Shown: positions 1 to 44,735 of the stretch, in pieces
Position numbering within the stretch: position 1 is the stretch's first letter
Layout: every line of letters begins with the position of its first letter
Assembly: GCA_902514885.1 (NCBI GenBank)
Contig: CABXST010000006.1
Location: 1-44,735, forward strand
Origin: an uncultured Alphaproteobacteria bacterium
Lineage (GTDB): Bacteria > Pseudomonadota > Alphaproteobacteria > HIMB59
DNA length: 44,735 nucleotides
Reading direction: 5' to 3'
Position numbers and translations under genes: made by a program
The notes under the pieces: generated by a model
The model's input: the letters and a program-made list of their open reading frames with translations, nothing else
Database searches by the model: none
Told to the model about the DNA's origin: nothing

Positions 1-214
1 TTTGTCTTTTATTTATTAAAAAGAAACTCCCATCTTTAGCTATAATTGTAAATAAACTCGCATCAAAATATTCATACCTGAGTTTTTGACCTTTTAGAAG
101 TAGGAGGCCTTGTTGAACATCACCATTGCCATAGACCTCTTCAAAATTACAGGAAATCTCTAATGAATATCCAGTATTAATTAGAAATAAGATACTAAAT
201 AGATACCTGATCAC
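1..214 (-). CDS. Partial CDS, possible LolA-like exported protein (runs off the window start)
   Basis: Open minus frame from GTG at 214 (VIRYLFSILFLINTGYSLEISCNFEEVYGNGDVQQGLLLLKGQKLRYEYFDASLFTIIAKDG...), signal-peptide-like N-terminus, overlaps the yggS stop. Confidence 0.4.
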   Translation of the reverse strand, partial: MIRYLFSILFLINTGYSLEISCNFEEVYGNGDVQQGLLLLKGQKLRYEYFDASLFTIIAKDGSFFLINKRQ

Positions 215-846
215 AGAAATATTCTTGAACCAATTCTAATTAAATCTGAGTGATTTATCAGTGCTGTCTCATAATCATTGCTCATCCCCATACTTATCTT
301 GAATGTGGGATCAATAGACTGTCTCAATTCATTCATTTTTTTAAAATATATACTAGGATTATGACTTATTGGTGGTATGCACATTAATCCTGTTACATTT
401 AAATTTTCAGATAGAGCTAATTCACAAAGGTTTTTAGTCTCACTTGGTACAATTCCTGACTTTTGACTTTCTTCCCCGATATTAACTTGAATGAAATAAT
501 TTTTTGTTTTTAAATTTTTATTTAACTTACTTTGTTTAGATATTACTTTTATTAGCTTAGGTCTATCTATTGTTTGAATTGTATCAAATAACGACAAAGC
601 TGTTTTTACCTTATTTGTTTGAAGTGGACCAATTAAATGAAGTTTGAGGTTCTTGTAATTGATTAAATTATAATATTTACTTTCTGCTTCTTGAACTTTG
701 TTTTCTCCAAATAATAAGTACCCTTTGTCCATAAGTGATTTGACAAGATTTTGAGGCCTATTCTTCGTGACTATAAGGAGGGATGATTTTGGATAATTTT
801 TTATCTTTTTATTAATCTTATCTAATTCATCGTAATTAATTTTCAC
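211..846 (-). CDS. yggS: YggS/PLPBP family pyridoxal phosphate homeostasis protein
   Basis: IVTKNRP lysine motif, LHLIGPLQTNK, FGENKVQEA, GMSNDYETAL, GSRIF. Confidence 0.92.
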   Translation of the reverse strand: MKINYDELDKINKKIKNYPKSSLLIVTKNRPQNLVKSLMDKGYLLFGENKVQEAESKYYNLINYKNLKLHLIGPLQTNKVKTALSLFDTIQTIDRPKLIKVISKQSKLNKNLKTKNYFIQVNIGEESQKSGIVPSETKNLCELALSENLNVTGLMCIPPISHNPSIYFKKMNELRQSIDPTFKISMGMSNDYETALINHSDLIRIGSRIFL

Positions 847-851
847 AATAT

Positions 852-1826
852 CTATTTATCAAAATTATACGAAGAGACAATATCATTTGTATATTTATCG
901 ATAAATTTCATTTCTTTTTGAGAAATATCGATTTGTTTAGATATTTTGTTAAGAGGGTTATTTTCAACGAAGATTTTTATTAAATTATAATCCATTTTAA
1001 TATTTAAACCGGATTGAATAAAATGGAGAATCAAAGAACTAAATGTTTCATAGGGGTTTTCTATTAGATCTTTTTTGAGAATTATTTTTCCATTTAATGA
1101 ATTAATTACATTTGGATCTGTCCAGCTAAGAATGTGTGTATGCCAACCTTGTTTATTTATTTCAACATCGACACCATTGATTTTTATGTAAGAGCTGTAG
1201 CCGTCTAGGTTTAAAAATATATTTTTAGCAATTTCTTGATCACCATGGTTAGTATTTTTAATATTTGTATAAACATCATATGGATGATCTACAATATATA
1301 CATATGATTTTGTAAATGTATTTTTCGTAAAATTTAATGATTTTGGTGTTGAAAAGAAAGGTAAATGATTTTTTATTATATTAACTAGACAATCATTATC
1401 TTTTAAAATTAAATATTGATATAGGTAAGAATGGTCAATAAAGTCTAAAAAAGTCAATTTTTCTATTTTTGATAGTTTTTTTAAAACATCAATTAATATT
1501 TCTTCATATTGAACAACCTCATCTATATTAGTGTCGACATTTTTGATGTAAAAATTTATGAATGTTGAAATATAACTTGTATCTTCTATCATAAATGAAC
1601 TTAGCCATATAATTTTGTTTTTAATATGATCCTCTGAACAATTTGATAAAACCGAAGGGCACAGATTAAAAGCTAGCTGCTTGTATACTTCTATATTTTT
1701 TTTTTGTTTTTCTAAAGAATCAAAAAATTCATGTAAATTATTAGAAGAAATAAGATCTTCGAGTATTTTTAGGTTATAATGGTATTTAATTTTAGATAAA
1801 ACTGACATAGTTTCAATATAATACAT
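852..1826 (-). CDS. Divergent sulfotransferase-like protein with degenerate PAPS-binding loop
   Basis: IIWLSSFMIEDTSYISTFINFY aligns by eye with sulfotransferase IIWLASYPKSGNTW; later VYIVDHPYDVYTN and LKKDLIENPYETFSSLILHFI resemble the conserved sulfotransferase C-terminal segments. Confidence 0.6.
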   Translation of the reverse strand: MYYIETMSVLSKIKYHYNLKILEDLISSNNLHEFFDSLEKQKKNIEVYKQLAFNLCPSVLSNCSEDHIKNKIIWLSSFMIEDTSYISTFINFYIKNVDTNIDEVVQYEEILIDVLKKLSKIEKLTFLDFIDHSYLYQYLILKDNDCLVNIIKNHLPFFSTPKSLNFTKNTFTKSYVYIVDHPYDVYTNIKNTNHGDQEIAKNIFLNLDGYSSYIKINGVDVEINKQGWHTHILSWTDPNVINSLNGKIILKKDLIENPYETFSSLILHFIQSGLNIKMDYNLIKIFVENNPLNKISKQIDISQKEMKFIDKYTNDIVSSYNFDK

Positions 1827-1833
1827 TTATCCA

Positions 1834-3462
1834 ATGAAAAATGAAATTTCAAATATTCTGTATCTTATTGAAATTGGCGATACAATAAAAGCTCTGAGAG
1901 AAGCAAAATCTTTTTACGAAAAAAATGAAAATAACTTAGATGCTTTAAAGTTATTAGCATACTCTTATATTCAAGTTGGAAATTTTGAAAAAGTGATTTA
2001 TTTACTTGAAAAAGGTTTCGGATCTCGTATTGACAAACAAGATTTTGATTATTTTAATAATATGGGATATGCGTTGTCTCAAATCGAAGAATACAAAGAG
2101 TCAGCAATTTATTTAGAAAAAGCAATTCAAATAAATAAAAAGAACCCAGGTGTTTATTGTTCTTTAGCTGAGGTTTATCTAAAACGCAAAGAATTCAAAA
2201 AAGCTGAAGAGTTAATTCTGATTGCTTTAAATATAGTAAATGAATTGGGAGGAGAATCTTTTACTAAGTACGCAAATATATTTTTACTTTTATCGGAAAT
2301 AAACGCAGCTTTAAAAAAAGATGGCGAGACGATAAATTTATTTTGTAAAATATTAAATGATAAATTTAATGAAAATATATTCTTTTTACTAGCAAATATA
2401 GATGCTGGGTCAGTAAGTAAGAGTTTAATGAAGCAAGCAGAAAATAACATATTAGCTAATTCTAATAGTTATAAAAATAAAATTGAAAAATTTAATTATG
2501 TTACACCTCTATATTTTGGATTAGCAATGTGCTATCAGTCTGTAGATAAACAAAAATCAGAGAAATATTTCAACATAGGAAATAAAGAAATATTTGATTC
2601 TACAAGATATAATTCGCATCAGTATCAAGAAAGGATTGTTAAGACAATGGATCTCTATGTTAGAAAATATAAGTCTTTTGACGAGAGTGATAGGGAACAT
2701 GGCAGAAATAATTTTTTTATTGTTGGTGCGCCTAGATCTGGAACAACCTTAGTCGAGTCTATAGTAACTGCAAATAATAATGTTTTTTCAGGAGGTGAGT
2801 TAAAAAGCTGTAAAAATATTATAGAAAAAAATATTTTATCTACTGAACAAAGTTTAAGTGATTTAAGCCACAAATTCATATCGAAATACCTTAGAAGAAC
2901 CTCTTACCTGAGAGGTGCTCACGAATACGTAGTTGATAAAATGCCTGAAAATTTTTTATATCTTGGTTTTATTCAAAAATTATTACCTAAATCTAAGGTT
3001 ATTAAAATTTATAGAAATCCATGGGATATAGCTGTGTCATTATTCAAACAACGCTATGTTTTAAATATTCCCTATAGTGTGAGTTTTTTTAATATAGGTG
3101 TTTTTTTATCAAACTTTGAAGCAATTAATTTATTTTGGGCTAAAAACATGAATAACAAAACTAATATACTTGAAATAAAATACGAAGAATTAGTCTCAAA
3201 TCACGGTGAAGTTCAAAGGGATATATATAGTTTTTTAGGTATCGACTCAAAATACGATGAAAAATTAAGAAGCGAGTTTTTCTCACCCACAGCAAGCATC
3301 AGACAAGTTAGAGAAAAGATACACAAAAAATCTGTTGAAAAAATGGAGTTTTTAGAGCACAAAGATGAATTTTTGAATGCTTTCTTTATGCAAAGAGAAT
3401 ACTGGGCAACTAAAAGCATAGATCGGAATAACGATGATTTTTTTGGATATTCTGTCCATTAG
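1834..3462 (+). CDS. TPR-repeat sulfotransferase
   Basis: N-terminal TPR units; NNFFIVGAPRSGTTLVESIV P-loop; VIKIYRNPWDIAVSLF; ILEIKYEELV. Confidence 0.88.
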   Translation: MKNEISNILYLIEIGDTIKALREAKSFYEKNENNLDALKLLAYSYIQVGNFEKVIYLLEKGFGSRIDKQDFDYFNNMGYALSQIEEYKESAIYLEKAIQINKKNPGVYCSLAEVYLKRKEFKKAEELILIALNIVNELGGESFTKYANIFLLLSEINAALKKDGETINLFCKILNDKFNENIFFLLANIDAGSVSKSLMKQAENNILANSNSYKNKIEKFNYVTPLYFGLAMCYQSVDKQKSEKYFNIGNKEIFDSTRYNSHQYQERIVKTMDLYVRKYKSFDESDREHGRNNFFIVGAPRSGTTLVESIVTANNNVFSGGELKSCKNIIEKNILSTEQSLSDLSHKFISKYLRRTSYLRGAHEYVVDKMPENFLYLGFIQKLLPKSKVIKIYRNPWDIAVSLFKQRYVLNIPYSVSFFNIGVFLSNFEAINLFWAKNMNNKTNILEIKYEELVSNHGEVQRDIYSFLGIDSKYDEKLRSEFFSPTASIRQVREKIHKKSVEKMEFLEHKDEFLNAFFMQREYWATKSIDRNNDDFFGYSVH

Positions 3463-3512
3463 GCAGCGCCTAAATGCAATAAAATTTAGTGCAACCATCA
3501 ATAATAACAAGT

Positions 3513-3528
3513 GTTGCATAAATGCAAC
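3513..3528. promoter_or_regulatory. Perfect inverted repeat GTTGCAT-AA-ATGCAAC upstream of the porin; candidate operator
   Basis: 16-bp palindrome read directly; related ATGCAA/GTGCAAC half-sites at about 3474-3495. Confidence 0.5.
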
Positions 3529-3599
3529 AAATTACTAATTTTTCACTAATAAATTTGTTTTTTGATGAATATTTGTTGAATATGAGGAATATAGAACTC

Positions 3600-3613
3600 G
3601 ATTAATATTAATC
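3600..3613. promoter_or_regulatory. Perfect 14-bp palindrome GATTAATATTAATC in the porin 5' region
   Basis: Read directly; lies just upstream of the SD-like gaaagga and the porin ATG. Confidence 0.45.
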
Positions 3614-3630
3614 TCGAAAGGATTATAAAA

Positions 3631-4563
3631 ATGAAAAAAATAGCATATATGATAGCTGCTCTACCTCTTGCATTGTTTGCAAAGAGTGCAAGTGCAGATA
3701 TCTCAGTAAGTGGTAGCGGAAGCGCTGCTTACACAGATGCGAATGGTAATGGATCAGCAACCTATGGTGGTGGCGTATCATTCTCAATGTCAACTACTAC
3801 TGACGGTGGTGTAAGCATTACTGCTTCATCAGCAATCAGTAATGATGCTGACTCAGTAGGAAGTGGTGGAGCTGCTTCTGGTGTTACTGCACTTACATTT
3901 GGATTTGCTAACGGTTCTATCACTATTGGTGGTGACGTTGGAACTCCAGACGGTGTTGGTAAAGTAGGTGAGTTAGTTGGTTATGCTGACGATAACCAAG
4001 TAGCCAAGACTGCAGTTGTTGGTCTTACAGAAGACGAAGGTGACGGTGTATCAGTTTCTACATCAGTTGGCGACATGTCATTAACAGCTGTTTATGTTTA
4101 TGATGGTGCTGGAGCCGGTAACGTAGACGGTGCAGCTAACACTGCATCAGGTGCATCATTGTCAATGGCACTTGGTGGTGGAACACTAACACTTGCTACT
4201 GCTGACGAAGACGTAGGTGGCACAAACAATACTGAAGTAGGTGTTAAATATGTAATGTCTGCTGCTGGTGGAACTCTTTCATTAGGTTTCACAGGTACTG
4301 ATGGTGATACCGCTGGTAAAGAAGGTGAAGCTATTTCAGCTGCTTTCTCAACGTCAATGGGCGGTGCTACAGTTGCAATCGGTGTTACTGGTCATGATGC
4401 TAACAACAAGACATCAAACCAAACAGATGTAACATTATCATCTCCACTTGGTGGCGGTGCTTCAATATTTGCTGAATACACAAACGTATCTGGCGATATT
4501 TCTGCTGCTACAGCAACTACAGACTCAACAGTTATTGCTATTGGTACAAGCGTAAGCTTCTAA
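3631..4563 (+). CDS. Outer-membrane porin
   Basis: Signal peptide MKKIAYMIAALPLALFAKSASA, Gly/Ser/Thr-rich alternating strands, terminal Phe (GTSVSF). Confidence 0.88.
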   Translation: MKKIAYMIAALPLALFAKSASADISVSGSGSAAYTDANGNGSATYGGGVSFSMSTTTDGGVSITASSAISNDADSVGSGGAASGVTALTFGFANGSITIGGDVGTPDGVGKVGELVGYADDNQVAKTAVVGLTEDEGDGVSVSTSVGDMSLTAVYVYDGAGAGNVDGAANTASGASLSMALGGGTLTLATADEDVGGTNNTEVGVKYVMSAAGGTLSLGFTGTDGDTAGKEGEAISAAFSTSMGGATVAIGVTGHDANNKTSNQTDVTLSSPLGGGASIFAEYTNVSGDISAATATTDSTVIAIGTSVSF

Positions 4564-4590
4564 TCCAATAAAAGTAATTTTTTAATATAG

Positions 4591-4619
4591 ACCAGGGGTT
4601 TTACCCCTGGTTTTTTTTT
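4591..4619 (+). terminator. Rho-independent terminator of the porin gene
   Basis: ACCAGGGG-TTTTA-CCCCTGGT followed by a T-run. Confidence 0.95.
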
Positions 4620-4656
4620 GTTTAATTTTCATAAAATTGATCTAATTTATCGAATA

Positions 4657-5217
4657 ATGTTTAAATTCCTCATGATTTCAATGACTTTCTTAATTATTTA
4701 TGGCTGTACTGGGACACATCAACAAAATATTGAAAGGCTTGATGAAGTTTATGGTTGCGATAATCCTCATAAGTCAATGAGCCAGAGAAAATATAAAGAG
4801 TGCATTGCAAAACAACGAGCCGGAGGAGAGTCATTATTTAATTTAACTGAGGACTTTGATAAGCTTTTAGGAAATAATGACACAAATATTATTTATCAAA
4901 ATTCAGTAAATTCTTATTTGTGGAACGCGAGTTTAAAGGTTACAAAAAGTTATCCCCTAAAAATTGCTGATAATCAAGGTGGGTACATTGAAACTGACTG
5001 GATCTATGACCCAGCTTCTATTGATCAGAGGTGCTTAATCAAAATTCAGGTATTGTCCAAAGATCTCATAACAACAGGTATTGATACTAAATTTCTTTGT
5101 GAAAATAAACTTGATAGTATTTGGGTACCAGACAATAAAATATATTCCGAAGAGGAAAAAAAAATAGCTTTAAAAATATTAGAAATTGCAGGCACTCAAG
5201 CTAATACAGCTTTATAG
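4657..5217 (+). CDS. DUF3576-like lipoprotein
   Basis: Lipobox-like IIYGC; located directly upstream of leuS as in other alphaproteobacteria; ATG at 4657 preferred over the TTG at 4618. Confidence 0.7.
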
Positions 5218-5225
5218 ATCTGATA

Positions 5226-7592
5226 GTGGAGTCTAAAAAATATATTTTAGAGATGTTTCCCTACCCCTCTGGGAATATACACATGGGGCACGTCCGAAAC
5301 TATGTAATTGGAGACATATGTACTCGATATCATAAATTAAAAGGTGATGAGGTTATTCATCCAATGGGCTGGGACGCATTTGGACTACCTGCAGAAAATG
5401 CAGCAATTCAATTTAAAACACATCCTAAAGACTGGACGCTTACGAATATTAAAAATATGAAAGCGCAATTAGAGAAACTAAATTTGGATTTAGATTGGGA
5501 TAGAGAAATAGCAACATGTAATGAAGATTATTACAAGTATCAACAAGAATTATTTATAGACTTTTACAACGATGGACTAGCGTACAAAAAAGATGCTTTA
5601 GTTAATTGGGATCCTGTAGATCAAACTGTGCTAGCTAATGAACAAGTAATTGATGGAAAAGGTTGGAGAACTGGTGCCCAAGTTGAAAAAAAAAATTTAT
5701 CACAATGGTTTTTTAAAATAACAAAATATGCTGAAGAACTTTTAAATGACTTGGATAAGTTAACTTTATGGCCTGAAAAAGTAAAAGTTATGCAAAAAAA
5801 CTGGATTGGGAAATCTATGGGTGCAGAAATCAAGTTCAAAATAGCAGAAACAGAGGAATTTCTCAATATCTTCACTACTAGACCAGATACTATATACGGT
5901 GCAACCTTTATAGCTTTGTCCGTAAACCATCCATTAGTAATTAAGACTTTAAAATCTGGGTCTTTAGAGAAAATAAGAAAAAATTTTGCTGAACAAAAAG
6001 ATGATAAAACTAAGATTGGTTTTCCTTTAAAATTACATTGTAAACATCCTCTTTTAGATAAAAGTATTCCTATATATGTTGCAAATTTTGTGCTCGATAC
6101 ATACGGAGAAGGAGCAATTTTTGGTTGTCCCGCGCATGATGAACGCGACTATGAGTTTGCAAAAAAATATTCACTTCCAATTATTAAAGTTATTGAATGT
6201 AAAGACATAGAGTTACCTTATAGCGGAAATGGGAAGTTAATTAACTCCCCTTTATTGAATGGTTTGTTAAAAGATAATGCAATTGAGAAAATAATTAAAA
6301 TTTTTGAAAAGGATAACATAGGTAAAGGTAAAACAAATTTTAAAATAAGAGACTGGGGTGTATCAAGGCAAAGATATTGGGGTTGCCCAATACCTGTTAT
6401 TTACTACGATGATGGTACTTATAGAGTTCTTGATAAATCAGAACTACCTGTATTGTTACCTTATGATGTTCAATTAGAAGGCAAAGGAAATGCCTTACTA
6501 AACAAGGAGAATTGGAGAAAAATTATTTGTCCAAAAACAAATAAAACTGCATATAGAGAAACTGACACATTAGATACATTCGTAGATTCATCTTGGTATT
6601 ACATACGCTTCTTAGACAACAAAATAAGTAAACCTTTTGATATTCAAAAAGTTAATAAAATGCTTCCAGTTGATAAATATATTGGTGGCATAGAACACGC
6701 AATTTTGCATCTTTTATATTCTAGATTTTTTATGAAGGCCTTAAGGGATATTTACAAATTGAATGTTGATGAGCCATTTAAGCAACTTTTTACTCAAGGG
6801 ATGATTACGCATAAAACCTATAAGACTTTGAAAAATGAGTGGGTCATCCCAAAAGATGTGGTGTTAGTAGACGGTAAACTAATGAAAATTGGAACCAAAG
6901 AAATTGTTGAAGAGGGACCATGTGAAAAAATGTCTAAATCAAAAAAAAATGTTGTCGAACCTGATGATATACTTGATAACTACGGTATTGATGCCACAAG
7001 AGTATTTATGATATCAGACTCACCCCCTGATAGAGAACTGGAATGGACTGAGGAGGGCATACAAAGCTCTAAAAATTTAGTTGTAAGAATTGAGCGCTAT
7101 TTTTCTCAAAAAGAGGGTACAATAAATGAGGAGACCGAAAGAAAAGTAGAAAAATTTGTTTATAATATAGAGGAAAATATATTAAGTTTCTCACTCAATA
7201 AGTGTGTAGCAGATATATACACTCTTTTTAATTATTTAGAAAAAAGTAACATATACCTATTTGATAATAAATTAAGTAAAAAGATACTTACTTGTATTTA
7301 TCCAATCTTTCCAAAATTATCCAAATCTATAAATCTTAAATTATATAATTCTAATAATTTTGAGAAATGGCCGAAAGTTAATCATGATTTACTTTTCGAA
7401 AATAATATTGATTTACCTATTCAGGTTCAAGGTAAGTTAGTGACAGTATTTAATACAAACAAAGGATATAAAGAAGAGGATATTATAGAGACAATCTGTA
7501 ACATAGATAAAGTAAAATATAAAATACTTAATAAAAAAATTGTAAGGGTAATTAATGTACAAGATAAGATTATTAATATTATTATTAAGTAG
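5226..7592 (+). CDS. leuS: Leucyl-tRNA synthetase
   Basis: [10 protein letters not shown] (HIGH-like), [10 protein letters not shown], editing domain [14 protein letters not shown] start. Confidence 0.97.
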
Positions 7593-8046
7593 TATTTTCT
7601 TTTTTTCATGTACCACCAGCAAGTTTGATCAAAAAAAGAGATTAACTTTAGGTTATATAGGTGGTGAATATGACGGACTATTGTTATCTAATCAACTTAT
7701 AGCATATTTGAGTAATTTTAATTTATTCGATAAAAAATCAATTTACCAAATTGAAGGTAAAATAAAACATTCCTCAAATCTTTTTATAACAAACATTGAT
7801 AATACTTCTGACAGAAAAAGAGTAATAAGTAAAATCGAATTACAAATATATAATAAAGTACTAAATTGTTATACTTTCTCTTACACTGATAATATTTCAC
7901 AATTTTATATACTTGCTCCAAGCGACAAATTTATGAGTAACAAGAGCGCAATGGAAAAAATTAAATTTGAAAATACAGATTACCTTGTAAAAAAATTTCT
8001 AAATAGTATTTCAGATAGGGATTTTATTTGTAATGAAAAAAAATAG
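7555..8046 (+). CDS. LptE-like lipoprotein
   Basis: Signal peptide plus lipobox FFFSC; position between leuS and a holA-like gene matches alphaproteobacterial lptE. Confidence 0.5.
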
Positions 8047-8665
8047 CATAGAAAATATAAAATACTTTATGTTAGATCAAAAAGGTAAAAATTTGATAAT
8101 AAATAAAGTAACAGATGAGATTGGTATTTTTTATGACTTAATTATCTCGCAAATTTCATATGAACTTGACATAAAAGTAATAAGAGAGTTAGACAACAAC
8201 AACATTGATGAATCTAATGATCTATTTGGGCAAAAAAAAATTTATATTTTGAGTATATTAAATAGTAAAATTATAGAAAAAACTTTGGAAAGAAATTTCC
8301 TAAAAATTATAATAACTGATTATAAAAATTTCAAAAAATTTTCAGAAAATTACGAAGTAATTAATGGCTATGATTTTGAAAAAGATTTAAAATATTATTT
8401 GACGAGCTACCTAAATATAGAAAACGAACATATAACTAGCTATTGTCTGTCACAGCCACATCTTACTAACTCTGAGGCTACTAAATATAAAATTAACCCT
8501 AAAAATTACACAAAAAATCCAATTGCATATGAAGCTGCTAATAATACTTTAGAAATAAGAAAATCTATATTTAAATCAAAAAAAATGAATGCTGGTATAA
8601 AGAAATTATTTTTGTTGTTAAAAAAAGAAGTTACATATAAAAAATTTAGCTTTTTAGTTTTTTAA
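8033..8665 (+). CDS. Shortened, divergent DNA polymerase III delta subunit-like protein
   Basis: Synteny leuS-lptE-holA-parB; weak resemblance (IKYFMLDQKGKNLIINKV; INGYDFEKDLKYYLTSYLN); only 210 aa. Confidence 0.5.
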   Translation: MKKNSIENIKYFMLDQKGKNLIINKVTDEIGIFYDLIISQISYELDIKVIRELDNNNIDESNDLFGQKKIYILSILNSKIIEKTLERNFLKIIITDYKNFKKFSENYEVINGYDFEKDLKYYLTSYLNIENEHITSYCLSQPHLTNSEATKYKINPKNYTKNPIAYEAANNTLEIRKSIFKSKKMNAGIKKLFLLLKKEVTYKKFSFLVF

Positions 8666-9476
8666 TTAAAAAGTTGTACTGCTCAAGATTTTCGTAAAAG
8701 ATTTTTATATTACCCTTTCCCTTTTTATCGTATGTTATTTTTGTTTTAAATCCTATTGTGTCACTTAGTACTTTCTGCTCATGTATTAGGTTGGGTTCCT
8801 GTGTAATTATCTTTCTTTTGTTTTGCTCTAAATCACGCACAGAAATTTTACCTGATACAATCTGATTTAAAGTGTACTCCTCGAAATCACTTGGTTTTTT
8901 TCCAACTAATGCCCTAGCATGCCCCATAGATATTTTCCCGCTATTTAATAAATCAAAAAAAAACTTATCTAAATCTAATATTCGCAACAAATTTGTTATA
9001 TGCGACCTACTTTTGCCAACGATATTGGACAATGTCTCATGTGTATAATTATTTTTTTCAATTAAACGCTGATATGCTTTTGCCTCTTCTGATACTTTTA
9101 GATCTTCTCTTTGAATATTCTCAATCAAAGATATTTCGTCTTTGTCAAGGTCCTCAGGTAATAATAAAGCTGGAAGTACTTTAAGATCAGTATTTTGAGC
9201 TGCTCTCCATCTCCTTTCTCCCGCTACCAGCGAAAAAGTATCAGTATTTCTTTTGATGACAATAAGTGGTTGAATTAGGCCATTTTTTTTAATTGATTGA
9301 GCTAATTCGTTTATTTTTTCCTTATTAAATTCTTTTCTAGGTTGTGTCTCATCTCTGAAAATTTTCTCGATTGGGATAAGTAATAAACCCTTATTATCAG
9401 AGGAACTATTCTGAACTAGATCTCTATTTCCAAGTAAAGAAGATAGACCTTTTCCTAATTTTTTATTGGCTGCCAT
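8646..9476 (-). CDS. parB: Chromosome partitioning protein ParB
   Basis: KKLGKGLSSLLG; IPIEKIFRDETQPRKEF; LVAGERRWRAA; helix-turn-helix region GKSRSHITNLLRIL. Confidence 0.97.
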   Translation of the reverse strand: MAANKKLGKGLSSLLGNRDLVQNSSSDNKGLLLIPIEKIFRDETQPRKEFNKEKINELAQSIKKNGLIQPLIVIKRNTDTFSLVAGERRWRAAQNTDLKVLPALLLPEDLDKDEISLIENIQREDLKVSEEAKAYQRLIEKNNYTHETLSNIVGKSRSHITNLLRILDLDKFFFDLLNSGKISMGHARALVGKKPSDFEEYTLNQIVSGKISVRDLEQNKRKIITQEPNLIHEQKVLSDTIGFKTKITYDKKGKGNIKIFYENLEQYNFLIKKLKS

Positions 9477-10230
9477 TTGAGCTACTCCTTTCTAAAAATT
9501 CTTTGGCTAAGGCTATGTAAGCTTGTGAGCCACTACATTTTAAATCATATATAATTGCAGGTAGACCGTGACTTGGTGCCTCGGATAAAGTTACATTTCT
9601 GGGTACATTAAATTTATAAACATTAGTGTCAAAATATTCTCTGGCTTCTCTCTCAATCAAAGATGATAAAGAATTTCTTCTGTCATACATTGTTAAAATT
9701 ATTCCGTTAAGTTTAAGATTAATATTTAAATTAGATTTTACTAATTCAATAGTTTTGATTAATTTGGATAATCCCTCTAAAGCAAAAAATTCACATTGCA
9801 CTGGAATTAAAACCTCATCACTTGCTGTTAAAGAACTTACTGTTAATAATCCAAGCGTTGGAGGAGTATCAATAAAAATATATTCGTAATTATCTTTTAT
9901 TTCTGATATGTAGTTCTTTAAAAGAAGATTTCTGTTGTCATCGTCAGCCAACTCATATTCTGCAGCAGCAAGGTCCTCACATGCAGAGATAACATCTAAA
10001 TGAGGAATTTGAGATTTTTGTATTGCATCCCTAATATTTACCTCATTGCTAAAAACTCTATAAACAGATAATTTAGAATCATAAGCATTAAATGACATCG
10101 AAGAATTGTATTGCGGGTCCATATCGATAACTAAGACTTTCTTATCTATTGATGCTAATGCTGTTGCAAGATTAACAACAGTTGTTGTTTTACCAACACC
10201 TCCTTTTTGATTAGCTATTGTAATTATCAT
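9463..10230 (-). CDS. parA: Chromosome partitioning ATPase ParA
   Basis: IITIANQKGGVGKTTTVVNLA; VLVIDMDPQYNSS. Confidence 0.97.
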   Translation of the reverse strand: MIITIANQKGGVGKTTTVVNLATALASIDKKVLVIDMDPQYNSSMSFNAYDSKLSVYRVFSNEVNIRDAIQKSQIPHLDVISACEDLAAAEYELADDDNRNLLLKNYISEIKDNYEYIFIDTPPTLGLLTVSSLTASDEVLIPVQCEFFALEGLSKLIKTIELVKSNLNINLKLNGIILTMYDRRNSLSSLIEREAREYFDTNVYKFNVPRNVTLSEAPSHGLPAIIYDLKCSGSQAYIALAKEFLERSSSNGSQ

Positions 10231-10832
10231 TTAACACCTACTACTATAATTTTAGATTCATCAGATGTAATACTAGGATATGCTTCCCAAAAGTATTTAT
10301 TTTGATTGATAAGTTGTATTTCAGATAAATAGGACTTACCTTTTAGTAAAATAAACTTTGTATGTTTATAAATAATTTTTTTTGTTAAAGAAATTATTTT
10401 TTCGATTGGTGCAAACGCACGAGCTGTAATATAATCAACTTTAAGATCTTTTAAATCAGTAATAGAATTGTTGTGAATAATATATTCAAGCCCAAGTCGC
10501 GATTTGCAGTTCTTTAAGAAAATCGATTTCTTCGGTGATTTTTCAACTAAATGAAGGTTTTTGTATCCTATAATTGAAAGAACAATTCCTGGAAGTCCAG
10601 CACCTGAACCAATATCCATATGGGTTTTTTCGTTGTGTGGCAAATATTTAAATATTTGTATGCAATCAAGTAAGTGTCTTTGATCAAAATCATCAATTGT
10701 ACTTCTGCCAATTAAATTCATCTTTTCGTTTTCATCAATAACCATCTTCTTGTATTCATATAATTTTTGTAAAATTAATTTACTATTTTCAAAATTTTTA
10801 TTACAGAAATTTTCTAAGATAGGATTAAGCAA
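10227..10832 (-). CDS. rsmG: 16S rRNA (guanine-N7)-methyltransferase RsmG
   Basis: MDIGSGAGLPGIVLSI; DYITARAFAPIEKI; position upstream of parA. Confidence 0.93.
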   Translation of the reverse strand: MLNPILENFCNKNFENSKLILQKLYEYKKMVIDENEKMNLIGRSTIDDFDQRHLLDCIQIFKYLPHNEKTHMDIGSGAGLPGIVLSIIGYKNLHLVEKSPKKSIFLKNCKSRLGLEYIIHNNSITDLKDLKVDYITARAFAPIEKIISLTKKIIYKHTKFILLKGKSYLSEIQLINQNKYFWEAYPSITSDESKIIVVGVK

Positions 10833-12681
10833 CTTTAGTGCCTTTAATTCTTTTATGTTTTATTATTTGGAAAAGTGCACTTGGTGTAATACCAGATATT
10901 TTTCCTGCATCATGTAAATTTACTGGTTTGTATTTATTTAGTTTTTCTAGTATCTCTCGAGATAAAGAAGGTATTTTGTTAAAGTCAATATTAGTTAAAT
11001 TCATATTTTTATTTTTGTTCAATTGATCATAAGATTTTCTCTCACGCTCATAAAAGACTTCATACTTTGAGTCAAAATATATTTTAGTTAGTAATTTTTG
11101 ACTTATAGAAATATTAAAAAAATTTTTAAAATTATTTGTAGTGGGGTTTAAAAATTTTAATACTTCAAATCCATTTCTAATTTTACCATCTTTTTTTACT
11201 TTGATTTTCTTCTTCATTAAATCATTAGGAGAATATTTTAGTGACTCTATTTTTTTTATTATTTTTTTTTCATTATCTATATTTTTATTAATTAAATTGT
11301 AGTCAGTTTTATTAAATATTTTTGTATTAATATTTGATGCAAATCTTTCATAGGAATTATCTGTTCTTAGTTTCAATCTGTTTTCTGCTCTTGATGTAAA
11401 CATGCGGTATGGTTCTGTTACTCCTAGCTTTGTGAGATCATCAACTAAAACCCCTATATAGCTGTTATCTCTTTGAAAAACTTTATTATCGAATTTTACT
11501 TTTTTTATTTTTACAACAGCATGGATTCCTGCATATATACCCTGACCTGCTGCTTCTTCATACCCAGTAGTTCCATTAATTTGGCCTGCCAAAAAAAAAT
11601 TTTCTATTTTTTTTGTCTCAAAATTGTTTTTTAATTCTCTAGGGTCTACTGAATCATATTCAACGGCGTATCCAAATTGATCTACTTCACATTTTTCTAA
11701 ACCTTTAATAGATCTTAGAAATTTTAATTGAATTTTTTTATCTAGCGAATTTGATATTCCGTTTGGGTAAACAAGATCAGAGTTAAGTCCCTCTGGTTCC
11801 AAAAAAATATTGTGGCCGTTTCTATCGCCAAATTTTGTTATTTTATCTTCTATTGATGGACAATATCGAACTCCTTGAGACTTGATAATACCAGAGTACA
11901 TCGCAGATTTATCAAGATTATCTCTGATTATTTTATGTGTTTTATTATTAGTCTTAGTGATATAACAATTAATATTTTTGTTTGTATTTTGTTTTGTAAA
12001 ATAAGATAAAAAAATACCATTATTTTCAGATGGCTGGGGATCAAGAATATCATAATCGATAGATTGGGTATGAATTCTAGGAGGAGTGCCAGTTTTAAGT
12101 CTCATTGTCTTAAAATTTTTATTGATAAACTTTGCAAGCTCTTTGGACGAGCTATTTCCTATTCTTCCTGCCTCTTTTACCTCATTTCCAAAATAAATCT
12201 TACCATTTAGAAAGGTTCCAGTTGTAAGTATAACAACCTTTGATTTGATTTTACCTGCGTTAATGCAATCAACCCCAATAATCTTATTGTTTTTTTGTAA
12301 AATATTTATTGCTTCATCTTCAATAAGTTCAATTTTAGATAATTTGATGTATTTTTGCATGTTTTTAGCATATAGATCTCTATCAATCTGTGCTCTGACG
12401 CCCCATACAGCAGGTCCTTTTGATAAATTTAATACTCTATAATGAATTGCTGATTTATCTCCTATTTTACAAATAACCCCACCTAAAATATCAACTTCAC
12501 TGGCTATATGAGTTTTTCCAACCCCACCAATACTAGGATTACATGATAGTTTGCCCAAATCTGATTGATTTTTCGTAATTAAAGCTGTTTTTAAACCATA
12601 TTTTTCACATATGTTGGCAGCCTCTAAGCCAGCATGTCCAGCTCCTATTACTATTACATCATAATGTTCCACGTGAAACAA
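10825..12681 (-). CDS. mnmG: tRNA uridine-5-carboxymethylaminomethyl modification enzyme MnmG
   Basis: VIVIGAGHAGLEAA; SCNPSIGGVGK; GTPPRI; AGQINGTTGYEEAAGQG. Confidence 0.97.
   Translation of the reverse strand: MFHVEHYDVIVIGAGHAGLEAANICEKYGLKTALITKNQSDLGKLSCNPSIGGVGKTHIASEVDILGGVICKIGDKSAIHYRVLNLSKGPAVWGVRAQIDRDLYAKNMQKYIKLSKIELIEDEAINILQKNNKIIGVDCINAGKIKSKVVILTTGTFLNGKIYFGNEVKEAGRIGNSSSKELAKFINKNFKTMRLKTGTPPRIHTQSIDYDILDPQPSENNGIFLSYFTKQNTNKNINCYITKTNNKTHKIIRDNLDKSAMYSGIIKSQGVRYCPSIEDKITKFGDRNGHNIFLEPEGLNSDLVYPNGISNSLDKKIQLKFLRSIKGLEKCEVDQFGYAVEYDSVDPRELKNNFETKKIENFFLAGQINGTTGYEEAAGQGIYAGIHAVVKIKKVKFDNKVFQRDNSYIGVLVDDLTKLGVTEPYRMFTSRAENRLKLRTDNSYERFASNINTKIFNKTDYNLINKNIDNEKKIIKKIESLKYSPNDLMKKKIKVKKDGKIRNGFEVLKFLNPTTNNFKNFFNISISQKLLTKIYFDSKYEVFYERERKSYDQLNKNKNMNLTNIDFNKIPSLSREILEKLNKYKPVNLHDAGKISGITPSALFQIIKHKRIKGTKVA
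12665..12680. promoter_or_regulatory. parS centromere-like site
   Basis: TGTTCCACGTGAAACA, exact match to the TGTTNCACGTGAAACA consensus; overlaps mnmG codons MFHVEH. Confidence 0.93.
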
Positions 12682-12682
12682 T

Positions 12683-14008
12683 CTACTTTCCTATGCAAAA
12701 ATTGCTAAAGACTCTATCATAAACATCTTCATTGTTAATATAACCAAATTCGTATGAAAAATCATCTAATATATTTCTCATTAATTGAGCAATAATTAAT
12801 ATATCTTTTTCATTAAGAATATCTCTCTCGTATTCTAATATTTTTTCTAAAAATTCTATCTCATTGGAGTTAAATTCCAGTTTATAATTTTTATGAGCTA
12901 TGTATTTGTTGTAAATACGAGATAACTTAATTCTTTTGAACAGATCTTCTCTATTTAGATTATGATTAATTTTGATATTTTTAGAATTATAGCTAAATTG
13001 ATCTGATTTAGTCTCTATTAGTGTAAAGTTCTTTTTAATATCAAAGTCTTTAAATAATTGATTTAAATCCCTATTTTTGGTCTTTTTATCCTTTAAAATG
13101 AAAAAATGATCAATTTCTTTGGACAATTTTTGTGCTTTTTTATAACCAAATTTTTCTATCCTTCCTTGCTTAGATCTTTGACCAGCTGTATCGAATATTT
13201 CAAACTTTTTACTTTCAACTATTATTTGGTTTGACAGAATATCTCTGGTAGTGCCCTTAATATCAGTAACAATAGCTCTATCTTTATCGATAATTTTATT
13301 AAATAGAGTTGATTTCCCAACATTTACAGGTCCGATCAACATAACCCTGCAAACATTTTTTTGTTCTATTTTTGTTCTATTTTTATGTAATAATTTATTA
13401 CAATTATTAAAAAAATCCCTTGCTTTTTTCATTATTTTTTTAAAATTAAACTCTTCATCATCAACAAAATCGATAGATGCAGTGATCTCAGAGAACAAAT
13501 TAACAATATCTTCTCTAAGTGGGGAAAGGCCACTAACTATATCACCCTCAAAAAGAATTTTCTTATTATATTCTAATGATGAAAAAGACTCATTATTAAT
13601 AATTAAATTGATTGCTTTGGCCTGTTTAAGCGAATATTTGTTATGCAAAACAGAACGAAAAGAAAACTCTCCTTTTTTTGCTAATCTTAAACCGGGTATT
13701 TTATAGTCTTTAAACACTTGCTCAAGTTGACTAGCTATAAGAGGCGAACCATGTATAAATATTTCGCAAACATCTTCACCTGTAAATGAGTTGGGTGATT
13801 TAAAATATACGACATTGCACTTATCCAAAATTGTTCCTTCAATATTATGAAGATCAACTAATTTCATCATTGAATGATCTTTTGAGAAATTTCTTTTTGT
13901 GAGTTTTTTCAAAATTAATAAAACATCATCTCCCGATATTCTATAACCTATAACAGGCGATTTGACTAATGGTGTAAAATTTGAATAAATTGTACCTGAG
14001 TTAAACAA
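12683..14008 (-). CDS. mnmE: tRNA modification GTPase MnmE
   Basis: GPVNVGKSTLFN, DIKGTTRD, C-terminal CIGK. Confidence 0.96.
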   Translation of the reverse strand: MFNSGTIYSNFTPLVKSPVIGYRISGDDVLLILKKLTKRNFSKDHSMMKLVDLHNIEGTILDKCNVVYFKSPNSFTGEDVCEIFIHGSPLIASQLEQVFKDYKIPGLRLAKKGEFSFRSVLHNKYSLKQAKAINLIINNESFSSLEYNKKILFEGDIVSGLSPLREDIVNLFSEITASIDFVDDEEFNFKKIMKKARDFFNNCNKLLHKNRTKIEQKNVCRVMLIGPVNVGKSTLFNKIIDKDRAIVTDIKGTTRDILSNQIIVESKKFEIFDTAGQRSKQGRIEKFGYKKAQKLSKEIDHFFILKDKKTKNRDLNQLFKDFDIKKNFTLIETKSDQFSYNSKNIKINHNLNREDLFKRIKLSRIYNKYIAHKNYKLEFNSNEIEFLEKILEYERDILNEKDILIIAQLMRNILDDFSYEFGYINNEDVYDRVFSNFCIGK

Positions 14009-14048
14009 AGCTTTGACATTATAAATTTATAATTATGCTAGTCTAGCA

Positions 14049-14699
14049 ATGAAAGCAGTCTTATTTGGGTCCATAGGGACATTAATAGAAACATCTGACA
14101 TCCAACGAAAGTCTTTTAATATGGCATTCAAAAAAGAAGGATTAGACTGGTATTGGAGTAAGAAAACTTATAGTAGATTGCTAAAAAAATCTGGGGGAAT
14201 GAAAAGAATTGAGGATTTTTCAAAACAAAATGGTATGAGCGTCAACGCAAAAGAGATGTGGAAAAATAAAACTAATATTTTTAATAAAATTATTTTCTCA
14301 AATAATATTGGTGCCAGGAAGGGTGTATTAAAAATTGTTAAATATGCAAAAGAAAATAATATTAATATCGGTCTAGTATCGTCTACCTCAAAGAAAAATA
14401 TTAATACAATATTTAAAATATTAGATGGTCAAATAAATAGGAAAGAGTTTAGCTTCATAGGAAATAAAAGTTTTGTATCTAAGCCTAAGCCAAACCCGGA
14501 TATATATTTTAAAGCATTAGAGGTTATGAATTTAGATCAAAAAGATTGTCTAGCGATAGAAGACTCTGTTGAGAGTGCTAGATCTGCTGTTAACGCTGGT
14601 ATACAATGTATTGCATTTCCAGGTATTTATCATAGTGATGAAGACTTCAATTTTTGTAAAATGAAATTAGATAAATTGGATATATCTATTTTTAAGTAA
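14049..14699 (+). CDS. HAD-superfamily (CbbY-like) protein lacking the DxD nucleophile motif
   Basis: VLFGSIGTLIETSD in place of VLFDxDGTLxDT; later HAD motifs kept (GLVSSTS, SKPKPNPDIYFKA, CLAIEDSVESARSA). Confidence 0.8.
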   Translation: MKAVLFGSIGTLIETSDIQRKSFNMAFKKEGLDWYWSKKTYSRLLKKSGGMKRIEDFSKQNGMSVNAKEMWKNKTNIFNKIIFSNNIGARKGVLKIVKYAKENNINIGLVSSTSKKNINTIFKILDGQINRKEFSFIGNKSFVSKPKPNPDIYFKALEVMNLDQKDCLAIEDSVESARSAVNAGIQCIAFPGIYHSDEDFNFCKMKLDKLDISIFK

Positions 14700-14748
14700 T
14701 TGTATTATTTTGATTATTTAAAAAATATTTATTTAAAACGGATTAAAT

Positions 14749-15657
14749 TTGATTTTATCTAAACCTGATCACATTAAGATTTATGGGCACAGAGGAGCGA
14801 GAGGTAATCTTCCAGAAAATACTTTGGAAAGTTTTAAGTTTTTATTTGAAAATAATATTAGTGCTTACGAAACAGATATTTTAATTTCTAAAGACCTAAT
14901 CCCATTAATATTTCACGATTTTAGACTGAATCCAAGTATAACTAAAACCAATGATGGTGAATGGATAATTGGTGACATAAAAATTTTTGATCAAACATTT
15001 GAGGAACTGTTAAATTTAGATATTAGTGCAGTTAATAAAACATCAAAATATGGAAAACGATTTTTAGAACAAAAAAAATTATCAAATCAAAAAATACCTA
15101 AATTGTCTGAGCTTCTTGAGTTAACTTCAAAAAATTTGTCAAACAATCTAGTGATAAACTTAGAAATTAAATCGACACCCATTGAAGAAAACTTAACACC
15201 CAATCCTAATGAAATGGTTAAATTAATTATGGATGAGGTAAATAAATTTGAATTATTTGATAAAATTATTTTCTCATCGTTTGATTGGAGAATATTAAAT
15301 GAAATAAAAGTATCATATCCAAAGACATCTAGGGCTTATTTAACGTCTGAGAAAAAAGGTAAAATTTATGATAAATCCCCTTGGTTAAATTTTATGCCTT
15401 TATACGATAGCGATGTAAATGAGCTGCCCAGACTTATCAAAACACTAGGCGGGAAAGCATGGCACCCTAAACATATTGATATTAATAAAGATGTAGTAGG
15501 TATATCTCATGAGGTGGGCCTACCTGTAAATGTTTGGACGGTTAATGAAGAATTCGAGATGTTGAAAATGATTGATTATGGGGTTGATGGAATAATAACA
15601 GATTATCCTTTAAGACTTAAAGAGCTTTGTGAGAGAAAAAATATTAAGTGGTATTGA
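14749..15657 (+). CDS. Glycerophosphodiester phosphodiesterase family protein
   Basis: IYGHRGARGNLPENTLESF; VWTVNEEFEMLKMIDYGVDGIITDYP; TTG start. Confidence 0.88.
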   Translation: MILSKPDHIKIYGHRGARGNLPENTLESFKFLFENNISAYETDILISKDLIPLIFHDFRLNPSITKTNDGEWIIGDIKIFDQTFEELLNLDISAVNKTSKYGKRFLEQKKLSNQKIPKLSELLELTSKNLSNNLVINLEIKSTPIEENLTPNPNEMVKLIMDEVNKFELFDKIIFSSFDWRILNEIKVSYPKTSRAYLTSEKKGKIYDKSPWLNFMPLYDSDVNELPRLIKTLGGKAWHPKHIDINKDVVGISHEVGLPVNVWTVNEEFEMLKMIDYGVDGIITDYPLRLKELCERKNIKWY

Positions 15658-15663
15658 TTTGTA

Positions 15664-16920
15664 TTACTGATTCATACTACTGAAAAATTCTTCATTGGTT
15701 TTACAGTCTTTCATCTTGTCTAGTAAGAACTCCATGGCATCTACCGTACCCATGGAAGATAAAATTTTCCTTAAAATAAAAACTTTTTGAAGGTCACCAG
15801 CGTCTAATAACAAATCTTCTTTTCTGGTTCCAGATTTTTGGACATCAATGGCAGGATAAGTTCTTTTATCAGAAAGTTTTCTATCTAGAACAATTTCTGA
15901 ATTACCGGTTCCTTTAAATTCTTCAAAAATTACTTCGTCCATTCTGCTACCAGTTTCAATCAAAGCAGTCGCTACAATAGTTAAAGAACCGCCCTCCTCA
16001 ATGTTTCTAGCGGCACCGAAGAATCTTTTAGGTCTCTGCAAAGCGTTTGCATCGACGCCACCTGTTAAAACTTTTCCACTTGAAGGTACAACTGTGTTGT
16101 AGGCTCTGCCTAACCTTGTTATTGAGTCTAGAAGAATAACCACATCATATTTGTTTTCAGCTAATCTTTTTGCCTTTTCTATAACCATTTCAGCGACTTG
16201 TACGTGTCTTGCTGCTGGTTCATCAAATGTTGAACTTATAACCTCTCCATTAACAGATCTTTGCATATCAGTAACTTCTTCGGGTCTTTCATCTATTAGA
16301 AGAACCATTAAATAAACTTTAGGGAAATTTTCTGCAATTGATTTTGCAATTTTTTGTAAAATTACCGTCTTACCAGATCTTGGTGGAGCAACAATTAAAG
16401 ATCTTTGACCTGCTCCAACAGGAGCAATAATATCAATAATTCTTGAGGAGAGATCTGTATCAGGTTTTTCTGTTTCTAAATTAAACTTTTTCTCAGGGTA
16501 TAATGGGGTTAGATTATCAAAGTTTGTTTTAAATTTATTATTTTTAGCGATTTCTATAAAATTTACTTTATTAGTTTCAACTAAAGCAAAATATCTCTCA
16601 CCATCTTTTGGAGGGCGAATAGGACCTTCTAGAGTATCTCCTTTTCTTAATCCATATCTTTTAATTTGATTAGGACTTACATATATATCATCTGGCCCAG
16701 GTAAATAGTTAGAGTCTGCAGAGCGAAGAAATCCAAAGCCATCTTGCATTGTTTCTAAAACTCCTTCTCCAATTATTTCTTCGTTCTTTTCAGCAAATTT
16801 TTTAAGAACAGAAAAATATATATCTTGTTTTTTTAAGCCGGAGGCATTTTCAATTCCTAATGATTCAGCATAATCTAGAAGTTCTTGAGGTTTTTTATCT
16901 TTTAATTCGTTTAAATGCAT
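15664..16920 (-). CDS. rho: Transcription termination factor Rho
   Basis: [58 protein letters not shown]. Confidence 0.98.
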
Positions 16921-17182
16921 ATTGGGAGTTACCTAGATAGTTAGATATATTGAATTAGCTTTATAACAAAAAATAAAAAGAAAATATATATATTTATATA
17001 TAGACTTATTGTTGTATGTCGAATGATGGGGATTAACACCTTTTTATAAAAATAAACCCCTATTTTATTGAATTTTTATTGTTTAATAACAAATGTAGAT
17101 AACTTAATATTGATAAATTAATGGTTTTTTTGCTGTTTAAAACTCTCTAAATTCATGAATAACTTTATTAATCCACAGTTAA
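16921..17182. other. Candidate chromosomal replication origin (oriC)
   Basis: AT-rich rho/maf intergenic; TGTAGATAA (17094-17102) and TAATCCACA (17169-17177) each one mismatch from a DnaA box; TTAA-N7-TTAA at 17168-17182; ATATATATATTTATATATA tract; Cori-like gene context; parS about 4.3 kb away. Confidence 0.55.
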
Positions 17183-17748
17183 CTAAACAGGTTATTATTG
17201 GCACAAAAAGTCAATCAAGAAGAAAATTATTTAAAATGATGAATTTGAAATTTCAGTACCGGACAGCTAATATAAATGAAAAAGCCGTTAAAGATTTAAG
17301 AAATGATAAATATGATGCATTAAAAATAGCAAAAGCGAAAGCCACTCATCTTTCTAAAAAAAATAAAAACAAAATAATTATTACATTTGACACTACTATT
17401 TTGCACATGGGAAAAACTATTTATAAATGCCACACAATGAGGTGTTGTAAAAATACACTTAAGTCTTTTAATAATACATCTCATAATCTTTATACAGGAA
17501 TGGTTTTTATGATTAATAACAGTTTAATTAGAAGCACCTTAACCAAAACTAAAATAGTTTTTAAAAAAAATAAAATTATAGATGTAAATAAATATGTTGA
17601 AAGAAATTTCAGTCAAATTTCATCCGCAGTTGGTTGTTATAATGTAGAAGGCAAAGGAAAAACATTCTTTAAAAATATTGAGAAAAGTTATTTTAATGTA
17701 ATTGGAATTGATATGATTAATTTTCTCAAAATATTAAGAAGTATTTAA
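17155..17748 (+). CDS. Maf/YceF-like nucleotide pyrophosphatase
   Basis: VIIGTKSQSRRKLF; IIITFDTTI; VGCYNVEGKG; followed by aroE-coaE-dnaQ. Start codon uncertain. Confidence 0.82.
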   Translation: MNNFINPQLTKQVIIGTKSQSRRKLFKMMNLKFQYRTANINEKAVKDLRNDKYDALKIAKAKATHLSKKNKNKIIITFDTTILHMGKTIYKCHTMRCCKNTLKSFNNTSHNLYTGMVFMINNSLIRSTLTKTKIVFKKNKIIDVNKYVERNFSQISSAVGCYNVEGKGKTFFKNIEKSYFNVIGIDMINFLKILRSI

Positions 17749-18564
17749 ATGATTAAAAAGAAAATAGGCATTGTTGCAGAAAAGTTAAATCACTCATTAT
17801 CACCAATAATACATAATTATTGGTCTAAAAAATATAAGTATAATTTTTTGTATAAAAAATATGAGATAGATAAAGAAAAAATAGAAAAGTTTTTTTATAA
17901 TTATAAAAGAGATAAAGATTTTATCGGTTTTAATATCACAATTCCATATAAAGAAAAATTTATTGATATGTGTGATAATGTTTCATTAAGAGCGAAAAAG
18001 ATTGGCTCTGTTAATTTAATTTATAAAAAAGGAAACATTACTTACGGCGACAATACAGATGTTATTGGTTTTAGAAAAATTTTTAACTTACTAAAAATCG
18101 AAAAGACTAAAACTGTTTTATTAATTGGTGCGGGGGGAGCGTCTAGAGCCATCTTATACTTTCTCAATAAAAAAAATATTGAAAATATTGATATTTTTGC
18201 GACATCTTTTAGAAGAAGACAGGGTCTTTCAAAAAATTTTAAGTTTAAAAATTTCACAAATAAGACCACATTATTGAAAAAGAAATATGATTTAATAATT
18301 AATGCCTCCAATGCAGGGATGAGTCGAGGTAATAAAATTAATAGAAATATTTTACGACTAGTCAAGAAAACAAAAGGAGTCATTGATATAGTCTATAACC
18401 CGATCGAAACTAATTTATTAAAAGAGGCTAAGAAGCATAATATAAAGTCAATTGGGGGATTAATAATGCTCGTAGAACAGGCAAAACCATCCTTTGAAAT
18501 TTGGTCAAAAAAAAGTATCGAAATTGACGATAAGATTTATCAATCATTAATTAATAAAATATGA
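17749..18564 (+). CDS. aroE: Shikimate dehydrogenase
   Basis: NHSLSPIIHNYW; FNITIPYKEKF; LIGAGGASRAI; GGLIMLVEQAKPSFEIW. Confidence 0.95.
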   Translation: MIKKKIGIVAEKLNHSLSPIIHNYWSKKYKYNFLYKKYEIDKEKIEKFFYNYKRDKDFIGFNITIPYKEKFIDMCDNVSLRAKKIGSVNLIYKKGNITYGDNTDVIGFRKIFNLLKIEKTKTVLLIGAGGASRAILYFLNKKNIENIDIFATSFRRRQGLSKNFKFKNFTNKTTLLKKKYDLIINASNAGMSRGNKINRNILRLVKKTKGVIDIVYNPIETNLLKEAKKHNIKSIGGLIMLVEQAKPSFEIWSKKSIEIDDKIYQSLINKI

Positions 18565-19118
18565 TCAAAGTAGCTGTTACAGGAAATATAGGCTCAGGTA
18601 AGAGTGAATTTATAAATTTTATCTCTAAGCTAGGCTTCTATTATATTTCTTCTGATGTAGTTATATCGAACCTGTACAACGATTATAAAACAAGAAGTAT
18701 TATCTTACAAAAACTAAATCTTAATGAGAAAAACTATAAACAAGAAATTATAAATAATATTCATAATGAAGTATTTAATAGGCAACTTAAGAAAGTAATA
18801 TATCCTTTTTTGTACTCAAAAAAAAAAATTTTATCTCTAAAACATAAAACATATAAACCCATATTTTATGAGGTACCATTACTTTATGAAGAAAACTTAT
18901 CTCGTGACTACAACTTTACAGTCTTCATTAAAGCAGATATTAACAAAAGAAGGCAAAGAGTTTTAAATAGAGGCGTAAGCAAGAACTACTTTACATTAAT
19001 GAATAGCAAGCAAATCAACGAAAATATAAAAAAGAATAAATCAACTTTTACATTAGTTAACAACGGTTCAATCTTGAACTTACGATTAAATATTATTAAA
19101 TTATTAAAAGAACTATGA
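18561..19118 (+). CDS. coaE: Dephospho-CoA kinase
   Basis: VAVTGNIGSGKSEF; EVPLLYE; syntenic. Confidence 0.93.
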   Translation: MIKVAVTGNIGSGKSEFINFISKLGFYYISSDVVISNLYNDYKTRSIILQKLNLNEKNYKQEIINNIHNEVFNRQLKKVIYPFLYSKKKILSLKHKTYKPIFYEVPLLYEENLSRDYNFTVFIKADINKRRQRVLNRGVSKNYFTLMNSKQINENIKKNKSTFTLVNNGSILNLRLNIIKLLKEL

Positions 19119-19795
19119 GAGAAATTATACTTGATATTGAAACTACAGGGTTGGAATATAAAGAAGGGCACCGTGTTATTGAAATTGGCTGTATTGAATT
19201 AAATAGCAAGGAAGTTGGCGCTAGTTATCATCAATACATAAATCCTTCTAAAACTCTTACAGAAGATAATATTAAAATACATGGTATAACTAATGAATAT
19301 CTAATTGATAAACCACTTTTTGGAGAAATTGTTGACGATTTTCTCGCATTTATTGAAGATAGTTCTATTATTGCTCACAACTCTTCTTTTGACATTGGTT
19401 TTCTGAATTTTGAACTAGAAAAACTATCTAAACCTAAAATTTTAAAAGATAGAGTTATAGACACAATTAAGATAGCAAGGCAAAGATTTCCCGGGCAACA
19501 AGTATCATTAGACGCACTTATAAAGAAATTAAAGATAAACACTCTTATTAACAGAGACCAACATGGTGCTCTAAAAGATGCAAAGCTTTTAACTGACGTA
19601 TATTTGGAATTACAGGGCATTAATCAAATAGGATTAGAGTTAAGTGAAAAGAAATCTGAAAAAATTACTTTAGCTAGTGAGCCGAATTACTCATCCGTCG
19701 TATTAACAAAAGAAGAGACAGAAGCCCATAAAGAGTTTATAAAAAGTAAAATACCTAATTCTTATTGGGCTAAAATGTTAAAAAATTATGAGTAG
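19115..19795 (+). CDS. dnaQ: DNA polymerase III epsilon subunit
   Basis: EIILDIETTGLEYKEGHRVIEIG; AHNSSFDIGFLNFEL; DQHGALKDAKLL. Confidence 0.96.
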   Translation: MREIILDIETTGLEYKEGHRVIEIGCIELNSKEVGASYHQYINPSKTLTEDNIKIHGITNEYLIDKPLFGEIVDDFLAFIEDSSIIAHNSSFDIGFLNFELEKLSKPKILKDRVIDTIKIARQRFPGQQVSLDALIKKLKINTLINRDQHGALKDAKLLTDVYLELQGINQIGLELSEKKSEKITLASEPNYSSVVLTKEETEAHKEFIKSKIPNSYWAKMLKNYE

Positions 19796-20300
19796 TGAAT
19801 TTATAGATATTATACTTTTTGGGGCTATCGCCATTTTTTTAGTATATCGCTTAAGAAGTATCCTCGGATCTTCTGATGGAAAAATTGTAAATATTAGAAC
19901 CAAAAAAAACCCTCAATCTAAATTTAAACCAAAAATAGTTCCTAAAAATGAAAATAATGAATTTTTAGATGGCGCCAGTAAGGCCTATGAGATGATTGTT
20001 CAAGCTTACCAAAGTAATAATATTGAAAAGGTAAAAGATCTACTTACACCAGAGGCTATGCAAGCTATGGAACAGGCGAAAGCCCCCAAAGAAATAAAAT
20101 TTTCAGAAGTTAAATCTAGTAGCATTTTAGATGATAAATCTGATGATTTAAGATTAATTAAGTCTGTTAAATTTGAAACTGAACATTACAACGTTGCAAA
20201 CAATGAAATTTTAAATGTTGTAGAAGAGTGGGGTTTCGAGAAAGATAAAAAATCTTCTGATCCTAACTGGAAACTTTTTTCTATAAAACTTGTCTCATAA
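19788..20300 (+). CDS. Tim44-like domain protein
   Basis: N-terminal TM segment LFGAIAIFLVYRLRSILG; AYQSNNIEKVKDLLTPEAMQAM; follows dnaQ as in alphaproteobacteria. Confidence 0.85.
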   Translation: MSSEFIDIILFGAIAIFLVYRLRSILGSSDGKIVNIRTKKNPQSKFKPKIVPKNENNEFLDGASKAYEMIVQAYQSNNIEKVKDLLTPEAMQAMEQAKAPKEIKFSEVKSSSILDDKSDDLRLIKSVKFETEHYNVANNEILNVVEEWGFEKDKKSSDPNWKLFSIKLVS

Positions 20301-20790
20301 AATAAAATTTAATTTATCTAACCAAAAAAATAAAAAGCAACTAGAAGACCAGCCCAACGAGAAAATTAGCATTTCTATAGGGGGGGCAATAGTAAGCACT
20401 AATAAATCTGATAAATTAGAAAATCATAAATTAATACCTAAAAAAAATCTGACCAAAGCAGTCTTATTGGACAGCAATCTTTACAAACAATTTAAGAATA
20501 ACCAATTTAGTAAGATAGACTTACATGGATTAACAGTTGACCTTGCTCATAAAAAATTAATTCAATATTTCAAAACTAATTATTTAAAAAAAAATCTGTT
20601 TCACATAGTTGTAACTGGACTAGGTAATAAAGCTGAAGGCGGAGAATTTTTTACAGGAAAGATAAGAAAGCAATTTCCATTTTGGTTAGATACAGAAAAG
20701 TTTCAATTTATGGTAAAGTCCTATTCACCTTGTAAAATACAACATGGCGGGTTAGGTGCTTTTTATGTTAAGCTAAAATTTAAAGAATAA
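20290..20790 (+). CDS. Smr-domain protein
   Basis: KIDLHGLTVDLAHKKL; HIVVTGLGNK; syntenic after the Tim44 gene; TTG start. Confidence 0.85.
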   Translation: MSHKIKFNLSNQKNKKQLEDQPNEKISISIGGAIVSTNKSDKLENHKLIPKKNLTKAVLLDSNLYKQFKNNQFSKIDLHGLTVDLAHKKLIQYFKTNYLKKNLFHIVVTGLGNKAEGGEFFTGKIRKQFPFWLDTEKFQFMVKSYSPCKIQHGGLGAFYVKLKFKE

Positions 20791-22093
20791 ATTTCTTTTC
20801 ATCAGTGGGTTTTATCTCTGACTTTACAGCATCTGTTACCCAAGCTTTATTAACAACTTCTGTTTTTTGATCACTGAGGTTTGCATCAAAGCTAATTCTT
20901 TCAAGTATCTTTTCAAACATTGTCTGCAAGCGCCTTGCACCAATGTTTTCAACTTCAGAATTTATTTGTTCAGTTAGAGATGCTATCTCTTCTAAAGCTT
21001 CGTCTTCAAATTGTAATTCAATATTCTCTGTTGCAAATAAAGATTTATATTGTTTTGTTAAACTATTATCAGTCTCTTTTAAAATTTTAATAAAATCATC
21101 TTTTTTGAGAGCATTTAATCTAACCCTTACAGGCAATCTACCTTGAAGTTCAGGGAGTAAATCACTTGGTTTGGATTGATGAAAAGCACCTGATGCTATA
21201 AATAAAATATGATTTGTCTCAATGGTGCCGTATTTCGTGCTGACAACTGTACCCTCAATAAGAGGCAATAAATCTCTTTGTACCCCTTCTCTTGAGACGT
21301 CGCCACCTCGTCTTTCACTATTAGGTGCAATTTTGTCTATTTCATCAATAAAAACTATCCCACTTTCTTGAACACTTTTAATTGCATTTTGTACAACGTT
21401 TTGTTTTTCAGCAATTTTTTCAATCTCTTCTTGGATCAATGGCTCGTAAGCTTCGCCTATTTTAAGCTTTGTCTTCTTCTTATTTTTCATACCTTTGCCA
21501 AAGATATCATTCATGTTAATCATTCCCATTTGAGCACCTGGCATGCCTGGAATATCTAGAGATTGAAAAGGATTTGATTTTTGGTCTAGTGCTATTTCAA
21601 TATCTTTATCATTAAGTTGATTATCTCTCAGCATTAAGCGGAATTTCTCTTTCGTTTCTTCACTTGGATTGTCTCCAAGCAAAGACTTCAAAACTATTTC
21701 TTCTGCATTTAATTTAGCCTCATCTATGAAACGATCTCTGATTTTTTTCTTTTCTAAATTAATAGCAACTTCAATTAAATCTCTAATAATTTGCTCCACA
21801 TCTCTTCCAACATAACCAATTTCTGTAAATTTTGTTGCTTCTACTTTTATAAATGGAGACTGTGTAAGTTTCGCAAGTTTTCTTGCTATTTCTGTTTTAC
21901 CACATCCAGTAGGCCCAATCATTAAAATATTTTTCGGTATAATATCATCTCTCAATGTTTCATCTTTAACATTTAATCTTCTCCAACGATTTCTAAGTGC
22001 AATAGCAACTGCTTTCTTTGCATCATGCTGACCAATTACGTATCGATCAAGTTCTTCTTTGATAACTTTTGGCGTAAGGGATTGGTTATCCAT
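20780..22093 (-). CDS. hslU: HslU ATPase
   Basis: LTPKVIKEELDRYVIGQHDAKKAVAIALRNRWRR; GPTGCGKTEIARKLA. Confidence 0.98.
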   Translation of the reverse strand: MDNQSLTPKVIKEELDRYVIGQHDAKKAVAIALRNRWRRLNVKDETLRDDIIPKNILMIGPTGCGKTEIARKLAKLTQSPFIKVEATKFTEIGYVGRDVEQIIRDLIEVAINLEKKKIRDRFIDEAKLNAEEIVLKSLLGDNPSEETKEKFRLMLRDNQLNDKDIEIALDQKSNPFQSLDIPGMPGAQMGMINMNDIFGKGMKNKKKTKLKIGEAYEPLIQEEIEKIAEKQNVVQNAIKSVQESGIVFIDEIDKIAPNSERRGGDVSREGVQRDLLPLIEGTVVSTKYGTIETNHILFIASGAFHQSKPSDLLPELQGRLPVRVRLNALKKDDFIKILKETDNSLTKQYKSLFATENIELQFEDEALEEIASLTEQINSEVENIGARRLQTMFEKILERISFDANLSDQKTEVVNKAWVTDAVKSEIKPTDEKKFIL

Positions 22094-22644
22094 TAAATTT
22101 TAATCTCGGCAATGTTTAAAGCATCGTTTGTATAAATACAAAGTTCGGCTGCTACTTTAAGGGACTCTGATGCAATTTCTTTGGCAGATAAATCAGACTT
22201 TCTTTTCAAAGCTCTTGCAGCACTCAATGCAAAGTTTCCCCCAGACCCAATAGCTACAATTCCTTCTTGTGGTTCTAATACATCACCTGTTCCACTAATC
22301 AGAAATGTTTCACTTTTGTCAGCAGCAATAATCATTGACTCTAATCTTCTGAGATATCTATCTGTTCTCCAATCTTTGGCTAACTCGACGCAAGCCCTTT
22401 TTAAATTATAAGAAAATTCTTCACATTTCTTTTCTAGTCTATCAAAAAGAGTTAAAGCGTCGGCGGTCGATCCAGCAAACCCAACTATAATTTGGTCTTT
22501 ATGAAATGTTCTAATTTTATTAGCATTTGATTTAATAACCGAAGTTCCTAGTGTCACCTGTCCGTCAGAGGCTATAACAACACTTTTTTTGTCACGAACA
22601 CAAACAACAGTTGTTGAGCGTATTATTGTTTTATTTTTATCCAT
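22093..22644 (-). CDS. hslV: HslV protease
   Basis: STTVVCVRD; ASDGQVTLG; VGFAGSTADALTLF; AIGSGGNFALSAARAL. Confidence 0.98.
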   Translation of the reverse strand: MDKNKTIIRSTTVVCVRDKKSVVIASDGQVTLGTSVIKSNANKIRTFHKDQIIVGFAGSTADALTLFDRLEKKCEEFSYNLKRACVELAKDWRTDRYLRRLESMIIAADKSETFLISGTGDVLEPQEGIVAIGSGGNFALSAARALKRKSDLSAKEIASESLKVAAELCIYTNDALNIAEIKI

Positions 22645-22648
22645 TATT

Positions 22649-22662
22649 CCTATAAATATAGG
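22649..22662. promoter_or_regulatory. Inverted repeat CCTATA-AA-TATAGG in the hslV/hisB divergent intergenic
   Basis: Perfect 6-bp arms inside a 38-bp divergent spacer. Confidence 0.3.
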
Positions 22663-22682
22663 TACTAAATAGCTGATTACAA

Positions 22683-23267
22683 ATGCGCGAATTTACATTT
22701 AATAGAAATACAAAAGAAACAAAGATATCAATTAAAATTAATCTTGATGGTTCTGGTAAAAATAAAATTAATACAGGTATTGCTTTTTTTGATCACATGT
22801 TACAGCAAATAAGCACCCATAGCTTAATAGACTTAGAATTAAGATGTGTTGGTGATTTAAAAGTAGACATGCACCATACTGTAGAAGATGTAGGAATTGC
22901 CCTAGGTGAAAGTATAAAAAATGCACTTGGAGATAAAAAAGGGATAACAAGATTTGCACATTCTTATGTATCTTTCGATGAAACATTAACAAGAACAGTT
23001 ATAGATTTATGTAATCGTCCGTATTTTATTTGGAATGTTAAAACATCATTAGAAAAAGTTGGTGAAATGGACCAAGAACTCTTTTCAGAATTTTTTAAAT
23101 CTATAGTGACTGAATCAAGAATGAATTGTCACATCGAAACATTATATGGAAAAAACAATCACCATATTATTGAAAGTTGTTTTAAATCTTTTGCGATATC
23201 TCTAAAAAAAGCTATATCAATCGACCCAAAAAAAAAAGATATTCCGAGTTCAAAAGGTAAACTTTGA
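22683..23267 (+). CDS. hisB: Imidazoleglycerol-phosphate dehydratase
   Basis: NTGIAFFDHMLQQIS; DMHHTVEDVGIALG; NNHHIIESCFKSF. Confidence 0.97.
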   Translation: MREFTFNRNTKETKISIKINLDGSGKNKINTGIAFFDHMLQQISTHSLIDLELRCVGDLKVDMHHTVEDVGIALGESIKNALGDKKGITRFAHSYVSFDETLTRTVIDLCNRPYFIWNVKTSLEKVGEMDQELFSEFFKSIVTESRMNCHIETLYGKNNHHIIESCFKSFAISLKKAISIDPKKKDIPSSKGKL

Positions 23268-23890
23268 AAAAAAAAGTCATCGGGCTTATTGACGGTCAAT
23301 CTGGAAATATTGGATCAATAAATAAAGCAATTAAAGAAATAATAAAAGGAAGACCTTACCAGTTAAAAATAATTAGAGGTGAATTTGACTACTCTTTATT
23401 TAATAAAATTATCTTACCTGGCCAAGGGGCTTACGCTACTCTTATTTCAAACTTAAAAAAATTAAAAATTTATAAACCCTTAAAAATATATTTAGAAAAT
23501 AACTGCTCATACCTGGGTATTTGTGTTGGCATGCAAATTTTATCTGATCAGGGCTATGAGGAGAGGACTACAAAAGGATTAGGTATAATAGCCGGGGAGA
23601 TTAAAAAATTTAAAAGTAAGAAGCTAATAATACCGCATATGGGTTGGAACTCTATACGTTTGAAAAAAGAAGATTCAATTATTACAAATAATCTTGATAA
23701 TAAGGACTTCTACTTTGTTCATAGTTACATTTTTCAAAATATTAATAAATCAAATGTCTTAGCAAATACTCATTACGGTAAAAAATTTCCTTCCATAATA
23801 AAAAAAGGAAACATTTATGGTGTTCAATTTCATCCTGAGAAAAGCCATAAATATGGACTTAATTTGATTAAAAATTATATTTTGAAATAA
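23264..23890 (+). CDS. hisH: Imidazole glycerol phosphate synthase subunit HisH
   Basis: ILPGQGAYATLI; LGICVGMQIL; VQFHPEKSHKYG. Confidence 0.97.
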   Translation: MKKKVIGLIDGQSGNIGSINKAIKEIIKGRPYQLKIIRGEFDYSLFNKIILPGQGAYATLISNLKKLKIYKPLKIYLENNCSYLGICVGMQILSDQGYEERTTKGLGIIAGEIKKFKSKKLIIPHMGWNSIRLKKEDSIITNNLDNKDFYFVHSYIFQNINKSNVLANTHYGKKFPSIIKKGNIYGVQFHPEKSHKYGLNLIKNYILK

Positions 23891-24606
23891 TGAACATTTT
23901 TCCAGCAATCGATATCATAGAAGGTAAATGCGTTCGTCTGACCAAAGGCGTTTTGAGTGATAAAACCATTTATGAGAATTCACCCGTTGAAATGGCTAAA
24001 ATTTATCAAGACGCCGGTTTCAACACAATACACGTAGTTGATTTGGATGCTACTTTAGGAAAAGGCAATAACAATCAGGTACTAGATTTAATTAGAAAAA
24101 AAATTGATATTAAAATCGAAGTAGCTGGAGGTATAAGAAGCAAAGATGCTATCAACGATAAAATTAACCAAGGCTTTGATACAATAGTAATTGGTACTTT
24201 CGCAATTAAAAACATTGATGATGTTTTAAATCTTAAAGATAGTTTAATAAAAAAACTATCTATCGCATTGGATATAAAAGACAATCAAATAGTATCTCAT
24301 GGTTGGAAACAAACGAACAATCAATCACTTGGGTACATTGTAAACAGGTATAATGATCGACCTATTCATTCCTATTTTGTCACCGATGTTGCTAACGATG
24401 GAATGTTATCTGGCTTAAATATAAAAACCTTTAGTTCTATTAAAAAATTAACCAACAAACATATTACCATCGGCGGTGGAGTAAAAGATCTTAACGATCT
24501 TGAGCTCAGTAAAATAAATGGCTTTAACAACGTCGTTGTAGGTAAGGCAATATATGAGAATAAAATTACTATAGAAAGTTTGGCTCAATTTAATGCTCAA
24601 AACTAG
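23890..24606 (+). CDS. hisA: Phosphoribosylformimino-5-aminoimidazole carboxamide ribotide isomerase
   Basis: FPAIDIIEGKCVRLTKG; VVDLDATLGK; VAGGIRS. Confidence 0.97.
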   Translation: MNIFPAIDIIEGKCVRLTKGVLSDKTIYENSPVEMAKIYQDAGFNTIHVVDLDATLGKGNNNQVLDLIRKKIDIKIEVAGGIRSKDAINDKINQGFDTIVIGTFAIKNIDDVLNLKDSLIKKLSIALDIKDNQIVSHGWKQTNNQSLGYIVNRYNDRPIHSYFVTDVANDGMLSGLNIKTFSSIKKLTNKHITIGGGVKDLNDLELSKINGFNNVVVGKAIYENKITIESLAQFNAQN

Positions 24607-25345
24607 AATAATTCCATGTCTCGATGTTATAAAAAATAAAGTAGTTAAGGGTGTTAATTTTAAAAATATTAAAGTTATGGGGAACGCAGTAGAAATGGCC
24701 AGGTATTATTCTTTATCCGGGGCCGATGAGTTATGTATGCTAGATATAAATGCGTCTTACCAAAATAGAAAAACATTTATCAAAACTGTTGAGGCAATTG
24801 CTAAAGTAATTAATATTCCTTTGACCGTTGGCGGTGGTGTTTCAGGTTTGGATGATATAACAGATTTACTCAATGCAGGAGCAGATAAAGTATCAATTAA
24901 TTCGGCAGCTGTAAAAAATCCTAAATTAATTCGACAAGCCTCACTAAAACATGGTTCTCAATGTATTGTTGTTGCAATTGATGGCAAGAGACATGAAAAT
25001 AGAATGAAAGTGGTGGTTAAAGGTGGACGAGAAATCACAAAAAAAGAACTTATCGTTTGGGCAAAACAAGTTCAGTCTTTAGGTGCAGGAGAAATATTAA
25101 TGACATCAATGGATACAGATGGTGTTCAAAATGGATTTGATAGTAGCATGTTAAAAAAAGTAACCAGTAATGTAAGTATTCCTGTCATAGCAAGTGGAGG
25201 CGTTGGAAATTTAGAACACTTCTATTTAGGGCATTTAACAAAATCTACTGGTCTATTAGCTGCGAGTGTATTTCACTCTGGAAAATATAAAATTAAGTCT
25301 GTAAAAAAATATTTAAAAAATAAAGGGGTACCTGTAAGACTATGA
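24593..25345 (+). CDS. hisF: Imidazole glycerol phosphate synthase subunit HisF
   Basis: RIIPCLDVIKNKVVKGVNF; LTVGGGVSGLDDI; ASGGVGNLEHF. Confidence 0.97.
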   Translation: MLKTRIIPCLDVIKNKVVKGVNFKNIKVMGNAVEMARYYSLSGADELCMLDINASYQNRKTFIKTVEAIAKVINIPLTVGGGVSGLDDITDLLNAGADKVSINSAAVKNPKLIRQASLKHGSQCIVVAIDGKRHENRMKVVVKGGREITKKELIVWAKQVQSLGAGEILMTSMDTDGVQNGFDSSMLKKVTSNVSIPVIASGGVGNLEHFYLGHLTKSTGLLAASVFHSGKYKIKSVKKYLKNKGVPVRL

Positions 25346-25677
25346 ACTATGACAAGGAAAATATTTTCGCAAAAATATTAAACGGAGAAATACCGTGTGA
25401 TAAAGTTTTTGAAAACGACTACGTGCTCTCATTTAAAGATATAAACCCAAAAGCAAAAACACATCTTTTAATAATTCCTAAAGAACCATTCATAGACATA
25501 TCTGATTTTTTACAAAATGCTGATAAACTTTATCTAAGTAATTTTTGGGCATCTGTTGATGAGATTATAAATAATTTGGGATTTCGAGATAAAGGGTTTC
25601 AAATTAAAACTCATAAAGGTAAAGACGGCGGTCAAGAGGTATTTCATTTTCATCTACATTTACTTGCAAATGTCTAA
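25342..25677 (+). CDS. HIT-family (HinT-like) hydrolase
   Basis: IFAKILNGEIPCDKVFENDYVLSFKDINPKAKTHLLIIPK; HFHLHLL. Confidence 0.93.
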   Translation: MNYDKENIFAKILNGEIPCDKVFENDYVLSFKDINPKAKTHLLIIPKEPFIDISDFLQNADKLYLSNFWASVDEIINNLGFRDKGFQIKTHKGKDGGQEVFHFHLHLLANV

Positions 25678-26241
25678 TTATCTAGATTGAATATAATTAA
25701 TTATATCTAAAACACCTTTTATATCTTTGGCATGATCAATCACTCTACTAATTTCTTGTTCATCACTTGATACACCAAACAGATACACAATTTGCTTTTG
25801 TACTTCAAAATCATATTTAAATTTCTTTATGTTAGAGTCTGTAAATATTTTTGTGTAAAGTTGTGTGCTAATAAATTTATCTTTAGCAATATCATCAAGG
25901 CCATATCCAGTATCAATTGATATCTCATTTAATACTTCATTTACACCATCTTGCTTCCAAGCCAGCCTTACAGCCTCTAATCTCATATCACCATAGGGAA
26001 CAACTCCTGTTAGTAGAACTTTTCCTAGTTCGACTTCAACGTCAATTCTTGTAAAGAGAGTTGCATCGTATGAGAAGTATTTTTCTTTAATACCCAATTT
26101 TATTGTTGCATCGTCCCAACTTTCACTAAAAGTTTTTTCGTCTTCATTTTCCTTAATAACAGTCTTTGCACCTGTGCTTATAAGAGAGGGGCCGCAACCA
26201 ATAAATAATACCGAGATTAAAATTATAAGTCTTTTAAACAT
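25678..26241 (-). CDS. BON-domain lipoprotein (DolP/YraP-like)
   Basis: Lipobox FIGC; two BON-like segments (IDVEVELGKVLLTGVV; KQIVYLFGVSSDEQEISRVIDHAKDIKGVLDIINYI); next to rsmI. Confidence 0.82.
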   Translation of the reverse strand: MFKRLIILISVLFIGCGPSLISTGAKTVIKENEDEKTFSESWDDATIKLGIKEKYFSYDATLFTRIDVEVELGKVLLTGVVPYGDMRLEAVRLAWKQDGVNEVLNEISIDTGYGLDDIAKDKFISTQLYTKIFTDSNIKKFKYDFEVQKQIVYLFGVSSDEQEISRVIDHAKDIKGVLDIINYIQSR

Positions 26242-27052
26242 TCTTTAAATTAATTGATAATTTATAAAAATCATTTCTAGATATTCTATACTTACTTTTA
26301 ACGAGTTGATAAGCCTTTTTTACACCTACCTCATCAATTATTGCCAATATTTCTTTTTTATCATAGTCATTCACTTCAATATTCTCTTTTTCAATACTTA
26401 CAGCTAAGACAAGCTCACCCTTGATTTTAGAATAATCAAAATCTGCGTAATTTTTGTTATCAATAAATATTCTCTCTTCGTATAATTTTGTTAATTCTTT
26501 TAATATTACAACATCAAACGATTTGGAAATAGAGGCTATCGAATTAATATCTTTTTGTAATTGTTGTTTGGTAGAATAAATAATTAAATTGTTAAAATTA
26601 TTTTCTAAAAGAATCTTGTCTTTTTGTTCTTTTTTTTTGGGCAGAAAACCAACAAAAGTAAATTTTTTCTTATTTAAAAAGCCACTTAATTGAATACCTG
26701 AAATTAGTGCACTGGCACCAGGTATTGAATGTACTTTAATTTGTTTTTCAAATAAAAAATTTATTAGCTGATTACCTGGGTCGGATATCAGAGGAGAGCC
26801 AGAGTCAGATATTAATGATATTACTTTGTTAGAATTTAAAAATTTTAGTATGTAATCTTTTTTTTTATAAAAGTCATGATCAGTATATTTTGATAAAGAT
26901 GTCTTTATTTCATACCTCTTTAAAAGTTTTTTACTATTCGAGGTATTTTCACACAGAATCAAATCAGAATTTTTTAAAATATTTATAGCTCTTATTGTGA
27001 TATCATCTAAATTTCCTATGGGAGTAGAAACTAAATAAAAACCTGAGTTCAT
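26234..27052 (-). CDS. rsmI: 16S rRNA (cytidine-2'-O)-methyltransferase RsmI
   Basis: GFYLVSTPIGNLDDITIRAINIL; ISDSGSPLISDPG; VHSIPGASALISGIQLSG. Confidence 0.96.
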   Translation of the reverse strand: MNSGFYLVSTPIGNLDDITIRAINILKNSDLILCENTSNSKKLLKRYEIKTSLSKYTDHDFYKKKDYILKFLNSNKVISLISDSGSPLISDPGNQLINFLFEKQIKVHSIPGASALISGIQLSGFLNKKKFTFVGFLPKKKEQKDKILLENNFNNLIIYSTKQQLQKDINSIASISKSFDVVILKELTKLYEERIFIDNKNYADFDYSKIKGELVLAVSIEKENIEVNDYDKKEILAIIDEVGVKKAYQLVKSKYRISRNDFYKLSINLKNV

Positions 27053-28129
27053 ATGAATTTTTTTAAAAATATAATTATACTATTTACATTAATATCATTT
27101 TTTAGTTGTGCCCCAACTACAATCGAAAAAAAACAGCCTATAGAAAAAGTACCAGAAAAAATTGAAGAGATAGAAATTATTGATGAAAAAGTAGAGGAAA
27201 CAAAGAAGGTAGAGTCTATAAAAAAACCAACAAAACCTGAGGATAAATTGATTAATTTTAATGATATTGAAGAAATAATCATTTTTTTATCAGAGGACGA
27301 AATTTTAACGTCTTTATTTTATGAGGTTTTTTTAAAGGAAATTGAAAATTTCTCTAATATTAAAAAAGTTGATTTTATTTACTCAATAGAAGAAATACAA
27401 GACCAACTCAACAATACTCTCATAATAGGCCCGACTAATTCAAAAGATTTATTTCATTTACCAAATAAACTTGGTGAAAATACCTTTATAATTTCCTTAT
27501 CTAATGATTATTCGGTTATGAATAAGTATGCAGATAATGAAATTATTTTCGTATTTAGTAGCCCCTATCATCATATCGAAATACTTGGTGATTATGTAAA
27601 GTCATCAAATTCTTTGGGCGTTTTATATAAGCAAAATGAATATGGATTAAAATTATTTAAATATTTTGAACAAACTTATCCTCTGAAATATATTAAATCT
27701 ACTCCTTTTGGAGACAGTGCAGTAGATTTAGAGCTATCAGTAAAATTAATGGGAGATCTTAACACCTACGACAATATAATTATAATTGATGATAGTTTTA
27801 GTTATAAGGATTTAGTAGGCTATTTAGCAACTGAGGATGGGACCTACCCTCTAGAGAGGGTTTATCTAATTGATAACTTTTTAGAACAAAGGAAAAATTT
27901 AGAAAATTATTATAAGCCAATAAATAGGACTTTCTTAAAAAATATTAATATTGTCAATATGGTTGAACCCCATCGAGAATTCTTCTTCAAAACTTCAGTA
28001 AAAATATCATTGTCTATTGCTAACCAGATTTTAGAAAATAATTTTTTACCAAGCACTATTAATCATGAAAATTTTGGGAAATTGTCTATAGATAATTTGA
28101 TGATTAATTATCCTGTAATATTTGAGTAG
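27053..28129 (+). CDS. LppC/LpoA-like penicillin-binding protein activator lipoprotein
   Basis: Lipobox FFSC; divergent to rsmI as lpoA is; periplasmic-binding-like fold segments (TLIIGPTNSKDL, SLGVLYKQNEYG). Confidence 0.7.
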   Translation: MNFFKNIIILFTLISFFSCAPTTIEKKQPIEKVPEKIEEIEIIDEKVEETKKVESIKKPTKPEDKLINFNDIEEIIIFLSEDEILTSLFYEVFLKEIENFSNIKKVDFIYSIEEIQDQLNNTLIIGPTNSKDLFHLPNKLGENTFIISLSNDYSVMNKYADNEIIFVFSSPYHHIEILGDYVKSSNSLGVLYKQNEYGLKLFKYFEQTYPLKYIKSTPFGDSAVDLELSVKLMGDLNTYDNIIIIDDSFSYKDLVGYLATEDGTYPLERVYLIDNFLEQRKNLENYYKPINRTFLKNINIVNMVEPHREFFFKTSVKISLSIANQILENNFLPSTINHENFGKLSIDNLMINYPVIFE

Positions 28130-28703
28130 ATAATTCTTCAAATGCTTTATACCTGTGTGAATTTAATAACTTTTGACTTTTTTCCATTTCAGCAAAAGTT
28201 TTATTACTATATTTTGGAATAAAGTAAGGATCATATCCAAAACCATTTAATCCTCTTTTTTCCTTTATAATAAAACCTGGAATACTGCCAGAAACATTAT
28301 ATTTTTCTTTCTTTCCTAATACACAAATAGAACAATAAAATGATGAGGCAATATAATTTAAGTTTTCAAACTTACTAAAAATAAAATCAATGACCTTTTG
28401 TTCGCCGCCCATTTTTCTTGCTTCTCTTGCTGTATTTATGCCAGGATAGTCCTTTAATTTGTTTACAATAAATCCACTATCATCACACAACACATGAGAA
28501 TTAGTTTTTTCTAAATAATATTTTGATTTAATTTCAGCATTCTTCTTAAAGGTTTTACCATCTTCTATAGGTTCTCCAAGATATTTGAACTCGTTAAGAT
28601 CATGTATCTGAAATCTTTTAAATAAACTAAAGTGTTCAATATAAAATATAAATTCTTGTAATTTCCCAGCATTGCTAGTGCCGAGTAATAAACTATTTTT
28701 CAA
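28104..28703 (-). CDS. rdgB: XTP/dITP diphosphatase RdgB
   Basis: LLLGTSNAGKLQEF; CDDSGFIV; YPGINTAREA; GFGYDPYFIP. Confidence 0.96.
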   Translation of the reverse strand: MKNSLLLGTSNAGKLQEFIFYIEHFSLFKRFQIHDLNEFKYLGEPIEDGKTFKKNAEIKSKYYLEKTNSHVLCDDSGFIVNKLKDYPGINTAREARKMGGEQKVIDFIFSKFENLNYIASSFYCSICVLGKKEKYNVSGSIPGFIIKEKRGLNGFGYDPYFIPKYSNKTFAEMEKSQKLLNSHRYKAFEELSTQILQDN

Positions 28704-29418
28704 TTGCTAAGTTTTGAATATTAAAAATCTCTGGCATTGAGCTTTCAACAAGTTCTATAAAATCCATAATAGTCTGTTTGCTAAATTTAGCCTCTTCACC
28801 AGTAGACTGAAACTCAATAAATTGTCCATCATTAGCCATTACAACATTACAATCTACTTCAGCTCCAGAGTCTTCGATATAATTTAAATCTATGCAAGGC
28901 GTTCCTTTAACGACACCAACTGAAATAGCTGCAACTTGATTTACAATAATAGCCTTTGATAGATTATATTTATCCTTAAATTCATTTATAGATCGAACAA
29001 GACTGACATATCCACCAATTATTGATGCAGTCCTTGTGCCACCATCGGCACTAATAACATCACAGTCAATCTTTATAGTTTTTTCACCAAGTATGTCCAA
29101 ATTAACAGCACATCTTAAACTTCTACCAATAAGCCTTTGGATTTCTTGTGTCCTTCCAGACTGTTTCCCTTTTGCTGCTTCCCTATCCATTCTTTCAGAT
29201 GTAGAAGAGGGTAACATTCCATATTCTGCTGTTAACCAACCTTTTCCAGAATTTCTTAAAAAGCCAGGAACCCTATCTTCTATGATAGCAGAACAACAGA
29301 CATGTGTATCTCCTAATTTTACCAAACATGATGATTGATTATTAGGCTGAAAGCCTGGGATTATTTCTAAATTTCTAATTTTAGAAAGTTCCCTATCATT
29401 TCTTGAATATCCAGACAT
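28693..29418 (-). CDS. rph: Ribonuclease PH
   Basis: SGYSRNDRELSKIRNLEIIPGF; GKGWLTAEYGMLPSST; DCDVISADGGTRTASI. Confidence 0.97.
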   Translation of the reverse strand: MSGYSRNDRELSKIRNLEIIPGFQPNNQSSCLVKLGDTHVCCSAIIEDRVPGFLRNSGKGWLTAEYGMLPSSTSERMDREAAKGKQSGRTQEIQRLIGRSLRCAVNLDILGEKTIKIDCDVISADGGTRTASIIGGYVSLVRSINEFKDKYNLSKAIIVNQVAAISVGVVKGTPCIDLNYIEDSGAEVDCNVVMANDGQFIEFQSTGEEAKFSKQTIMDFIELVESSMPEIFNIQNLAIEK

Positions 29419-29459
29419 TTATGTTTTATTATTTTAAGTTATAAGATTAATAAAGATTA

Positions 29460-30482
29460 ATGAATAAAAAAATTACTGACATCGGAGCAAGGTCAAAGTC
29501 TATATTTAAAGCACTTGTAGAAAGTTATTTAAAGACTGGAGAGCCGATGGGCTCGAAAGCTTTAAGCTCAAAAATTTCTTATAGACTTTCACCTGCCACT
29601 ATCAGAAATGTTCTAAATGAAATAAATTTTCATGGACTGATACAAAAAGGACACTTTTCTGCGGGTAGTATACCAACAGACTTGGGCTTGCAATTCTATA
29701 CACACGCTCTTTTAGAGCCGGGCGCAATTAGTAAAAGTGAAAGAGAAATAATTGAAAAATCATCTAAAACAAATAATTTTTTAAATGAACAGGAATTGAT
29801 TACTAATACTTTGAACGGATTATCAAAACAAGCTAGCCTTGTAATTAATAATGAAAAATTGACAAAAATTAGAAAAATTGATTTCCACAAAATTGACAAT
29901 CACAAAGTTATATTCATTATTGAGCATGATGATGGTTACACATCTAATAGATTAGTAGAGATTAATGAAAATATACAAATAGAAGATTTGAATAGTATTG
30001 GAAATTTTATTAATAAATTTCCAAAAGCTATGAGTCCTGTGGAAATACAAAATAATATAAAAATTTTTATCAAATCTGCAAAAAATCAAATTAGCAACAC
30101 CTCAAAAAAATTACTCCTTAATGGCATAAAAATTGAAAGATCCCAAAACTCAGAGACATTCTTTGTAAGAGGGCTACCAAACTTAATAAAAAATAATATA
30201 GATACAGACCTTGACAGCATCAACGAACTCTTGAGTGACATAGAAACAGGTAAAATGGCTAATAAAATGATTAAGGCCTTGAAAAAGTCAAAAGGAATAC
30301 AAATATTTATTGGTAGTAACACAAACTTTTTTAAAAATACTAACCTATCGATGATTTTATCAAATTATAAAACTAAAAATGGACTTACTGGTGCTATTGG
30401 TGTAATAGGTCCGAAAAGAATTGATTATCAGCGCATTGTTCCTATTGTAAGTTACATGTCTGAAACAATTTCTAAAAAATAG
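29460..30482 (+). CDS. hrcA: Heat-inducible transcription repressor HrcA
   Basis: LVESYLKTGEPMGSKALSSKISYRLSPATIRNVLNEINFHGLIQKGHFSAGSIPTDLGLQFY; upstream of grpE. Confidence 0.95.
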   Translation: MNKKITDIGARSKSIFKALVESYLKTGEPMGSKALSSKISYRLSPATIRNVLNEINFHGLIQKGHFSAGSIPTDLGLQFYTHALLEPGAISKSEREIIEKSSKTNNFLNEQELITNTLNGLSKQASLVINNEKLTKIRKIDFHKIDNHKVIFIIEHDDGYTSNRLVEINENIQIEDLNSIGNFINKFPKAMSPVEIQNNIKIFIKSAKNQISNTSKKLLLNGIKIERSQNSETFFVRGLPNLIKNNIDTDLDSINELLSDIETGKMANKMIKALKKSKGIQIFIGSNTNFFKNTNLSMILSNYKTKNGLTGAIGVIGPKRIDYQRIVPIVSYMSETISKK

Positions 30483-30492
30483 AAAGACTATA

Positions 30493-31113
30493 ATGGAAGA
30501 AGAAAAAAAACATAAAGATCAAACTCAGTCAGAAGAGGAAATTTCAGATAATACAGATGCTGCTGAGTCTGAAGTAGAAGAAAAAACTGAAACAGCTGAT
30601 GAAATTATTCAAAAACTTAATGAAGAAATTGAAGGTTTAAAAGATCAAAGATTAAGGGCAGTAGCTGAACTAGAAAATTTTAGAAAAAGAGCAGAAAAAG
30701 AACAGTCAGATGCTCTGAAATATGGAATAGCTAATTTTGCAAAAGAAATAATTAATATCGGAGATAATATTGAAAGAGCAAAATCAAGTATTTCAGATGA
30801 TGTTAAGTCTAATGATAGCATTAAGTCTGTTGTGGAGGGTTTAGATTTGATCGCTCAATCTACATTGAGCACGTTTGAAAAAATTGGTATTAAGAAAATT
30901 GAGAGTCTTAATGAGAAATTTGATCACAATTTACATCAAGCTATGATGGAGATCGAAAAAAATGATTGTGAACCCGGTACTATTGTCCAAGAACTGATAC
31001 CCGGATACACATTGCATGATAGATTGTTAAGACCAGCAATGGTTGGTGTTTCAAAAAAACCTCAAGAAAATCAAGGTGCAAAAGACATTGAAGAAGAACA
31101 ATCTGAAAAGTAA
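30493..31113 (+). CDS. grpE: Nucleotide exchange factor GrpE
   Basis: RLRAVAELENFRKRAEKE; FDHNLHQAMMEIE; GYTLHDRLLRPAMVGVSK. Confidence 0.96.
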   Translation: MEEEKKHKDQTQSEEEISDNTDAAESEVEEKTETADEIIQKLNEEIEGLKDQRLRAVAELENFRKRAEKEQSDALKYGIANFAKEIINIGDNIERAKSSISDDVKSNDSIKSVVEGLDLIAQSTLSTFEKIGIKKIESLNEKFDHNLHQAMMEIEKNDCEPGTIVQELIPGYTLHDRLLRPAMVGVSKKPQENQGAKDIEEEQSEK

Positions 31114-31136
31114 TATATTTCAACAGTTTTAATGCC

Positions 31137-31165
31137 CTTGAATTAAGCAAGTATTAACCCATATA
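31137..31165 (+). promoter_or_regulatory. Candidate sigma-32 (RpoH)-type promoter of dnaK
   Basis: CTTGAA (31137-31142), 15 nt, CCCATATA (31158-31165). Confidence 0.6.
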
Positions 31166-31202
31166 AATAGAAGATTATTTATTTTTAAAGTAGGAACATA
31201 AA

Positions 31203-33134
31203 ATGGCTAAAGTTATTGGAATTGATTTAGGTACCACAAACTCTTGTGTGGCAATTATGGATGGTAAGAATCCAAAAGTAATAGAGAATTCTGAAGGTGC
31301 TAGAACAACACCTTCTGTTGTAGCTTTCACAGAAAGTGAAAAGTTAATTGGTCAATCAGCAAAAAGGCAAGCTGTTACCAATCCAGAAAATACATTATAT
31401 GCAGTAAAAAGATTTATAGGCCGAAGTTTTGAAGACGACACTGTTCAAAAAGATTTAGGCTTATCTCCTTTTAAGATTATCAAAGGTAACAACGGAGATG
31501 CATGGGTCGAAGCACAGGGTGAAAAATATAGTCCTAGTCAAATCTCTGCTTTCATTCTTCAAAAAATGAAAGAAACAGCTGAGTCTTATACTGGGGAAAC
31601 AATTACTCAAGCGGTAATAACCGTTCCAGCTTACTTTAATGATGCACAAAGACAAGCAACAAAAGATGCTGGTAAAATAGCTGGACTAGAAGTTTTAAGA
31701 ATTATTAATGAACCAACAGCTGCTTCACTGGCATATGGATTAGATAAAAAACAATCAGGTACAGTAGTTGTCTATGATTTAGGTGGTGGTACTTTTGATG
31801 TATCAATTCTAGAAGTAGGAGATGGTGTATTTGAGGTTAAGTCCACTAATGGTGACACCCACCTAGGTGGAGAGGATTTTGATTTAAGAATAATTGATTT
31901 CTTAGCTAGTGAATTTAAAAAAGAGCAAGGCATAGATTTAAAAAATGATAAATTAGCATTACAACGTTTAAAAGAGGCAGCTGAAAAAGCAAAGATCGAA
32001 CTTTCAAGTTCTACACAAACAGATGTTAACTTGCCTTTTGTTACAGCAGATCAATCTGGGCCAAAACACTTAAATGTAAAATTAACAAGAGCTAAACTTG
32101 AAGAGCTGGTTGATGACCTTCTTCAGAGCACCATTGAACCTTGTAAAAAAGCTTTAAGCGATGCAGGTCTCTCAGCAAGCGATATTAATGATGTGATCTT
32201 AGTTGGTGGAATGACAAGAATGCCTAAGGTAACTGAAATTGTTAAGAACTTTTTTGGGAAAGACCCAAGTAAGGGAGTTAACCCCGATGAGGTTGTAGCC
32301 ATGGGTGCTGCGATCCAAGCAGGCGTTCTTCAAGGTGACGTAAAAGATGTATTGCTTTTAGATGTAACACCTCTTTCACTTGGTATTGAAACATTAGGAG
32401 GAGTATTTACTAAGTTAATAGAGAGAAATACGACTGTTCCAACAAAAAAAAGTCAGGTCTTTTCTACCGCAGAAGATAATCAAAATGCCGTTACCATAAG
32501 GGTTTTCCAAGGTGAAAGAGAAATGGCTGCTGATAATAAGCTTCTTGGTCAATTTGATCTAGTTGGCATACCCCCAGCGCCAAGAGGAACTCCTCAAATT
32601 GAAGTAACATTTGACATCGATGCCAATGGTATTGTCAATGTGTCTGCAAAAGATAAATCCACAGGAAAAGAACAGCAGATTAAAATTCAAGCATCCGGAG
32701 GTTTGTCAGATGAAGAGATCGACAAAATGGTAAAAGATGCAGAGGCTAACGCAGAAACAGATAAGAAAAAAAGAGAAGAAGTTGATGTTAAAAACCAAGC
32801 AGACAGTTTAGTTTTCCAAGTTGAAAAGAATATCAAAGAGCATGGTGATAAAATAAGTGCTGAAGATAAGTCTAAGATAGAAGCTGACTTGAAAGATTTA
32901 AAAGAGGCTCTTGAAAAAAATGATGCTGAAGTGATAAAGCAAAAAACACAAGATCTTACACAGTCATCCATGAAGATGGGTGAAGCGATGTACAAAGATC
33001 AGCAATCAACTGAAGCACCTGGTGCAGAACAACCACAGCAAGAAAATAAATCTGATGAAAATAAAAATGAAGATGATGTTATCGATGCTGATTACGAAGA
33101 AGTAGACGACGATAAAAAAGCAAGCGGACAGTAA
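31203..33134 (+). CDS. dnaK: Molecular chaperone DnaK
   Basis: [43 protein letters not shown]. Confidence 0.99.
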
Positions 33135-33157
33135 ATCTTAGCTTGCGTTAATTTATT

Positions 33158-34237
33158 ATGGCTGAGGATTTTTATGACACTCTAGGTATATCCCGTGAAG
33201 CTAGTGACAATGATATAAAAAGTGCCTACCGTAAATTAGCAATGAAATATCATCCTGATCGTAATCAGGGTGACGCTTCCGCAGAACAGAAATTTAAAGA
33301 TGTAAGCCAAGCTTATGAAATTTTAAAAGACCCCAAAAAAAGACAAACATACGATCAATTTGGTCATGCTGCTTTTGAACAGGGTGGCGGTGGAGCTGGT
33401 GGGTTTGGACAGCAGGGCTTTGGTGGATTTTCAGATATTTTTGAAGATATATTTGGTGCCTTTGGTGAAGGCGGGCAACGCGAAAGTAGAGGCGATGACT
33501 TACGTTACGATATCACAATTGACTTAGAAGAAGCTTTTGCTGGAAAAGCATTGGACGTAACTATACCTAAAATGATCAATTGTCCCGAACAACACAGTTA
33601 TAAAAGCTGCTCTACTTGCCAAGGATATGGAAAAGTTAGAACACAAAGTGGCTTTTTTTCTATGGAGAGAACTTGTGGAAGATGTGGCGGAACAGGCCAA
33701 GAAATGAAGGGCCGATGCTCAAAATGCAGTAATACGGGTAGAGTAAAACAAAATAAGAAACTACAAATCAAAATTCCTGCAGGGGTTGAAACTGGTAACA
33801 GAATTAGAATGAGTGGAGAGGGAGAGGCCGGAGAAAGAGGGGGCACATACGGTGACCTTTATGTTTTTATCAATGTAAATAACCACAAACTTTTTCAAAG
33901 GGAGCGAGATAACATTATATGTGATGTTGCTATACCTTTCACTACTGCCACTTTGGGGGGTAATATTGAAGTTCCAACAATAGAAAAAAAAATGGTTAAC
34001 GTCTCAATTCCCAAGGGAATGCAGTCGGGACACAAACTAAGAATAAAAGGTAAGGGCATGAGTATATTAAGAGCAAAAAATAGAGGGGATATGATTGTCA
34101 GAGTACATGCTGAAACCCCAGTAAATTTATCAGCAGATCAAGAAAAAATTCTTAATAAATTTAATGACACACTTACCAAGAAAAATTCAACAATGACAGA
34201 GGGATTTTTCGACAAAGTAAAAAAAATGTTTAATTAA
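33158..34237 (+). CDS. dnaJ: Chaperone DnaJ with altered zinc-finger region
   Basis: DFYDTLGISREASDNDIKSAYRKLAMKYHPDRN; G/F region; CSTCQGYG, CGRCGGTG and CSKCSNTG repeats. Confidence 0.97.
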   Translation: MAEDFYDTLGISREASDNDIKSAYRKLAMKYHPDRNQGDASAEQKFKDVSQAYEILKDPKKRQTYDQFGHAAFEQGGGGAGGFGQQGFGGFSDIFEDIFGAFGEGGQRESRGDDLRYDITIDLEEAFAGKALDVTIPKMINCPEQHSYKSCSTCQGYGKVRTQSGFFSMERTCGRCGGTGQEMKGRCSKCSNTGRVKQNKKLQIKIPAGVETGNRIRMSGEGEAGERGGTYGDLYVFINVNNHKLFQRERDNIICDVAIPFTTATLGGNIEVPTIEKKMVNVSIPKGMQSGHKLRIKGKGMSILRAKNRGDMIVRVHAETPVNLSADQEKILNKFNDTLTKKNSTMTEGFFDKVKKMFN

Positions 34238-34752
34238 TGAGTTATTGTTTTGATTTTATCGAAACACCAATCAGTAAGTTTTTTGTTCTAGATAGCCCAA
34301 AAGGTATTCATTATTTAATTAAATATAACGATATAAGAATAAAGAGTATTATAAAACTTTACAATCCAAGTAAAGGATTGATCTTTAGAAAAGTTAATAT
34401 TTTTATATCCGAGTTTTTTAAAGGAAATATTCAAAAACCATTACATCTTAAAATAAAATTTATTAATGGAACGCCATTACAAAAAAAAGTATGGAAGGAG
34501 ATTTTAAAAATTCCCTATGGTAAAACAATTTCTTATTCTGATCTTGCCATAAAGATAGAAAAGCCAAAAGCTGTGAGAGCTATTGCATCTGCGGTTGGGA
34601 AGAACCCTGTGGGTTTATTAGTCCCATGTCATAGAGTAATAACGAAAAGTGGAAATTTTGGCGAGTATATGTGGGGGAAAAAAATTAAGAGGCAGATACT
34701 AGATATAGAGTATAAAGGAATGGCTGACTCGACATATAGAGGAGGAAAGTGA
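34237..34752 (+). CDS. ogt: Methylated-DNA--protein-cysteine methyltransferase
   Basis: VWKEILKIPYGKTISYSDLA; AVRAIASAVGKNPVGLLVPCHRVI. Confidence 0.93.
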   Translation: MSYCFDFIETPISKFFVLDSPKGIHYLIKYNDIRIKSIIKLYNPSKGLIFRKVNIFISEFFKGNIQKPLHLKIKFINGTPLQKKVWKEILKIPYGKTISYSDLAIKIEKPKAVRAIASAVGKNPVGLLVPCHRVITKSGNFGEYMWGKKIKRQILDIEYKGMADSTYRGGK

Positions 34753-34842
34753 AATACCGAATCAGCCCCCGCATGAATGCTAACTGAACACTAGTTAATA
34801 TTTTGATATAGTCAAAGTTGTTCAAACACAAAAAATCTAGAA

Positions 34843-36114
34843 ATGAACCTTAAATCCATTTTATCCTATAGTTTTCAATCATTTTATCTTGCTGGAAGTT
34901 TTTTATTATTATTTATTTTTTTGCCAACATTTTACAATTTATCAATAGGCATCCCCTTAAGTGTTATTGGTTTAGTAATATTAACATCTAGATTGTTTGA
35001 TGTTATTTCAGACTTTTTAATTGGCTACCTATCAGAAAAAAGAATTATTTCAGGTCGCTCAAAAAAAAACCAAATCCTTCTTGGTATAATAGTATTTATT
35101 TTTTCCCTTTTTGGTCTTTATGTTATTCAATCAGATAACATTTATTCTTTCATTTTCTTTTATAATTTAGCTTTGGTGAGTTACTCAATTGCAATTATTC
35201 CTTATGATTCAATTGTAATAGATCAAAAAAAAATTCTTAAAAAAAGATTCCGTTTAGCTGCAATTAAAGAAATATTTGCAATATTAGGAGTATTATCAGC
35301 TCTAATTATTCCTACTGTCATTTCAAAACTTCAGGGTGTTGATTTGTTAAACCCGAACGTAATAAAAATAAGCGGATTAATATTTATTATCTTAGCTATT
35401 ACAGGGGGATTAATTTTTTATTTATTTTATGACGACGAGCTAAATTATAAGTCAAATGAAATTTCTTGGGTACAACTAAAATCATTTATAGAAAAAAACA
35501 AAAGGATTGTATCTTTTTCTTACATAACATTTTTTAACTTACTTGCTAATAACTTTACTGCAAATTTATTTATTATATTTGTTTCAGAATATTTAGGGCT
35601 TACTGAATATGCAGGATATTTATTAATTTTATATTTTTTAATAACATTGATATCTACGCCTTTCTGGTATTTGTACGGAAGAAAATTTTCAAATATGTTT
35701 CTTCTTCAGTTTGGTACTAGCCTAACTATATTTGGCTTCCTTTTTGTTATTTTTACAAATAGTAACAGTTGGCAAATATATTTGTTTGTCATATTAATTA
35801 CTGGTATTGGGATTGGAATTGATCTTATTATACCTCAAATTGAATTAGCAGACATTCTTGATCAAAATAATGAAAATCGTTTATCTCAGATCTTTACTTC
35901 ATTCTTCTCAATAATTAAGAAAGCAGCCATTGGTATCGCTGCAGGCATCGCATTAACTGGTTATGGCTATTTACAGTCTATTAATTTCTCATTACACCCC
36001 AATATTCCCAATATAATGATATTCTATTTTTTTATTCCACTGATTATTAAATTGTTCGTATTACTCTTGGTAATGAGATATAGAAGTAAATTCCATGTCT
36101 CAATTAGAGAGTAA
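34843..36114 (+). CDS. MFS transporter (GPH/MelB-like)
   Basis: Multiple TM segments; SRLFDVISDFLIGYLSEKRIISGRSKK motif typical of GPH symporters. Confidence 0.82.
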   Translation: MNLKSILSYSFQSFYLAGSFLLLFIFLPTFYNLSIGIPLSVIGLVILTSRLFDVISDFLIGYLSEKRIISGRSKKNQILLGIIVFIFSLFGLYVIQSDNIYSFIFFYNLALVSYSIAIIPYDSIVIDQKKILKKRFRLAAIKEIFAILGVLSALIIPTVISKLQGVDLLNPNVIKISGLIFIILAITGGLIFYLFYDDELNYKSNEISWVQLKSFIEKNKRIVSFSYITFFNLLANNFTANLFIIFVSEYLGLTEYAGYLLILYFLITLISTPFWYLYGRKFSNMFLLQFGTSLTIFGFLFVIFTNSNSWQIYLFVILITGIGIGIDLIIPQIELADILDQNNENRLSQIFTSFFSIIKKAAIGIAAGIALTGYGYLQSINFSLHPNIPNIMIFYFFIPLIIKLFVLLLVMRYRSKFHVSIRE

Positions 36115-36967
36115 AAAACACTTAATATATATTCTAGGGACTTTCGCCTTTTTATTATTTTCCATTGCAGACACAATCATAAAACTAATTGGTGATCTTT
36201 ATAAAGATACAGTTATTTTTTCAATAGCCAGCTTCTCTGCTTTAATTCCAGTTTTAGTTTACTTGCTGTATAGAAAAAGTTTTGCAGAAATAAAAACTAA
36301 AAATTATAGACTCCACTTTGTCAGGGGAATTTTAATGACTTTAACTTACTATTTTGTAGTTAAGGGAATAATTCTTCTACCATTATCTATAGCTTACCCA
36401 ATAATTTTGTCAGCTCCAGTGCTCCTTTCAATAATGGGGATAGTAATATTGAAAGAAAGTATTTATCTTTCAAAAATAATTTCTTTAATACTTGCAATGA
36501 TAGCAGTTTTTATGGTCTCGGGTTTTAGTTTAAATGCAGGATTTAATTCTTTAGGAGTTATTTTTTTAGTCTTAGGAGTAATATCATTAGCGTGTTTAGA
36601 TTTTACTGTTCGAGTATACGGGAAGTCCGAGAGAACTATGGCTTTAACTTTTTATAGTATGGCGACTGCAGGTATAATTTTTACAATATTTTCAATTAAT
36701 CATTATAAAGATATTGCTATGAACGATTTTTTAATAATGATAAGTGCTGGTTTGATTGATGGTGTTGCAATGATGATCTTAATTTATTCCCTTAGAAGGA
36801 TTGAAGCCTCATTTTTTAGTATCACACATTACTCACAGATAATTTTTGGGATAGTTATAAGCATTGTTGTTTTTAATCATTATCCTTCAATAATTGAAAT
36901 ATTAGGAGCCATTTTAGTGATTATCTCGGGTTATTTAATTTATTCTAAATTAAAAAAACTAAATTGA
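36095..36967 (+). CDS. EamA/DMT-family transporter
   Basis: About ten TM segments; RGILMTLTYYFVVKGIILLPLSIAYPIILSAPVLLSIMGIVILKE. Confidence 0.88.
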   Translation: MSQLESKKHLIYILGTFAFLLFSIADTIIKLIGDLYKDTVIFSIASFSALIPVLVYLLYRKSFAEIKTKNYRLHFVRGILMTLTYYFVVKGIILLPLSIAYPIILSAPVLLSIMGIVILKESIYLSKIISLILAMIAVFMVSGFSLNAGFNSLGVIFLVLGVISLACLDFTVRVYGKSERTMALTFYSMATAGIIFTIFSINHYKDIAMNDFLIMISAGLIDGVAMMILIYSLRRIEASFFSITHYSQIIFGIVISIVVFNHYPSIIEILGAILVIISGYLIYSKLKKLN

Positions 36968-37384
36968 TTGCTGGTTCATTGGGTAAATAGAACACCCTGA
37001 TATTTTCCATTCCCCATTATCTTTAACTAGCGAGTACATTGCTAGATAAGAAACATTGTCTTGAGAGATTATTTGCAATTGGTGATAAATTGATCCTTCA
37101 AAAAATTTTGACTCCATGAAATAATAGTCTTTTGGGTTATAAACTGGCTCATAGTAGTTTTCAACCATGCTCATAAAATCTTGAGGGTTATTAAACCTCA
37201 TTTTAATATAAGGAGAGGCATGAAAAAAAGCCCCTTCTGCATCCTTGTTAATAAAGGCTTTTAATTGACTTTCAATTATTGCTTGTGTTTCGCTAAACTC
37301 AGTTTTATCAATACTTTCTGCAATTGATAGTGTGCTAAATAGAAATATAGATACGGTTGTATAAAATATTTTTTTAAACTGCAT
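36959..37384 (-). CDS. DUF4864-like exported protein
   Basis: Signal peptide; IIESQLKAFINKDAEGAFFHASPYIKMRFNNPQDFMSMV; WKISGCSIYP. Confidence 0.75.
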   Translation of the reverse strand: MQFKKIFYTTVSIFLFSTLSIAESIDKTEFSETQAIIESQLKAFINKDAEGAFFHASPYIKMRFNNPQDFMSMVENYYEPVYNPKDYYFMESKFFEGSIYHQLQIISQDNVSYLAMYSLVKDNGEWKISGCSIYPMNQQSI

Positions 37385-37414
37385 ACTATTTATATGCGTA
37401 TTTTAACAAAGTAG

Positions 37415-37957
37415 ATGAAATTATTTATTGGTATATTTACTTTTCTTTTTAACCTATCCGTTAGTTATGCAGATCAAAACAGCCCTAAACTTGATGATCT
37501 ATTTAGTCAGCTTTATGATGTTAAAAGCTACAAAGAACAAAGTCTTATAGTATCTCAAATTTGGGAAGAATGGCTGATAACTGAAAATTCTGAGGCGCAG
37601 ACAATCATGGATAACATGCCTTATTTTTTCAGTTCAAAAAACTACAAAGATGCTATCGCTTCTTTAGATTTCATAATTCAAGAGGAACCAGACTTTGCAG
37701 AGGCTTATAACAAAAGAGCCACATTTTTTTTTATGATGGGTGACTATGAAAGCTCTATGAGAGATATAGAGGCTACTTTGTATTTAGAACCCAGACATTT
37801 CGGAGCTCTTGATGGCTTAAGTAGAATTTTAATTTATTATAAAAACTACGAAGAGGCATTTAAGGTTTATGAAGAAATGAAAAGACTGATGCCAAACGAT
37901 ATAACCGTAGATATGAAAATTGATCGTTTAAATCAGATAATTTCGAACGAAACTTAA
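37415..37957 (+). CDS. Exported TPR-repeat protein
   Basis: Signal peptide; DFAEAYNKRATFFFMMGDYESSMRDIEATLYLEPRHFGALDGL. Confidence 0.85.
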   Translation: MKLFIGIFTFLFNLSVSYADQNSPKLDDLFSQLYDVKSYKEQSLIVSQIWEEWLITENSEAQTIMDNMPYFFSSKNYKDAIASLDFIIQEEPDFAEAYNKRATFFFMMGDYESSMRDIEATLYLEPRHFGALDGLSRILIYYKNYEEAFKVYEEMKRLMPNDITVDMKIDRLNQIISNET

Positions 37958-38007
37958 TTTTATTCAACAAATATTAAAAATGACTTTTGATTTTATAAAG
38001 AATTTTT

Positions 38008-38065
38008 GCCCCTTGCCACCTTCCTCCTCGACAATGTCTCAACCCAAGCGGCTAGGGGATGGGTA
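38008..38065. other. GC-rich, potentially structured element upstream of the sulfur amino acid operon (candidate ncRNA or leader; strand uncertain)
   Basis: About 60% GC in very AT-rich flanks; CCCCTTGCC (38009-38017) can pair with GGCTAGGGG (38050-38058) with one mismatch. Confidence 0.4.
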
Positions 38066-38182
38066 TGATATTTTAATTTTAGTTGATATGAAACAGATTT
38101 TTTATAATTTAAAAAAGCCTGTCAAATAAGAAAAATATTGTTATAGATGTTATTTAAAAATTAATTGGTTATAAATTGAGCT

Positions 38183-39322
38183 GTGAAAAAAAAATTTAAC
38201 ACAAAAGTAATTCATGCTGGACATGGTTCAGATAAAGAAACCGGAGCGGTCATGCCACCTATCCATCTTTCATCAACGTTTAAACAAATTGAACCTGGAA
38301 ACTTTGAATATGAATATGCGAGAACAAAAAATCCTTCCAGGGATGTTTTAGAAAAACTATTAGCACAAATCGAGTCTGGTCACAGAGCTTTTGCATTTGC
38401 ATCTGGAATGTCAGCAATAAATACAGTTTGCGATTTATTTGGTACTAACTTCCATATAATTTGCTCCGATGATGTTTATGGAGGTACACGTAGATTATTT
38501 GATAAAGTAAAATCTGATATTGAAGTAACTTATATTGATTTCGATAAAAACGTAAACTGGAATGATGAAATAAAGGAAAATACTAAATTCATTTGGGTTG
38601 AAACACCCTCAAATCCTTTGATGAAAATTATTGATATTAAAAACACTGTTAGTATTGCAAGTGAATTTAATTTACCAGTTATTTGTGACAATACATTTGC
38701 CTCTCCTTTCAATCAAAGACCACTTGAATTAGGAGCAGATATGGTTGTGAGTTCCTCCACAAAATATTTAGGTGGCCATTCTGATATCGTTGGAGGGTCC
38801 ATTGTCATTAAAGAAAATAAAGAATATGCCGAGAAAATTTCATATATTCAAAATGCAGTTGGCGCCATTCCTTCGCCCTTCGATTGTTATTTACTAACAA
38901 GAAGTATCAAAACACTATCTGTGAGAATGAAACAGCATAACGAGAACGCTATTGCCGTATCTAATTTTTTAACAAACCACTCTAAAATTAATAAAGTTTT
39001 TTTTCCAGGTATTGATGAAAGATATAAAGAAGTTGCAGCAAAACAAATGGATGGTTTTGGTGGAATGATGTCTTTTATTCTCGATACAAATATTGATGGA
39101 GTAAAAAGTTTTCTTAAAAATCTAAATATATTTACCCTAGCAGAGAGTTTAGGAGGAGTTGAAAGTTTAATAGAACATCCTGCTATCATGACTCACGCCT
39201 CAATCGATCCTGCAATAAGAGAAAAATTGGGTATTTCCGATACATTGTTAAGAATATCGGTTGGTATCGAGGATGTTGAGGATTTGATTGCAGATTTAGA
39301 CCAAGCTCTGTCTAAAATTTAA
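38183..39322 (+). CDS. Cystathionine gamma-synthase/lyase-family PLP enzyme
   Basis: NTKVIHAGHGSDKETGAVMPPIHLSSTF; YEYARTKNPSRDVLE; SSSTKYLGGHSDIVGG; GTG start. Confidence 0.93.
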   Translation: MKKKFNTKVIHAGHGSDKETGAVMPPIHLSSTFKQIEPGNFEYEYARTKNPSRDVLEKLLAQIESGHRAFAFASGMSAINTVCDLFGTNFHIICSDDVYGGTRRLFDKVKSDIEVTYIDFDKNVNWNDEIKENTKFIWVETPSNPLMKIIDIKNTVSIASEFNLPVICDNTFASPFNQRPLELGADMVVSSSTKYLGGHSDIVGGSIVIKENKEYAEKISYIQNAVGAIPSPFDCYLLTRSIKTLSVRMKQHNENAIAVSNFLTNHSKINKVFFPGIDERYKEVAAKQMDGFGGMMSFILDTNIDGVKSFLKNLNIFTLAESLGGVESLIEHPAIMTHASIDPAIREKLGISDTLLRISVGIEDVEDLIADLDQALSKI

Positions 39323-39323
39323 A

Positions 39324-40316
39324 ATGAAAGATATAGTTGATTTTATTGGCAATACGCCACTGATTAAACTCAAATATCCATCTGAAATTACAGGGTGTAA
39401 TATTTATGGAAAAGCAGAATTTATGAATCCAGCCGGTTCTATTAAGGACAGAACAGCACTGGGAATAATCCTTGATGCCGAGCAGAAGAACTTAATAGAG
39501 CCCGGAGGCACTGTTGTAGAGGGCACCTTTGGAAATACAGGTATTGCCTTAACAATGATTAATAATGCTAGGGGATACAAAACTATAATTGTTATGCCTG
39601 ATGGAGCCTCTGAGGAAAAGCAAAGTATTTTAAGGAACATGGGAGCAGAACTCAAAGTCGTAGCTACTAAACCTTACTCAGATCCAGGTAACTACCAACA
39701 TGTATCTAAGAGACTAGTTGAGGAATTACAATCAAAAGGAGAAACCTCTGTTATGTGGGCTAACCAATTTGATAATACGGCAAATTATAAATTTCATTCG
39801 AAAACTACAGCTAAAGAAATATTCAATCAGCTTGATGGAAAAGTAGATGGCTTTACTTGCGCTATAGGATCTGGAGGAACTCTAGCAGGTACATCTATTG
39901 GACTCAAAGAACTAAATTCAAACATTAAAATAGCCTGCACAGATCCACAAGGCGCTCAAATGTATAACTACTTTAAATTTTCAAAACTAGAAGTTAAAGG
40001 AGAGCCATCAGAAGCGGAGGGAATAGGTCAGTATAGAGTAACCAAAAACGTAGAACCCTCCCTTGTTGATTTTTCATATCATATCACGGACTACAAAGCA
40101 TTCGAACTCTTATACAAAATGGTCAAAACAGAGGGTTTGTTTCTCGGCTCTAGTTCTGGTGTAAATGTAGCTGGGGCAATTGAAATGGCAAAAGAAATAG
40201 GGCCGGGAAAGAACATTGTTACAATTTTGTGTGACGATGCAAATAAATATTTCAGCAAACTGTATAACAAAAATTACTTATTATCCAAGAAACTTCCAGT
40301 GCCTGATTGGTTGTAA
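39324..40316 (+). CDS. Cysteine synthase / cystathionine beta-synthase-like PLP enzyme
   Basis: IGNTPLIKL; MNPAGSIKDRTA; EGTFGNTGIAL; GSGGTLAGTS; EGIGQ. Confidence 0.92.
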   Translation: MKDIVDFIGNTPLIKLKYPSEITGCNIYGKAEFMNPAGSIKDRTALGIILDAEQKNLIEPGGTVVEGTFGNTGIALTMINNARGYKTIIVMPDGASEEKQSILRNMGAELKVVATKPYSDPGNYQHVSKRLVEELQSKGETSVMWANQFDNTANYKFHSKTTAKEIFNQLDGKVDGFTCAIGSGGTLAGTSIGLKELNSNIKIACTDPQGAQMYNYFKFSKLEVKGEPSEAEGIGQYRVTKNVEPSLVDFSYHITDYKAFELLYKMVKTEGLFLGSSSGVNVAGAIEMAKEIGPGKNIVTILCDDANKYFSKLYNKNYLLSKKLPVPDWL

Positions 40317-40317
40317 T

Positions 40318-40854
40318 TTATTTCTTTGAAAATATCATTCTCTTAAGAGTATGATCTTTAAAAATAAAATGATGCATCAATGCTGCTCCTGAATGAATAA
40401 AAAAAAGGACTAAAACAACATTGCTGGTGTACTCATGCATTTGCCTGAATATAAACCTCAAATCCCTGTCCACATCTATTATAGAAGTCAGTTCTATGTT
40501 AAAAAAGATGACAGTATCGCCTTGTAGGTTTGTTACTAAATAGCCAGATATAGGTTGTAAAAAAAATATTAAATAGAACAAAAAATATGTTGTTTTAGCC
40601 GCATACACTAAAATTTTATTATTAACTAAAGGCTTTGGTCTTATATTAATCCATTTCCAGCTCAGCCGAAAAATAGCTAATAAAAGTATTAACAAACCAA
40701 GGGTATTATGAATAATTAATATCTCATAATAATACTGAAAATTATTCTCTAAATTCTTACCTAAAAGATAGACGGCAATCATAAGAAGTGCCATTGTCCA
40801 GTGAAATAATTTACTGATTAAGCCGTATTCATCTGCGGTGTTAGCTAGTCTCAT
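40318..40854 (-). CDS. Cytochrome b561-family protein
   Basis: SKLFHWTMALLMIAVYLLG; IHNTLGLLILLLAIFRLSW; MHEYTSNVVLVLFFIHSGAALMHHF. Confidence 0.9.
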   Translation of the reverse strand: MRLANTADEYGLISKLFHWTMALLMIAVYLLGKNLENNFQYYYEILIIHNTLGLLILLLAIFRLSWKWINIRPKPLVNNKILVYAAKTTYFLFYLIFFLQPISGYLVTNLQGDTVIFFNIELTSIIDVDRDLRFIFRQMHEYTSNVVLVLFFIHSGAALMHHFIFKDHTLKRMIFSKK

Positions 40855-40877
40855 ATTTTACTAGGATATATGTTATT

Positions 40878-41687
40878 ATGTTTATTCATATGAAATTTAA
40901 AAAAATATCATTATTTATAATATTAATATTATTTACACTAAATTCTTATTCAAGAGACTATATAATTGTGCAATCTACAACAAGTATTGCGAATACAGGC
41001 TTATTAGACTTATTGTCTAGTAAATTTGAAAAGCAAACAGGGATCAAGGTTAGACCAATTGCTGTGGGGACAGGTAATGCTATTTCAAATGCTAAACGAG
41101 GCGACGGTGATGTGTTAATGGTACACTCAAAAAAAGATGAATTGAAATTTGTCTCAGATGGCTTTGGGGTTAAAAGACATGAATTAATGTACAACAATTT
41201 TATTATTGTAGGCCCTAAAGATGATCCTGCAAAAATATCACAAGAAAATAATATAAAAAATATTATGAAAAAAATTTCACTTTCAAATCAAAAATTTATT
41301 TCAAGAGACGATAAGTCAGGAACTCACATAAAAGAAAATGACTTGTGGGAACTTGCTAATATTAACCTGTTCGATAATCGCAAATATATAAAGACAGGAA
41401 CAAGCATGGCCAACACCTTGAATGTGGCATCAGAGATGAATGCTTATACACTAAGTGATAAGGGCACATGGATATCATTCAAAAATAAAAATAATTTAAA
41501 AATCCTGTTTGAAGGTGGGAGTGAAATGCATAATGAATACGGAGTCATAGCTATTAACCCTAAAAAATTTCCCCATGTCGAATATGATAAATCAAAAGAA
41601 TTTATTGAATGGCTGATTACAGGCGCAGGTAAAGATGTTATTAATAACTTTACTTATAATGGGGAAAAATTGTTTTTTACAAACTAA
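40878..41687 (+). CDS. tupA: Tungstate ABC transporter substrate-binding protein
   Basis: QSTTSIANTGLLDLLSSKFEKQTGIKVRPIAVGTGNAISNAKRGDGDVLMVHSKKDELKFVSDGFGVKRHELMYNNFIIVGPKDDPA matches TupA layout. Confidence 0.92.
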   Translation: MFIHMKFKKISLFIILILFTLNSYSRDYIIVQSTTSIANTGLLDLLSSKFEKQTGIKVRPIAVGTGNAISNAKRGDGDVLMVHSKKDELKFVSDGFGVKRHELMYNNFIIVGPKDDPAKISQENNIKNIMKKISLSNQKFISRDDKSGTHIKENDLWELANINLFDNRKYIKTGTSMANTLNVASEMNAYTLSDKGTWISFKNKNNLKILFEGGSEMHNEYGVIAINPKKFPHVEYDKSKEFIEWLITGAGKDVINNFTYNGEKLFFTN

Positions 41688-41706
41688 ATTTTTATTAATT
41701 TTCTAG

Positions 41707-42348
41707 ATGCTAACCTTTGAAAAAATACAGTCAGCGATTTTCATAACACTTTATGTAAGTATATTTTCGACAATCATATCGTTTATTCTTTCAATGTTTT
41801 TTGGATATATTCTAGCGATTTATCAATTCAAATTGAAAAAACCTATAGTAATTTTTTTAAGCTCGATGACTTCCATTCCTCCTGTTTGTGCCGGACTCTT
41901 AGTTTATTTATTAATTAGCAGATCTGGGCCTCTTGGTTGGATGGAAATATTATATTCCCCACTGGCTATGATATTAGCTCAAATAGTCATTACTTTTCCT
42001 ATTATGATTACTCTAATTATTAAAAATATTGAAACTGATTACCCAATTTACAAAGAAGAACTCTTATCCTACGGGGCAAGTAAAAAGGATATAATTTTCT
42101 TACTTATATCTAATAAATTAAATATCTACATCACCGTGATTTTAGTGGGGTTTGGAAGAGCCATCAGTGAATACGGGGCCGCAGCTATTGTGGGAGGATC
42201 CATTGATCACTTTACAAGAAATATGACAGCCACCATTGCATTAGAAACTTCTAAAGGGAATGTTTCATTAGGTATTATTTTAGGAGCCATACTAATTTCA
42301 CTAACATTAATAATATCAATTATCTTAAATACTTTAAAAAATGATTAG
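41707..42348 (+). CDS. tupB: Tungstate ABC transporter permease
   Basis: Permease EAA-like segment YGASKKDIIFLL; GRAISEYGAAAIVGG; follows tupA. Confidence 0.9.
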   Translation: MLTFEKIQSAIFITLYVSIFSTIISFILSMFFGYILAIYQFKLKKPIVIFLSSMTSIPPVCAGLLVYLLISRSGPLGWMEILYSPLAMILAQIVITFPIMITLIIKNIETDYPIYKEELLSYGASKKDIIFLLISNKLNIYITVILVGFGRAISEYGAAAIVGGSIDHFTRNMTATIALETSKGNVSLGIILGAILISLTLIISIILNTLKND

Positions 42349-42946
42349 CGCTTATAATCTCTCATATACCACTGATAAAAAAAAAATACTGAACAGTATA
42401 AATATTAGTATCCAAAAAAATAAAATTACTGTTATTTCTGGAAAGAATGGGTCAGGTAAAAGTACACTATTAAAAATTTTAAATCGTCTAATTGTCCCAA
42501 GTAAGGGCTCTATAAAATCACAATATGAAAAGCCTGTACCTATGTTATTTCAACGATCTCTTTCGTTGAATAAGAGCTTAGAGGAAAATTTTTTGCTTTT
42601 GAATAGTATTAAAAAAACAAAAATTGACAGAACTTTTTATAATCTATTTAATTTAAAAAAATTAAAAGCAAATAAATTTGCTAGTTTATCTGAGGGAGAA
42701 AAGCAAAAAGTTTTCATTTCTAGGCTTATGAGCTTCGAGCAAGATATATTAATTATGGATGAGCCAAATCAAAACTTAGACATAGAAAGCGAAGAAAAAT
42801 TTTTCGAGAAATTATCTGATTTAAGCAAATCTAAAACAATTATCATGACGTTACATGATATGAATTACATTAAAAAATTGGCTGACAATTTAATTATTTT
42901 AGATAATGGAAAAATACTATTTAACGATCTAGCGTCTAATTATTAA
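42341..42946 (+). CDS. tupC: Tungstate ABC transporter ATP-binding protein
   Basis: SGKNGSGKSTLLKIL; LSEGEKQKV; ILIMDEPNQNLD. Confidence 0.9.
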   Translation: MISAYNLSYTTDKKKILNSINISIQKNKITVISGKNGSGKSTLLKILNRLIVPSKGSIKSQYEKPVPMLFQRSLSLNKSLEENFLLLNSIKKTKIDRTFYNLFNLKKLKANKFASLSEGEKQKVFISRLMSFEQDILIMDEPNQNLDIESEEKFFEKLSDLSKSKTIIMTLHDMNYIKKLADNLIILDNGKILFNDLASNY

Positions 42947-42985
42947 TAACCTTGTTAAAAGCCTATATATATGTCTTAATTAAAC

Positions 42986-43399
42986 ATGATTAAACTCTCC
43001 ATAGCTTTATTACTTTTTTCCACTTCACTTTTGAGCGCAAACCCTGTTGCGGACAGACAAGAATCGATGAGAGATTATAATAAACTTATGAGAGCCGCAA
43101 ATAACCTCATTAGGGACTCAGTTATCAATGATGACCTCGCAAGTATTTATGAAGAAATTGAAGAAATTATGAAAGTCTACCCCACTTTATTTCCTGACGA
43201 TTCATTCGGTGGTAAGTCCAAAGCAAGTACAGACATTATTGATAATAGAGACTTATTTAATCAAATTGCAAAAGAAACAGAGGATAATGCAGCATTCGCT
43301 AAGCTAGCAGCACTGGAGGGCAATGTTGACGAAGTACAACAATATCATCAAAAATTATTTGGGAGCTGCAAAAGTTGTCACTCCCGTTTTAAAGATTAA
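42986..43399 (+). CDS. Class II (c'-type) cytochrome c
   Basis: Signal peptide; C-terminal CKSCH heme motif in an otherwise helical sequence. Confidence 0.82.
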   Translation: MIKLSIALLLFSTSLLSANPVADRQESMRDYNKLMRAANNLIRDSVINDDLASIYEEIEEIMKVYPTLFPDDSFGGKSKASTDIIDNRDLFNQIAKETEDNAAFAKLAALEGNVDEVQQYHQKLFGSCKSCHSRFKD

Positions 43400-43403
43400 C
43401 CGC

Positions 43404-43796
43404 ATGTTAAAATATTTTTTTTTATTTTTTTTTCTATCAACTCATTTATTATTTGCAGATAATAAGCTAATGAAATACATACCGATAGATACAGAAGAAT
43501 CTTTAAAAAGAATTCAAGAAGGAGCGATAGTTATTGATGTCAGATATCCAAATGAACACAATAAGATAAGAATAGAGAACTCACATAATATTCCTTTTAA
43601 AGAAATAACTGTTGAAAAGATTAATTCCATAAATCCTGATAACAAGGATATCATAATTCATTGCACTGCAGGCATAACCTCTAAAAAGGTAGCAGACAAT
43701 CTAGTTGCACAAGGATATCAAGGCACTATTTATGAAATGGACAAAGGATTGATCGATTGGGTAAATCTAGGTTTTAAAACCGAGCAAGGCATATAA
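43404..43796 (+). CDS. Exported rhodanese-domain protein
   Basis: Signal peptide MLKYFFLFFFLSTHLLFA; VIDVRYPNEHN; active-site loop IIHCTAGITS. Confidence 0.88.
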   Translation: MLKYFFLFFFLSTHLLFADNKLMKYIPIDTEESLKRIQEGAIVIDVRYPNEHNKIRIENSHNIPFKEITVEKINSINPDNKDIIIHCTAGITSKKVADNLVAQGYQGTIYEMDKGLIDWVNLGFKTEQGI

Positions 43797-43815
43797 TAAG
43801 TTATTATAAATATAA

Positions 43816-43986
43816 CTATGAAAAATAGTTAGTGCTGAACATATAGTAAATCATATATCCAATAAGTCCTACGACCAGCAACACTAGAGGTATTACTGAT
43901 ATTGTAAAAGCCTCCCTAAATTTCTTATTAAATAATAATAAACTTACCAATAGTAAAATTAAGAGAATGAGTAGAAGTCTGATCAT
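43816..43986 (-). CDS. Small membrane protein
   Basis: ATG at 43986 gives MIRLLLILLILLLVSLLLFNKKFREAFTISVIPLVLLVVGLIGYMIYYMF; two TM segments. Confidence 0.5.
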   Translation of the reverse strand: MIRLLLILLILLLVSLLLFNKKFREAFTISVIPLVLLVVGLIGYMIYYMFSTNYFS

Positions 43987-44061
43987 ATTGTTAACTTTAG
44001 CATAATATTTAATAATTTTGCTATTCCATATTGGCTTATTTAGGTATAACAAGACTTAATC

Positions 44062-44735
44062 ATGTCTAAAGTAAAAGTAGCTATTGCTGGAGCATTAGGG
44101 AGAATGGGAAATAATCTTATTAGTTCAGCGATTTCAAATACAAATGTTGAACTTATCGGTGTATTTGATGTCAAGAATATTGACACTAACTTTATATCCA
44201 AGTATCAAATTCCAGAAAATATCATTACCACAAGAGAAGAGTCCTTTAAAACAGCAGATATAGTAATAGATTTCACGTCACCTAAAGCCTTATTTAATTT
44301 TACAGAAGCCGCCGTTTCGAATAACACTGGTCTAGTGATTGGCACAACGGGCTTAGATGAGAGTCATTTCAATCTGTTAAAGCAATCAAGTAATTCAACT
44401 AAAATTTTCTATGCACCAAACATGAGTTATGGCGTAAATACATTTTTTGAAATAGCAAGAAAAGCTGCTAAACATTTAAAAGATTTTGATATTGAGATAA
44501 CTGAAACACATCATCGGCATAAAAAAGATGCGCCTAGTGGAACCGCAATAAAACTAGGAGAAGAAATTGTAGACGAACTCGGATTATCTAAATCAAACTT
44601 TAATTTTAATCGTCAAAGCCAAGATAACCAAAGAAAAGAAAATGAAATTGGATTTTCATCAATAAGAGGAGGGAATATACCGGGGGAACACACAGTTATA
44701 TTTCATGGAGATAATGAGTCTGTTGAATTAACACA
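44062..44735 (+). CDS. dapB: 4-hydroxy-tetrahydrodipicolinate reductase (partial, runs off the window)
   Basis: MSKVKVAIAGALGRMGNNLI; VIDFTSPKA; VIGTTGLDE; YAPNMSYGVN; ETHHRHKKDAPSGTA. Confidence 0.95.
   Translation, partial: MSKVKVAIAGALGRMGNNLISSAISNTNVELIGVFDVKNIDTNFISKYQIPENIITTREESFKTADIVIDFTSPKALFNFTEAAVSNNTGLVIGTTGLDESHFNLLKQSSNSTKIFYAPNMSYGVNTFFEIARKAAKHLKDFDIEITETHHRHKKDAPSGTAIKLGEEIVDELGLSKSNFNFNRQSQDNQRKENEIGFSSIRGGNIPGEHTVIFHGDNESVELT

Follow-up and report, generated by a model that had tools for sequence, protein, structure and literature searches.

The GC-rich island at positions 38008–38065 of the 44,735-nt stretch of DNA analyzed here (the window) is best explained as a small RNA gene on the minus strand that has its own promoter and would act in trans, perhaps via a second RNA encoded 3.3 kb away on the same strand. 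We consider this explanation, taken as a whole, moderately probable. Sequence comparison establishes for the island RNA (e1) its structure, its strand, strict conservation, a single copy per genome, and independence of any single gene neighbor, and shows that e1 shares its locus with another conserved and structured RNA candidate, e2, the loops of the two being complementary. The coordinates of all features are compiled in Table 1.

Table 1. Features of the e1–e2 locus in window coordinates
Feature	Position	Strand	Basis or remark
e2, conserved structured RNA candidate	34717–34785	minus	covariance-model search, folds, pair counts
e2 loop CACUUUCCUCCUC	34739–34751	minus	13 nt complementary (one G–U) to e1 38017–38029
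probable e2 promoter: TTGACT 34815–34810, 16 nt, TAGTGT 34793–34788	34788–34815	minus	read by eye
TPR-repeat protein gene, convergent with e1	37415–37957	plus	ORF list, annotation
e1, conserved structured RNA	38007–38060	minus	covariance-model match 79–80.6 bits, conservation, strand pair counts
e1 outer helix, 3′ strand AGGUGGCAAGGGG	38009–38021	minus	structure counted on alignment, folds
e1 internal loop, invariant purine-rich side GAGGAGGA	38022–38029	minus	alignments
e1 tip hairpin GAC-AUU-GUC	38030–38038	minus	folds; G–C to A–U on both sides in G008
e1 outer helix, 5′ strand CCCCUAGCCGCUU	38046–38058	minus	structure counted on alignment, folds
probable e1 promoter: −35 TTCATA 38092–38087, 16 nt, −10 TATCAT 38070–38065	38065–38092	minus	consensus match only
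cgs, Cys/Met metabolism PLP enzyme (cystathionine gamma-synthase/lyase type), divergent from e1	38183–39322	plus	ORF list, annotation
cysK, cysteine synthase	39324–40316	plus	ORF list, annotation

HIMB59-type bacteria live ocean-wide and have genomes of ∼1.4–1.5 Mb with almost no spacer DNA. An invariant noncoding element of 54 nt is therefore unusual in these genomes and must be under strong selection. The HIMB59 family averages 1.47 Mb and 30.7% GC (PMC10734472); the window has 30.0% GC and belongs to an assembly of 836 kb that is 58% complete (G000; the genomes compared are labeled G000, G001, and so on). Our sample of the genus comprised 52 genomes, of which G001 is 99% complete and consists of a single contig of 1.41 Mb; several of the compared genomes are incomplete. 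The island holds 35 G/C in 58 nt, a content reached by 7 of the 44,678 58-mers of the window, which are confined to two places, the other lying near 33361 inside an ORF (33158–34237). The island that the sequence-only reading had pointed out is thus real, and so is the stem described there, CCCCT/AGGGG with one U·U mismatch followed by GCC/GGC. Its estimate of ∼120 nt to cgs agrees with the measured gap of 118 nt to the GTG start at 38183.

Among 35 close genomes, the pairwise diversity of e1 is 0.0022 (2 variable sites in 52), compared with 0.256 at the fourfold sites of cgs, a degree of conservation well outside what chance would produce. The left intergenic flank reaches 0.234, and conservation is sharply lost past GGGGC at this edge. 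To the right it persists at a lower level, where the minus-strand promoter would be: the 122 nt separating e1 from cgs (38061–38182) have a diversity of 0.035 and probably contain overlapping divergent promoters. In relatives with a Cgs protein 89–99% identical, e1 is invariant and the left flank divergent. Across the genus, we distinguished five versions of e1: A (window type), B (G001, G006, and G024), C (G014 and G011), D (G005), and E (G008). A coding sequence was discarded as an explanation, because a 1-nt deletion in type B and a 2-nt insertion in type C break any common reading frame, as was a mobile or repeated element, given the single copy per genome.

In the predicted fold, an outer helix of 13 bp, interrupted once or twice, is followed by an asymmetric purine-rich internal loop that carries GAGGAGGA on its 3′ side and by a 3-bp tip. 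This minus-strand hairpin is common to all five versions (−20.7 to −23.8 kcal/mol). Folded alone, the minus strand of e1 yields −22.3 kcal/mol (z −2.5 versus shuffles) and the plus strand −15.1 kcal/mol (a modest z of −1.5); with its flanks, the plus strand folds no better than shuffles (z +0.4). When pair cells were counted over nine distinct sequences, 136 of 143 were standard on the minus strand, including 24 G–U pairs, versus 112 of 143 on the plus strand, where G–U pairs numbered 0. Because of this asymmetry, we assigned e1 to the minus strand, which bears out an opposite-strand RNA, one of several hypotheses raised from the sequence alone. The loop motif CCTCCTC, read there as anti-Shine-Dalgarno (anti-SD)-like, is complementary to what the RNA itself carries, GAGGAGGA.

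Further comparisons point the same way. The changes that separate versions B and C from A stay paired on the minus strand only, and G008 shows two-sided changes from C–G to U–A and from G–C to A–U. The paired cells, the two-sided changes, and the covariation score were each reached by only 2 of 500 shuffles, a result that is supporting rather than proof, since the shuffles take no account of relatedness and the fitting of the alignment to the model favors structure (the G008 copy was aligned with the model's help). In the window, the covariance model scores 80.6 bits on the minus strand of e1 versus 15.5 on the plus strand, and a model built without G008 (R1) recovers the divergent G008 copy at 26.6 bits. 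That the island is a structured functional RNA, as first proposed, is very probable from its diversity relative to fourfold sites and from the fold kept in five versions; that it is a structured RNA of the minus strand is, in our assessment, very likely.

Upstream of the hairpin, the versions examined by script have a TAnnnT box 6 nt (5 nt in type C) before the CCC run that opens the helix; in the type B sequences, this box was read by eye. A search for a terminator-like site adjoining e1 found none.

We found e1 in 42 of the 52 genomes of the genus, always as one copy (41 by DNA search, with G008 added by the covariance model). The search for its spread covered the genomes of the order, 385 genomes sampled from the class, and, with two exact patterns, viral contigs. 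It returned no e1 from other genera of the order, none that could be confirmed among the 385 genomes, and no match in the viral contigs, upon which a phage origin was dropped. The single outside match (G454) lies antisense to the gene of a Pal-like lipoprotein, and the weak matches within the genus represent one orthologous site with continuous, coding-like conservation; both were rejected. Eight genomes without e1 (G007, G010, G017, G021, G029, G042, G047, and G049) are also missing the neighboring EamA gene, so that e1 is probably absent there because the locus is unassembled, a reading for which the EamA search had no positive control and against which G042 does have e2.

The locus is arranged as EamA (+), DUF4864 (−), TPR (+), e1 (−), cgs (+), and cysK (+), with an lldD-like FMN_dh gene (−) between TPR and e1 and a TauE gene (+) between e1 and cgs in some genomes. 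The sequence-only reading had taken the island for the leader of the sulfur amino acid operon. A plus-strand leader or attenuator of cgs–cysK, possibly with CUUCCUCCUC as an anti-SD loop, would account for the constant site upstream of cgs or tauE–cgs in 41 genomes and for the conservation of the stretch between e1 and cgs (diversity 0.035). However, A·C breaks the plus-strand helix wherever the minus strand has G–U, and the plus-strand folds are weaker. The plus-side neighbor also varies: a TauE/SafE-family permease gene intervenes in G001, G005, G006, and G024, but not in the window type and type C, and in G008 e1 and cgs are on different contigs, with e1 preceding the lldD-like gene instead. 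The cgs genes of G002, G008, and G009 have no e1 in front. By inspection only, cgs has a TATAAT-like box on the downstream side of the island, so that the cgs mRNA would not include the island. We regard such a leader as highly improbable. Much the same holds for an operator or other protein-binding inverted repeat acting at the DNA level, which the extreme conservation, the inverted repeat, and the position between divergent promoters would suit, yet the changes preserve RNA pairing via G–U rather than DNA palindromy, 54 nt with a conserved loop and an abrupt end are long for an operator, and e1 occurs once per genome; this, too, has very little probability.

A leader that acts in cis on the lldD-like gene, whether as a riboswitch, an RNA thermometer, or a protein-binding site, left elsewhere as a relic or serving another transcript, deserves closer consideration. 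In G005, G006, G008, and G024, e1 lies directly upstream of this FMN-dependent dehydrogenase gene, 9 nt from the ATG in G005 and G006, close in G024, and ∼16 nt in G008; the 3′ strand of the hairpin contains a ribosome-binding-site-like AAGGGG ∼9 nt before the ATG, and in G008 e1 travels with lldD and not with cgs. A leader should precede its gene in most carriers, but these are 4 of 42, and the gene occurs in only six genomes of the order (the four mentioned plus G002 and G009, both of which have it without e1). The 38 remaining carriers have no lldD-like gene; they include the whole window-type clade, where e1 is almost unchanged, although a relic would decay. We therefore judge a leader of this kind unlikely. 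As a separate observation, the lldD-like gene behind e1 in G008 (contig C5, locus L160, 161–1229) is split over two frames by a frameshift or a sequencing error.

The Cgs tree, ((G002,(G008,G009)),(A,(G005,(C,B)))), in which some forks are weakly supported, places lldD-bearing lineages on both sides of the genus root, which implies at least three losses of lldD with e1 retained. From this distribution, lldD was probably ancestral and disappeared from A, C, and G001. Because e1 depends on no single neighbor, an independent RNA gene is favored, and these comparisons make it likely that e1 is a small RNA in its own right and not just a leader.

We searched six genomes for the complement of the e1 purine loop and obtained few sites, one of which recurs at one place per genome (34739–34747 in the window). 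It belongs to e2, a candidate RNA predicted to fold into two hairpins, a small one at the 5′ end (GCAUUCAUGC) and one of 11 bp, in which UUUCCUCCUC is part of the open loop. e2 is present in single copy in 42 of the 52 genomes of the genus, among them G002, G008, and G009. On the minus strand, each of its 126 pair cells is standard (21 G–U), versus 105 of 126 on the plus strand (0 G–U). By eye, TTGACT/A-N16-TAnnnT precedes e2 in all lineages inspected, a probable promoter that scores below the threshold of a generic promoter scan, and no terminator-like site was found near e2.

e2 is antisense to the 3′ end of an Ogt/MGMT gene and extends into the following gap. The Ogt/MGMT frame crosses e2 (34720–34752, plus strand) and in most genomes gives the protein GMADSTYRGGK as its C-terminal tail; a stop within e2 interrupts it in G009. 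A comparison of e2 with Rfam gave no match. Its plus strand resembles a cobalamin riboswitch, a candidate that was rejected on the lack of an Rfam match and on the strand evidence for minus. Weak matches of the e2 model outside the genus that were checked in detail fall in long open frames and were set aside.

In the window, GAGGAGGAAGGUG of e1 and CACUUUCCUCCUC of e2 can form 13 consecutive pairs (one G–U), 9 of which the search pattern had prescribed; the last five e1 bases of the stretch (AGGUG, to 38017) sit in the outer helix. Complementarity to e2 is kept in all five e1 versions (7 to 13 pairs). The duplex energies of the five pairs are not exceptional, being reached by 38, 268, 175, 85, and 115 of 500 dinucleotide shuffles, and co-folding predicts a duplex for the e1–e2 pair of the window only and not for the other four. 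No compensatory change was seen between the two loops, because both are nearly invariant; in G008, a change in e1 adds a mismatch, and G002 and G009 possess e2 without e1. A change of the e2 loop from CAC to CAA upon loss of e1 was also considered and abandoned, since G008 does not fit.

These unremarkable duplex statistics would also be expected if e1 acted in trans on its own, on other mRNAs, on a protein, or on 16S rRNA, and its complementarity to e2 were coincidental. GAGGAGG can pair with the anti-SD of 16S rRNA, and the GAGGAGG of e1 could do so. Against this, matches to the complementary pattern come back at a fixed place in the searched genomes only in e2 and in e1 itself, e2 is a conserved RNA candidate with the complementary bases in its loop, and CsrA, one candidate protein partner, was not found. 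Action of e1 alone consequently appears rather doubtful to us. Pairing with e2 may be the main function of e1, to which we give a little less than an even chance.

In the mechanism that we favor, e1 (∼55 nt) would be transcribed leftward from its own promoter near 38065–38092, fold into one long hairpin that presents the invariant GAGGAGGA, and act in trans. Its likeliest mode would be pairing of GAGGAGGAAGGUG with the open loop CACUUUCCUCCUC of e2. e2 may be an anti-SD small RNA that covers ribosome-binding sites, by analogy with the small RNAs (sRNAs) SisA–D, and e1 a decoy or sponge that titrates e2, as CrfA does for SisA–D (PMC12559287). Directly ahead of lldD, the hairpin could double as a 5′ leader, with the AAGGGG before the ATG held in the stem. 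We infer the transcription of e1 and e2, their pairing, and the decoy action. A trans-acting sRNA had been rightly listed among the initial hypotheses, the trans action as such being part of this inference. More tentatively, the two RNAs could form a dedicated module, an anti-SD e2 and a structured SD mimic e1, that sets the translation of many genes; we think this possible but doubtful.

If the loop pairing is real, the locus offers a testable sRNA–sponge circuit in a streamlined marine lineage. The corrected strand and target also imply that testing a cgs leader for binding of SAM or cysteine would have been misdirected.

e1, and probably also e2, represents an RNA family absent from Rfam. 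No Rfam family reached its gathering score in the window, permissive searches at the e1 site gave only unrelated families with E >0.1, and seven divergent loci yielded no match; ARAGORN predicted 0 tRNA or tmRNA genes in the window. A CsrA-binding sponge, suggested by GGA motifs, was rejected, because searches whose controls matched found no CsrA (PF02599) in 10 genomes of the genus, the 99% complete G001 among them. The sequence-only reading had been unable to match the island to SAM-II or SAM-V, and the Rfam covariance models agree, as neither is matched by e1. Both riboswitches are expected in the 5′ UTR on the strand of a sulfur or methionine gene, whereas e1 is opposite to cgs. SAM-V of Pelagibacter precedes metY, bhmt, and mmum; like e1, it and other candidate RNAs of Pelagibacter were spotted as GC-rich intergenic sequence in an AT-rich marine genome (PMC2704228). 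However, SAM-V forms a pseudoknot immediately ahead of the start codon, and e1 is a hairpin opposite to the strand of the sulfur genes.

Closer likenesses exist among anti-SD RNAs. The Rhizobiales sRNAs SmelA075 and SmelA099 carry anti-SD loops, CCUCCUCCC (PMC3927594), and resemble e2 in having a U/C-rich anti-SD motif in a hairpin loop; they contain three or four such hairpins per RNA, whereas e2 has one, with its complement carried by e1. In Caulobacter crescentus, of the same class, the alphaR8 sRNAs SisA–D have the core UUUCCUCCCU with an anti-SD signature, which the sponge CrfA masks with a G/A-rich stem loop (PMC12559287). The locus described here likewise combines a U/C-rich core (UUUCCUCCUC in e2) with a complementary G/A-rich element (GAGGAGGA in e1), and e1 provides a G/A-rich stem loop complementary to the core of a candidate sRNA of the same genome (UUUCCUCC), with unexceptional energies. 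Aligned without gaps, UUUCCUCCUC and UUUCCUCCCU are identical at 8 of 10 positions; the alphaR8 core is single-stranded, and that of e2 is displayed by a strong hairpin in its loop. A Rho-independent terminator, which alphaR8 sRNAs possess, was not found near e2. The likeness of e1 to CrfA is one of description, e1 being a single hairpin of ∼55 nt with its purines on one side of an internal loop and no terminator found. In contrast to CrfA and SisA, the interaction of e1 and e2 is putative, and their genes lie 3.3 kb apart. If it is true, the e1/e2 module would parallel CrfA/SisA independently, in the streamlined genome of an ocean bacterium, with a sponge recruited from, or doubling as, the leader of a hydroxy-acid dehydrogenase gene.
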